From NCBI GenBank assembly GCA_002104985.1, contig MCGO01000185.1, positions 1-64,000 on the forward strand: a stretch of DNA of 64,000 nucleotides, in the 5' to 3' direction. Under the pieces are notes generated by a model, which was not told the origin of the DNA, made no database searches, and saw only the letters and a list, made by a program, of their open reading frames with translations. This DNA is from Rhizoclosmatium globosum. Its lineage: Eukaryota; Chytridiomycota; Chytridiomycetes; Chytridiales; Chytriomycetaceae. This document shows, one piece after another, positions 1 to 64,000 of this stretch; position 1 is the first letter of the stretch; each line of letters opens with the position of its first letter. The position numbers were made by a program, and so were the translations under genes.

Positions 1-213
1 TGTTTGAAGGAGAGGAGGTACGGCTCGCAGACGCCGCAATAGTCGAAGATGTCGGGGTTCTGCGATGCCAGCGAGACTGAGACTCCGAGCGGCCCATGCG
101 GAAGAGTAGCTGCCAGATCAACAGGTTAGTACTCACAAAAGATAATGAGGTAGCTTACTGGTGGGTAAGGCCGACACTGACATCAGTGCAATGAGGGAGA
201 TTGGGATTCGCAT
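1..213 (-). CDS. 5' part of a secreted/type-I membrane protein, paralog of the next two genes (partial)
   Basis: Minus-strand ATG at 213 opens a signal peptide of about 18 residues (MRIPISLIALMSVSALPT). A 49-nt GT-AG intron follows (158..110, with CTAAC before the acceptor). Exon 2 (109..1) runs off the left edge. After the intron, a stretch ending D-Y-C-G-V-C aligns with I-C-D-M-C in the gene at 270-1553 and I-C-T-V-C in the gene at 1629-3218, and the intron sits in the same place, so this is a third tandem paralog. An in-frame upstream ATG at 243 is possible but gives a worse signal peptide. The function is not recognised; only the N-terminus is visible. Confidence 0.6.
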
Positions 214-269
214 TGAATTCCTTTCAGAAAATACAATGTCCATAGTATCGTTTAATCTATCAATTATGT

Positions 270-1553
270 TTATTCTTCTTCTTTCCTCCAGCCGTCAGAA
301 ACATCACTGTCTGTATCATCACCCGCTTCCTCTATTACATTACGTTTCAACAGTTCCCGTACGTTTTGTTCAATACCGCCATCATTGAAATATACGACAT
401 GAGTATCTTCGTCATCATCTGAATCCTCAAATAAGCTAGATGGTGGGACATTGTCGTCAGCTGGGGGCTGGTTCAAATCCACCAGAGCCGTTAGAACAGT
501 CTCTTTGAAGAACACACGTTTTGCGTCTTGCGACCGAGGCTTGCTCTCTTTCATGGGTTCATCTTGTACAGCCATCACTAGGTTGCCGTCTAATGATTGC
601 ACTCGATTTTTGAGAATTGAACGGCGTGACGCCTGACTACTGGCATCGCGGAAATTGCCATCAATTGATTTTCGGTATACAACAACTTTGTTGTCTTCCT
701 CTTCGTCAGGCTCAATTGATGTGACGGGCTTGCTCAGTGGCGCAACAATTTGTGCTTTCTTTCCTTCCTTCCATCGTTGGAAGAGCCAGAAGGCCCCTCC
801 AATAAGAAAACAGGCAATACCGACAACGACTGCTATGGCCCAGGTAGGAAATGTTGAGTTAGATGTTGCATATACCCAATCCTTATTAGAAACATCCATC
901 GTCACATTGCATACTATCTTTTCGTAAACAAGACCTTTGTCGGTACCGTTAATGAAGTACTGTGGTCATGTTAGTAGTGGTTTGACCCATCCCAATTAAT
1001 CCTCACCAATTGCACAAGAGAATAGAACAAGCCAAAGTCGCTCACAGTCGTGGGAACCTGAAGAGCAAACGAAAACGGAGAGTATCCAACAGCTTGAGCA
1101 TTCAAGTCACCTGATACTGGTATGTACGAGCTAGCGTTGCTTAAGGGTGGAGTAAACTTCAGTGCAAACCGCACCAGCTTTGACGAATTCGCATCGTACT
1201 GAACCGAGACGTTGAATATGGATCCGGGGAACATATGAAACGGATTTGGTTTGCCAATGCCACATTCGGTGGAGAGTTTCCACTGCAAGGGCGAGTTTGA
1301 ACACAGTTGATTGATGCTGAGGGGATCATAGTTCTGATTCAAGCACATGTCGCATATCTTATAGAAGCCGTCTTGTTGTGGTGGAAGCATGCTTATAGAA
1401 AGAACTGGCAATGCATATTGGTTTCAGTTTGAAAGGACAGTTTGAAACCTTACCACCAGACGTCGGCGCCGTTAATGTAATGTTCAGTCTCTGTTGAGCG
1501 GCTACCGAGAGCGAGAGGAATAGCATGCATATAACCACCAGGTGGTAGTACAT
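270..1553 (-). CDS. type-I membrane protein of a tandem three-gene family
   Basis: Three exons: 1553..1454, 1404..1046 and 959..270, with introns of 49 and 86 nt; the second has CTACTAAC before its acceptor. The product is about 382 residues. It has a signal peptide at 1-20, an N-glycosylation-rich ectodomain with a conserved I-C-D-M-C pair, one transmembrane segment (TWAIAVVVGIACFLIGGAF), a basic stop-transfer stretch and an acidic cytoplasmic tail. The tail ends D-S-D-V-S-D-G-W-R-K, nearly the same as in the neighbouring paralog. A single-span receptor-like or cell-surface protein is inferred from this layout. I recognise no known domain. Confidence 0.7.
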
Positions 1554-1628
1554 CTCTTCGCTTGATTGGATGGGAGATGATGACAGAAAAAAAGAGTATC
1601 AATTCTTAATCATAACTAGTAACACAGT

Positions 1629-3218
1629 TTATTCTTGCCTCCAGGAATCAGAAACATCCGAGTTGTAATCTTCATCTTCGTCTTCGATTTCCACAGCCTT
1701 GGCCATCAATATGGCCACATCTCGTTCCACACCTCCATCATAAAAATCTAATGCTGGATTTTCTTCAGAGTCCTCCTCCTCTACAGCAATTATTTGCCCT
1801 TCTTCCGACTCTGCAAACAGACTTTGGGGCAACACAGGATTCGCTGACGCCGGAGCCTTGGAATCAAATGAAGCAACCTGTACATCCTCCCGGAAGCTCA
1901 CGAATTTCTGATTCCTCACATTATTAACTGCAAGTGCTGTATGCTCTTGATGCTGATGCTGATGATTCATTAATATTGGGTCATACATTTGCGCTTCAAG
2001 AGCTTCTCGCTCAACTTCCTCCCGCTTTTTCAATATTGATTTCGGTTGAGACCCATTCGTTCCACTTGATACTCCGCTTACTACAGATGCTGTGTATGAT
2101 CGGTCTGCAGGCTTGCGAAAAATGATAACTTCATCATCCGAATTATGCCCATCATCTGTGTTGAAATTTGGAAACCCTCCATTCTCGCTAACGCTATTTC
2201 GCAAAACAGAGGCTCTTTTGTCTCTGATTTCTCCGTTTGAGGGAAGAAACTGTCCAGCTTCTGCCAACACAAGATCCCTTGATACAGGAGAAGCCATATT
2301 CCCGACACGATCGGCTTCTTTCTTTTTCTTCATGAATCGTCCAACTAAAAATCCTCCAATCGTCATAGCAAGAGCTACTACAACCATGGAAATGATGATG
2401 GCTGTCCATGCAGTGGAGGCAGGCGATGAAGGTGAATCAATTGATGAAGAATTCGTGTTTGTTGGCGTTGCTGAAGACAGGGTGGTAATTGACGGCGTTA
2501 TCCATGTTGATTTATCGGTGTCAATAGTCAAGAGCGCTATGGTACTGGCATTATATTCGGTGAAGGTATTGAGTAGGTAGTACTACAATAGAGATATCAA
2601 TACGGAATTCACCATAAAAACAAATTTACTCTGTAGAAAATGGCGTATCCGTCTCCAGGAAAACGTTTGGTACTTTTATATAGAACAAAGCAGGGTTGTG
2701 ACCCTTGTCAGGAGGATAAAAGGGACCCAAGACAGGACTGCTCGGATTCTTGTAATCACTAAGTGATGTAATACTTTCCTCTCCAGGATTGTTGTTCTGT
2801 GTGAATCAAAAATCAGTAAGTGGTGGCCCACCCACACTAGTTGACAGACCGCAAAGAAAATCTCCAGCTTCCTGTTTGAATTACTATTGTAGCGGATTTG
2901 TAGAATGACAATGGCTCCTGCAAGCGTGTGGTATGTGGGTACGCCGTTGGGATTGTTGCACTCCTGTTCAACAAGGTTCATATTGCATGAGCTTGGGATA
3001 GGGCCAATGTCGCTCTGGCAGACTGTGCATATATCGTATATTGATGACTGGCTTTGTCGGACGGCCCACGTCAAGATCGACTTGAAGGCGAGGTGTGAAC
3101 GTATGTTTCAACATTGCATACTATTTCACTTACTGAGGGGCTCCTGAGGTGTTGTCACGGCATTTACGAGGCAATTGAAAGCAACGAGAGTTGTCAGAAG
3201 TGGCCGCAACCTCGTCAT
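1629..3218 (-). CDS. type-I membrane protein, second complete paralog
   Basis: ATG at 3218 opens a signal peptide (MTRLRPLLTTLVAFNCLVNA). The ectodomain carries I-C-T-V-C, the transmembrane helix is AWTAIIISMVVVALAMTIGG, then KKKK and a long acidic tail ending S-D-V-S-D-S-W-R. A 41-nt intron follows ...AVCQL. A last intron of about 86 nt (donor GTAAAT near 2634) matches the size and place of the one in the paralog. The first junction (donor near 3133, acceptor near 3085) does not keep frame with the sites I can see. Either an alternative donor (GTAAATG further upstream) is used or there is a one-base indel, which would fit the frame problems just downstream. Function unknown. Confidence 0.6.
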
Positions 3219-3338
3219 TGGTGGAAAGATTTGAAGGTGGCTGTTTCGGTTGGAAAGGTTGGGGTGCTGCAAAATTGTGGAAGCACCCTTTCCTCCCCCG
3301 ATCTCTTGAAATAGAACTCAAACGTGGCTGGGTTGATA

Positions 3339-4961
3339 ATGCCGTATTCTACTTTCACTTCTACATTAATTCGAGTGTTGAAAAACTACATGACAATTCT
3401 GGACCTCGTCAACCTCACAAGTCCGGGTCAAGTTGAGATACTTCCAACGCCAGGATCAAGTAGTCTAATTTATGGATATCTTGGCTTGAGTTCAATCCGT
3501 GTCGAAGGAATAATTCGTATAAGATCGAGTCAACCTATTGTCAGCGTCTCTGCTAGCCTCGACGGAAAGATCTTCACTTCTAATGGAGACGCAAGGAAGC
3601 ACAGTCATATGAGGCGTTCAGCTTTCTAACCATAGGTCCTGACGAGGTGTTTGCTGATGATGGAGACCAGACGCGAGGGAGAATCTGTGGAATGCAGAAC
3701 TCAAAGTTTGGGACACTCCTTTCAAGTTTCCGATTTCTTGGGGAGGAATCAACAAAATTCACGACTCAATCTCGGCTTCCAATCCGGAATGGGGTTTGGG
3801 GCGAGAATCTCGTATCATGTTGAAGCAATTGTAAAAGTTGGAACCAAATTCAACAAATCTTCGACTTACCGCCAATTGGAACTTAATCCATACTTTTCCA
3901 TGATAACATCGTCATACGAAAGGCTTTTTATGTCCACATTGAAATCAAAACAGCCCATCCAAATGATCAAGTATCACCACAACTTTGAAAGCCATCGTTC
4001 AATCTGGCCAAAATGCAAGATATGGTCGTCCGAGAGTGATTTGTTTGGGGAGCATGAAAACGTCGGTGTGGGGCATAACTTTGATTATTCTGCATTTCTT
4101 TCCTCAACAGTATTTGGACCTGGGGACAAAATTAAGTTTGAGTTTCGCATTCGACCGAAACCAAATCTAGAATCAAGATAACTTCTGTGCGTGTCTCGTT
4201 GGAGGAGGTTCAGGAGTTGGTATTAGCGCAGACTCATTGCTGCGAACACATCCAGTCAGCGACAACTACAAATGGAAGGCTCCCCAGTTGATTTAGTTGA
4301 TCTTATGAGTGGTTACTACGTTGGATAGAAAGTATTTGTCCTTGGATCTACTCAGTTGGAAAGGAGAGGAAACGGTTGACGGAGAGTTTTGGAATGCAAT
4401 CCAAGAGGTACAGTTGAAACTACTTTTAAAGATTCAAATTTAACTTCTTCATTAGCTCACTTTTGAAGTTCCTCGTCTGGCTTCTGGTATTCCACCGCCA
4501 GTTCAATTTTTGAGACAAAACACTATGGAATCAATCCATCTGGTCAGTTCGCAAACCGTGTCAACATCGAACATAAGGTTTAATTTAGAGTCTCTATGAA
4601 GATATTTCACTGATATTTCGTTACAGTTTAGAATACGAGTCAATGCAGTGTCGTCTCGTGGTGATACACTCCCGCCATTTGACTTACCAGTCGCAATAGT
4701 TCAAGTTGTTGCATATAGCAGTTTTGATGCGGAAAACTTGATTATGCAGTTCCCACAATTGTTGGAAGAAGTTGTTCGTGAATCAAAAGATGCCGAGTTA
4801 GTCAGAAAGCTGATGACAGTTGCAGCTAAACACGAGTTGGAAAAACGGACTCAAAAATATCATTAGATGAAACTATTGTTGGTTCTGAAGTTCAGTATGT
4901 TGAAAACGAATCTGGCGAATCCGAGACAGAATGCGAATGGGTCGACGCAGAAGAAAATTAA
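3339..4961 (+). CDS. arrestin-like protein, frame broken about seven times
   Basis: Starts at ATG 3339. Pieces in all three frames read as one arrestin fold: G-x-I-x-I-R-S-S near 3505, L-W-N-A-E-L-K-V-W near 3690, A-R-I-S-Y-H-V-E-A-I-V near 3810 (the conserved arrestin Y-x-V/L-x-A signature), then S-V-R-V-S-L-E-E-V near 4185 and an acidic C-terminus ending at TAA 4961. Frame changes lie near 3594, 3677, 3800, 4171, 4270, 4311 and 4848. Each is explained by one base missing from a homopolymer, while two ordinary introns (near 4409-4456 and 4543-4626) keep good splice sites. It is therefore either a recent pseudogene or an intact gene with sequence errors; I favour the latter. Alpha-arrestins are adaptors for endocytosis and ubiquitination. 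Confidence 0.55.
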
Positions 4962-5142
4962 AAGTATTAAAAGCATTATTTAGTTTTGAGAAAGTTCATT
5001 TTCAGAACCTCTACCGTTTTCACAGTCTCATTGTTGTTTCAACACAAAGAAACTTAGAATTGAGCCATCCCTCACTTCTCCGCACTCAACACTGCAGCTG
5101 ATTCCAAATTCAACTGTTTTTACTTGTAAAGTGGAATCAATC

Positions 5143-6855
5143 ATGCAACGGACATCAGATGCTTCGAGTATTCAGCCGTTTTTGGACAACAAATTCCTCG
5201 ACCTCACCGCTATCAACCCATCAATCATTCCCTCCTACGACCCCAATTTCACAGCAGCTGCTTCAGCAGCCGTCCAAGAAACGCGACTCAATCCATTAGA
5301 TCAATACGAGAACTCTCTTGTGTCTTTATCCTCCTCGAATCGTTGGCTGATTGTTTCCAAGGACTTGATGCTCCAAGCCAAGAATCAACCACAAACTTGA
5401 AGTCAAGCAACCCCTTTAACCTCTCACGGCTGCCTCATCTTCCCTTTAAAGTTGACAGATGTCCAAAAAAGAAGCCAAAGAGGGGTAAGAACGGAGATGG
5501 TGATTTGGCACCAGGAGAAGAATGGAAGTGTGTACAATGCGGAGCGGGCGAGGCTGACACGCCCCTGAAGAGAAAAGGACCAGACAAGAAAAGAGTAAGT
5601 GATCTAACTCTGCTATATTTCTTATTTAAACTGACACATAAATATTATTATAGAATTACTGTAATGCATGCTATGTTCGTGGAGAGTCAAGGTTGAACGT
5701 TCTGAACGCGGTTCAGCAAGACCAGTCGTTTCATCTGCGCCAGTACATCGACCCACCATACCCAAGCCTACTGATTCTCATTCTTCACGGACAAGTTTAA
5801 CACCAAGTTTCGGTTGCGATTCAGATTACCCCCTCCAGAACAATCGCCAACTGTATCTGAATCGTCAACAATCTTCATCAACCAGTCTCTCATTAACATC
5901 TCCCACACAGATGATGGGAGCGCCAGCGTCAATGGTAACAAATCCCGCAATGGCTGCTGGTGCAAAATCGAACAATGACAGCCCACAAACTTTGTACTTC
6001 CAGTCTCCGCAATATTCTAATTATGAGTGGAATAGTCCAGTTACTGCAAACATGATATTCTCACATTACATGAACGCAGATCCTAGCCAAAGACTCGATG
6101 CGATGCAAGAATACACACCGTCACCAATAACGAGGCTAGGGTCGTTTTCAAACCTGACTCCCCCAGAACTCGGGCAGCTTCCAAAAGAATTTTCATTTCA
6201 TTTTGGAAATTCTTTCGGGAATGCTTTGACAGGTACACCGAATGGTCAACCAATTCAACGAAACGGAACCAACGCCTCAAGCACTGCTGCAGTGACAGCT
6301 GCCTCTGCTGCGGGCCATCTTGGAATTCCCCTGCATATGTGGTCAGAAGACAGCACCAACAATTCAATTTATCAGTGCTACCAACAAACGCAACAACAAC
6401 TGCTCCAACAACAGCAATTACAGCAACACCTTCAACACCAATTGGAACAGCAACAAATAGATCAACAACTCACATTCCCTCAATCAGCCCCCTCTGGTAA
6501 CAACCAAGCCAATAACGCTGGAAACCAAATGTTTTCGTGGCAACTTGGGTCTTCCAAAACGCCAACGAATAATTCAGCAGGAGGCATCGACTGGTCCGTT
6601 GATACATCGCGAGACCCAACATACCTTCCAGTCTTTGATGGAAGCACAACCGATGTAGATTACAACACTGTTCTTGGATATGGGGCGGATGTGAGCATAG
6701 ATTTGGATGCAAGCACACAAGAATTTTTGTATGGAGGTACAACTGCTGGGTCTAATAACAATGAAGATCCTGGAGTGAGTATCAGCAGCAGTATCAATAT
6801 GAGCCTGTCAGTCAGTTCTTGTTGCGAGAAGGATACGATTTTGAGAGTGGAATGA
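5143..6855 (+). CDS. GATA-type zinc-finger transcription factor, frame broken twice
   Basis: ATG at 5143. A zinc finger starts W-K-C-V-Q-C at about 5523 and, across an intron at 5595-5653, continues N-Y-C-N-A-C-Y-V-R. The spacing is C-x2-C-x20-C-x2-C, longer than the usual x17-18 GATA finger. The frame then shifts near 5680 into W-R-V-K-V-E-R-S-E-R-G, the basic tail expected after the fourth Cys. Another shift lies near 5343. Both fit one T missing from a short T run. The rest to TGA 6855 is Ser/Asn/Gln-rich with a Q tract (about 6385-6475), typical of an activation region. Nuclear DNA-binding regulator by family knowledge; target genes cannot be told from sequence. Confidence 0.65.
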
Positions 6856-6971
6856 TTTGAAATTTAGTGAGAGACGTGTTTGTATGTTTTTGAATCTGTG
6901 TGGGTCTTATAAGTTATATTTCCTTTCTCTTCCTTTCAAATAAATTTGTTGTTGCCAATTTCAGTACCCAC

Positions 6972-8843
6972 ATGTTCTCTTGGTTCTCAAGTCGGCGAAC
7001 AGAGAGTCCACAGATTCCGCTGTCTCCAATGTTTCAGCAGACACTAGAAGAGAAGGTTAGGATCCTGTTGCCTTTACATTGGGACTTGAGAAAGGGGCTG
7101 ATCAGAACTGTCAACCAACAACCTAGCTTGCCGCCGCCTACTTTGGCGAATCAGCGAATCTCTTCTTTGGCCCGCACTTTATCACAAGTCCTGCGCAGTC
7201 ACGGAATCCTGCATCGCCGTCGCTTGCAGCCAACAACATTCTGTTCAATCCCTTCAGCTTCCTTTCGCCACCCGTCTCTGCTCCAGCCCAGCCACCCACA
7301 ACTGCTCAAACAACTCAAAAGACTCTGAATCTCGGAAACAAAATCACTGCAGAAGAACTGGCCGACATTGCTCGAATATACCGTCAGGTACTCCCATCAA
7401 ATCACAAAATTGTCACAACACCTACTAACAAAGAAATACCTAGACCCCACTCGGCGAAACAAACCAAACCCAAACAGTCCAATCCCATACTCACCTCCGC
7501 AAGGCAACCCTAAAACTAACCCCGCTCCCTTTACCCCCTCCAACAACCTCACCAACGCACAACAACCCCACAAAATCAAAACACCTCCTCGAATTCACGT
7601 TCGACACGACATTACCATGCCTCATCCGTATCCACTACGTCTCCAAAGAGGTTCTCGCTCTCATGCCCGATGGCCGCAAGAAACTCGGGTTCGCGCCAAA
7701 ACATTTCCCAGACGTTGCGGAGGGTGTCGAGGTGAAGGATTGGCCCGTGCTTGCGAAGGGGATTGGGCCGAGGGGGAAGACGTATGGGCCGTTTGGGGTT
7801 GGGATTGGGCAGAAGTTTGTTGTTCCGGAGGTGGATGCGTTTGAAAGTGGGTGGTTTACGAGGGAGGAGTTGGTTTATGGAGAGGTGGATCGAAGAGGAC
7901 TTAGTGCTGCTGGTGGCGGTGGTAGTGATGGTGCCAGAGCAGGTGCTGGTACCATTGCTGGTCCTGGAGCAGGGTTAAATGAAGGAACTCAAAACGTAAA
8001 TGCAGGGAATTGTGAGACAGGAGATGGCTCAGAAAGAGTTCAGATTGAGCCTGCCGGTGTTGAAGAAAACGGGGAAAATGAGGCAAATCGAACAGATGGT
8101 GCTGAGGAGAATGGGGACGACGAGGCTCATGAAGAACAACAACGACAATTATTGTTGGATGGAGAGTCAGTGTATTACCCATTGGTAATTGTTTTGGAAG
8201 CACTTGGCGAGAATTCAGATGTTGGCGATGAACGTGAGTTCTGATTCATGATTTTATGGATTCTATTGACACAGTTTGTTGATAGTTCAAGAGTTGCATG
8301 AGACATCAACAAATATTCAAGTTACATATGCAAGTTTGGTAGAAAGCAAAGATCGAGCCAGCTACAATGTCAAAGTGCTGAAGCAAAAAGTGATGATTGA
8401 TGGAACACCATATTTGTTGCAGGATATATTTGGCTATACCGATCCAACTGGAACTGGAGCATCCAATCCAAACTTGAACCTGCCAGCAGAGGAATTGCAA
8501 ACGATGCGTGAATGTGTTGTATGCATGTCGGAACTCAAAGACACGATTGTGTTACCTTGCCGGCACTTGTGTTTATGTCATACTTGCGGAGAAACGTTAA
8601 GGATGCAGGGAAGGAATGCAAGTGGAGGAGCATTAGGATCAGGCAGTGCTCCAAAGTGTCCTATTTGCCGACAAAGTGAGTCTTTATTTGTTAAATGAAT
8701 CAAACTAAACGAATTCTACAGAGTTTGATTCGTTACTACAAATTAGTCTCCCTGTAGCCATGCGAAACCGTGGTGGAGCCGAATCCCAGCAAGCATCGAT
8801 GATGATGGGAGATGGATCGACATCTACATTACTTCCTAAATGA
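6972..8843 (+). CDS. MGRN1/LOG2-type RING E3 ubiquitin ligase
   Basis: Five exons: 6972-7055, 7127-7387, 7444-8233, 8286-8675 and 8722-8843, all with GT-AG borders and consistent phase; about 548 residues. The middle has the MGRN1-type domain that precedes the RING (L-R-K-A-T-L-K-L, F-D-T-T-L-P-C-L-I-R-I-H-Y, L-P-A-E-E-L). The RING runs from E-C-V-V-C-M-S-E-L through P-C-R-H-L-C-L-C to C-P-I-C-R and is complete (C3HC4). A Gly/Glu-rich insert separates the two halves of the domain. In animals and plants this family ubiquitinates membrane receptors and transporters, often from an N-myristoylated N-terminus; here the protein starts M-F-S, so no myristoylation is expected. This gene is free of the frame breaks seen just upstream. 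Confidence 0.85.
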
Positions 8844-8932
8844 AAAGAGTTCTGCATGTGCTAATAAACTATTTGTTTAATTTCTTTCCTCCAAACGATC
8901 ACACCACCACGACCACCACTTCTCTCTGACCA

Positions 8933-9815
8933 ATGCCCAAACACGAATCGTCGCGAGTCGCCGCCCGAGCCGAGCCATTTGCGCCTCGGCCGTCGAAGCC
9001 ACCGATTTCCGCGCGTCTCGGCCAACGCGGCGCCGGTGTTTCGACGACAGTTTCTGCACCAGCGCCGCCTCGGCCGAGCATCGCCGATCGACTTGGACAA
9101 AAGGGTCTTTTGCGAATGGCGAACGAATGGCGAAACAACTCAACTGCCTCGAATAACTCTTCCCCAAAACAACAACACCAACACCAACATCAACAACAAC
9201 AACTACATCGGGTGACTGCATCGGATGTGCCTCAAGAACCCGAGTACCCTCAAAAGAGGTCGCACACTCCAATCGTGTTTGTCAATCGCGCCGACTTGAC
9301 TCCACCGGAATTAACTGTATGTTCTCTCTAACTGTAACTCCTTAGTGTGACTGCTAACATCTGTAACCACGAAGCCCGTGCCTCAGCTACAACAAAATCA
9401 ATACCAACCTGCCCCGCAGTTCTATCCCCAACAACATCAACCATCATATCAACCTCAAGAGCCTATCGGATATAATCAGCAGCATCAAATTGTCTACCAA
9501 CAGTCCCAAGTGCAGCCTGTTCAGCAGCAATATGTAAATTATGGATGGAATGGAAGTCCCCTCTTTTCTCAGCAACCTCTACAACAGCAGCAGCAATTTA
9601 TACAGGAACAACCGCATCCTCAAATGTACATTCAACAGCAGCAGCAGTTTGATAATCAGGATGAGGTATGGGAGGGACGTGCGGAACAAAGTATTCTGCC
9701 GTCAAGTCAAACTCCAGAAAAACCAGCTGTCATCATGGTTTCTAGTGATGAGACTGTGACTCTACAAACTGGAGCAATCAAGTCCAGAGGAAGAGGTGTC
9801 GTCAACCTTCAATAG
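8933..9815 (+). CDS. Gln/Pro-rich protein with two R-L-G-Q motifs, unknown function
   Basis: Two exons joined by a GT-AG intron (about 9316-9374; branch CTGCTAAC); about 275 residues. The N-terminal part repeats a short basic motif: P-P-I-S-A-R-L-G-Q-R-G, then P-S-I-A-D-R-L-G-Q-K-G about 25 residues later. The remainder is dominated by Gln, with Pro/Tyr, and has no recognisable domain. Such composition suggests an RNA-granule or nuclear disordered protein, but that is inference. The GC-rich start of exon 1 (8940-9090) differs from the AT-richer surroundings. Confidence 0.6.
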
Positions 9816-9951
9816 TCTCTTAGAGACTTGAGTTTGAACAATACAATTCAAAGATAGAATAAAACAATCCTTTAAACTTATATTAGGTTAACTTTCATAA
9901 AAGGAAAAAGGGGAAATACAATAATATATACAATGCTCAGTCAGAGCAACA

Positions 9952-10829
9952 TTAAACAAAGGAGAAGGCGAACCCTTCAAACAAATGTTCCGTCATGGTA
10001 AACAAGTTGAGGAACAAGCAAAACAGGTACAGGTACAAACTTGATGACTGAAACTCTTGAATCTCGACTCCAGCATATCCAGTGACAATCCGAATGGCAC
10101 TGCAAATGAATACAAGAATGACAAACTGAAAGATGGCAGTGATTCCACGCATAACACGTCGCCATTTAGGGTTGGCCTGCTTCCGATGAATCTCAACCTC
10201 AACATCATAAGCACCCATCGACACAAACACAGCACCAGCACCACAACAACCACTCTAACCATAGCCTCATTAGTCCCTCACTGAAAGGGGAAAAAACAAA
10301 CAAACAAACCTCCATTCCCGCCAAAAAGTCCGGAGACCCCTTCTGCGTCCCACAATTCACAACGAGGAAGTAGATTGAGACAATCGTGTGGAAAGCAATC
10401 AGAATCCATGTGAGCATGGCAATCACGTCCGCGCATCCAAGTTCCGAGTAGATTGTCCATTCTGTGCCAATGTCATCGTAACAGACAAGCGGGAAGAGGA
10501 GTTTCTGGCATGGTTGGCCACCTTTGTCACAAAAGAATTAGATTGTTGAATAGCTATGAATGGAAGGCGGAGGAGGGAAGAAGGAAGGAAGGAAGGAAGG
10601 AGGTTGAAGTAAGAAAACGCGCTCCCAGCTAAGCTTCGGACATCGTTACGAGTTGAAACAGCTGGCACGTGGCAAGAATAAACAACGTGGAATGGAAGGG
10701 TTTACCTTGAGATGCGAGATACTTCTTGTAGTAGTAGACATCCATGCCGTGCTTGATGAGTGGCAGCATGTTCCCGCCCTTGACGGTAAAGTAGAGGACT
10801 CCACGCTGAAAGAGGTTGAGACTGACCAT
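9952..10829 (-). CDS. small multi-pass membrane protein, unknown family
   Basis: Four exons can be joined in frame from ATG 10829. Exon 1 is 10829..10706, then a 184-nt intron holding a GGAA microsatellite, and exon 2 starts at 10521. A last intron with a GTTTGT donor and a GACTAAT branch leads to the final exon ending at 9952. About 210 residues. The start is Gly/aromatic-rich (V-L-Y-F-T-V-K-G-G-N). Three hydrophobic helices follow: VIAMLTWILIAFHTIVSIYF, a second around FQFVILVFICSAIRIV, and SLYLYLFCLFLNLF. The Cys-Tyr-Asp-Asp-Ile-Gly-Thr-Glu-Trp segment before the first helix may be lumenal. I do not recognise the family. Confidence 0.6.
10576..10604. repeat. GGAA microsatellite in an intron
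   Basis: About six tandem GGAA units inside the 184-nt first intron of the membrane-protein gene at 9952-10829. A second GGAA run lies at about 13847-13862 downstream of the short gene at 13867-14121. Confidence 0.8.
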
Positions 10830-11254
10830 AGTTGTTGTAGTTTAGGAATATGATTTGTTTGGATGGAATAGGCTGTTGTGTTTGGTGGGAAAAGACTTGG
10901 AATCTGATGCGAGGTTTTTTCTTGATGTAGAAGGCACACGAGCTTGGCCTTCTTTTTGGTTCCGACTGCTTTGACGGTTTTCCCGCTTGGCAAATTTGTG
11001 CTCTCGTGTCATTTCTGTTTACAAATGCAGTCTGATTATAATGTGTTAATTGAATCATTCTACTGTGTTGTTGGAAGTGCATTTATTAGATTAGCGAATA
11101 ATACAGTCTAAGAAAGGGAATATAGGAAGACAAAAGAGAAAGAGAAAGGAAAAGAAAGAGAAAGAGAGAGAGAGCAAAAAAGAATGTGCAAGCCCAATTG
11201 AATTGAATTTGTCGGTGACCCAATTGTGAAAAGGTCAGGGCAAGGTGGTTCTCC
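10830..11254. other. intergenic stretch with a GA-rich tract
   Basis: I see no coding exon here on either strand. It holds the shared upstream side of the membrane-protein gene (start 10829) and the 3' flank of the short gene ending at 11255. A 70-bp purine tract of GAAA/GAGA units lies at about 11110-11180. Confidence 0.6.
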
Positions 11255-11854
11255 TCACATAACAAGTCCACTACTCTTTGTCTTGACAGACTTGGATCGC
11301 CTCAAATCCGTCAAATCCGGTGTTTGAACTCGCTTATCAACCGTCAAAGACCGCCTTACACTGCCGCCAAGAGACCTGACATCATTTCCCCCGACACGAT
11401 CCTCTTGAAGCCCACCAACGCCCGAGTCAAAGCTCATGTCGCTCATGCAATCCGTGGATCGCTTAGACAGTGCCAAACTCGGCCGAGCCTTGCATCGATC
11501 AGGTACCATGGGCAACGGGATGAATTCGATGGGTGGCGATAGTGGAGCTTCCACCAACTCGCCCTCCAACACGGGCGTTAAGGAGGCGGGTGAATCGAGG
11601 GAGTTTGATCGTTTTGGGAACTTGAAGGACGGGGTTCGTGCAATGATGGTACGGAGGGACACTTTGGGAGCTATCTTGGTGGAAGAGGTTTGGTTCATTT
11701 TTTTTCCGGGTTGATTCAATCCGGCCCCAATTTGCTTCAACGCGTGCAAAGTCTTAAAAGTGGGAAGGTTGGAGGGCCGGATCATTTTGGCGTGGAAGTG
11801 CTTCTTCGAAATTTGGAGCTGGTAAGGTGCATATTGATTTCGCTCTGGTACCAT
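11255..11854 (-). CDS. short Ser/Pro-rich protein, member A of the 11-20 kb family
   Basis: Single-exon minus-strand frame from ATG 11854 (alternative ATG 11785); 200 residues at most. It is basic and Ser-rich with no globular domain. The centre has P-P-I-E-F-I-P-L-P-M-V-P, matching P-V-E-F-I-V-L-P-V-L-P in member H (19276-19698). The next residues, A-R-P-S-L-A-L-S-K-R-S-T, resemble a diverged form of the R-x-R-[LM]-x-x-L core of members B-F. The C-terminus is full of candidate phosphorylation sites (R-R-S-L-T, R-R-S-K-S). Function unknown. The neighbours are the other seven members, all on the same strand. Confidence 0.55.
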   Translation of the reverse strand: MVPERNQYAPYQLQISKKHFHAKMIRPSNLPTFKTLHALKQIGAGLNQPGKKMNQTSSTKIAPKVSLRTIIARTPSFKFPKRSNSLDSPASLTPVLEGELVEAPLSPPIEFIPLPMVPDRCKARPSLALSKRSTDCMSDMSFDSGVGGLQEDRVGGNDVRSLGGSVRRSLTVDKRVQTPDLTDLRRSKSVKTKSSGLVM

Positions 11855-12241
11855 CAATCAATACAAAATAAAAGAATATACTCCATAAAGAAATGAGCAT
11901 ACCTCGTTCGTGGTGAAGAAGGGTTACTAAGATGAGGAGCTGCTGAGTAATGAGAAATCAAAAGGTCGCGAACACGAATAAGGGTTTTGTTCCAATAGAC
12001 CAAAACGTCGGGAAAACCAAGCAGGCCGGGACAATAGAGTGCTTGTGAAATGTCAGTCAAAAAAAGACCATTGGCTCTACAGTATTCCAAGGAGAATTGC
12101 TTTATTATTACACTATTACTGTTCTATATCTCAAACAATAAAAAAGAATGTTGAATGTGTTTCGAGCCAAATGACAGGGGGGGTATGTTTGCAGAGTGGG
12201 GCCCAAAGAATGTGTCTTTTGTGCTTTGTCAGTGGCGCCGA
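11855..12241. other. intergenic spacer between members A and G
   Basis: No supported exon. AT-rich, with an AATAAAA-type tract at about 12137. It is presumed to hold the promoter of member A. Confidence 0.4.
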
Positions 12242-12601
12242 TCATTGAAAGAAGACTGAGGCGACTGTCCGAGAGCGTCGTCGTCGCGGGGTCGCGTCCG
12301 AGACATCCCGCGGGGTCCATTCCATCGGCGAATCCGGAGTGAGCGACAGGGCAAGTCCGATTGGACCGCGGGAATCCTCCTCGTCCTCCGAGTCCTGCCT
12401 TGACTCTGACTCTGACTCTGACTCTGACTCTGGCTCTGAGTCGTTGCAAATCATGGACGCGCCAAGGCAGAGTGGCGACATCTTTGGCGAAGACGCGGCT
12501 GATCGTGGGCGTTCGACTTCGATGCTCGGACTGCGTGGGCTGCGGAAGACGCGTGGAAGAGGGAGGGAGAGTGATGGCGATCGCGAGAGGGTTCGGTTCA
12601 T
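12242..12601 (-). CDS. short Ser/Glu-rich protein, member G of the 11-20 kb family
   Basis: Minus-strand frame from ATG 12601; 119 residues, GC-rich. The N-terminus is R-S-P-S repeats, followed by an (E-S)n tract encoded by a hexanucleotide repeat at 12401-12440. The C-terminus carries D-S-P-M-E-W-T-P, the P-[IVM]-E-[FW] signature shared with members A and H, and ends in a basic R-R-R-R-S-R-T-V segment in the place where other members have R-x-R-[LM]. Probably disordered. Membership in the family is weaker than for B-F. Confidence 0.45.
   Translation of the reverse strand: MNRTLSRSPSLSLPLPRVFRSPRSPSIEVERPRSAASSPKMSPLCLGASMICNDSEPESESESESESRQDSEDEEDSRGPIGLALSLTPDSPMEWTPRDVSDATPRRRRSRTVASVFFQ
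12401..12440. repeat. TGACTC hexanucleotide repeat
   Basis: Six to seven copies of a TGACTC/TGGCTC unit; it lies in the frame of member G and encodes alternating Glu and Ser on the minus strand. The length is likely variable between strains (inference). Confidence 0.85.
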
Positions 12602-13248
12602 TGTACGTGGTTGTTCTTTAGGTTACGTGTGTGTGTGTCGCTTGTTTTTGAGAGACTGTCGAATGGGAAAAACCACGTTTTTGACTGCTTTGGGTCGGGG
12701 GGCGCGCGTTGGTCGAGACTGCAAAGCACAAAGCAAAAATCTGTGTCTGGACCACCACCGCTGACCAAGCAAAAGCGGGCCCCCGCAAATCCAGCCCTTT
12801 TGCTTTAATTTCCGATTGTGGGATTACAACGTGTCTGCTGTGCAAATCTGATATTATGCTCATTGTAGTATTTGCTGGTAAAGAATATTCACTGGCTTCA
12901 CTCATACAAGGCAGAACAGGATCAATTCAAGTAAAGCTCTTGAAAGAACTTGTTATGGTAGAACTTTAGTAAGCTGAACATGGAACATTTGCATATTTGT
13001 TGACACTGATCTGAGTTCCCTCAAACAACTTCTCTGAACATCAAAATATACCCTATCGTTTGTATTTAGTTACTACGTGGAATAATAAATTCATGGATCA
13101 CATATTCTAAGAGGTTTTATTAAATGGTACTACTAGATTCAACACGCTACGAGAAATAGTAAAGTAAAAGCAAAATGGGGTTCTTTCAGTATTATATGGG
13201 GAGGGAAGTTTAGGGGGAGGAAGAACATTGAGCCACGTTAACCACCAT
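12602..13248. other. intergenic spacer between members G and B
   Basis: No supported coding exon on either strand. The left part is GC-rich with a short GT run near 12628; the right part is AT-rich. The upstream region of member G lies here. Confidence 0.4.
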
Positions 13249-13458
13249 TTACGGGGACCGTGGTGTTGTGGCAGGAACAGGCGATGCATCAGGCGACTGT
13301 CCCGTTGTACCCGACAAGTTTGCAAGGCTGCTCATGGTGGGCCGATCGATAGCACTCAGTGCGTAGAGCCTGGGCCGATTGCTTGGTGTGCGGGCCATAG
13401 TGGCTGCACTGCCCACGAATAGAGGAGAAACAACGATAGGAACGGATTGAGACGACAT
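13249..13458 (-). CDS. 69-residue protein, member B, with the R-x-R-[LM] motif
   Basis: Single exon from ATG 13458 to TAA at 13249. The start is M-S-S-Q-S-V-P-I-V-V-S-P-L-F. The central motif R-P-R-L-Y-A-L-S-A-I-D-R-P-T-M-S-S-L is the family signature, and the tail is Pro/Ser/Thr-rich. It is the shortest member and nearly reduced to the motif. Function unknown; conservation of the motif across five otherwise unlike neighbours is the main evidence that it is a real gene. Confidence 0.55.
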   Translation of the reverse strand: MSSQSVPIVVSPLFVGSAATMARTPSNRPRLYALSAIDRPTMSSLANLSGTTGQSPDASPVPATTPRSP

Positions 13459-13866
13459 TGCGTTTGGTTTGGTTTGATTCAGGTTGGGTGCAGGGGGTAT
13501 TTGAGAACAGTACAGTTGAAGTGATGACTTTGTGTTGGGAGGCGGAGTATTTGAAAGTGGTTTTTGTGTTGTTATATCCGGCGGCCGCCACCGCTCCTTG
13601 GGTGCTTAGCAATCGCCGCCGTTAACTCATGGGATGTTTGTATAGATTATCTCTTATCATTATCTTTATTAAGTGGTTGGATAAGGTGCAAGTGATGCAA
13701 GAGAACAAGGAGATTACGATATTAAGTTCCTGTAGCGTATGAACGGTCATAATGGCCAAAAAGCCATGAAATAGAATTAATAAACGGATGCGCTTTGCTT
13801 GAAGTTGATTAAGTTGATGAAGTTGATGAAGATATTGAGGGCAAGAAGGAAGGAAGGAAGGGCTTG
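13459..13866. other. intergenic spacer between members B and C
   Basis: No supported exon. Contains a GC-rich patch with a NotI-like GCGGCCGC near 13580, a repeated AAGTTGATGAAG motif near 13805-13830 and a GGAA run at about 13847-13862. Confidence 0.4.
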
Positions 13867-14121
13867 TCAGACACGAACATCAGCCTCCTTCGCTTCCAAA
13901 GTCGATAGACAAGGACGATCAGAATGCCTCAATGACATCATACGACTCCGAGCCCTGGAGTCTATGACCGGCTGTGGCTGGCGATAGGGTCCAATGGCAT
14001 CAGTTGTCGAACCAGTTCCAAACACAGAGTCCACGACAGGCAGCACCTTCCTCAACGCATTCGACGGAAAGCTGAACGAATGAGGTTTCTTGAACTCTCG
14101 GGGCAGTGGAGGACTTGACAT
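13867..14121 (-). CDS. 84-residue protein, member C, with the R-x-R-[LM] motif
   Basis: From ATG 14121 (M-S-S-P-P-L-P-R-E-F). A Phe/Ser-rich N-terminus is followed near the C-terminus by R-S-R-M-M-S-L-R-H-S-D-R-P-C-L-S-T-L, the family motif. The frame stays open further upstream but has no other ATG, so 14121 is the best start. A TGACGTGA element, one base from a palindromic CRE, lies 86 bp upstream at 14207-14214. Function unknown. Confidence 0.55.
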   Translation of the reverse strand: MSSPPLPREFKKPHSFSFPSNALRKVLPVVDSVFGTGSTTDAIGPYRQPQPVIDSRARSRMMSLRHSDRPCLSTLEAKEADVRV

Positions 14122-14576
14122 GAACAGAATCCCTCCCTCGTTTTTTTCTTCAACATGAAACAGATTGAAAATGAACCAAAATCTCCCAAATTTCACACAT
14201 TTGACATGACGTGACCTGCACGCGCCAAGGGAAACACGCAAGGTCACATTCGCACTTCATTTCAAAAAAAAGGGGGCCTAATTTGCAAGGGGTATAGGAT
14301 TTACTTTATTTGTTTGGTCTAGAAGGAAAAAGGGGGTTTGCCGCAAGCAACAGGGCAAATGCACAAAAGTATATAAACAATTAAAAGATCTGCAAGAAGA
14401 AACATTTGCGCAGCGGCAAAATATAGAATAAAATTAGTGGAAATGATAGGTTGAATTGAGCGGGGGGTTATATCTCTTTGGTCAGGATCTCCGACAGACA
14501 GGGTCGTTATCTCGTCAAGGCGCTGAAGGCGCCCCACAGCAACAAAAACCCGTCAACAAAATGGCAACCTCTATGA
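14122..14576. other. intergenic spacer between members C and D
   Basis: No supported exon. Upstream flank of member C with the CRE-like TGACGTGA at 14207-14214, then an A8G5 run near 14268. Confidence 0.4.
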
Positions 14577-14957
14577 TTACGGTGGACTCAACGGCGGCGT
14601 TGCGTTCTCATGCAGCCGTATCGATGTAACATCCAAGTCCAATTCATCTTCGTCTGTGAGAATCAAATCCGCCAGATTCGGTTTATCTAAATGTCCCAAC
14701 GCATTCATCCGCGGCCGCCGACCTACAGGTGCCCTCATGGGAGGCGGTGACGATATCTCTGATATAGGGGGACTGTGGATGCGTGAGGGAGGGTGATCAG
14801 ACACGGTGAGCGGTTCGAATTTCCTCAGATGGTCGTGGTGGGACTCTGATATATGGTGGTGGTCATTTCGGAAGGATATATTTCGCGGTCGTCGTGTGAG
14901 TCGGATCAAGGGATCTTGGTCAGGTGGGGGTGAGACTGTGGTTTGACGGTCCACCAT
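14577..14957 (-). CDS. 126-residue protein, member D, with the R-x-R-[LM] motif
   Basis: From ATG 14957 to the stop at 14577. The N-terminal half is His/Pro/Arg-rich. The motif R-P-R-M-N-A-L-G-H-L-D-K-P-N-L-A-D-L follows, then an acidic run (D-E-D-E-L-D-L-D). Together with member E this defines the best-conserved form: R-M-N-[AC]-L-x-x-L-D-[RK]-P-N followed by an acidic patch. No known domain. Confidence 0.6.
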   Translation of the reverse strand: MVDRQTTVSPPPDQDPLIRLTRRPRNISFRNDHHHISESHHDHLRKFEPLTVSDHPPSRIHSPPISEISSPPPMRAPVGRRPRMNALGHLDKPNLADLILTDEDELDLDVTSIRLHENATPPLSPP

Positions 14958-16101
14958 GGCAATGAAGCGCACTATTTTCCGAATTTTCTGTTTCTTCTCT
15001 TATCTCTCTCTTTTTTCAACCAGAGGCAATCTCCTTTAATTCTTTTGATAAGAACGACAAATTTCCTGCCAAAGCCACTTGTTTATTTGGCCATGGATTT
15101 CAACGGGACCTCCCTGAGAAAGGGTTGCTTTTGGAATTCACAGCGGTTCCAATTATTGTCAAAGACGATTCTCGACTCAAAACAACCAAATGTTGAAAAC
15201 ACTCAATCTCATGAAGATAAGGTATCAAAGTTGGAACGCCACAAATCATGTATAACTAAAGGCTTAAATCGAAATGAAATGAAAGGAGTGTTGGGCAAAG
15301 ACAGCTTCGTTCAATGTCAGAATGTCAGGATTGCGCATAAACTCATTCCTAAATTAAACGCACAAATCATTTGACCCGAGAGAAAAACGAAGTTTTGGTT
15401 TTGAGTTGCATGGCTACTTGAAATAATAGAAATCTAGATCTTCTTTTTCTAGTTTTCGTGTGTATTAATATGTCTTGGTTGTTCAGATAATCTTTCTGTG
15501 GAGCACTGCCACGAATGACATTTTACTTCAAGCTTGCAAGCACACGAACCTTGCAGTGATCTATTTGTGTGATATCAGTGATTTTTACGGCGCGGAAACT
15601 CAGAAATCGAATTTTTATGCTCTGAGATGGAAAAAGAGGGCCAGACTCTTTGACTGATATTGGCCAAATAAGTGTACTAGCTATATAGTGAACCTTTCAA
15701 ATTTGGACGAATGAGCATTGTAGAGCGATTGGAGAATGAGAATTCATGTACTTCCTTGACACTGTCAATAGACACTCAAACTCCACTCAAACTCCACAAA
15801 ACACAAACACGGGGAACAGAAGAAAAAAACGTGCATTGCGTCTTCTCCCAATTCAGGTGACTTCCTGGCGTCATTGAGTCAGATGCAAGAAACACGTGTG
15901 GTGGCATTGGGCAAAGAGTGCCACCCCACCCATCTCCCTCGGCCGCCTCCCATTTCACTTTGAACACACAGGATTGCAAAGAAGTGTTAAGGGCATTAAC
16001 TGATAAGTTTATTAAGCATTAATACAGGGTAAGTTTGAGAAGCATAGAAGAGTCATAGAACAGGCGGATGGTGGTGGTGGTGGTAGTAGGGGCGCAGAAG
16101 A
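14958..16101. other. 1.1-kb intergenic spacer between members D and E
   Basis: The short open frames on the plus strand (14943-15374, 15475-15657) have no protein-like composition and I reject them. The spacer holds CCTGGCGTCATT at 15864-15875, directly followed by TGAGTCA (15875-15881), a bZIP/Gcn4-type site. CCTGGCGTCATT recurs exactly 1000 bp to the right. Confidence 0.4.
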
Positions 16102-16527
16102 CTATAAGAGGAGCAGCAGCTCGTCTTCTGGCGACAGTTCCAGCGACACTGGATTCGGGCGATCGAGTTCGGTCAGGCAATTCATGCGCTGTCTGCGGCC
16201 TCTCTGGGTTGTTGTTGTTGGTTGAGAGTGAGACAGAGACGAAGACGACGACGACGCCGCCAAGTCCCTGATCGACCCGCGAAAAGCAATTCGCGCCGAC
16301 GTCTTGTGCGGCACTTCGAGTTTCGGCGGCGGCTCAAACGCGGCCGTCCTCGCAAAAGGCCCAAACTCAAACTCAAAGTCGCAGTCAAGGCCCGGTCCAA
16401 GGCGAAGGCTCCGTCGCGGCGATGACGACGTGGACGACGACGGCGATGCTGGCGCGAGGAAGTCAAGCGATTCGAGACTGGTTTCGCGCGTGAGCTTTGG
16501 CGTCGGCGGCGTTGGTGTTTGTGACAT
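16102..16527 (-). CDS. 141-residue protein, member E, with the R-x-R-[LM] motif
   Basis: Best start is ATG 16527 (M-S-Q-T-P-T-P-P-T-P); an in-frame ATG at 16569 is possible. Ser-rich, with an F-E-F-E-F-G-P-F patch and then, near the C-terminus, R-Q-R-M-N-C-L-T-E-L-D-R-P-N-P-V-S-L followed by E-D-E and a run of Leu. It is the clearest form of the family motif. The high GC at third positions contrasts with the AT-rich flanks, supporting coding status. Function unknown. Confidence 0.6.
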   Translation of the reverse strand: MSQTPTPPTPKLTRETSLESLDFLAPASPSSSTSSSPRRSLRLGPGLDCDFEFEFGPFARTAAFEPPPKLEVPHKTSARIAFRGSIRDLAASSSSSSLSHSQPTTTTQRGRRQRMNCLTELDRPNPVSLELSPEDELLLLL

Positions 16528-17140
16528 CGTTTTTTGGAAGAAGAAATTTCTTGATGTGCGGTCAAACATTGCTGCACACGGATTTCAAATCGTTTTTACT
16601 GGAAGCGCTGGAATACTAGTCATGTATTCCTGTGTGTGATGAGTACATTCAAATGGTGTGCTCTTCAAACAAGTTCTTTATGGGCATTTTGATTCTAAAT
16701 CTGAATGTATTCTCAAAGCTTTCTTCATCTTATCCGTATAAAATAACTTCTCTTTGTTCATTTTCATCAAGACTTCACGGTCATTGGGTCAATTAAGTTA
16801 CACATCAATCACTAAAGTGCTGATAGCAATGACAGCGCTGACAAAGAAACACAGTTGACTTCACCTGGCGTCATTTCAATTTTCTGGCGTTCGATTGAGG
16901 TCTTCCCCCTTTGAATCTTCCGGAACTTCTTCCATCTCCTTCTATCTTCTTCCATCTCCTTCCTCACATGACTTGATTAAAAGTTCTTGTTGACATCACT
17001 GTGACTCGAACCTGTGCACTTGAGATCATTGGGTCCACTCTCTGCTGGAGAAGCTACGGAACTGGTTGACAGCATAGCAATTCCAACATCCCAATAATGC
17101 ATTGAGAGTACACATAATAATAAGGCCAACATCACAACCA
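16528..17140. other. intergenic, left half of the 1.6-kb spacer between members E and F
   Basis: Upstream region of member E, with CCTGGCGTCATT at 16864-16875. A 54-codon minus-strand frame (about 17143..16978) begins with a hydrophobic leader and could be a tiny secreted peptide, but nothing else supports it. Confidence 0.35.
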
Positions 17141-17150
17141 TTGTCCAAAA

Positions 17151-17216
17151 GGGGGGGGTTCGAGGGGGGTTTTTAGGGGGGAAGGAAGGGGGGGGCTCGT
17201 CCCCCCCCCTCCCCCC
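17151..17216. repeat. G-quadruplex-prone tract with a G8/C9 hairpin
   Basis: Plus strand: G8 (17151-17158), G6 (17164-17169), G6 (17176-17181) and G8 (17188-17195) separated by 5-6 nt, a textbook G4 pattern. The last run, a CTCGT loop and C9 (17201-17209) can instead form a G8/C9 hairpin; C6 follows at 17211-17216. It lies between members E and F. Confidence 0.85.
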
Positions 17217-18126
17217 TAATAATAGTGAGCTCCCCTGGATAAAATTTTTTGGTCTTCCGGAAGTTTTAGGGTAGAATGATAAGAACATCATATCAAGTAA
17301 CTTTGAGTCATTTTGGTTCAAAAAAAACTGGTGGGACATTGGAGAGATCGGGTGGGCTTGGGCCCTCTTTGGTCACTCACAGAAAATAAAAAGAAACGGG
17401 TATATACGAGGTGCTTGGCTCTGGCACAGTTAGTATTGATATCAATATGAAACTCATGTCAATCAATACTGTAATCATAATTGTCTAAGTTATTACTCGA
17501 TTCGAATTCAATAAGCCATCCTAATTTGAGTCTGCGGATATATAGTGTCATTAATGATAATTTAAAGAGCGTCTGTGAAGGGAAACCATAAGTCAACAAC
17601 TCTCACAAACTGTGTGATGATTTCAAATTATGATTGTTGGTTGAGTCAGGGATGTTGGACCCTGTTGTGAGAGATGCAACGGTGGCTCTCCTCCCTTTTT
17701 GGCTGAGTCAGACGAAATTCACACAGAAGCGAGATGTCTTTGCTGGTGACAAACCAGAGCTCAAATTTGAAATGATCGTTGCTAAATCAGTTGTAGCTGT
17801 TGGCTATTATTGTGGTGATAGTACGATACTATGGTATCACGAATCCCATATTGATGAGTCCAAGACATTCGTTAGGTTACATAATATTTATTACTTTTTA
17901 TGTAAGATACTATGATTAATAGAGAAAAGGGCATTATCAAGATTATTCCACGGCAAGTATAGTAAGAGAGTAGAGAAGGGAAAAAATGCAACATTATAAG
18001 GATAATTTTGTGATAGTCATAATGGAAGTAGTGGTTTGTCAGACATTAGAAGTAGTAGTAGTTGTTGTAGTGGGTGGATGCATGCAGTAGTAGTAAAGTT
18101 GGAGTCAGGCGGAGTTAGACAGACAT
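17217..18126. other. intergenic, right half of the spacer between members E and F
   Basis: AT-rich. TGAGTCA occurs twice (about 17643 and 17704). I found no supportable exon; the 93-codon plus-strand frame at 17634-17915 has no recognisable features. Confidence 0.35.
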
Positions 18127-18561
18127 TTAGACACACAAGGCGTCTGTGTCAATCTGCATCAGAGCCAGATCATCAGGACGCAGCTGCAAATCAGCTTGCG
18201 ACGGCCTATCTCTACTACTCAGACAATTGAGTCTGGTGCGACCACGACGACGGGGACGGGACGAGGCAGAGGTGTTGTTGTTGGTGGTGGTGGATGAGTT
18301 TGAGTTTGGGGGTGCATCGGCCGGCGGCGTACGGCTTCTGGCGCCCTGGGATGGAGCGGCTGGGATAGCGAGATGGTGCTGCAGCGGCGACGGTGCGACG
18401 GCGGAGGTTGCGGCGTCGAGGCTGAACATGGACAGAGACATTGTCAGTGGGACCACGGCTGCCATTGAAGCAGGCCGTCGGAATCCGTTGCTGAGTGGCA
18501 GTGGAGGTGCCGCATAGTCGAATGCATCGTGTGAAGGTGTTGGTGAGGGTATCGGTGTCAT
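18127..18561 (-). CDS. 144-residue protein, member F, with the R-x-R-[LM] motif
   Basis: From ATG 18561 (M-T-P-I-P-S-P-T-P-S). Ala/Pro/Ser-rich with an Asn/Thr run, then R-R-R-G-R-T-R-L-N-C-L-S-S-R-D-R-P-S and A-D-L-Q-L near the C-terminus: the family motif, preceded by an extended basic stretch as in member E (R-G-R-R-Q-R). No known domain. Confidence 0.6.
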   Translation of the reverse strand: MTPIPSPTPSHDAFDYAAPPLPLSNGFRRPASMAAVVPLTMSLSMFSLDAATSAVAPSPLQHHLAIPAAPSQGARSRTPPADAPPNSNSSTTTNNNTSASSRPRRRGRTRLNCLSSRDRPSQADLQLRPDDLALMQIDTDALCV

Positions 18562-19275
18562 TGTTGGTTGGTTGGTTGGATGTGCCAGCTGGCAATTTCT
18601 AAGAAGTTTTTGTGTGTCTTTCCTCACTTCCACTGCAATTCAATACCACCTTCTGAACTCAAATCTATTGCTCAACGTCCCTTCGCTCTTCACTGTAATT
18701 TCCTGCGAGTAACTCTCTTTATTCTTGTTCATGAATACATAAGTTAAGAGCAGAGTATCAATTCCAAACAAACTCCCGTTTTGGACCATTTGCTTGGTTG
18801 GTCCAAGATTGAAATCACACACGCACTATGAACGCAGAAGTATAATGTTGCCTAAAGAGTGTGATTCCACGAGGCGTCTCCAGATAATGGGCTTGCATCT
18901 TCTCCAAGTGTCTATGGCAACCCTTGTTTGTTTCTCACTGAAACTAATCAAAGATTGTAATAGAGAAGACTGTATGATAGCTTTATTGTGCATGAAAGTG
19001 AGGAACTTACATTAAACTGTAGAATTCTCTTCATTTAAAGCTTTCATGCTGGTTTTGTACGCCGTAAGCAATTGCTGTAGTTATAATTCAAATAACTAGT
19101 AACCTTTTCAATTAAACTATTTAGTTGTGGAAAGCGTTCAAGGTAAAACAGGAGACACGACCATTTTATTGGGTATTGGGGGTATTTTATTAGCTATTTG
19201 GTATCTTCTCTATTCATAAAGTAACTGTTGAGGTACCTGTGGTTCAAGGTTGTGATGCGAAAGCCCGATCTCTCG
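18562..19275. other. intergenic spacer between members F and H
   Basis: No supported exon; AT-rich, presumably the upstream region of member F. Confidence 0.35.
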
Positions 19276-19698
19276 TCACTCTTTCACTTGACCACTTGTC
19301 TTTCGAGGACCCATACCTTTGGGAAGTACAGGCAACACAATAAACTCGACAGGGGTCTGTGGCTCCTTCGTCGAGGCGGTACTAATCGAGTTATCGCTCT
19401 CCGACGAAACACGGCTATTTGTCGATGAATTCAATCGAATGCGATTATTGGTTCCCGCCGGTCCTTGAAAGACTCCGAGAAAACTTGAGACATTAGAGGA
19501 CGCGGATTTGTCGCTGTGGTTTGAGTCGCGGCGGGGAACAAACGACCGTCCAATTGACTTTGATCGCCCGAGCCCCATTGCGAGCCCTGCGTTTGGCGGG
19601 GATGTCGCAAGTCCTGTCGAGCGCTGTGCATTCTTGGCACGATCGTTGGTGTGCCCTTTACCGTTGAAGGAGAACAGGTTCGTAATGTCGAAGGTCAT
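19276..19698 (-). CDS. 140-residue Ser-rich protein, member H
   Basis: From ATG 19698 (M-T-F-D-I-T-N-L-F-S-F). Ser/Asn-rich, with R-S-K-S-I-G-R-S (compare R-R-S-K-S in member A). It ends T-P-V-E-F-I-V-L-P-V-L-P and about 15 more residues. The P-[IVM]-E-F-I-x-L-P block is shared with member A, but H stops where A goes on to its R-P-S-L-A-L segment. It may be a truncated or early-diverged member. Function unknown. Confidence 0.5.
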   Translation of the reverse strand: MTFDITNLFSFNGKGHTNDRAKNAQRSTGLATSPPNAGLAMGLGRSKSIGRSFVPRRDSNHSDKSASSNVSSFLGVFQGPAGTNNRIRLNSSTNSRVSSESDNSISTASTKEPQTPVEFIVLPVLPKGMGPRKTSGQVKE

Positions 19699-20022
19699 TT
19701 TTCCAATTTGGGTTTTGCCTCTTGTTAGGGCAAACAAGGTGAATGGAAAGCTGACTACTTCATCACTTTTAAATTCACTAGAAGGAGTCGCGGTGCATGC
19801 ATAGGTGGTCTAGCTTCCACTCGAGTATTAGTTGATTTATTGAAAATGGGAAACATCCATACTTTCGCTACTCTGGAAGCTATTTATCTGCATCGCATAT
19901 GATATTAAAAACAATCAATCAATCAAAGAAAACTCTCTTCTGTCTCTTCTGAGCCCCTTCCAACCTTTGGTGTTGGGTGGAGGCAGAAAAATCGCATTGT
20001 CTCTTTGGCTCTCAACGACACT
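19699..20022. other. divergent intergenic region
   Basis: Lies between member H (minus) and the Elongin A gene (plus) and should hold both promoters. No coding signal seen. Confidence 0.4.
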
Positions 20023-21076
20023 ATGAACACATCAATGCATCACCGGCAACGCGAGGTCCCCTCCCTCATGACCCTCTGTATCAATAAGCTACAGCGACGC
20101 TTTGATCGTGAGTGGTCTTCTTCTCTTTGCACTTCTTGCACATCACAGCATACTGATCTACATTCAGAGGTCTATTACTTGAGCACCTCGCGCGGAGACC
20201 TTCCTAGCCACCTTCTCAAACAAATCATTCCAAAGACTGTCAACTTCCTGCAGGTATGTTATACTTGCTTTCAAGGGGTTTGTGTAACCTTTACAATTCG
20301 ACAGCTCGAGAAACTCGTGGAATACAACCCGCATATGGAATACGAGCTGAATGAAGATTTGAATAGTTTGTATCTTTCTGGATTCGGTGTTTTGGTGGTC
20401 GATTTTGGGTTACGGTTCTAACCAATTAGAAACAGTGCATTACAGGACAGCAGCACTCAAAGACTTTATATTATTGCGCAAAGAAGCCGAACACCCGGAT
20501 TTCCAAGAGCCTGCAAGCTGGCGAGAGCTGTATCTGGTGAATTTGTCCTTTGACATTCCAATGTGAACAATTCCAACCATCACTAACTCGGATACCCCAA
20601 ACAAAATACAGGAAAAGAAGAAGGAACGCGACGATAAACTCATTCGTGCAAGAGCCAACATCAAAAGCTCGTACAAGGACGCAGAACAACATCAGAAACT
20701 TCACCAAACCAAATCCCTGCAACACGCACCACCACCTCCTAAAAAATCTTGGTGGGGTCATTCTGCACAGTCCAGACCGACGAGTGTTATGGGAAGAGCC
20801 GTGAATGCTGTCAAGAAGGAAATGAAAATCAGCACAATCCGGTATGACTCTTCGATGGCCAGTGGAATTGGAAGTAGCGGCTCGCGTGCATTGTCTACGT
20901 CTCACAGTAAAGCTCCCGTCTCGCAGCACAGACCACCTCCGAAAGTCGTTCAGCTCCCTGTGACAAATTCGAAACCAAAGCCGGCTGTGTCGCGTCCACC
21001 TGTTGTTAACAGTCGTCCTCCAGCAGTCATGATAGCACCGGCGGCAAAGTCTTTCTCCCTCGCACTTCCAAAGTGA
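20023..21076 (+). CDS. ELA1: Elongin A (RNA polymerase II elongation factor SIII subunit A)
   Basis: Five exons from ATG 20023; about 265 residues. The Elongin A domain is read across introns: P-S-L-M-T-L-C-I-N-K-L, L-P-S-H-L-L-K-Q-I-I-P, L-E-K-L-V-E-Y-N-P-H-M, then M-H-Y-R-T-A-A-L-K-D-F and S-W-R-E-L-Y-L. The third intron uses a GTTTGT donor (near 20367) and an AAACAG acceptor; only that pair keeps the conserved H-x-x-R...D-F. After the domain come a charged coiled segment (E-K-K-K-E-R-D-D-K) and a Pro/Ser-rich tail. In the family, Elongin A binds Elongin C through an F-box/BC-box-like N-terminus, acts on Pol II, and serves in a ubiquitin ligase for stalled Pol II. Confidence 0.8.
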
Positions 21077-21344
21077 TGTCTTCAAAGCATCTGTCAATTC
21101 TTCTTACTTGTTTGGGAATTCCATGACACTTGAGTACATATCGTTTCTTTCACTCAGAATACACTGTTAAAATGCTAGAATCATGTTACTGTTAAGATAC
21201 TTTATTTGGTCTTTTTTTAGAACATCTTGCAATTTCGACCAAATCATCGGCGTTCCGAAAGACACAACAACAACGACAGGTGGAGCAGTTTTCCCTCCGC
21301 ATCATCTATCTTCCTGAACCTAACACACGCAATTACAATCTAGA

Positions 21345-23071
21345 ATGAGCGCAGATTCTGTAATGGGAGGTGGCCCGACATCTCAAGTTGTAATCCCCGC
21401 CCTCTACCCCAAGAAAGGGCAACCACGCAAGCTCGGTGCTGCCGAACGATTCGGACTAAGTGCTTTGGCTCCAGCAGGTATAGATTCGTCCTTGTGTGTC
21501 GTTTGGTGGCTGCGACTTTGATCTTGACAAAACCCTTGAGGTTAAAGATATTAATCGTTGCCAAAATAACAGTTGCCGTCTTCTTCACAAATCCATTCGA
21601 TACAGCAAAGTATGTCTTTAATCTAACTGTTATGTGCCGATGACTGGGCCCTTACATATGTTCCTTATCTGTAGGGTTCGGCTGCAGCTACAAGGACAAC
21701 GCGCAACCGCAATAAAAGCTGGTGCTGCAAACGGCGCTATTGCAACAGAAGCTGTGGTAATTGCTTGACCAATACCCTCGTTTTGAGGATCGGACATCAA
21801 TAACACGTGTCAACGTTCCTTTGCCATAATAGGTCTACAAGAACAGTTTTGATGCCATATTCAAAATTCTTAAACACGAAGGAATCAGAGGGATTCAAAA
21901 AGGCTTGTTTCCAGCCGTGCTGAAGGAGGGGAGCAAGAATTTCTTCAGAATTGGAATGTATGATCCGATAATGACTATGATCCATGACCCAAAGACGGGA
22001 TCTTCTCCACCTTGGAAACGAATGCTTGCGGGATCATTGTGTGGTGTTATGGGCGCGTTTGCTTGTAATCCTTTTGAACTCATCAAAACACGTCTACAAT
22101 CACAAGTTTCGGCGCAAAATTCACATCAGGCTGTCGGACACCAGTTTGCTTATAAAAATACATGGGATGCGTTTGTTAAAACTCTAAAGGCGGATGGACT
22201 GAAAGGGCTCTACAGAGGCTCTGTTCTCAGTATGGCACGGAGCTTTGTTGGGAGTGGTGTCAACTTGACTACGTATAGTATGATGAAGGAGTATTTGATT
22301 TTGAAAAAGAATTGGAAGGATGATTGGGTATTGGACATGATTGCTGGGATGAGTTCAGGTGTCATGAGTTGTGCTGCTATGAATCCTATTGACGTTGTTC
22401 GTACACGATATTATAATCAACCGTATGTGAATGGAAAGGGGACTCTTTATTCAAGTGGACTTGATGCCGTAAGTTTGGCTCATTTTGACTGTTTGATGTG
22501 TACTAACATTAATGTCAGGTTACTCACATTGTGAAGGTGGAGGGAGTGTCTGCGTTTTACAAAGGATTTACAACGCATTTCTTGCGTATTGGTCCCCACT
22601 TCTGTTGTAAGCCTTACCTTTGTTTTAACTATAATCCTCTAACGAGTTTTCTAGTGACATTTGTGTTTTTGGGAATGTTCCGGAGACAACTTGCTGAGGC
22701 ATATACTTACTTGGATATGCGTGACTCGTTCAAAAAGTTTGACCAAGACGGCAATGGGGTTCTTGACAAGAAAGAATTGGCTGATGTTATGAGAGAAGTG
22801 ATACCAAAAACAGGATTTGAAGATGCCGAGTATGAGCATATGGTATGGCACGTTTCATTATAGATAACGCTGTTAACACGATATACGACAGATTTTGGAT
22901 GCAACAATGCGTATCCTTGCTCAGGCAGATGTTAATAACGACGCTAAAATCTCGTTTGATGAGTACCCAAGAATGACAGAAGAAATTCAACGGATATATC
23001 AAGAAAAGACAACAGCTTCGCAATTATTTGGAGGAATAAGGGCTCGTAGCATGAAATCTTTTGGAGTCTGA
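21345..23071 (+). CDS. mitochondrial carrier (SLC25, OAC1/SLC25A34-35-like) with a C-terminal EF-hand pair
   Basis: Seven exons; about 445 residues. Three mitochondrial carrier repeats show their signatures: N-P-F-D-T-A-K-V-R-L-Q, N-P-F-E-L-I-K-T-R-L-Q and N-P-I-D-V-V-R-T-R-Y-Y-N-Q-P. The last form, with Y-N-Q-P, and the ending R-I-G-P-H are typical of the oxaloacetate/SLC25A34-35 branch. Beyond the sixth helix the same frame continues into two EF-hand loops: D-Q-D-G-N-G-V-L-D-K-K-E (about 22741-22776) and D-V-N-N-D-A-K-I-S-F-D-E (22930-22965), both with acceptable Ca-binding residues at positions 1, 3, 5, 9 and 12. Known Ca-regulated carriers (SCaMC, aralar) have EF-hands at the N-terminus. 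Substrate is not determinable; Ca regulation is inferred. Confidence 0.85.
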
Positions 23072-23115
23072 TTCACTCCCATCAAATACAAACTATTTAA
23101 CAGTCTTTAATGTTT

Positions 23116-24963
23116 TTATACACTTCCACCCTTCATCAAAATTGCATCAATGACTGCCTGTTTCCGCCTTTGATATTTCGCCTTCACAGCAGCAATTTCT
23201 GCATCCTTCACATCTTCCAGGGACATAAATAGCCTTTCATCAGTAATAGACCGTTTTCGAGCACGGACGCTATCTCCTGGGGAAGGTGTTCTCCCAGATT
23301 TCATTGCGCTAGGCGTGGGCATTCCAGGAGGTATTAAGATGGAGCTCACATTTGGAGGAGGTGAAGTGGAGAGATATTCAATAGCTCTTGTGATGAAACC
23401 GATTCCGTAGCTTCGTTTTGGCCGCTCAGCTGGAACAGAAATGGCACTTGTTGATAATGTGTCTGATTGTTCGGGAGAAGTTGGTCGAGAGTCTGGTTGT
23501 GAGATTTCAGAATACTTTCAGTTATTATGACCTGAACAAACCATTTTGAACGTAGTCCTCATAAATGGCATAGTCTTCATCTCCAAAGCCACTACCATCA
23601 TTTCGTTCGAGGACTGTATCGCGACTTCCAGGATCTAGGGCCTGAAGAGGGTATGCAGCTGTTTCTTCCAGGTACGTAGGCTCATCCATTTCACTACTGA
23701 CAAGGACTTCGTCATCTGGATCTGACAAATATTCAGTGACTCCTCTTCGCGGATCTAAGACTGCGGCTAATAAAGGCGACAAAGCATTTATGGATGGATT
23801 TCGGCGAATGAAAGGGTCCTGAGGAATAGTGAGAAAATACCTGGAAATGAAAGAAACATCAAACATTAAGCAGCTCCTCTGCGGTCGGTCGCGCTTTCTG
23901 GTCTTTCGTCAAACATCTTGCAACAAATGATCGAAAAACTTTTGAATATCGTTCCTCATCTTCTAATCGTGGTGGAGGCTTTGTTGGAATAATGAATATT
24001 GCTCTCATAGGATGAATATCGTGATACGGTGGCCTGCCATCCGCCATTTCGATGCATGAAATTCCCAGTGACCAAATATCCGCCGGTGTGCCGTATCCTA
24101 CTTCTTGAATGACTTCAGGTGCCTTTTTCGAACACAATCAGAATTCCCATTAAAAAAGACTAAAACCATTACCATCCTATGCAAAGGGTCAGCATTAGTC
24201 TTTTTGAACGTATTTAAACTTACCAAAACGGAGTTCCGATGACAGTCTGCCGTTTCGATGATGCATCAGATAGTTGGCCAGATACACCAAAGTCCGCCAG
24301 TTTCGCTTCTCCCCGTGTGTTGATCAAAATATTGCTATTTGATTCGTTTAAGTTTTCGGCAATAAGCGAGTAATGATCTTCAACTGACCCTGCTTTGATG
24401 TCTCGATGGATTTTTCTCATTGAATGCATATAAGCTAAGCCTTTAAGGGCGTATCGGCAAACAACCGATATCTGATCTTCGGAAAGTGTCATATTGCAGA
24501 ACTCCATAAGATCCGAAACAGATCCAGCGCCGCAGTATTCCATGACAATCTGCGGATGAAACAGCATCAATATCTCAGGTTTAGTCCACCCAGTCACCAT
24601 CTAAGCCAATCCCAACAATAAGTCTAGATGAAACGCACCCAAAGTTCCGCATCTCGAAGGTAACTGCCGTAATATTCAACGAGGAACTCCGAATGAATGC
24701 CCGTCATGAATGTGATTTCCTTGATGCTCTCGCTCAAATCCGCCTTCCCCGTCGGTAATATCTTGATGGCCACTACAGTATTTGTTCGCAAATGAATCGC
24801 ACGATGAACAGTCCCGAACGACCTGTCACGATGGCGAAAGTAACGTCAGACCCACTTCCCTAGCACCAAAGAAAACGCCTAATCACCCTTCGCCGATTTG
24901 GTCCTGAAGCTCAAAGACTCTGGTAGGATCCGTGCCCAGCTCCTCCTCTGTCAGTAATGGCAT
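23116..24963 (-). CDS. Hippo/MST-type STE20 protein kinase with SARAH-like tail
   Basis: ATG 24963; about nine exons, roughly 480 residues. Kinase motifs: I-G-E-G-S-F-G-T-V (Gly loop), V-V-A-I-K-I-L (Lys), I-H-R-D-I-K (HRD), L-A-D-F-G-V-S-G (DFG), G-T-P-F-W-M-A-P-E-V (activation/APE), A-D-I-W-S-L-G-I-S. G-T-P-F-W-M requires a 4-nt microexon at 24176..24173. After an acidic linker, the C-terminus R-L-F-M-S-L-E-D-V...A-K-Y-Q-R-R-K-Q-A-V-I-D-A-I matches the end of the SARAH helix of MST1/2 (...Y-Q-x-K-R-Q-P-I-L-D-A-I). That supports Hippo/MST rather than another germinal-centre kinase. Divergent with the gene at 24994, 30 bp between start codons. Confidence 0.85.
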
Positions 24964-24993
24964 TTTGGAAGCAAAAATTGCAACAAACAGGGC
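24964..24993. promoter_or_regulatory. 30-bp divergent start region (MST kinase / thioredoxin-MPDU1 A)
   Basis: Only 30 bp separate the two start codons, so at least one transcript must begin inside the opposing gene or both have very short leaders. The region is A-rich (GCAAAAATTGCAAC) with no TATA box. Confidence 0.5.
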
Positions 24994-26485
24994 ATGCTCT
25001 GGAAGGAACTGTCCTTCGTCCTCGCCTATTTGATAGGAAGATGCTTAAGTCATGGGGTACTTAGTGGGACAGTGTTTGACCTGATCGGCTACTAACGCTG
25101 CCTTCCGACTATTCAGGGCGAATCCAAACAAGACTTATATCGTCAATGGCCATCAGAGTCGGATCGCCAAATCAGCTTTATTCGAGACTTTCAACTTGAA
25201 GAACAAGTTATCCAGTCAAAGAATAGTACCTGGCTCATCTTTTATGCTGATCGCTACGAAAAGTTCAGCAAGAAGTTCTCGAGGGTATGGCTTGATGTAC
25301 AACAGGAACTTTACAAGCGAAATTACCCGGAATTTGTATTCAATATGGCAAAGATGGATTGTCGAGACTCTCCGGCTTGGTGCAAGCAGAAGGGCGTCAA
25401 CTTAGACGACTTTCCACAAGTATTCCTGTATCATAATGGTGCATTCATTGAGCAGTACAAGGGAGACGAGTGGCCGGTGCCTCTAATGGAATACATTGAG
25501 TCCAAAATTCAACTCTACTCCAACGAAACAGGATGGAAATCAAAGGATCTCTTGCCCACTGACAACAATGATGTTACTTCAAGTGGAATTGCTGTAATTT
25601 CCACCGTTAGATCCTCAGATTCTGGTGTCTTAAAGAGTGAATTGGGCGACATAGAATCTAAGAATGGGACAACCCCATCTATAAATGTGATTCAATTTCA
25701 TGGGTTCTTTGGTTTCCTTCAAGCGGTTTTTATTCGCCCCCTTATTGGCGCAGAATGCTCCAACTCTCTCCTCAGTTTCCAATGGCTGTCTCGATTTGAT
25801 TGCACTTGCCTGTTTCTATCCAAAATATTGGGATTTGGATTGGTCGCTGGAGGAGCTTTCATCAAGCTTCCTCAGATTTTGAAAATCATTTCGCAAGAGT
25901 CAGCTCTAGGCGTTTCGTTTTCAAGTTATGCGATGGAAACTGGTGCATATATTGCTGGAGTTGCTTACAACGTTAGAAAGGGCAACTCGTTTTTCACTTA
26001 TGGAGAACGTGAGTTTTGTTGATCAACTAGCACTCCCTTTAACACTCTGATTATTAGACGCGTTTATGGCTTTCGCAAACTGTGTCGTTGTTGCCTTGAT
26101 GTTCCATTATTCCAACCGCCAGAAGGATCTCGTTTCGGTTGGCGTCAGTACACTGCTGCTCACGATTTCACTTTTCAGCCGCTTCATAATCAGCGACACT
26201 TTATTGCTTATTTTTCAGTGGATCGCTCTCCTTATTGGCGCTGCTTCCAAAATTCCACAAATTCACAGTAACTGGACGCACAAGAGTTGTGGCCATTTGA
26301 GTGCCATGACAGTTGGATTGCAAACAATAGGGAGCTTGGCAAGATGCTTCACAACTGCGATTGAGGTGAAGGACACGGTCATTTTTGTGACATATTTTGT
26401 TGCAGCTGGCCTGAATGGAACAGTGCTCTATCAGATACGCCGATACTGGGGCCGACGTAGAAAAACAAAATCTCTACTAGATTAA
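24994..26485 (+). CDS. thioredoxin-like/MPDU1 PQ-loop fusion, copy A (CxxC lost)
   Basis: Exons 24994-25056, 25117-26008 and 26058-26485; about 460 residues. The hydrophobic start (L-S-F-V-L-A-Y-L-I-G) looks like a signal peptide. Residues about 55-160 form a thioredoxin/PDI-like fold: W-L-I-F-Y-A, M-D-C-R-D-S-P-A-W-C, cis-Pro D-F-P-Q-V-F-L-Y. The active-site CxxC is replaced by R-Y-E-K-F-S. The C-terminal half is MPDU1/Lec35: L-L-S-F-Q-W-L, G-A-F-I-K-L-P-Q-I and S-K-I-P-Q-I-H-S-N-W, the two PQ loops, in a multi-pass membrane segment. MPDU1 is needed for use of mannose-P-dolichol in the ER. The fold assignment is direct; the redox-dead role is inferred. Confidence 0.85.
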
Positions 26486-26527
26486 ACTATTTACCTAATT
26501 TGTTTGTTGTTGAAGTTGTTGCCGAAA

Positions 26528-28427
26528 ATGCGACTGATGCAACCCATCCTTGCTGTCATTAGTCTGTTCATATTGCAAGCATTTGCCCAGGTCTCTTGCA
26601 TATGACTCAATCGAAATGCCCTCTAACTTAAGATAGAATGTCAATGAGCTCTCTGCAATCGCTGACAAGGATATTTGGTTTCTGGGACCTGGAACATTCG
26701 AGGAGCGAGTCATAACTCCTAAGCAAGGCACTTGGTTGGTGTTCTATGCTACTCGGTATGTTTCAATGCATGGCTTAAAGCCTGCTGAGCTCTAGTACAG
26801 ATGGTGCCCATACTGCAAGAAGCTAAATCCAAAGTGGTTGGAGCTCCAGAAGCAAGTGGCGCAGGAACAGTTGTACACCAAAGGCTTCTCAATGGCAAAA
26901 GTCGATTGTACGGACGTGGCTGGTGAGTGAGGAGCTTTCCACTGTTAAATTGTTGACAACAAGTTGGCAGGATGGTGTAGTAGCAACCTGAAAGTGAAAG
27001 GGTACCCCAACCTCTACGTGTATCATAACGGTGAATACGTAGATGAATATTTGGGGCAGCATGAAGCTGACGTGATTATGGCATACATCAAGCAGAAAAT
27101 GGCGTTGTATGATTCAGCTCAACCACCTGTCGATGTCAAACAACCTCCATCAATTCAACCAGCAGGAGAAAACGATATTGTAAAGAAGGATGTGAAGGAC
27201 ACGAAGGAGGATGTAAAGGTTGCTCCTGAAGTTCCACCTATTGAGGCTCAGGCTCCTACTCCAGATGCGAAACCAACTACTCCAGCCGCAAATCAAGTCA
27301 TTGATAAAAAAGATCAGAATGCGGCTAGTCCCCAACAACAGCAACAGCAACCAATCAATCCACCTACGGTCCCAACAAAAGCGGCGGTACCCATCGGGAA
27401 TCCTCCAAATCCCCCTGTCGAACAAAAACCATTGCCTACCGTTGCAGCTCCAGCCGGCCCTGTTAAACAAGAAGCTCCAGCTGGACCTGTAGCAGCTCCA
27501 AATAATGCAGCCGGAGCCGCCCCAGCTGTCGTTGATGCAAAAGCAGCCTACCCCGACCCCGTCGCATACGAAGACGACGACACAGACCACAAACCAATCA
27601 AAGGCGTCGCCAAACACCCCCGCAAAGAGTTCCGTGGATTCCGAGGATTCCTCCAAACCAATTTCGTAACTCCACTCGTAGGTCCCGAATGTTCCACGTC
27701 TCTCCTCAGTTTCCAGTGGTTCTCACACTTTGATTGCACGCGGTTGTTGATTTCAAAGGTTCTTGGGATTGGATTGGTTGCGGGTGGTGCTGTTATTAAG
27801 CTTCCGCAAATCTTCAAGATTTTCCAAAAGAGGAGTGCGTTGGGCGTTTCGTTTGCCAGTTATGCTTTGGAAACCGCGGCGTACATTGCGGGGCTTGCAT
27901 ATAATGTTCGACGGGGAAATGCCTTCAATACTTATGGAGAACGTGAGTTTCGTAATTTTGTGAAAACCATTTGAATCTAATTCCTCTGTTTCATCATAGA
28001 CGCGTTTATGGCTGTTGCCAATTGTATCGTTATCGCCATGATGTATCACTACACAAGACGTCACAAGGACTTGGTTGTCATTGGAACCCTTACATTTATT
28101 TTTACCGTCTCGTTGTTCACCAAGGCCATCATTAATGATACCTTACTTCTCAGCTTCCAGTGGATTGCGATTCTCGTCGGTGTTGTTTCGAAGGTCCCCC
28201 AAATTCACAGCAACTGGTCGAATCAAAGCTGTGGGCAATTGAGTGCTGTTACAGTTGGATTACAGACTATTGGAAGTTTGGCTAGATGTTTCACGACTGC
28301 AACGGAAGTCAAAGATACTGTCATCTTTGTGACATACTTGGTAGCCACAGCTTTGAATGGAACAGTACTCTATCAGGTTGTGATTTATTGGGGAAGGAAA
28401 CGAAAGGCCAAGTCTTTGTTGGATTGA
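26528..28427 (+). CDS. thioredoxin/MPDU1 PQ-loop fusion, copy B (CPYC intact)
   Basis: Starts 42 bp after copy A and shares its last intron position and phase. Signal peptide M-R-L-M-Q-P-I-L-A-V-I-S-L-F. The thioredoxin domain has an intact active site R-W-C-P-Y-C-K-K (codons joined across the second intron), V-D-C-T-D-V-A-G-W-C and cis-Pro G-Y-P-N-L. A Pro/Ala/Lys/Gln-rich linker of about 150 residues follows (absent from copy A), then the MPDU1 module with K-L-P-Q-I and K-V-P-Q-I loops; about 560 residues. Infer an ER membrane protein with a lumenal PDI-like domain attached to a dolichol-sugar utilisation factor. Both halves are strong family matches; the joined function is not known to me. 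Confidence 0.88.
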
Positions 28428-28472
28428 TGATTATAAGTTGTTATTATATAAAGACCCTTCTTTATTTTACAA

Positions 28473-30723
28473 TCACTTTTTTGCATTTGCATTGTTGCGA
28501 TTAATACTGTTGACAGGTATAGCCTGCTGAGCCATCTGTTGCATGAACGCAGCTGGGTCCATATTAGGAGGGAATCCAGGAGGCAATGGCGGAGGGCGCA
28601 TCCCAGGAATCATGGGTGGCGGAGCCATTCCTGGAGGGAATGGGAACCCAGGCGGTAATCCAGGCGGCATCCCAGGCGGCATTCCCGGTGGCATACCAGG
28701 AGGCATACCTGGAGGAGGAATACCAGGAGGAAAGGGTGGAGGTCTCATATTTGGTGGAGGTCGGAATCCAGGTGGAAGAGCACCTGGAGGGAAAGGGAAT
28801 CCTGGAGGCGGTCTGAATCCAGGAGGAAGGCCAGGTGGCATTTGAGGTGGCATCATGGGAGGACGTGCTCCCATGGGCATTGCCGGAGGCATTGGAGGAC
28901 GACTTTGTTCGTCAATTCTAGCGCGTTTTGGATCCGGGCCTTCTTTCTCTGTGGTCCTGCCAGAGCTTCCAAATGATAAACCAGGTAAAGAAAACTCTTC
29001 GCTCTCTGTGTGCGCTGGATTAATATTCAAGTCACTCCGAAGAATCAAAGCTTACTGTTGCTCGCGATGGTAACTTCCTTGATTCCCATAAACTCTTCGT
29101 CCTTTCTAGTTTGAGAGAAACGATCATGCATAACATCACCCGGTCTATTTCTGGCCCAGAATCGAGTTGTGTGGTCGTTCGATGCAGACGCCAGCAAATG
29201 ACCACACGGATGGAAATCAAGCGAAAACACAGTTGATTCGTGCGCTTGCTCCATTCCTCCCACTGAAAACTCGGTCCCTACATCCCAATAACAAATGGCT
29301 CCATCAGATCCTCCACTAACAAATAGTGTTTCGTTGAAAGGATGCCAAGCCACAGCTAATTTATTCAGTAAGTAAGAGTCAAAGAATAAATAAAAACACT
29401 CACTTGAAACCTCTTTTTTGTGCCCACGGAAGGCTTGCAGCTCCTTCATCGTACGAATATCATAGACACGAAGAAGTTGATCCCTGGATGCAGTTACCAA
29501 CCAGTTTCCATTTTGATTCCATTTCAAAGCAAGAATTGAGTTCTTGTGGCCATAGAGAGTACTAAGTTCATTTCCAGATTTAGGATCCCACTGTCATTTC
29601 GAAAGAGTGAGCAAGAAATGATTATGAAATGAGTTATCCGAACCAGCTTTACTAAATGATCTTTGGATCCGGATGCAAGTAATGCTTTTGAAGGATGCCA
29701 GTCAACACATTTTACATCCCAACCATGTCCTGTCAATGTTCTTTCCTCTCTATCCTCTCCAAATACCCAAATCTTGATTGTTCCATCATCTGAACAAGAG
29801 GCAAAGCGAGTATCGGTTGGAGAGAATCTGGGAATCATTGTGGATGAGATTGTAGGAGAAATAAATCGATAAAAACTCACGTCAATTCTCTCACAGACTC
29901 TTTGTGAGCCTGAAACTCTTTAAGACTACTCATATTCGATTGCCAATACTTGATTTTTCCTGCATCGTCTCCACTGAGTAACCAAGTATCGTTGTGAGAC
30001 CATGCCATTGAACGCACAGCTCTGTCATGAGCCTGATGAATAGTCTCAAAATTGAATGCTAGACCGTTCCAGAGCGTGAATTCACCACTAGAAGCACCAG
30101 TAATGAGACGTCGACCTTCAGGGGTCCACTGTTTGCGTAGAAAACTGTAGTTAGGAACTATTGCACTCATCGATTGATCATGGAGAGAGGCATTTGTACC
30201 TTGAGAACATTGATTGGACATCTAATTTTGTTGATTGAAGTGTGGACGAACTTTGTAGCGATTTGGACCGCTGGGTTGCAACGTGTAGCAAAAGCCGGAG
30301 GCATCTAAAGCATCGTATTAGCAAGGACAACAGAGGCACTAGTCGAGACGCACCTCGACGACAAAGTTGTTATCTGGCTGTGTAGTCAGTGGTTCTCTCG
30401 GGTCGCGGGCCGTGGTTCTGTTCTGATTTGACGAACCAAGTTAGCCGGTCTTTCTTTCTTTGTTGCTTCGGAGAAAGAAAGACTGTTTTATTTACTTCGA
30501 GGTACTTTGCGACGACCGAGTTGTAGTCGACGGTGCGTCGCTGAATCGCCTTTCGAACGCGTTTGCCGTCGAAGGTGCCGCTGTGTTGGTACTCGCCCGG
30601 TCCGCTGTTGTTGTTGTAGTTGTTGTTGTTGTTGCTGTTGTTGCTGTTGAAGGAGGAGGCCGGCCGGATGCTGCCGCCTGGTGCGCCGCCGCCTCGGGGT
30701 CGGTACGATGAGTTGTAGGACAT
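28473..30723 (-). CDS. PFS2: WDR33/Pfs2, WD40 subunit of the mRNA polyadenylation (CPSF) complex
   Basis: ATG 30723 down to 28473, about nine exons. The N-terminal segment [17 protein letters not shown], then K-Y-L-E-N-R, and [14 protein letters not shown] lead into W-T-P-E-G-R-R-L. Seven WD repeats follow ([43 protein letters not shown]). The C-terminus is Pro/Gly/Met-rich with repeated P-P-G-M, like the collagen-like tail of animal WDR33 and unlike short yeast Pfs2. In the family it binds the AAUAAA signal with CPSF30. Convergent with copy B of the MPDU1 fusion, 45 bp between stops. Confidence 0.92.
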
Positions 30724-30780
30724 CTTTTTCTTCTTTCTCTGTCTCTCCTTCCTCTTCACAAATAAATACAAAAAACAACT

Positions 30781-33371
30781 TTATTGAGAGGCCCGTCTTA
30801 AAGCGTCTACACGCTGTCCAAGTAGCTCACTTAGTTGCGTAATGTACGCTCCAGCTCCCATTCGCCCACTCCGAACTCGCTCCAACAACAATTGGTCAAT
30901 TTCCATCAACTGCTGCTGCACTTGGAAAAGATGTCGCGTCCTCAATGATACTTCCGTGTCTGAATCAGTCTGCCGTGCAGAGCTGGTGCAGTATTTTCGC
31001 CACTCTTTTTCGTCTGCATCATTTTCCTCTCCTTCTTCCTCAGATTCTCCTGCCGTTGCACCACTCACTGATAAGGCGTCTTGGTAAAAGAAATCAGAGT
31101 CTTCGTTACTGCTTTCCTCAGTTTCAACTTCGTCCTCCTCATCTTCTCGTTGCTCCTCCTTTCTTTTGATTTCATTACCCAAATTTGGCAGCTCAACAGC
31201 GACATCCCCTGGCTCCTTATTCCCAAACAAATGAACTTGATCAATACTATTTGGTATCGCGGTTTGATTAAGTTGCACGCGATCCGCAGTTCTTGCCGAT
31301 TGAGAGTTCTTGATTTGATCTCGCAACGCGTTCATATCATAGTGCGATTCCACTTTCACTTTTCTTTGTGCCATTGAAGCTTGTCGTAGGGCCTGATCCA
31401 AGCTCTCTTCCTCCGAATCGCTCTGACCATAGTTTCCCAAACTTGACACCAAATTTCTGTCATGTTGTAATGCTGCAATACTCTGTTGTTCATCATCAGC
31501 AGCTTCATATGCATCAACTGGACGCTCAGAGCGAGTTTCGTGCCGTGGGGAGCTGGATTCTGCCTTCGGCGTACCAGTGGACTGGGTTTCTGATTTTTTC
31601 CCTCCTCCAGTTGCAAGAACAACCGGTTTCACCGAAGAATACGAACTACCGTCTTTACCCAGCTCCTTAACACGATCTGCGTACCTCAGAGTATTCAAAG
31701 TATGCTCCACCGAAGTTGAACCTGGACTTATAGTAGCCACCATCACAGTCCGACTCTCCCTACACAAAAACGAGTCCCTCAAAATATGCGTAAGTTTAGA
31801 TCCACGAAACGGAACATGTCCATTCTCTTCATCCAACCCTCGCTTATACAACGCTCGAATGCATTCCTTCAACGAAAGCAAGCTCTTGTTGATTTCAGCT
31901 GCCTCTGATTGCGTCTTTTTGTCGGGCTTTGCAGTGAAACTGATGGAATCAACGCCACGTTCGCTTCCTGCGAGATCAACGAGACTAAGGACGCCAATCA
32001 AGTATCCGTCGTTGCTCACGATACGTATTTGGAAAAGTGCGTGGGATCTGCTGCTTTCGCTGTTTGCATTTGTTGCACGGGTTGTACGAAGGGATCGTCC
32101 TCGTTGCACGAGAGATAGGAGTGAGGAAAGGGATGTGACGATTTCTTCGTGTAGGTTCATGAGATTGACGGAGCCGTGTTTGTCTTCACAAAGAGTTATT
32201 GGAGCAGCATTTGGATTTGGGTTGAGGAGGTCGTTGATTTTTGGGCCGTATATTTCAAAGAAGGAACACCGAAGATGAGGACTTTGCTGATCGGGAGGAG
32301 TTGTCGTGTTAATTTGAGAAAAAATGTCTCGGCAAGTGTAGGAGTAGATTCCAGGCTCTGCAGGATTTCCAAAGATTGTGTGTGTTTTACCGCTACCTAT
32401 CGACTTGAATTTAGTATTGCATTGAGAGGAGGGAGAAACAAACCTGTCTGTCCATACGCGAAGAAAGTGCACATTCCTCCTTCAAAAATACTCTTGACAA
32501 GAGGTTTTCCCGTTGCCAAATACACTTGCTCATTTGTGCTCGTTTCATCAAACGAATGGTCCAAGATAAATGAATGTGTCTCAATGTACTTTGACATATC
32601 TACGCGTGTTTTCGGTTCATGAACGTATACTTGGCTATGTGGGAATCGGGTGGTTGCGGTTGTCACGATGTCATAAGATTCCTTGGCCAACTCTATTTCA
32701 ATCATATATCAGCATTTCTCGGAGTTCAACTGATACAGAATACCTTTCTTATTCATGGGCCGCTTCCGAACGCAAACACGAATCCTCGAATCATCGTCAC
32801 TACCATCAACAGAAATCTCTGGCAATTCAGCCACCACAGCTGCAAACTGTTTCCGAAACGCATTTATCTCTGTTCGATAGATCCGTGTCTCCTTTTCTGA
32901 GGGGCATAACGCGTCTTGTATGCTTTTGATTTCTGCTGCAGCAGCTCGTCGAGAATCCCTAGCCGCTTTCAGTTTGGCGATTTCAAGCGCAGTTTTGGAG
33001 GGTGTTGTTATTGGTGTGGAGTCAGTTTTTGTTTTTCCCGGTGAAGTCGTGGCGGTTTGGTTTGGGGCAAGGGGTGTGTGGTGGGATTGACGTTTTGAAG
33101 TTGCAGGAACAGATGGAATCGTGACCGGTGAGCTAAACTTTGATAAAGGTAGTTTATCCAGTTTTGCAATATGCTTCAAGGCATTGTGAGTTGGAGAGAC
33201 TTCATTGGTTGGGGCATCTGATAGATTCTCGCTGGCTGTTCGTAAACTCTTAACTTTATTCTGACGCGCCAGGGAGGCCTATGTTGAATGACAAGGTCAA
33301 AATTGTATGAGGTTATTACCAGGACATACCCGAATGAAGGCGGACGGTGGGCGAAATCCTGAATTCTCCAT
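30781..33371 (-). CDS. kinesin-13 (KIF2/MCAK-type microtubule depolymerase)
   Basis: ATG 33371; about 790 residues. A basic Ser/Thr/Pro neck precedes the motor. Motor motifs: R-I-R-V-C-V-R-K-R-P-M-N-K-K, F-A-Y-G-Q-T-G joined across an intron to S-G-K-T-H-T-I-F-G (P-loop), S-S-R-S-H-A (switch I), L-V-D-L-A-G-S-E-R-G (switch II), N-K-S-L-L-S-L-K-E-C-I-R-A-L, and H-V-P-F-R-G-S-K-L-T with T-L-N-T-L-R-Y-A-D-R-V-K-E-L. The central motor with an N-terminal neck and the A-Y-G-Q-T-G...R-Y-A-D-R-V-K pattern point to kinesin-13. The C-terminal half is acidic, low-complexity and poorly conserved. Family role: ATP-driven microtubule end depolymerisation in spindles and flagella. Confidence 0.9.
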
Positions 33372-33427
33372 CAGATGACAATAAATAAATGTTCATTAAT
33401 ATCTACCTATATGGTATACAATCTAAT

Positions 33428-34984
33428 CTATTCTTCAAAGTAAATAATAATGTCTCTTTCAAAGAAGTCCTTCTTTGTTTCTCCATCAGCCAACGTGCGA
33501 AATCCATAGTAATTTCCGGCAGGTGGTCCTAGAACAACCTCTGATTCGCCAATATGTTTGATGAGGTATATAGTTGTATCCACAACAGCGACATATGGAA
33601 CAACGAATGGCGACCGACTCCACGAAAAAGATACGATTGTACTGCCATCACCTGCAAACCCACACAGTCTGGACTTTCCATCCAGATTTTTTACAAAGAC
33701 ACGACGCTCCTGCCTTTCAAATTGCCACCAATCCACAACAGCGGTTCCGAGGTAAGAAATATGATTTTCCAGCAAGTCACTATCCACGCGAATGATTCTT
33801 GCCCGCGTGTTGACTCTAAACGCCAGCCCGTATTCAGTTTCAAAGAATGTACATTCAGGGCTGAGTCCAGGAAGAGTAATGTCACACAACGGGAGATTGC
33901 TGTCACCGCCATTGCCGTTCTTGTATGGAACACTTCGCACTGAGCGTTTTTGGAATGACCGTAGGAGAAACTTTTCAACCGTTTGCAAGTCGTTGGGAAA
34001 AATAGCTCTTGTTCGCATACAGTTCATTTCAAAATCGCCATAGAGGTGCATGAGTGTTATGAATGTTTGGCCAAAGAGAAGTGTAATCACATCTTTTACA
34101 GATGCATCATACGGAATTGGCTTAAGGTCGTAAATCGCAGCTCTTCCATTGATATAATCGTGAAGTTTGGTGGCCTTTCGCTGTGAAGTCAAGGTTTGGG
34201 GTTCCAGACGAACTGGATCACGTGTGACTAAGACCTTAGTTGGATCTGATGTTCTAAAAACATGAACTATTTTGTTCGCGAGCATTAATTCCTGCAAAGT
34301 CCATACGCGTGAAGAGTATTCCGACTGTTTGAGGAGTTGGATCAAGATGTTTTCAGGAATCACCCATTCTTCCCGTCCAATTGCACGCGAATCATTGACT
34401 TTTTGAAGGCAATTCATCGGGAATGATTCAGGGGATTCTGAATGGTACACAATCGTGTGTTTCTTGGACTTGTACAGGTGTGGCAGCTTCGCCATTTGCG
34501 ACAATTTGACGGTATCGTTCTTCTGATTGATATCCAGTAAGTCTACCCAAATGCGGCTACCTTTTGATCCAGTCTTGATGATTTCTCGTAGTAGTTCCAA
34601 TTTAGTTGGGTCATCCTGTCGCACCAATAACTCCACCCATTCGATTTGGGTAACACCCAGATCTGAGCCCCAAACATGAGAGAGAACACCATCTTTGGCG
34701 AATTCCGAGGCGACTCGAGATATAGGCCAGAGCTCAAGTGTGATGGTCCTGTCCCCTTCTTTCGGCTGGTTACTCAAGCGCTTTTCATGAATAATATCCC
34801 AATTTGATGGAGCATTTGGTCGAGGAACAAGCCAGGGTAGTGGAGGATCTTCACGGAGACAGAACTTTGCAGGCGAGGAACCAGACCCTGAGTCCCACGC
34901 GGGAGGCCCTGGCTTTCTGTGATAACCTCCTATTTCATCGGCATCATGGAAGGACACGTTGCTGAATGACAGACGGCGGAGCAT
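33428..34984 (-). CDS. HET-domain (heterokaryon-incompatibility type) protein
   Basis: A single 518-codon exon with no intron, unlike almost all neighbours. The central part has HET-domain hallmarks: L-S-H-V-W-G, R-I-W-V-D-L-L-D-I-N-Q-K-N-D with K-L-S-Q-M and L-P-H-L-Y, then S-S-R-V-W-T-L-Q-E-L. The rest has no recognised domain. In filamentous ascomycetes HET domains trigger cell death after non-self recognition, and they resemble TIR domains. What a lone HET protein does in this organism is unknown. It has no NB-ARC or repeat partner here, and its start is 41 bp from that of the RNF5-like gene on the other strand. Confidence 0.75.
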   Translation of the reverse strand: MLRRLSFSNVSFHDADEIGGYHRKPGPPAWDSGSGSSPAKFCLREDPPLPWLVPRPNAPSNWDIIHEKRLSNQPKEGDRTITLELWPISRVASEFAKDGVLSHVWGSDLGVTQIEWVELLVRQDDPTKLELLREIIKTGSKGSRIWVDLLDINQKNDTVKLSQMAKLPHLYKSKKHTIVYHSESPESFPMNCLQKVNDSRAIGREEWVIPENILIQLLKQSEYSSRVWTLQELMLANKIVHVFRTSDPTKVLVTRDPVRLEPQTLTSQRKATKLHDYINGRAAIYDLKPIPYDASVKDVITLLFGQTFITLMHLYGDFEMNCMRTRAIFPNDLQTVEKFLLRSFQKRSVRSVPYKNGNGGDSNLPLCDITLPGLSPECTFFETEYGLAFRVNTRARIIRVDSDLLENHISYLGTAVVDWWQFERQERRVFVKNLDGKSRLCGFAGDGSTIVSFSWSRSPFVVPYVAVVDTTIYLIKHIGESEVVLGPPAGNYYGFRTLADGETKKDFFERDIIIYFEE

Positions 34985-35025
34985 CAAGAAAAGGATGAAT
35001 CAATTGGAAAAGAACTCTTTCGAAA
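34985..35025. promoter_or_regulatory. 41-bp divergent start region (HET protein / RNF5-like ligase)
   Basis: The two start codons are only 41 bp apart. No TATA box is visible; a shared bidirectional promoter or overlapping leaders is inferred. Confidence 0.5.
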
Positions 35026-36030
35026 ATGGACGACAACACACCTCCAAACAAGGACACCGACGCCACCACTTCCTCAACTACCTCCGAAGTTGTTGCAGAA
35101 GCCGATGACGATGGCGATCCAATCATTATTCCACCGCGAACAAGCACACCTTACTCGGTTCCCGTCTCGGAACGGGTCAACCTTCGCCACCGAAACCTTC
35201 CAAAACCATCAGCCTCAACGAGCACTTCTTCCCCGATCCATTCTTCCTCTTCTTCTGCATCATCTTCATCGCCTCCAAAAGCTGCGTCCCAACAAACAGC
35301 CAGCTCCTCGTCTTCCATCCCGCAACCAACTTCTACGTCATCGGAAACAAAGCCGCCCTCTTCAGCACCCACTCCAGAAGAAGAAGATGGCGGCATGTTC
35401 GAATGCAACATTTGGTTCGTGGATTATTTGTCTCAACACTCGTTGCTACGTAGATCCTAACTTTACCTGTTTAATAGTCTTGATACCGCCTCGTCACCCG
35501 TTGTAACTCTGTGTGGCCATTTATTCTGTTGGCCGTGTCTCTCAAAATGGATCGCCTCATCTTCTCGAAATGGAAATACATGTCCTGTATGCAAGGCAGG
35601 AATTGAGAAAGATAAACTGATTCCAATTTACTGTAAAGGGAAGACGGAGGATCCTCGTAATGCTACAACAGAGGAGAGACCTGCTGGACAACGCCCCGAA
35701 GCTGTTCCGAGACCTGGGATGTTTGGCGATGGGTTTAATCCTTTCTTTGGTGGTCTTCCAGGGGCTCAATTCCAAATGGGCGGAACTAATATTCACTTTT
35801 CTGCTGGGTTTGGGCCTCTAGGGCTCTTGTTTCCCCTGATTGGAATGGGGCTGCAATATTTCATGGGAAATCGATCAGGGAATACTGCTGGTATTGGTGG
35901 AGCTGGTATTCCAGCGGGAGGGGTTGGCCATGATGCACGAATGGCTCAAGCTGTTGCACAACAAGCTTTCATTTCGAGAGTGTTTTTGTTGATTGCTGCC
36001 CTTGTCTTTGTCGCAATCATTTTGTATTAG
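35026..36030 (+). CDS. RNF5/RNF185-type ER membrane RING ubiquitin ligase
   Basis: Two exons, intron about 35415-35477; about 313 residues. A Ser/Thr/Pro-rich N-terminus leads to F-E-C-N-I-C-L-D-T-A, V-T-L-C-G-H-L-F-C-W-P-C-L and C-P-V-C-K-A-G-I-E-K-D-K-L-I-P-I-Y, the RNF5/RNF185 RING with its characteristic following segment. Then P-A-G-Q-R-P-E, a Gly/Phe-rich stretch and a C-terminal transmembrane anchor (V-F-L-L-I-A-A-L-V-F-V-A). In the family this ligase acts in ER-associated degradation. The N-terminal extension is longer than in animal RNF5. Confidence 0.92.
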
Positions 36031-36101
36031 GGCATATGATGAAAAGAATATCTTTAAGAATAAGAAAACAAATAAATAGTATAGATTGAAAAGGTCTTCA
36101 A

Positions 36102-36927
36102 ATGTTTGCACAAATGCAACGGAGTTGGGCAGCCATAGCAGGAACCACCACATCAGCTTCCAACTCGCAACCGGAACAGCCACTTCGACCTACATTCACA
36201 CCCTTAGACTCAACTCGAAGAGTGAATTCGTCGCCGTCCAGTGACAGTCTTGGCAGCAATACACCTTCACAACCTCGCAACACACCTTTGCCGTCCCGAA
36301 TCGAAAGTCTTGCTGACGTATTCCCATCAATCAGGCTTGAACATATATCTCCCTCAAATGTACGCAGTTTACAGGAGCTGAATGATCAATGCTTTCCAAT
36401 CAAGTACGAAATGTGGTTCTACAATCGTATTATGGCGAATCCGCAGCTTACCGTGCTATGTATGTCTTAAAGATTGACGTTTCTTGTCTATACCAATAGT
36501 TGCTGACTCGATATTGTTCATGTATTTAGGCTTTGATAAACCTTCAAACAAGTGCATAGGAGCAATCATGGGCCGAAAAGAACTAGCAACTGTAACAGGA
36601 GTATATGATGTATATATATCTACAGTGGCAGTTTTGCCCTCCGAACGAGGGAAGGGGTTGGGTAAGTTTACAGTTATCAGAGAACGTAACTGACGATACA
36701 TAATTTTAGCTTCTGGTCTCCTCGAAACACTAATATCCAAATGCAAAAACGATGCCGACCCCAAGATGCGAGATTTTGTCCTTCACGTTCATGTTGTCAA
36801 TCAGACTGCAAGAAACTTGTATTTAAAACAGGGATTTCAGCTTGTCGAGACTGTAAAGGGGTATTATAGAGAGAATCCCGCTGTTCCTGAGCCGCGAGAT
36901 GCGTTCTTCCTGAGGCTGCGCAAATAA
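36102..36927 (+). CDS. GNAT N-terminal acetyltransferase, NAA50-like
   Basis: Three exons from ATG 36102 to TAA 36927; about 235 residues. After a disordered Ser/Pro-rich N-terminal 65 residues comes a GNAT fold: L-N-D-Q-C-F-P-I-K-Y-E, I-G-A-I-M-G-R, Y-I-S-T-V-A-V-L-P-S-E-R-G-K-G-L (acetyl-CoA binding, [QR]-x-x-G-x-[GA] form), V-N-Q-T-A-R-N-L-Y-L-K-Q-G-F and Y-Y-R-E-N. The F-P-[IV]-x-Y and Y-Y motifs are typical of NAA50/San, with NAA60 the main alternative. Family role: acetylation of protein N-termini (Met-Leu type) and sister-chromatid cohesion. Confidence 0.8.
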
Positions 36928-36942
36928 ATCTTTATTTCAATT

Positions 36943-38008
36943 TTACATAGCAATTAGGAGGAAGAAAGAGAAGAGAGAAAAAGTAATGCGTTCAGTAATG
37001 CCACTGGTCGTAGTTGTAGACTTTTGTGTAGGTGCACTAGCAGCTTGAGTTGCTTTCGTTGCAGTTCCAACAGATGTAATTGATACTTGAGATTTTGCTG
37101 ATCGCTGAAAGTCGCGACATTGTACACCACTTCCATCCAAATCACAAGTCATGATAAGGGCCTCAAAGTTGTGAGAATTTAGTGTTGCGCACGCATTTTC
37201 AATAGTTCCCGTAAAAGGCGTGCAGCCACCTGTTGATCCAGCATTTGTGTAATCTATAGAAAACACAGGCTTTCCAGCCTGAACAAATGGATCATAAAGA
37301 CCACATTCATCAAAGCGGACACAAGATTCAATCACAACCCAATCAAAGAGAGAAATCAATTCAGGATGTTTGCGAATTATTTCCCCTCCATTTTTACTTC
37401 CAACACCCATCCCAAGTGCGTGGATGGTGGTCGTGAACCATTTCATGTAGTCAACCTGATCTTGTTCGGTCAGACCTGGAGAAAAACCAGATTTTCCTTG
37501 ATAATCCAAAGCCATATTATCTGGATCAATACCGTCACATCCTTTTGCTTTCATGGCTTGGAAGCGGGCTTGCATGAGGTTGCGAACATTAGAACTTCTA
37601 ATGTCGAGAAAAACTTCGTCTGGCCAGCCAGGATACCTACTACCCTGGTCTGAAGCCAAAAACTTTGATTGATCCGCACGAGAGCCGTCCGTTTCCAAAG
37701 CCCCGACTTTTTGTAATGAAGCAATGAGAATCAGACAAAGGAACAAAGAGAATTATAGGGCTTTTACCATTGACATAACACATAACTTTGCGATCAGGGT
37801 TATTAGCTTTTACTGCTGCAGCCGTGATTGTGCTACTGACACCGCCAAGGTCCAAATCGTAAACAGTGACAGGAATTGACGTATTCACAGACACAGAACT
37901 GGATGAAGCCAATTGGATCTTACAAGGAATAAGTCATCGCGACAAGGGTTCAAGGTTAGGACCTACCATCCATGACGTTCCGACTTGGGGTTGCCACCAC
38001 TTTGCCAT
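36943..38008 (-). CDS. GH114-like endo-alpha-1,4-polygalactosaminidase, GPI-anchor candidate
   Basis: Three exons from ATG 38008 (M-A-K-W-W-Q-P-Q-V-G-T-S-W); about 310 residues. Family signatures: V-T-V-Y-D-L-D-L-G, K-V-M-C-Y-V-N-G, Y-P-G-W-P-D-E-V-F-L-D-I, G-C-D-G-I-D-P-D-N, G-S-K-N-G, F-D-E-C-G-L-Y-D-P-F, F-S-I-D-Y-T. The C-terminus is Ser/Thr-rich then hydrophobic (I-T-F-S-L-F-S-F-F-L-L-I), as in GPI-anchored proteins. No signal peptide is seen at this ATG, so a leader exon may lie upstream and the 5' end is uncertain. The GH114 fold cleaves polygalactosamine of fungal walls or biofilms. Confidence 0.78.
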
Positions 38009-38238
38009 TTGAAGAAAGGTTTTGGAATGAAGTTGGAGTTGGCGCCGTGGCTTTTTAGGATTTTTCTTGTTGTTGCTGTTGGAATGAATTTCAAAAGGTC
38101 TTGCTTGAGGCTAATCGACTGGGTTTTTTTGCTCAGTGTGTCACGTTTCAACTGAACTCTGTGATGAAATGTATTTCTTTACTATCAACACTGCTGAAAC
38201 AAAAAAGAGAATAAAACGAAAACGAAAATTGGTTGATT

Positions 38239-38474
38239 TTAACAATTCCAGAAGATGTTTTTACAATTGATGTAATTGCAGGTCCAAGTTGAGTTTTTAG
38301 TTACAACAGCAGTCGAAAAGGCAACATCCACATTTCCAGATGGCGCAGCAACGATATTGCCTGCTACTCCAGAGGAGGTAGTAGAAGCACAGTCTCCCCA
38401 GAACCAAAAGTTGTATAACTAGTAGATTGTTTTTAGTATTTAGTGTACCGGGCTTGAGAAACTACCTGCCATGA
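38239..38474 (-). pseudogene. fragment of a secreted-type protein, 5' truncated
   Basis: A minus-strand frame of about 60 codons ends ...C-N-Y-I-N-C-K-N-I-F-W-N-C at TAA 38239. It is preceded by an intron-like stretch (GTAGTT...CTACTAG) and an upstream piece N-H-I-E-T-S-W-Q; next to it a second frame reads W-W-K-P-H, recalling W-W-Q-P-Q-V-G-T-S-W at the start of the GH114 gene. No start codon or signal peptide is found, so it is probably a remnant of a carbohydrate-active or secreted protein. Confidence 0.3.
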
Positions 38475-38680
38475 CGTCTCAATGTGGTTTCCACCAACTC
38501 ATTTCAGTAAAGAATTATTGAGAAGGAAATGCCCATCAATAATATGTCAATGTGAAGCATGCTAAGGAAAGCACCATCAAGCAAAACATGGCACCGAAAC
38601 CATTATAAAGCGTCAAAAGATGTGAGTTTGAAGGGGTAGTTGAAACAGAAGATTCAACCATTTTTGGAAGCAGCAAATTG

Positions 38681-40779
38681 ATGTCGTCGTCCAAGAACAA
38701 CCTCGCCGTGCCCGGGACCGCCACCCGATCCATCGCACCCTCGACCAAGAGCAAGTCGTCCATCTTCTCGTTCCGCCAGCCAAAGAACGTTGTCGAATCC
38801 AATGGACTGGGCATCACCGAGCGCTTCTTCTACAAGACGCCGCCACACAAACAACAGGTCCTCATGTGCATCATGCTCCGCGTGCGTCTGCCGCCTCAGT
38901 GCAACGGCGTCACGGATCCGCAGCGCATCGTCGACCTGACTAAGATTGCCCAGGCGAAGCACTACCGCCTGTCCGCCTGGATCGACCACGACTCCCTCAA
39001 TGCCCTGCCCTTTGCGGAGAATGCGAAGGATCTGCCCCTGAACTATCGGTACTACCTCGTGTTTTGAAATCGTTATTAATGAGGGGTCTAACCTATTGCC
39101 GTGTAGCTTCATCGAACGAAACGGCGACAACTGGATGGAAACCTACACAGACGAAATCAACCAAAACTTTGATGTCGACGATGCAACCCGTTCTCTTTGG
39201 CGTACTTCAATCATTGTACCACAGGAATGGATGCCGAAGCCTGGATCAGAGCTGTTTGACAAGGTGCGTCTTACAAATTGTAGAGATCAACTCCCTAATT
39301 TAACTTATAATTGTCGCATCAGCAAACTCCCCTCGTTCCTGCGCATCAAGTCAAGCGAGACTATCCAATCATGTTTGACCGTGCCCCAAGTTCTCATCAG
39401 GGTCTCAATCCTCCACCACCCTTAGCGGACTCTTCCTACTTTGAAATTATGTTCACCTTCCACCATTGCTTGGGAGACGGTCTGTCTATGCTTGCATTTG
39501 CTCGCACGTGGTTGGAGGCTGCAGATGCTGATCACTTTATGTCGGCTGATTTGAAGTTGGAGAACGTAATCGTCAACAAGGAGCCTCCTCCTGTCCTTGA
39601 CAACTTGTTCCATCCTAATGTCTTTGAAGTTCTCCCAAGTGAGTGTCTGTTTCTCTGACGCTCATCTTCAACAGGAATGAACTCATTATTATTTTTTTTC
39701 TGATTACAGCTGCCGCCGGAATGGCTATCAAAACATTCGGAAAGAAGAATAAGAAGTTGGGACATGGATCAACAGAAACCGAGCTTCCAGGAATTGAAAA
39801 CTTGCCCCCATCTCCTTTGCCAACACCTTCCCCCGCTGACACTCCGGAACCAATCACCCCAATTCCACGAACTCCATCCCCTGTTCCTATTTCTCTTGGA
39901 CCCAACATGAACCGAGGCCATACGAATGCCCGTTTCATGTGGTTCACATCTGATTTCATGGAAGTCTTGAGAAAGCGCTCTAAAGCTGAGAAGACTACCG
40001 TTTCAGCTGTATTGGTTGTTGCCGCATTGACTGCGTGTCGTGCTTTGTTTGTTTTCGGAGCCAAGAGGGACGGAAAGGAAATCAGAAAGGCTGTTCCAAA
40101 CAGTCAAGGATGGGTTGTTACCAGCAGTATTCGTCACATCTTGCCAAATAGCAAGCTGTTGCAGGGTTCTGATAAAGAGACTGACGAGTCCTTGAAGGTG
40201 TTTGGAGGATATGCGGGTTAGTTTTTCCTCCTAGTCAAGTTCAAAATCAATAATTTCTTTTTTTAAAATATAGGGTCTGTCTCAAACTCAAGCTTGAAGC
40301 TCAAAGATGAATCTCTCATGTGGGACCGTTGCCGAATTGTGAAGCGTGGAATCCTCACCAGTCTTCGTGCCTCTATCCAAAAGATGAAGGTTGCAAACTA
40401 CGCATACCGTCATCCTAAACTCTGGAACATGATGGAGAAAAAGGTTGATCTCGCAAAGTTGTCCAAGAGCTACAGTGTTGAAGTGGCGAACTTGAATGCT
40501 TGGGAATACCCCTGTGCCCCACCCAATGCTCCAGACTCTGACCCTAGAGCTCGTGTTGATTACTTTGGAGGAGCGCTGAACAGTAGTTTTGAAGGATCTC
40601 GAGGGTTGTTCAGTTGTGGTGTGATCACTCTTGGAGGAAACATGAGTGTGTTTGTCAGCTATGATGTTAGAAACGTAAACATGGATGAAGCAGAGGTCTT
40701 CTTTAGGTCATTCAGTCAAACGTTGGAGAGGTTGAGTACAGCCAAGAGCGGTGCTACTGTTGCTGAAATGTTGGCCTGA
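38681..40779 (+). CDS. HHxxxDG acyltransferase (condensation / wax-ester-synthase / alcohol acetyltransferase type)
   Basis: Five exons from ATG 38681; about 620 residues. The catalytic motif F-H-H-C-L-G-D-G-L-S-M lies at about 39460, as in CoA-dependent acyltransferases of the condensation/BAHD/WS-DGAT superfamily. The later F-x-[SG]-Y and N-x-G-x-x motifs have weaker counterparts (N-S-Q-G-W-V-V-T and G-V-I-T-L-G-G-N-M-S-V-F-V-S-Y-D). A Pro-rich insert sits in the middle. Its start is GC-rich (38690-39050) unlike the later exons. The acyl donor and acceptor cannot be told from sequence. Confidence 0.7.
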
Positions 40780-40965
40780 TTTATGGGGTTGTTTCTTTCT
40801 TATCTCGTTTCACTCATTATATAGCATTGGGATACATTAAACAGTTGTTTTTTGTTAAAATGTATTCCTCGACTTTGGTCAATGATCGCTCAACTTTTTA
40901 GGGTCTGACAGCTTCAGTGGCATATTATTGCTTGTTATGAATATTAGGCTATAGCGGTCTTTACG

Positions 40966-41822
40966 TCAATATTCCCTGCCAAGTAGTTGGTATATTTCGA
41001 TTTGAGGCTGTTTGAAATTCCTTCTGTACATCCAGACTCTCTTAGCAAATCCATCAATAAGGTTTCCACATATTCTGGACACGAAGTTTCCACCTATTAT
41101 GTTGGAGAAGTCAGGTATAATTGGTGCAAACATAGAGGACAAGCTCACTTCAACTTCAAACGCCGAACCAAATTCATAGACAGTTTCATCAAGTTCCAAA
41201 ATAGGTGTCTCATTCACACCTTTGGCAGCGAGAATAGGTCCAGTCCAGATGTCCATTTGGTATTTGCTCCGTATTGTTGTGTATTCACCAGTTTTGCTGA
41301 CACCTCTTTCAGGATTCAAAGAAAACCGTGTTACAACGCGATCCAGGAATGGCAGTTGATAAGTAGCTAGTCCTTTGTTTGGATCTGAAAGAAGTGAAAG
41401 GGCGACCTCTGAAGGGAGAGTGATCTCGTCCTTGATGGTTGGTTGAGAGACGTCAACGAATCGAAATAAACCCCCCCCGCCAGATCCCATATCAAACCTA
41501 CTTCATCAGTTGTTGCGATTCCGTTTACGAGCACTGTTGGTGACTTGATGGTCGCAACATACTCTACCACGTTGCCGCAAGAAGCACTTGGCACGTCCGA
41601 TCTCCGACCGACCGACGTCGCTGTTCTGAGACGAAACACGGACCACTTTGGCTCAGAGGCGTTGATGAGGCCGTCCTGATCAACAAAGACATCGCGCTGC
41701 ACCGCACAGCCAAGCGCTCGAACGCCGCGCCGAGTCAAAAGAAACGACTCGAACGCCGCGAGAATGGGCAAAGACGACACCCGCTTTTTGATTTCAACTT
41801 CGGCGATTCGGTGGGCCGCCAT
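40966..41822 (-). CDS. conserved-looking protein of about 260 residues, function not recognised
   Basis: Two exons from ATG 41822: M-A-A-H-R-I-A-E-V-E-I-K-K-R to ...G-I-A-T-T-D-E, then D-E-I-T-L-P-S-E-V-A-L-S-L-L to the stop at 40966. The intron of about 75 nt (donor GTAGGT, acceptor ATCAAG) contains a G8 run, so an alternative with the poly-G translated and a frame slip is possible but less likely. The C-terminal half has a mixed alpha/beta pattern (Y-T-T-I-R-S-K-Y-Q-M-D-I-W-T-G-P) that could be a START/SRPBCC-like lipid-binding fold; I am not sure. Start 64 bp from the EST1/SMG7 gene on the other strand. Confidence 0.5.
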
Positions 41823-41886
41823 TGACAAGGCTTTTGTGAACGTGTGAAAGAAAGAATCGTGGGAAAACAACAGGAAAACAAAACAA

Positions 41887-43947
41887 ATGGACCGGGACGC
41901 GCTTGCTCTGCTGCTCATCAACGACTACGCGGCTGCCTCGGAGAAGGCGGCAGAGGCTCAGCTGTGGAAGCAGTGTCACTATGCAAGGATCAGCGGCTTT
42001 CGTGCTGAGGTTGGTGGTGGTGCTTTTGTTGTTCACTGACACTTCATTGAATGAATGAATGCTTTGTTATCAATAGATTGCTGCCGCAAAGAAGGACAGA
42101 AACTCACAAGCACTTTTGGCTTCAACTTCTTTGTTTCGAGCCTTTCTTGACGATGCCCTGCTGTTTTACTCGCAATTGACCTTGCAACTGGCTTCAGTCC
42201 ATGGCCTGAAACGGGTTCTGAGCATCGTGAGACCGCATTTGCGACCCTTTGAGGTGTGCGGCTGATGCATCAACTATCTGCTGATAACTGAATTGATCTC
42301 AAAACAGATTGGAGTGTCATTCAACACAACCCCAGTATCATCAACGACGACATCGCACAAGCCGCAGGTTTTTATGACATGCTTCCAATGTCTCATTTAT
42401 TTGGGAGACTTGGGTACGTTATTATTCCTATTTCACTGCATTACTCAATTGTCAAACGGAACAGCCCGATACAGAGACTCAACAACCAATCCCTCTCCAC
42501 TCCCAAAACACTATTATCTTCTCGCACATAAATTACTACCATCCAGCGGCAATCCGTTTAATCAACTTGCCGTTCTTCCCCTCACTCCTGGGCCAAGTGT
42601 GGATTTGATTCCATCTGAACTCTATGTGCGCGCCTTGTGTTGTAAAAAACCGTTTGTAACTGCCAAAAAGAACTTGGAGGTGTGTCTTGGAAAGCCTCGG
42701 CCTGTGGTGGAGGGAATCGATGGAGTGTTGGAAGCTTGTCGTCTTCTGCTATTGAACCTGGGATCATCAACTCAAGAATGGTAAAAACCGTCTTAATTCT
42801 TGTTTTTTTAAAGTTATTGTTAATCTTGTCTCTTCCATTCCCCGTAGGTCAAATGAGGACTTTGATTCAAGAATTCAAGTACCACTACTCTCATCATTCG
42901 CACTCATCTTTGCGACAAGGACATACGATATTGAAACACTCACTCGAATTGCTCGCTTGCTGATTGGTGTCTCTGACATTATCTCTGTCTCGTCTTCACG
43001 TCGAAAAAGTTTGGAATCGTTGCTCACATCCCTCCTACTCATTTCAACAAATGCCGCTCTCCATCGTCTTGCTCAAATCAAGAAACTTGGTGTGACTGCG
43101 TTGGGTTATGCCAAACCTATGGATTCAATCCAAGATGTCGTAGAATTTGCCAGAATATTGGTGTTACACTTTGCCAAGTTTTCAAAAGAGCACGATCGCT
43201 TTTTCGCACTCAATGAAAATGGTGAGGCGGCGGCGGAGGAGGAGGAGGGAGAAGAAAAAATCGTGTCATTTTGGGAAGAAATTGCAAAGTTTTGTAGCGC
43301 TGTCCAGGAAGTGGGTGGTCTGGATGAAGAAAGTGGTTGTAATCATGACTGGTGGACAACCAAGAGTTCGACGGTGCTGGAAGACGAGCTGGTTGGATTT
43401 ACTGCTGTAGATGGCAATGAATATGTCGTCAATGGCCAAGGAGCTTTCGACGATAGCAACGAAATGAATGTGGATATTGATGATGAAGATGACGAGAACG
43501 ATGAAGAAGTGGGAGGCAATTTGAAGATGGATACAAAGATTGCACAACTGCTGCAATCATTTCTACAAATTTCTCGAGACACGGTGAGTTTTTAAACGAA
43601 GAAAGACGCATCACTAAGTTGGGTTTTCCTTCCAGAATGTACCTCTTTCATTCAATGGATCAGGATGGAGATGTGGTGTTGAGGGAATGGATGAAAATGT
43701 ATCAAGTAATTCTCAACTAGCTGATCAGTCAATGTGTGGTACTAAAGAAGACTCTTCGTTTAGACAGCCACACGGGAGATCTTCAAAGGCGGTCTTGAAG
43801 GGGTTGCTTCATAACGATTTGTTGAGTATAGGAGAATTTGCAACAAAACCAATGAAGGAAGCAGGTGCTCAGTTCAGATCATGTGAAGTTGGTGCTGCAG
43901 CAATGGGCGAGCCTCTTCCTTCTTTCCTTTTCCACCAAATAAACTAA
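41887..43947 (+). CDS. EST1/SMG7-like 14-3-3-type protein (nonsense-mediated decay / telomerase factor)
   Basis: Seven exons from ATG 41887 to TAA 43947; about 585 residues. The diagnostic region is H-Y-Y-L-L-A-H-K-L-L-P-S-S-G-N-P-F-N-Q-L and A-V-L-P...S-E-L-Y-V-R-A-L-C-C-K-K-P-F-V-T-A, the EST1/SMG5-7 14-3-3-like TPR domain (usually H-Y-x-x-A-x-x-L-x-P-x-x-G-x-P-x-N-Q-L). Later parts are helical, then acidic (D-E-D-D-E-N-D-E-E). There is no PIN domain, favouring SMG7/Est1 over SMG6. In the family it binds phosphorylated UPF1 and recruits decay enzymes. Confidence 0.85.
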
Positions 43948-44015
43948 GACACGAACAAGTAAGCTGAAAGAAACAATTTTTGGACGTGTTTGTCCGAACG
44001 AACCACAGGAAAGAA

Positions 44016-45326
44016 ATGGCCTTCAATCATCTTCCCCGCCAACCGCGTCTGATACATCAACACGGGATTGCTTCTTCGTCCCCAGTGTTTCTAAGACCTT
44101 CGATGTCAGCAGCACAGCCAGCTCCATCGTCTCCCCCTTTGCAACATCGCCTGAGACAATCTCACCTCACACAGTTGCATCTGCCAAGCGAGGGCGGAGT
44201 CGAACGAGTCAGGCTAACACTCTCTAATTCCACTCTAAAAGAAGAAAGTGAAGAGGTTTTAGATTGTTGCAGTTGACGTTCCTTCGCTGACAGTTCATGT
44301 TTTCAGGAGAGTCTACCAACTCAACCGGCACCTCCCGAACGTGTTTCACGCTCGAGAACATCTAAATCAATGCGTGTAAGTACTATTCTTTGTCTCCTTA
44401 ATTTCCCAATTTGATTTTCCAAACTCCTTTCAATATCCAAAACAACCCTCTTAACTAAATTTCCCCAATTCAATAGAAATCAGCTTCTTCTATGTCAAGT
44501 AAAACTCTCGAGAGTACGAAACGGATCATCAAAACGCGTAAACGAAAGTCCAAAAAGATTTTCAGTCATAAGAAACAACCACGAACTGTTCCAGCCAGAC
44601 GGAGAAGCACTCGGATCTCATACGATTCGAATCTTCTTCCCTCAAAATTACGGCAACCACAAACTGACAAGGAGAATGAAAGGTCAGAAGTGATGGCCCT
44701 TGATGATACATCAACGCTGTATCATCAAACCTCCGATCTTATGATCGCATCCTCTCCTCCACCATCATTACACGGTGGAAACGGCAGTCCAACTTTGCAC
44801 GCTATAAAGCGACAATCAACAAATATTTTCAAACGGGCGAATAGGCTACCAAGAGCATTCTTGGCAGCCAGCATTCCCACCATTTCCTCTTCATCTGTCT
44901 TCCCTCCCACTCAAGATACTTCAAATAACCGCTCGCAGTATTCAAATGGATCGAAATCAACTACTACCCCTTCCTTGTGCGGTGATGCTTCAACGCCAGA
45001 GCGAAGTATTGGGTGGTCGAGAAGTAGCAGCCTCATGATATCAACAACAGGAAACGTTAGCAATCAATCATTTTGTGGGAATGAAGTGAAAGTTGTAACT
45101 AGTTTAGATGTCGAGAATGGAGTAGTTGATGCAACGCCAGGAACAAGGAAAATTCTGAAGGCGTTCTCAAATTGTGGAGGTTCACGAAAGGACAGTCAAG
45201 GAATGAAACGGAATGACAGCTGGATGCTTGATGAGGGTGACGAAGAAGAAGAAAACGTGAGTTATACAGTAAGTTGATCAGATGATATACTAATCAAACC
45301 AAATCTAGCCGTTTCTATTGGCATAA
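44016..45326 (+). CDS. basic, mostly disordered nuclear-type protein, unknown function
   Basis: Four exons from ATG 44016 (M-A-F-N-H-L-P-R-Q-P-R), with phase-consistent GT-AG introns, ending P-F-L-L-A at TAA 45326; about 375 residues. There is a strongly basic segment (R-I-I-K-T-R-K-R-K-S-K-K, P-A-R-R-R-S-T-R-I-S), Ser/Thr-rich stretches, and a short acidic C-terminus (D-E-G-D-E-E-E-E-N). K-E-N-E and S/T-P sites suggest cell-cycle regulation (inference). No domain recognised. It follows the SMG7 gene by 68 bp and is convergent with HELLS. Confidence 0.55.
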
Positions 45327-45433
45327 TTATTGGACACAATTCATACAAAATATTTCTATTCAAACCAGCCATATGGGGGTTGGAATGCTCAGTTCGTTGA
45401 TAATTTTTGGAATAGATTTATTCAGATATTAAA

Positions 45434-48671
<3,238 letters not shown>

Positions 48672-48722
48672 CTTCTCAAGAAGCAAAAAATGATGGGTAA
48701 CATCTCACGTCTCATGCTTTAT

Positions 48723-49381
48723 TTAAATCAGAGTAAGATCGACGAGACTGAATCCCTTTCTTCCTGGAGTGATAAGACGCTGTGCAAGCTGATGCTCTTT
48801 TTGTTTTTGATCCTCCTTATTCAGTTGAACTGCCAGCTCCCGCACATACTTTAACCGACCAACAGCATCTAGTGACAATACTTTTCTGCATCAACAGCAT
48901 CAGCTAAACGTCGTTTGGTTTCTGTTCGGGATCCAAGACCAACAAGGGGAGCCTCAAGGCCACTGCCATCGACCACAGCCACCACCCTCCGTTGCAGAGC
49001 AACATCGTATCGGAAGACAACGCGACCGTTTTGCAGAGCGAACAAAGTGTGATCTCGTCCAAGACCGACTCCAGGCCCCTTTCAAACCAGTTAGCTCAAA
49101 TGTTGCACATCTGTATCGACTCACAGCATGCCATTCGGTACCTCTTTGTCGGAGAATGATCTGACCTGGAACTACTGCAGCTCCATTTCCTGACTTAACA
49201 CCAAGGTGTTTTGGTTGTGAGGAACGGCCGTTGCTGGAGAAGTGTCAGTGGTGCCTGATTTGCACAGGCCTTACCTCGTGCTTCCACCAGCCTTCTTGGT
49301 GGCATGACGGACTTGGCCAATTGACACAACGCTCTGAACTGATGCAGCTGTGCGAGGGCGGATGCTCGCAAAGGAGAACAT
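48723..49381 (-). CDS. MRPL27: mitochondrial ribosomal protein bL27m
   Basis: ATG 49381; three or four exons, about 175 residues. Short basic presequence ([11 protein letters not shown]), then [42 protein letters not shown] and [12 protein letters not shown], the full bL27 signature. A final exon in frame ([12 protein letters not shown]) needs an intron with a GTCACT donor near 48870; without it the protein stops at a TAG near 48872. Divergent with UBA4 by 56 bp. Confidence 0.9.
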
Positions 49382-49437
49382 TTTGCTCTTTTCTTTGTTT
49401 GATATTCACTCAACAAACTCAACAAACTCAACAAAAC

Positions 49438-50885
49438 ATGGCAACCAGCTTGACGAAGGCTGAAGTTGAACGCTTTTCGAGACAGCTACTTCTACCGGAG
49501 ATAGCAACGGAAGGTATTCACTGAACATATAGTGACAGCGTATGTACTCAATCTTCGAGTAGGCCAAATCCGCTTGAAGAATGCCAAAGTTCTCATAGTT
49601 GGAGCTGGTGGCTTAGGTTCCCCATCTGCGCTTTACCTTGCAGCTGCTGGAATAGGAAAGCTCGGAATACTTGATTATGATGAAGTTGAAGCATCCAATC
49701 TGCAGCGTCAAGTGATTCACTCTGAATCAACTCTTGGAATCCCAAAGTCAGAAAGCGCAAAGGCTGCTGTCGATAGACTCACATCATTTTGTGAATGTGT
49801 TTCGCATAATGTAGTCTTAGATAGCACGAACGCTATGGATATAATCGACAAGTATGATGTTGTGCTGGACTGCACTGATAATGTCGCCACACGATATTTG
49901 CTCAATGACGCGTGTGTAATCTTGAAGAAAGTTATTGTTTCAGGAAGTGCATTGCGTATGGATGGACAGGTTGGGATATGGTTCAAATCAAATCATGTTC
50001 TAACAAGGCAATCAGCTCACTGTTTACAACCACAACGATGGCCCCTGCTACCGATGCATTTTTCCTAACCCACCACCTCCTGAAACTGTTACGAATTGTT
50101 CAGACGGTGGTGTTCTTGGAGTGGGTGAGATCCATTTTTAACCCTGTAGTACTCTGTTCATACCATATTACAGTCACCGGTATTATTGGGTGTTTTCAAG
50201 CTCTAGAAGCTATCAAAATTTTGACGGGCATTGGCCGTGAGTTTCCATACTCCAATTGTTCTTATCCCTAATCAACCTATAGCGTCATACTCTCAGAAAA
50301 TGCTTCTATTTGATGCTGTTTCTGGATCTGTACGTGTTGTAAAGTTACGTGGCAAGAATCCAGTGTGTGCTGTGTGCAGTCACAACCCTACCGTGACTAA
50401 ACTTATCGATTACGTCCAATTTTGTGGTGCAAATGCAACCGATAAAACTATCACTCGCCATCTTTTGGGTCCAAATGAGCGGGTCTCTTGTTTGGTTTGA
50501 TGCCCTTTCGATATCAACGTTTGCCTAACCAAGATGTTGCCAGAAATACAATCAAATACGAGCAAACAATCTTCCTCATCTTCTGCTGGACGTTCGAGAC
50601 AAAAATCAATTCCAAATTGCAAGTCTAAAGGGATCTGTCAATATCCCTTGGTCCCAGTTGGCGAGGCGGCTGGGAGAGGTTTTTGATTTAATTGGGTTGT
50701 CGGATTCAGATCGCGAGAATAGCTCCAAGGTTGCTATTCCTATCTACGTTCTCTGTCGATTGGGTAATGATTCTCAACTAGCTGTTAAGTTGTTGCAAGC
50801 GAGTGGTGTACAAAACGTGTGGGATATCGAAGGGGGTTTGTATGATTGGTCGGATACAGTTGATTCCACGTTTCCTAAATTTTAA
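49438..50885 (+). CDS. UBA4: UBA4/MOCS3: E1-like adenylyltransferase with rhodanese domain
   Basis: Six exons from ATG 49438; about 400 residues. [10 protein letters not shown], then [12 protein letters not shown] (nucleotide binding), [35 protein letters not shown] (Zn Cys pair), [11 protein letters not shown] (thiolation Cys), C-A-V-C. A rhodanese domain follows: L-L-L-D-V-R-D and active-site loop C-R-L-G-N-D-S. A GTCTCT donor is used before the rhodanese exon; copy B of the MPDU1 fusion uses the same unusual donor. Family role: activates Urm1 and supplies sulfur for tRNA thiolation and molybdopterin synthase. Confidence 0.93.
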
Positions 50886-50953
50886 TTATGAATATACGAA
50901 ACTTTGTGGGGGAAGGATGATCGCGTTTTTCATCTTCATTGTTTCACATCAAA

Positions 50954-52671
50954 ATGCCCTCAGCTTTTGTGACGCTTGTCACGTCTGATCCATATGTGGA
51001 AGGCGCCATAACGTTGGCTCACTCTCTTCGCACTGTTCACTCAATCCATGATACCATCGTTCTTGTTCCGGCAATCAACGCCATATCAGCGCTTCCCCTC
51101 GCTCGTCTTTACCGTGCGTTCCACAAGGTTGTCTACGTCGATATTCTGAGATCAGGATCTGCGCCTAGTGACGATATAAACCTTGGTCTTCTCAATAGAC
51201 CGGAACTTGATATTACGTATACAAAGCTTCACGTTTTCAACCCACATATTCTTCCTTCATATGACAAGATTTGTTTCTTGGACGCAGACACTCTCGTGTT
51301 GAAGAACGTGGATCATTTATTTGGGGTGTTGGATAGAGTGGACTTTGCCGCCTCCCCAGATGTTGGTTGGCCTGATATCTTCAACTCAGGAGTATTTTTA
51401 GCAAGACCGAACAAAGAAGTTTATGAAGCCTTAATGTGGGATGCGCTATATTCAGGAAGTTTTGATGGCAAGTTGATTTTAAATTAATTTATAATCAATC
51501 ACTGATTCGGAGAATAATATAGGAGGCGATCAAGGACTATTAAACTCATTTTTCGATACGTGGGCTGGAAATGAAACGCTTAATTATGTTGCTCTGGGCA
51601 GAGAGGCGACATCAAGTGGATCAGGACCAAGACCATATTGTTGCCCAGATAAGAAACGAACTGGACGACTTCCATTTATTTACAACGTAACACCATCTGC
51701 AGTATACAGCTATTTGGTGAGACGTTCCGGTCGTTAACAAGTGTTAACTTTTACTTCAGCCAGCCTTCAATCACTTCAAAAGCCATATCGCGATTGTTCA
51801 CTTTGCTGGACATGCAAAACCATGGAATCAGAAGCGATTCACCGATGGGACAGTTTGGAATAGGTTTTTAAATGATCCTTATATCACCACCACTTATGTT
51901 CAAATAGCCAACTTGCTGGTGACGCAATCGATTTGCACACAGCTTGGTGGAATATATACGAATCATTGACAAAATTGTGGATTTCAGAAGACAAGGTACG
52001 GACAGTGTTCGTGATGGCCATAACGCGAATTTAATAACTTTTAGCATAAAATTCCCTTTCATCCCGACCCAAACCCAGTGCCAGCAACAGAATCATCAAC
52101 ATATACGCACCTTCACTACGAATGGGATCGTGCAGAACTTCCAAGTCCTGCATCCAGACCGAACAATTATGATTGGGATAATAAGGAGCTACCATCTTCT
52201 TTGGATTACGTGCTCCCAGCACAATCGCAGGCACATTCCTCACATAAAAGCCGGTCAAAATCGAAAGATTCTCGAAAACCGTCGTCCAAACCAGTATCTC
52301 CCTTGAAAATATTTTCAGCAGAGCAGAATGTCCAAACGCCCTTCCAAGATCCACGATATCGCCCAGTATCTGGATCCCTCACAAAATCGCCAAGCAGTGC
52401 TGGAAGTTCTCCACAGAAAGGCAATGAAACAAAGTATGAATGGGATGTGGCAGAGTTTACGCCTTCTCAAAGGCGTTTGAGTGCAGTCAATATGCCAGTC
52501 ATGGCCCCACAACTTACAAGCCGTGCATCTTCTGCAAATGGATCCAATGGTTCTTCTTCAAATGCTACTGCTAGATTGATTCCTTCTCTGTCACAGGCTC
52601 CAAAGAATGAATCACATGAGAGTTTGTATGATGAAGAAGGGTATAGCTTGCACCCTACGAAAAAGGAGTAA
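50954..52671 (+). CDS. glycogenin (GT8), with three Y-x-W-D motifs in the tail
   Basis: Five exons from ATG 50954; about 510 residues. GT8 motifs: F-V-T-L-V-T-S-D-P-Y-V-E-G-A, C-F-L-D-A-D-T-L-V-L (DxD metal site), F-A-A-S-P-D-V-G-W-P-D-I-F-N-S-G-V-F, G-D-Q-G-L-L-N, H-F-A-G-H-A-K-P-W. The tail after the catalytic domain is disordered and repeats a motif: Y-E-W-D-R-A-E-L-P, Y-D-W-D-N-K-E-L-P and Y-E-W-D-V-A-E-F-T-P. In known glycogenins the C-terminus recruits glycogen synthase, and tyrosines in the protein are self-glucosylated. Glycogen priming is a family inference. Confidence 0.9.
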
Positions 52672-52723
52672 ACTTTCGTTTTGATACCCTCTTGAGAGAC
52701 AGTTGTAATAAAATTGATGAGAA

Positions 52724-53365
52724 ATGCCTGCCAGTGGTGATTGGAAGAACCATCCACTCCGTCGTGCCCCCCTGTCGGACAACCCAGCCGAAAACCCAAA
52801 CAATGATACTGAGCGAATGCGTATGATGGGAGGGGAGCTCTACTACGCGTTTGGAGCTGATTTGCAGAGTTCGAGAACGAGAGCCAAAGACCTGTTTGTG
52901 CGATTCAATCGATTGGAACACTTGCCATCAGACCACCCTGAGCGGATGGCAATCTTGAAGGATTTGCTGGGCACTATGGGGGAAGGGTGTTTCATTGAGT
53001 CGCCGCTTCGAGTTGATTATGGAAGCAACATTCATTTGGGCCGCAACGTGTTCATTCATTACAACTGTACAATTTTGGACTGTAATCGAGTTGATATTGG
53101 GGACAATGTGTTGATTGGGCCGAATGTTTCAATATACTGCCCGAATCATCCCTTGGATCCTGAGCTACGAACTGAATGGGGACCGGAACTCTCAGGGCCC
53201 ATCAAAATTGGGAATGATGTCTGGATAGGGGGTAGTGCTGTAATTTTGGCAGGAGTGAACATTGGTGATGGCGTTACGATTGGAGCCGGATCCGTTGTGA
53301 CTAAGGACGTGGAAAGCCGCTGTGTGGTGGTTGGAAATCCTGCACGCGTGATTAAGCGGGTGTAG
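52724..53365 (+). CDS. maltose O-acetyltransferase-like left-handed beta-helix enzyme
   Basis: A single 213-residue exon, 52 bp after glycogenin. N-terminal maltose acetyltransferase domain ([21 protein letters not shown]), then hexapeptide repeats of the LbH fold ([26 protein letters not shown]) with the catalytic-His segment Y-C-P-N-H-P-L-D, and [10 protein letters not shown]. Acts on sugars with acetyl-CoA in bacteria; the fungal substrate is unknown. The intronless structure and bacterial-type family raise the possibility of transfer, but many fungi carry these genes. Confidence 0.9.
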
Positions 53366-53400
53366 ATGGATTCTGAATAGTGTATTTTCTTTCTCTCATA

Positions 53401-55388
53401 ATGTCTCTCACTGCCTCACTGCCCAAACCACGCACCACCGCCAAAGCGTCCAAGTGGGACGACGACGAAGACGACACACCACGTGCAGTTGCCGCAGCCG
53501 TGTCATCGCAGCTGGCCGTGCGAGCCGCTCCACCATATGGACAGCGAAAGGGGTGGACGCCGCGCAGTTCGTTGGTTCGCATCTTCGCATCTTTTGATCC
53601 GAGCAGCACAATTCAACAACCAAACTAATCAATCAATCAATCAACCAATCAAATCACAGGACTTTGGCGACGGCGGCGCCTTCCCCGAAATCAACGTACC
53701 ACAGTACCCACTCGACATGGGCAGAAAGACGGGCCCTGCAAAGGCCGCCTCCGCGAATGGAACTCTCGCTCTTCAGACAGACGCTGACGGCTCCCTGCGC
53801 TACGACATGGTCCTGACTCACAACTCGCGCGACGGCAAAATCATTCACTCTCAGTTCAAGGACCTGACTGCAAAGGATCTCGACGATGACCGCGCTCGAC
53901 CATCACAGGAGGAAATTGATAAGACTACAGAAAAGACGAGGCTGGCCTTGGAAAAGATAAATGAGTGTGAGTCTTGGGCCTGTTTGCCGTTCTCTTCCTA
54001 ACTTTTGGCAACAGCTCGCACAAAATCAAAAGGCGCTGGTGGAGTTGTATCTTCAACCGCTTCCTCTACGAGTGCACCCCAATTCGTCAGATATACACCT
54101 TCTTCGTCATCTGGTGGCTCTGCCGACACTAGAATTATTCGAATGGTGGAAGCTCCGGTTGATCCAATGGAACCCCCAAAGTTCAAATTTAAGAAAGTGC
54201 CGCGTGCTCCTGCTTCACCTCCTGCCCCTGTTATGCACTCTCCTCCTCGTAAAGTATCTGCAGAAGAACAGGCAAACTGGGTGATTCCTCCCTGTATCAG
54301 TAACTGGAAGAATGCAAAAGGATATACAATTCCTTTGGATAAACGTCTTGCTGCCGATGGGCGAGGAATTCAAGACGTGAGTCGTTCATTTTTGGTTAAA
54401 TTAGAAAACTCGGCTGATTTCTCGTTGTCCCTTTCTGAACCGTAGGTACAAATCAACGATAATTTTGCCAAACTTGGAGAGGCTCTGGCGATTGCTGATC
54501 GTCATGCACGTGAAGAAGTCAAAGTGCGTGCTGAAATGCAAGCAAAGCTGGCAGCCAAGCAAAAGAAGGAAAAGGAAGACAAATTGCGGATGCTGGCACA
54601 GAAGGCAAGAGAAGAGAGATCAGGAATTACTACCACTGCGGCTCCTGCGGCTGGTGGAGCTATTCCTGGCGTTTCTGGTTTGGGTGCATACGGGGATTCT
54701 GATGAATCAAGTTCAGATGACGAGGAGGAAGTAGAAGATAAAGATAAAGTCCGAGAACGTGAGGAAATAAGAAAGGAACGCAACAGGCAACGTGAGCGTG
54801 AATTACGTATGAGTCACATGGGACAGGACACTAAATCAAAAGTTTTGGGCAAGCTCAAGTACGTTTTTCTAATTCATTATTGATTCTGGCTGATTAATTC
54901 TTCACACGTGCAGTGCTGACCGTGATATTTCTGAAAAGATTGCACTTGGTCTTACCCAACCATCAGCCTCTCGCGAGTCACAATTTGACCAACGTCTCTT
55001 TAACCAATCTTCTGGAATGTCGTCTGGATTTGGGGGTGACGACACTTACGGCATTTATGACAAGCCACTTTTTGCCGGAAGCTCTGCCAACGCCATTTAC
55101 CGACCTAAAAAAGCAATGGATGACCATCAAGATCATGTTCCTGGAGTTCGAACAGATAGAATTGAACGAATCGTTGATGGTGGGGGCGGTGGAGAAGGAA
55201 GCATGAGCCGAGGTCCTCATCGAGGCTTCAAGGGAACAGAAGGTGGAGTTGGAGGATCTAGAGATGGTCCTGTTCAGTTTGAAAGGGAAGATGATGATGT
55301 CTTTGGAATCGATGAATTCATGTCAACAGCGAAGAGAGGAAGAGAAGATAGTCGGGAAGATGAAGGTGAATCTAAGCGACGCAAGTAG
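53401..55388 (+). CDS. PRP45: SNW1/SKIP/Prp45 spliceosome and transcription co-regulator
   Basis: Five exons from ATG 53401; about 570 residues. Y-G-Q-R-K-G-W-T-P-R, D-F-G-D-G-G-A-F-P-E-I, then the SNW signature I-S-N-W-K-N-A-K-G-Y-T-I-P-L-D and K-R-L-A-A-D-G-R-G. A charged helix follows (E-V-K-V-R-A-E-M-Q-A-K), then D-R-D-I-S-E-K-I-A-L-G and a Gly/Asp-rich tail ending K-R-R-K. The second intron carries a row of AATC units (53626-53650). Family role: NineTeen-complex-associated splicing factor; co-regulator of transcription. Confidence 0.93.
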
Positions 55389-55471
55389 TTTATTTTGAAA
55401 TAAGAAAGTGGAATGGAACAAAGAGACATTTTTGCTTTGGAGACGCGCACACAAGAAAACCACCTCAAAAA

Positions 55472-57095
55472 TGACCCAAACCACCATCGAGCACGTCAAG
55501 CAGATTGACGACGTCGCTAAGAAGACACCTGCCAAAGCAGTGGATGCATACAAGACCGTGCTTTCCGCCAAAGATAATAGTTAAGACCTTTTGCCGCTTG
55601 CTTGGTACCCTTAGCTCACTCTCAGAATCCAGCCGACATTGCTGCAAAAGAATTGGCGCTGGTTAAGCTTGGAGAATTACTCGCCTCTCAAAAGTAAGGG
55701 CTCGCACGGAAGTATGTGTGCGTGACTGACACCTGTTTTCGTTCTTTGAAGGGATGTCAACGGACTTGCTGAATTAGTTCAGACTTCGCGTCCTGTACTT
55801 CTGGAAATTGCAAAAGCAAAGGCTGCGAGAGTTGGTGTGTGATTTTTGATTTACAGAACGATGCGGTATTAAACCCGTTGCAGTCAAGAGTCTCATTGAC
55901 CACTTCTCTAACATCCCTGGTGCCCTGGACACTCAAGTGAAAGTGTGTAAAGAATTCATCGATTGGGCTGTTGCGGAGAAGCGCATTTACTTGAAACAGT
56001 CTCTTGAAACTCGTTTAGCTGCATTGTGAGTGAGAAGGAAGCTGAGTCTGGTTTCGCAGCATATCTTAATGTACTGTAACGCAGATATCTTGACAACAAA
56101 ATGTACGCCGACTCTTTGTCGCTTGTTGGTGCCTTGAACAAAGAATTAAAGCGTCTGGATGACAAGAGTGTGTTGATGGAAGTTCAGCTGTTGGAAAGTA
56201 GAGTCCATCATGCTACTCGCAACCTGCCTAAAGCCAGAGTAAAAATTCTTTAGTGTTCTTATGTAAAACACTCTCGTGCTAACTGATTTTGATGCAGGCC
56301 GCTTTGACGTCAGCAAGAACTTCCGCCAATTCAATTTACTGCCCACCTTTGATGCAAGCTCAGTTGGATCAGCAGTCCGGTATTTTGCATGCCGAAGAAA
56401 AAGACTACAAGACTGCGTAATATAGATTTATTCGGCGATTGATTGGGAACTAACTTCAAATAAGGTACTCTTACTTCTACGAAGCGTTGGAGGGTTTCAG
56501 CACCCAAGACGACTCTAGAGCTGTATTGTCTCTCAAGTACTTGTTGCTATGCAAAATCATGCTTAATCTGGCAGATGATGTTTTCAGTATTATTAACAGC
56601 AAAATGGCGTTGAAATATGCCGGTGTTGATATTGAAGCGATGAAAGCTGTGGCAACTGCACACCAGAATCGGTCCCTGTTGGAGTTTGAGCAGAGTATGA
56701 ATAAGTTCAAGAATGGTTTGTTTGTCTCTTTACTATTTAATTGTCCTTACTGTTGTGTAGAGCTTCGCAATGATCCAATTATTAACGCACACTTGGATGA
56801 ACTCTACGATTCTCTTCTCCAACAGAACCTCCTTCGTGTGATTGAACCTTTTAGCCGTGTTGAAATTGCACATGTTGCACATCTTGTCAAGTTGCCTACA
56901 CAGCAGGTCGAAGTGAAGCTTTCGCAAATGATTTTGGATGGTGTTTTTCATGGAATTTTGGATCAAGGTGCAGGCTGCTTGATTGTTTTCGAAGACCCTG
57001 AGCATGATAAGACTTATGCCGCGGCTTTGGACACGTTGAAGAACATGGGAAATGTTGTTGAGTCACTTTATGAGAAAGCTGCGATTCTCTCTTGA
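55472..57095 (+). CDS. RPN6: 26S proteasome lid subunit Rpn6/PSMD11
   Basis: About nine exons from ATG 55472. TPR-like helices ([39 protein letters not shown]) lead into a PCI domain ([27 protein letters not shown]) and the family ending [13 protein letters not shown]...T-Y-A-A-A-L-D-T-L. The first junction uses a GTTAAG donor near 55577 with a TCCAG acceptor. Rpn6 clamps the lid to the 20S core and base. Confidence 0.92.
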
Positions 57096-57145
57096 TTTTC
57101 TTCTTCTTTTGTGAAGAATAAAGCCATTTTATTTCTTTACGTTGA

Positions 57146-58448
57146 TTACAACTTGAAACCACACTCTTGCAAGGCAGATTTGATAGCACCAAGTGTAACG
57201 TCCAAGTGACCCAACATGGAATCGTTCACGACGGAAACATTCATGTGACCAACACGGAAGTACTTTGCGGCGTGTTCAGGGTGAAGTCCTCCAGCAAGCA
57301 AAACTCCCTTTCCGCTGACTTTCCCCAAAAACTCCGCAGGCGTGACACCAGATGGATAATAAACGGCAGTCAAAGTGTTGGCAGCTCGGTCGCGGGCAAC
57401 TGGGACAATTTTGAGCCCCCAGGATTCCAAAGTATCCTTCACTTTTGCAGAAGCTGCGCGATGCTGAGCAAACCTCTGGTCCAACGATCCTTGGGCCGCA
57501 ACAAGTTGCGACAAAGACACTTGGAGTGCAAGAACAAGTTGAACGGCGGGAGTGGCAAAGTACGAAGCCTGACGGGCTTCGTATTTCTGCATGATTGGCA
57601 ACCACTTCTTAAAACTTGCAAAGTAAGTGGTGGGTGCAGATTTTCTGTTCAAGGCGACTTCTAGGGCTCTCTTGCTGACGACCATAACGGCGAGACCAGG
57701 TGGGACACCAAGTGCCTTTTGAGAACCTGTCATCACCACGTCAATCCCCCATTCATCTTGACGGATGGCTTCGGCTCCAACAGAGCAAACACCATCCAGC
57801 GCAATTAAAGTGGCTGGAGAGACTTTTTTCACAATGGCACAGATTTCTTCAATGTTGTTGAGAACACCACTGGACGTGTCAACATGAGTGACCGTGACAA
57901 GCTTGTACGGCTTCTGTTTTAGTGCAGCCTCAATTTGGTCCAAAGATGGACGGTCACCAAATGGTGCACGTAACAAATCAACCTTTCCTCCGTAAACACT
58001 GATACACTCGGCAAACCAATCACCAAAAACTCCAGTAACAATGACAAGAACATGGTCGCCGGGTTCTACAAGATTGGCAGCAGTGGCGTCCCAAGTGAGA
58101 GTCTAAGGTTTAATGGTCAGTTGTGATGGTCCCATGTGGCGTGATGGATTTGCAAACTCACACCCGACCCTGCGATAATGAAGGGCTGACCAGTTGGGGC
58201 AAAAAAGACCTTACGAGTCAGCTCGATAGCTGAGCCGAACTTTTCAATAAAGGCGGGATCAACATGGGAAGTTGCTGGCGTGGCCATAGCTTGGAGGACC
58301 TATGGTAGTGTTAGCTGGCAGAGAACACGTGGGTTACAACAGCTAGACCTCAGAGTCAAATTCAACCGGTCCTATTGTAACATTAGCAAGAATATGTGAA
58401 GTCAGGGTTGAACGGCGCACCAGGAATCATGCAGAGTTTGTGGGCCAT
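57146..58448 (-). CDS. AGX1: alanine-glyoxylate aminotransferase (class V PLP enzyme)
   Basis: ATG 58448, four exons, about 390 residues. M-I-P-G-P-V-E-F-D at the start, then T-S-H-V-D-P-A-F, G-S-G-T-L-T-W-D-A, H-V-D-T-S-S-G-V-L, A-L-D-G-V-C-S-V-G, and the PLP lysine in M-T-G-S-Q-K-A-L-G-V-P-P-G. The C-terminus is G-F-K-L; human AGT ends K-K-L and is peroxisomal, so weak PTS1 import is possible (inference). Reaction in the family: glyoxylate plus alanine (or serine) to glycine plus pyruvate. Confidence 0.9.
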
Positions 58449-58486
58449 TTTGACGGTTTTCAGGAGAGAATTTCTGTGAAAGAATC
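58449..58486. promoter_or_regulatory. 38-bp divergent start region (AGX1 / SAM-SNF2)
   Basis: Start codons of two divergent genes are 38 bp apart; no TATA box seen. Other tight pairs: 49381/49438 (56 bp) and 41822/41887 (64 bp). Confidence 0.5.
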
Positions 58487-61400
58487 ATGACGACACCGAC
58501 TGATCAGTGGACGGCATCGCAAGTTGCGCAATGGATCACCGAAGCACCGATTGGCTTGAGCAGTGAGCAGCGGGTGGTTGTCCTGGCAGCGTTTGCGGCC
58601 CACGAAATTGACGGATTTGCACTGCTTTCGCTCGATGTCGACACATTGCGCGACGAGCTTCAACTAGCAGCGTTTGGATTGCGCGTGAAGGTGACTAGTT
58701 GTTTAAGGCTTGACTCAGCTTAAAAAACGATAGTTGGCGGCTGCGATTGCAAAACTCAGACTCGCTTCTCCTGCTTCTCCTCTAAACGCTCCGTCCAACG
58801 TTAACGAAATCCCCACGAATCCCATGATACCTGTGATGCCCGTTCGATCATCTCTCGATCGTTCTGTTTCAACAACTAGGGATTCCTCCGCCAAAAAACT
58901 ACGTTATCGTGACTTCTTTGATTGTAGTTCAAAATTTACATGGTCGAATGCGGATATTCAGCCACAGCTCACAAATGATATGCATCTTTTTAATTTGCAC
59001 TCCAACTCTACAGATGATTCTCAGGATGAAGATTTCTACTTCAAAAGGCGATCACACACTATGATAGTTCCCAGCTGGAGACAGCGTCAAGTAATAATCC
59101 AAAGGAAAATCAAGCGGATGTTGAAAAATTCAAATCTCATTGTATTTGACAAGAATTCTGTACTAGAAGATCCTGAAATTCGGGATATTTACCATAATAT
59201 ATGTGGCTCTCAGTGCGATGAGCCTAATCCAGGCGGAGTAATTGCGTTTTGGCGCGCACCAGTGAGAGGAGATTTGGATACAAAGCTTGCTCGAGTATTC
59301 AGAAAGATTGGATCGCAAAATATCATCGGTATAAATCAACTTTGATTTTGAATTAATTTTGACTTTGATTTTGCTGACAATGTCCGATTAGACTTTGTGG
59401 ATAACTCGGGAAGATATTCTGTCAATAGGACAACTCAGAGTCAGCCAATTGGACAATTTCTGCACTCAGCTGACCCGGATGACGACACTGTGTTACCAGT
59501 TTATGGTGATTCTGACCAAGAAATGTATGAATCAGACAGCGAATGGGAACGCGATATTCGCGAAACGCAACGTACCAATTCTGATAAACCAAAAGCACCA
59601 AGAAGCCATAAAATGACATCTGATTCAAATCTGATTCGAACAGACGCAAAGGATGACACTTTGTCCCCTACGTCAGAACTGGCTTTCTTCCAATTCAAAG
59701 CAACTTCCGAGATAATGTTGTGGTGGAATCGACAGATTCTGCTCGTTCTGATCAAACGTACGAGAATTCCAAATCTTTATCCCTCATTCATGCTGCGGTA
59801 CAAGCCCAAATTGAGGCTCAGGAATCTGAATGGACCATCTCAATTCTACCCAAAATACTTTCGAAAGCACCTTGGATCTATAAAACAAGGGAAAAGCATA
59901 TACATGTATATAAAACTCAATTGGATGACCTTACATCACGCCGTATTCCTAAAATGATCCAAGGCATTTTGGAAAGTTTAAATGGTTCTTTAAGCAACAT
60001 ATCCCGTACTTGCGAAAATATTCGTCCAACAATTTACGACAAGATGGAATTGAAATGGAAAATTGAAATCGCTGAATCTGAAAACACACCCGAGGAATCC
60101 ATCCCAAAACCCAAAAAGCGACCTTCGTCAATGTCCAAAGTGCGCAATTATAACAACGACGGCTGCAGCGAAAACGGCGACAACAACAGCATTGACGACG
60201 AAGATGAACATTGGTCAGACTTCATCGCCTCAGAAGACGAAGATATTATTTTGCAGGAGAAAGACATGGTCAAAAGAAATGGCTTAAAGGACTATGCAGC
60301 AACAGAGAACTTGAGAAAGCCGAAACGGACTCGTATTGACACTAGTGGAAAGAAACGTTTCGCACTGCCAGGCACTGAAGAAGGCAAACTACCGTCAAAA
60401 TTTCACGCCCAGTACCTTGAACTACTTGATATTCTTGCAACAAGTTCTCTCGAGTCTCCACTTCCTTGCTCTCTCCAGGATTTCCGGCTTTACCAAGAAT
60501 ATTCAGCATTTTTAGCACATATCCAGAAACGTAATCTTGAAGCTACAAAAGAACTTCATTATGACTGTCTTTTTGATTTTCAAGCCTTTAATTCCTTTGA
60601 CGGATCGCTTGAATTTCATCAGTGGGATACTCCAGTGGAAAATGAAGTATCGGTTCCCAACGCAACTGATATAAAAGACAGCACAAGTAGACAAAATGCT
60701 TTTGTTGAATCAAGTATACTTCAAAGAAATGAAGACCAAAGTTCAATGTGGGAGTCAGATGAAGTCAAGATGGTCGAGACCAAATCGAATTTATTGCAAA
60801 AACAAAAGAATTCAGGCAATATCTCGCGTGGATATTCCCAAAAGAAGTCAGTTTTTCAGCCAAGTAGTGAGTCTGAAGATTCTGAGGACGCTACAGATAT
60901 GGATTCATCAAGTTTGCCGGATTCCAGTGGAACTCGAGGTCGAACAGAACTTCGTCCAATAATTCAAGACTCGCAGTCAGTTCGGCAGATTCGAGCCAAC
61001 AGGAAAAGACAAGAGGATGCAATTTCACGAAGGGCTAAAAAGTAAGCATTTAAATAATTTGTTCATTATTTAAGATAAATTTATGTGCTTTAGGCAATAT
61101 AAAGCAGCAAGAAAGAGGGGTGACCTGACAAAGGTGAATTCCTCCCGTTCAGACAGTGAATTTTTAACGCAAGCAGATTGTCATTAACCTCGGACATGAT
61201 GATAATGAAGACGCAATCTACGTTGACGATTTTCTTGCAATCCATTTGAAACCACATCAGGCTTGTTCAAAAGACCTAATTAAAAGTTTATTAACTTTTA
61301 TATTTCAGGTTGAAGGAATACAATTTCTGTGGCGTTCAATAATCATGATCAAAGACCTTGATAAAAATGGAGCTTCTCAGCATCAAGGATGCATATTGGC

Positions 61401-64000
61401 TCATGCAATGGGTCTAGGTAAAACTCTTCAGACTATGGTAAGTATGAAATTAGTGGCGATTTCGAAACTAAAATTACTTAGACGTTTTTATACACTTTAC
61501 AAAGAGAGATTCGAGCAAACAATCCCTGCATTCCTTTGCATTTGAGGGTGTGCTACGTTCTGATTGAAATTCTTAACTAACCATAAGATCTCCAGACTGG
61601 TGGCATACTTGTAGTTTGTCCTGCCATTGTAGTTGAGAACTGGTAAGTCTCTGAGAGACTCTATTTGCCAATCTCTTACAAATTTCAGGGCTAATGAAAT
61701 CCAGAAATGGGTTCCTTCTAAGCAAATTGATGAAGTATTTGGGGGCATATTTACGTTGACATTAAGTACTCTCTTTTGATTTCTCACCAAACCTGCTCAC
61801 ATTGTATGGCAGTCCCTGAAAATGAGCGAATTGCACAACTGGAATCTTGGAATGAAAGACGAGGAATATTTATTACCAGTTATGATATGCTGAGAATAAT
61901 TTTAACCCCAAAATCAGTGAAGAAGGTGACTGAAATTGATGATTCTGGGTCTGCTGCAACACCAGATATGGCTGAGTCTTCCTCAAGAGAAGCTGAGATT
62001 GTCAATGCAGAATTGGCCCTAATTCATGGATATTTACTTTCTCCCGGCCCAGCATTAGTGGTTTGCGATGAAAGCCATCACATCAAAAATCCCCAAGCCG
62101 GTATTTCACAGTTCTTAAATGAAGTGCATACCCCATCTCGTATTTGTCTTACTGGATATCCACTTCAAAACAATCTGGCGGAGTATCATGCTATGATAAA
62201 TTTCATATCTCCAGGCTACTTGGGAACAGTTCAACAATTCCGAAATCAATATCAAAACCCAATTACAAATGGTTTGAAGTGTTAATTGCATTGCAAGGTT
62301 ATTTAATGATCATTAGGTTTTTTTGCGGACTCAACAGATGGGGACAAGGTCTTTTCAAAGCAGCGTCTATTTGTGCTCATTAACATTATTGATCCACTTT
62401 TGTGTCGGATGAGTGATGATGTTCTGAAGGATGATTTGCCAGAAAAGAATGAGTACATCATATCTGTGAAATTGACCCCTTTGCAGTTGAGGCTGTACAA
62501 AGTAAGTTTGTGCAAAATGGATAGTGAACTGATTGCTTGAAAAGAAATACTTGGAGCAAAGTGACAAGCAAAAGAACATCATTTCAAGATTTAGTTCACT
62601 CTCGACAATTTCAAATCATCCTCTTGCATTCAAGGTATTATAAAAAGGTATATTCAAGAATTAATTTTGTTTATAGACATCAGTGGAAACCAAGACGTTT
62701 CCGTCAGATTCTGACATTGAACAAGCGTAAGTACATACCAAGTTGTTTTCCTAATTTCTTTTTTTGTAGTATTGAAAATAGATCCATGAGAAGGCTTATA
62801 TCTGACGAAGGTAAAGAATATGAAATGTAAAATATATTGATGCAGCATCATTTATTAGGAAGCATTGACTGGCAAAGTCCTTCACTTTCATTGAAGGTGA
62901 TGTTGACACAACATATTGTTCAACAGTGTACAGCAATTGGGGACAAAGTCTTGATATTTTCAAGGTCCATCCCAACTATAGGTTTGCTCTTTTTGTGCAC
63001 CACAAGATAGATGAGTTGCACTTAACGTTACACTCTGACAGAGATGCTGAAGTTTAAATTGAAAGACTTCTGCAAAATTCAAACATTGACAGGAGCTTCA
63101 AAAAACAGACAGGCAATAATTGACGAATTTAATAGTCCAGAGAATGGGTTCAATGTATTTATAATCTCAACAATCGCTGGTGGTGTTGGAGTGAATATAG
63201 TGTCTGCAAATCGAATCATTATTTTTGATCATGGGTGGAATCCAAGGTTTGTTTATCCCATTATGATTTGTGTGTGATAACAGTATAACAACAGCTATGA
63301 CAAGCAAGCAATTGCAAGGGTGAGTTTATTTATTGCAAACATATCTCTCATTTTCATATGAAAAGGCATATCGCTATGGTCAGGAAAAGAATGTTTACAT
63401 ATACCGTCTCTTAACATATGGTACATTTGAGGAAAAAATTTTCATGAATAATGTTCACAAAATCACTCTTGCAACGTGAGGTTTTTTGTCCATTAATGAT
63501 ATCAAGATAACTTATGTCACACATAGTCAAGTTGTTGATCACAAGCATATAGAAAAAACAACTTTCAAGAAGGAATTGGGTCAATATTTGAGGCCTCCCC
63601 CTGAAAACCCTGTTTCCCAACTGAATTCTACAAACTTTAATGACCCCATAGTTCATTCTCTGGCACAGTTATTCAGAAATGATATTATCAAAATTGAGTC
63701 ACATGAGGACTTTGTGAGAGAAATTGATGATGACTTGACTGATATTCAGAAAGAAGTTGCAAAAGAGGCTTTGGTGCAGGAGCAGTATAGGAGAAGAAAC
63801 AAGCTTCCTTTTGTTGAAACTGGGCGCATTATGAATGCAGCAGCAAATTCAATTGTGGATGTTGCTGGAAATGATAATCTTATCAATAGTGTAGAAGAAT
63901 TGGTTGATGGAGTCAGCTACAATGAATCAGAGAGTGTATTCTTGGATGAATCACAACTCCCTAATCTTGCTTCTCAATTGGATGAAGTGGCAGATACATT
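58487..64000 (+). CDS. SAM-domain SNF2 remodeller, ATRX/ARIP4-like (3' end outside the window)
   Basis: ATG 58487. Residues 6-70 form a SAM domain (W-T-A-S-Q-V-A-Q-W-I, H-E-I-D-G-F-A-L-L-S-L). After some 800 acidic, low-complexity residues comes a SNF2 ATPase: [27 protein letters not shown] (Walker A), V-V-C-D-E-S-H-H-I-K-N (DESH), L-T-G-Y-P-L-Q-N-N-L-A-E-Y, I-S-T-I-A-G-G-V-G-V-N and Y-R-Y-G-Q-E-K-N-V-Y-I-Y-R-L. The H-H-I-K-N box, long loop after T-S-Y-D-M-L-R and P-L-Q-N-N-L-x-E-Y are ATRX/ARIP4-like. The frame changes near 59655-59720 without an intron I can place. Many short introns; the protein continues past 64000. Confidence 0.8.

Follow-up and report, generated by a model that had tools for sequence, protein, structure and literature searches.

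The window analysed here, a stretch of 64,000 nucleotides from the chytrid fungus Rhizoclosmatium globosum (Chytriomycetaceae), carries two tandem genes on the forward strand, referred to here as gene A and gene B. The original prediction had placed the pair at 24994-28427, with one open spliced frame per gene; the splice models bore out these coordinates, and both joined frames were confirmed. Gene A (24994..26485, +) has three exons (24994-25056, 25117-26008, and 26058-26485) and encodes 460 residues, comprising a signal-peptide-like start, a thioredoxin domain without CxxC, a short linker, and an MPDU1-like module. In its splice model, intron 1 (25057..25116, +) lies in phase 0 after codon 21, and the last intron (26009..26057, +) lies in phase 1 between YGE and H. 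Gene B (26528..28427, +) has five exons (26528-26590, 26637-26755, 26801-26922, 26971-27942, and 28000-28427) and encodes 567 residues. All six introns of the two genes are GT-AG and 45-60 nt long. The intron after codon 21, in phase 0, is common to A and B, a second shared intron that had been overlooked. The signal-like starts of both products were judged by hydropathy only. The 567-residue product of gene B (P0001) has the same sequence as R. globosum BCR33DRAFT_716748 at NCBI, and this public model backs the splicing of B. The gene A protein gave no self-match in a protein database search in which proteins of ~253-805 residues could be found, and gene A seems to be absent from the public protein set in that size range. 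On contig C124, the assembly (56.9 Mb, 420 contigs) carries the locus a second time; no differences between the two copies were found from 23000 to 30271, so that a comparison of haplotypes is uninformative as a test of selection.

The exon structure was informative about the join. In A, a single exon (exon 2, 25117-26008) takes in the complete thioredoxin domain and the linker and continues into the MPDU1 module; in B, exon 4 (26971..27942, +) encodes the C-terminal half of the thioredoxin domain and likewise continues through the linker into the module. No intron lies between the thioredoxin and MPDU1 parts in either gene. The linker of B is ~170 residues long and, by eye, rich in P, A, K, and Q. 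Judging from the gene models, the thioredoxin-linker-MPDU1 join is real in both genes, each of which is predicted to encode a one-chain fusion. The claim that an MPDU1-type membrane module and a thioredoxin domain form true fusions in this early-diverging fungus is supported.

In gene B, the thioredoxin domain scored 63.2 bits against Pfam Thioredoxin, above the cut-off of 23.5. Its active site, C63-P-Y-C66 (26805..26816, +), stands within R-W-C-P-Y-C, and its second cysteine pair, C97/C104 (DCTDVAGWC; 26907..26978, +), is interrupted by intron 3. In gene A, the domain (residues 49-145; 25198..25488, +) lies entirely within exon 2; R67-Y-E-K-F-S72 (25252..25269, +) replaces the R-W-C-P-Y-C of B, and the second pair, C103/C110 (DCRDSPAWC; 25360..25383, +), was assigned by alignment. 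The motifs named in the original prediction were therefore all recovered: CPYC in B from the translated splice model, R-Y-E-K-F-S in A from the splice model and alignment, and the D-C-x-D-x3-W-C pair in both copies. As far as sequence goes, these results support a redox-active and a redox-dead sister, with CPYC in B and YEKFS in its place in A.

The A domain scored 19.9 bits (E 7.4e-4), below the Pfam cut-off. However, the alignment of the A and B thioredoxin parts scored 234, compared with at most 48 for 200 shuffles of A, and 42 of 121 aligned residues were equal; the thioredoxin part of A is judged to be homologous to that of B despite its low Pfam score. The structure model of the A domain was of low confidence (mean pLDDT 49.4) yet thioredoxin-like, and Foldseek with this low-confidence model returned 43 matches at E <= 0.001, to thioredoxins and to ERp46 Trx2 (E 1.7e-4 for the latter). 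The thioredoxin part of B was modelled poorly (blocks of pLDDT 25-45; mean pLDDT 50.5 for the whole model), which we attribute to too few related rows. The proline ahead of the following strand is kept in both domains (GYPN in B, DFPQ in A) and is presumably the cis-proline of the thioredoxin fold. Cysteines of TXNDC5 and ERp57 domains line up with the second cysteine pair, indicating that the pair is a PDI-family feature and not a new one.

The MPDU1-like module spans residues ~217-460 of A (25702..26485, +), including C235 and C250, and residues 324-567 of B (27636..28427, +), where the model shows seven TM helices. Both modules matched Pfam PQ-loop in two stretches, with 82.1 bits for A and 87.5 bits for B (cut-off 22). 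The B module was modelled at pLDDT 62-79 (by blocks) as a 7-TM SWEET-type fold, and the fold of A is assigned by homology. In a structure search with the B module, one of 160 matches reached E <= 0.001, and this was a SWEET. A sequence search for a solved MPDU1 structure returned only two unrelated matches (E 0.85 and 0.93), and none was found among the matches listed by VIA-align, a result that excludes nothing. Family-constant columns are kept at 34 of 35 positions in B and 33 of 34 in A (the rows used exclude lgn277 and P. planicorne and, for B, also A). A glycine aligned with G73 is present in 20 of 20 MPDU1-family rows, including A and B; a change at G73 causes MPDU1-CDG (PMC6850978).

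A canonical MPDU1 gene is present in the same genome on contigs C106/C2, without a thioredoxin domain and, by eye, without a signal-like start. Its product is 40.7% identical to B over 241 aligned residues and 34.6-36.2% identical to four animal MPDU1s, compared with 30.1-31.2% for B and the same four. Podochytrium P0012 is the canonical counterpart, with a hydropathy score at its start of 1.49 compared with 2.2-3.8 in A, B, and P0005-P0009. In a 20-row tree, 12 MPDU1-like rows including A and B grouped together with support of 100/99, their clade being set off by a long branch; next to it stood the two canonical proteins from chytrids (91/89). Since the canonical MPDU1 is separate in both tree and genome, the fusion is placed on a second, chytrid MPDU1-like gene. 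The canonical gene also rules out the A/B module as the sole MPDU1 of the organism. ALG3 and OST3/6 genes were found in the genome as well, indicating that the usual pathway is present in part and that the fusion is no replacement for OST3/6.

A search for the architecture in other early fungi found the join in gene models of three related genera as well, two of them with half a thioredoxin domain only; this search was confined to proteins returned by the database, and the second MPDU1-like gene has been seen so far in chytrids only. The MPDU1 part of Podochytrium P0003 matched 18 database proteins (P0003 included), three of which have a precomputed thioredoxin domain: B itself, Entophlyctis luteolus P0002, and P0003. 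P0002 has CPYC, P0003 begins mid-thioredoxin, and in Physocladia P0004 only the latter half of the domain is present, at 17.3 bits and thus below the cut-off. P0002 lacks a stretch ahead of the active site and has an insert ahead of W-C; because the breaks in P0002 and P0003 fall near the intron places of B, they are taken as imperfect gene models. None of the five related proteins P0005-P0009 (Zopfochytrium, Blyttiomyces, JEL0842, and two from Phlyctochytrium) gave a thioredoxin match, an observation that counts against the mechanism proposed below. These five have a hydrophobic start and, by eye, a low-complexity stretch, and they cluster in the 20-row tree (87/89), not firmly in a 14-row tree. 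The models of P0010 and P0011 (Obelidium and Chytriomyces; 262 aa) begin just before the MPDU1 part. P0005-P0011 are known as protein models only, and upstream thioredoxin exons may have been missed in them.

The best genome matches to the thioredoxin domain of B outside the window locus came from a stand-alone thioredoxin gene on contigs C95, C388, and C384, with a hydrophobic start and CKFC; the spliced C95 copy encodes 156 residues. This domain is 49.1% identical to that of B (57/116) and 41.0% identical to that of A (48/117), compared with 34.7% between A and B. The introns of the stand-alone gene and B were compared: the first lies in front of the domain in phase 0, the third is in the same place and in phase 1 before W-C, and the second is 4 nt off. 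Introns 2 and 3 of B are absent from A. In a tree with seven other thioredoxin domains of the genome, six rows (A, B, three other fusions, and the stand-alone gene) formed a clade (100/99). The matching introns point to the stand-alone gene as the likely thioredoxin source, and the fusion was likely assembled from a stand-alone gene for a secreted-type thioredoxin and the second chytrid MPDU1-like gene.

The last intron of A and B (after YGE, phase 1) was confirmed to agree in place and phase. It had been taken as proof that the pair arose by duplication after the fusion; however, canonical MPDU1 has the same intron in the same place and phase, so that the intron is older than the fusion and dates nothing. 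The pair still likely arose by duplication after fusion, but the intron argument fails and the AU tests were undecided. The A+B grouping on the MPDU1 part received 92/87 in the 14-row tree, and the 20-row tree gave no resolution. Neither a tree with B+Obelidium (p-AU 0.28) nor one grouping the six others to the exclusion of A (p-AU 0.32) was rejected. On the thioredoxin part, A went with the stand-alone thioredoxin in the best tree (73/85). The AU test did not reject the alternatives of an A+B group (p-AU 0.24) or of a single group of all five fusions (p-AU 0.27). The data would fit a plain duplication after which A changed quickly; A may also be explained by an earlier split, by gene conversion between the two adjacent genes, or by a second fusion event.

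The rate of change in A was examined further. In the 14-row MPDU1-part tree, the branch of A was 0.55 long, compared with 0.02 for B. Over the MPDU1 part, 173 of 240 residues of A and B were equal, with an ML dN of 0.18, saturated synonymous change, and 63, 27, and 145 differences at the three codon positions; over the thioredoxin part, the ML dN was 0.60. Of 119 columns on which its relatives agree, A departs from 10, compared with 0-5 for each of the 11 others. On the sequence evidence, gene A is constrained.

In the comparison of 20 MPDU1-family rows, one was dropped because its model was without the segment concerned. In the 19 remaining rows, 26 columns were invariant, two of which are cysteines, corresponding to C342 and C357 of B (27690..27737, +), just before and at the start of TM1. 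The other cysteine columns were not constant. In the B model, C342 is in a short helix ahead of TM1 and C357 is at the TM1 start. The two columns are positions 22 and 37 of badger MPDU1, which represented the human protein and has G at 73, as we take human MPDU1 to have. According to the model, C342/C357 should be on the ER-lumen side, the same side as the thioredoxin, and the thioredoxin ahead of the pair would be a possible partner. The pair is also present in MPDU1s without a fused thioredoxin, and it may be a plain structural disulfide, from which the same pattern would be expected. The available part of PMC9333335 makes no mention of the MPDU1 cysteine pair, and the words cysteine and disulfide are absent from the main text of PMC3281891 as far as it was available.

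Fold and homology support a topology in which the N-terminus and thioredoxin are luminal, probably in the ER, and the C-terminus is cytosolic. The CPxC motif and membrane anchoring as in TMX1/TMX4, together with the OST3/6 precedent, favour a tethered luminal reductase. Our preferred, though tentative, reading is that B is a membrane-tethered ER reductase whose substrates are cysteines of its module or dolichol-sugar enzymes close by, and that A is a redox-dead partner. B would be a luminal thioredoxin tethered by the MPDU1-like module, most likely working as a reductase, and its targets would be the thiols C342/C357 of its own module or adjacent enzymes that use dolichol-P-sugars. A, which retains the fold, its second cysteine pair, and the two invariant MPDU1 cysteines, would have lost catalysis and might act as a non-catalytic binding or regulatory partner; canonical MPDU1 would stay a separate protein. 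In this scheme, we infer the ER location, the reductase direction, the target, the dolichol role, and the role of A. The retention of A without CxxC indicates that redox is not needed in every copy and counts against a redox mechanism. A broader proposal, which we consider rather unlikely, is that MPDU1s generally hold a luminal redox switch, the cysteine pair at the TM1 start, that gates dolichol-P-sugar use; B would then be a welded dedicated reductase, A would compete or buffer, and a free PDI-family protein would act in trans elsewhere.

Compared with this tethered reductase, it is less probable, although still a serious candidate, that the thioredoxin fold was kept for binding or chaperoning, bringing clients or partners to the MPDU1-like module, with redox incidental and losable as in A. 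The constraint on A in spite of its missing CxxC and its retained second cysteine pair would fit such a module, and TUSC3 is reported to have oxidoreductase-independent functions in OST (PMC7563561); on the other hand, CPYC is found in both B and Entophlyctis and CKFC in the stand-alone relative, and the thioredoxin of A has changed more than its MPDU1 part, as under relaxed constraint. We give similarly limited credence to the MPDU1-like clade having moved off dolichol-P-sugars to serve in the ER/Golgi as a PQ-loop transporter or a cargo receptor that carries a redox domain in the lumen, leaving the dolichol work to canonical MPDU1. The canonical protein in the same genome is nearer to those of animals, the MPDU1-like rows form their own long-branched clade, and among PQ-loop proteins are carriers of sugars and cystine as well as cargo receptors (PMC3281891, PMC7561476), whereas the near-complete retention of constant columns in A and B and the G73-aligned glycine argue against a new function. 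The position of this clade apart from canonical MPDU1, and hence a possible change of role, also counts against the reductase mechanism.

Two further explanations concern the genes themselves. That A is a decaying copy, a young pseudogene, so that B alone matters, appears very unlikely: the excess of broken constant columns, the long branch, and the missing self-match in the protein search are in its favour, but A has 460 codons without a stop or frameshift despite saturated synonymous sites, its introns are intact, and its tail, KSLLD, is conserved. Least probable of all, and by our judgement barely credible, is an annotation artefact in which thioredoxin and MPDU1 are made as separate proteins. 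The Obelidium and Chytriomyces models, starting where they do, would agree with it, but the whole thioredoxin of A and the second half of that of B share an exon with the linker and first MPDU1 part, and the join recurs in models of three other species, two of them partial.

The function of MPDU1 is called unknown in section 7 of PMC3281891, and MPDU1 has been tied to the flipping of dolichol-P-mannose (PMC6850978). The natural fusion hints that the partner activity of MPDU1 is ER thiol chemistry and offers a concrete target in the cysteine pair, which all 19 rows compared have in common, chytrid and mammalian alike; it also supports a luminal N-terminus for MPDU1. These results provide a testable lead on how MPDU1 works, for which human or hamster cells suffice, with no need for chytrid genetics. 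A described thioredoxin fusion with PQ-loop or MPDU1 proteins, or a report on MPDU1 cysteines, was not found among the literature matches listed (titles and abstract starts, with subscription journals thinly covered). The parts belong to known families; the fusion, its occurrence beside a redox-dead sister, and a connection to the constant MPDU1 cysteines are absent among those matches. The fused architecture is already in public automatic annotation, without comment.

Several known systems resemble A and B in part. MPDU1/SLC66A5 (Lec35) shares the PQ-loop module, the G73 glycine, the two N-terminal cysteines, and the family-constant residues, whereas A and B add a hydrophobic signal-like start, a thioredoxin, and a linker and belong to a separate chytrid clade. 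Cystinosin has the PQ-loop fold and a luminal N-terminal stretch of ~120 residues (PMC3281891). It is far from A and B in sequence (14-16%). To our knowledge, its N-terminal stretch is not known to be a thioredoxin. The best-scoring solved sequences to the B thioredoxin were TXNDC5/ERp46 and then PDIA3/ERp57, which have the same second pair (VDCT...C) but are multi-domain proteins with sites read as 'wc.hc' in the aligned stretches, which we take to be CGHC. The stand-alone R. globosum thioredoxin, with 49.1% identity to that of B, matching introns, and a hydrophobic start, differs in having CKFC and in ending after the thioredoxin domain, with no membrane module.

OST3/OST6 (TUSC3, MAGT1) have a signal peptide, a luminal thioredoxin with CxxC, and a multi-span membrane part, to which the signal-like start, thioredoxin domain, and membrane module of B correspond, but their four TM helices are of another family. 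They show that a thioredoxin on a multi-span ER protein can serve glycosylation via mixed disulfides with clients (PMC7563561). As a family identity, the comparison with OST3/6 did not hold: neither A nor B matched PF04756 at E <= 1, and the genome has its own OST3/6 gene on contig C334 (96.2, 57.6, and 37.8 bits, together spanning most of the model), ruling out A/B as OST3/6. Two more PF04756 matches of ~29 bits were located on C233 and C57, where PDI-type thioredoxin was found, and the same search also matched 5 of 14 control genomes (1 above the cut-off). TMX1 and TMX4, membrane-anchored PDI-family reductases with CPxC (PMC7563315), share with B the signal-like start, one type-a thioredoxin domain, CPxC, and a membrane anchor. 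They differ in that the anchor of B is, in the model, a 7-TM MPDU1-like module, not the single helix of most TMX proteins, and A stands further apart in being without CxxC.

At the C-terminal end, we compared the seven fusion-clade rows (A, B, Entophlyctis, Podochytrium, Physocladia, Chytriomyces, and Obelidium) with the remaining 13 rows of the comparison. All seven close with K-[SA]-L-[LM]-D, preceded by a run of basic residues (26450-26485 in A, the thioredoxin-MPDU1-like fusion lacking CxxC, and 28392-28427 in B, its CPYC-containing neighbor), and this ending was absent from the other 13. The tail carries no KKxx signal. The thioredoxin part of the public models from Entophlyctis luteolus, Podochytrium, and Physocladia (P0002, P0003, and P0004) appears incomplete; the defects among them comprised an absent stretch, an insert, and a late start, and the breaks fell close to the introns of B.

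A stand-alone, secreted-type, single-domain thioredoxin gene with CKFC was found at L056:1323-2026 (assembly G000, contig C95) and also in L057 and L058, giving three very similar copies within the assembly. By eye, a WW-domain-like reading frame lies close to it. The canonical MPDU1 gene was predicted at L050:1892-2791 (G000, C106) and also in L051, and the frame adjoining it resembles an OGG1-type DNA glycosylase.

With regard to gene spacing, only 30 bp (24964-24993) separate the ATG of A from the nearest in-frame ATG of a divergent protein-kinase gene, and 42 bp (26486-26527) separate the A stop from the B ATG. This spacing is very close; common promoters, or one A-B transcript, are possible. 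The next gene downstream of B (28473-30221, minus strand) encodes WD40 repeats, identified by Pfam, and a proline/glycine/methionine-rich stretch without a Pfam match; its product resembles the mRNA 3'-end factor Pfs2/WDR33.
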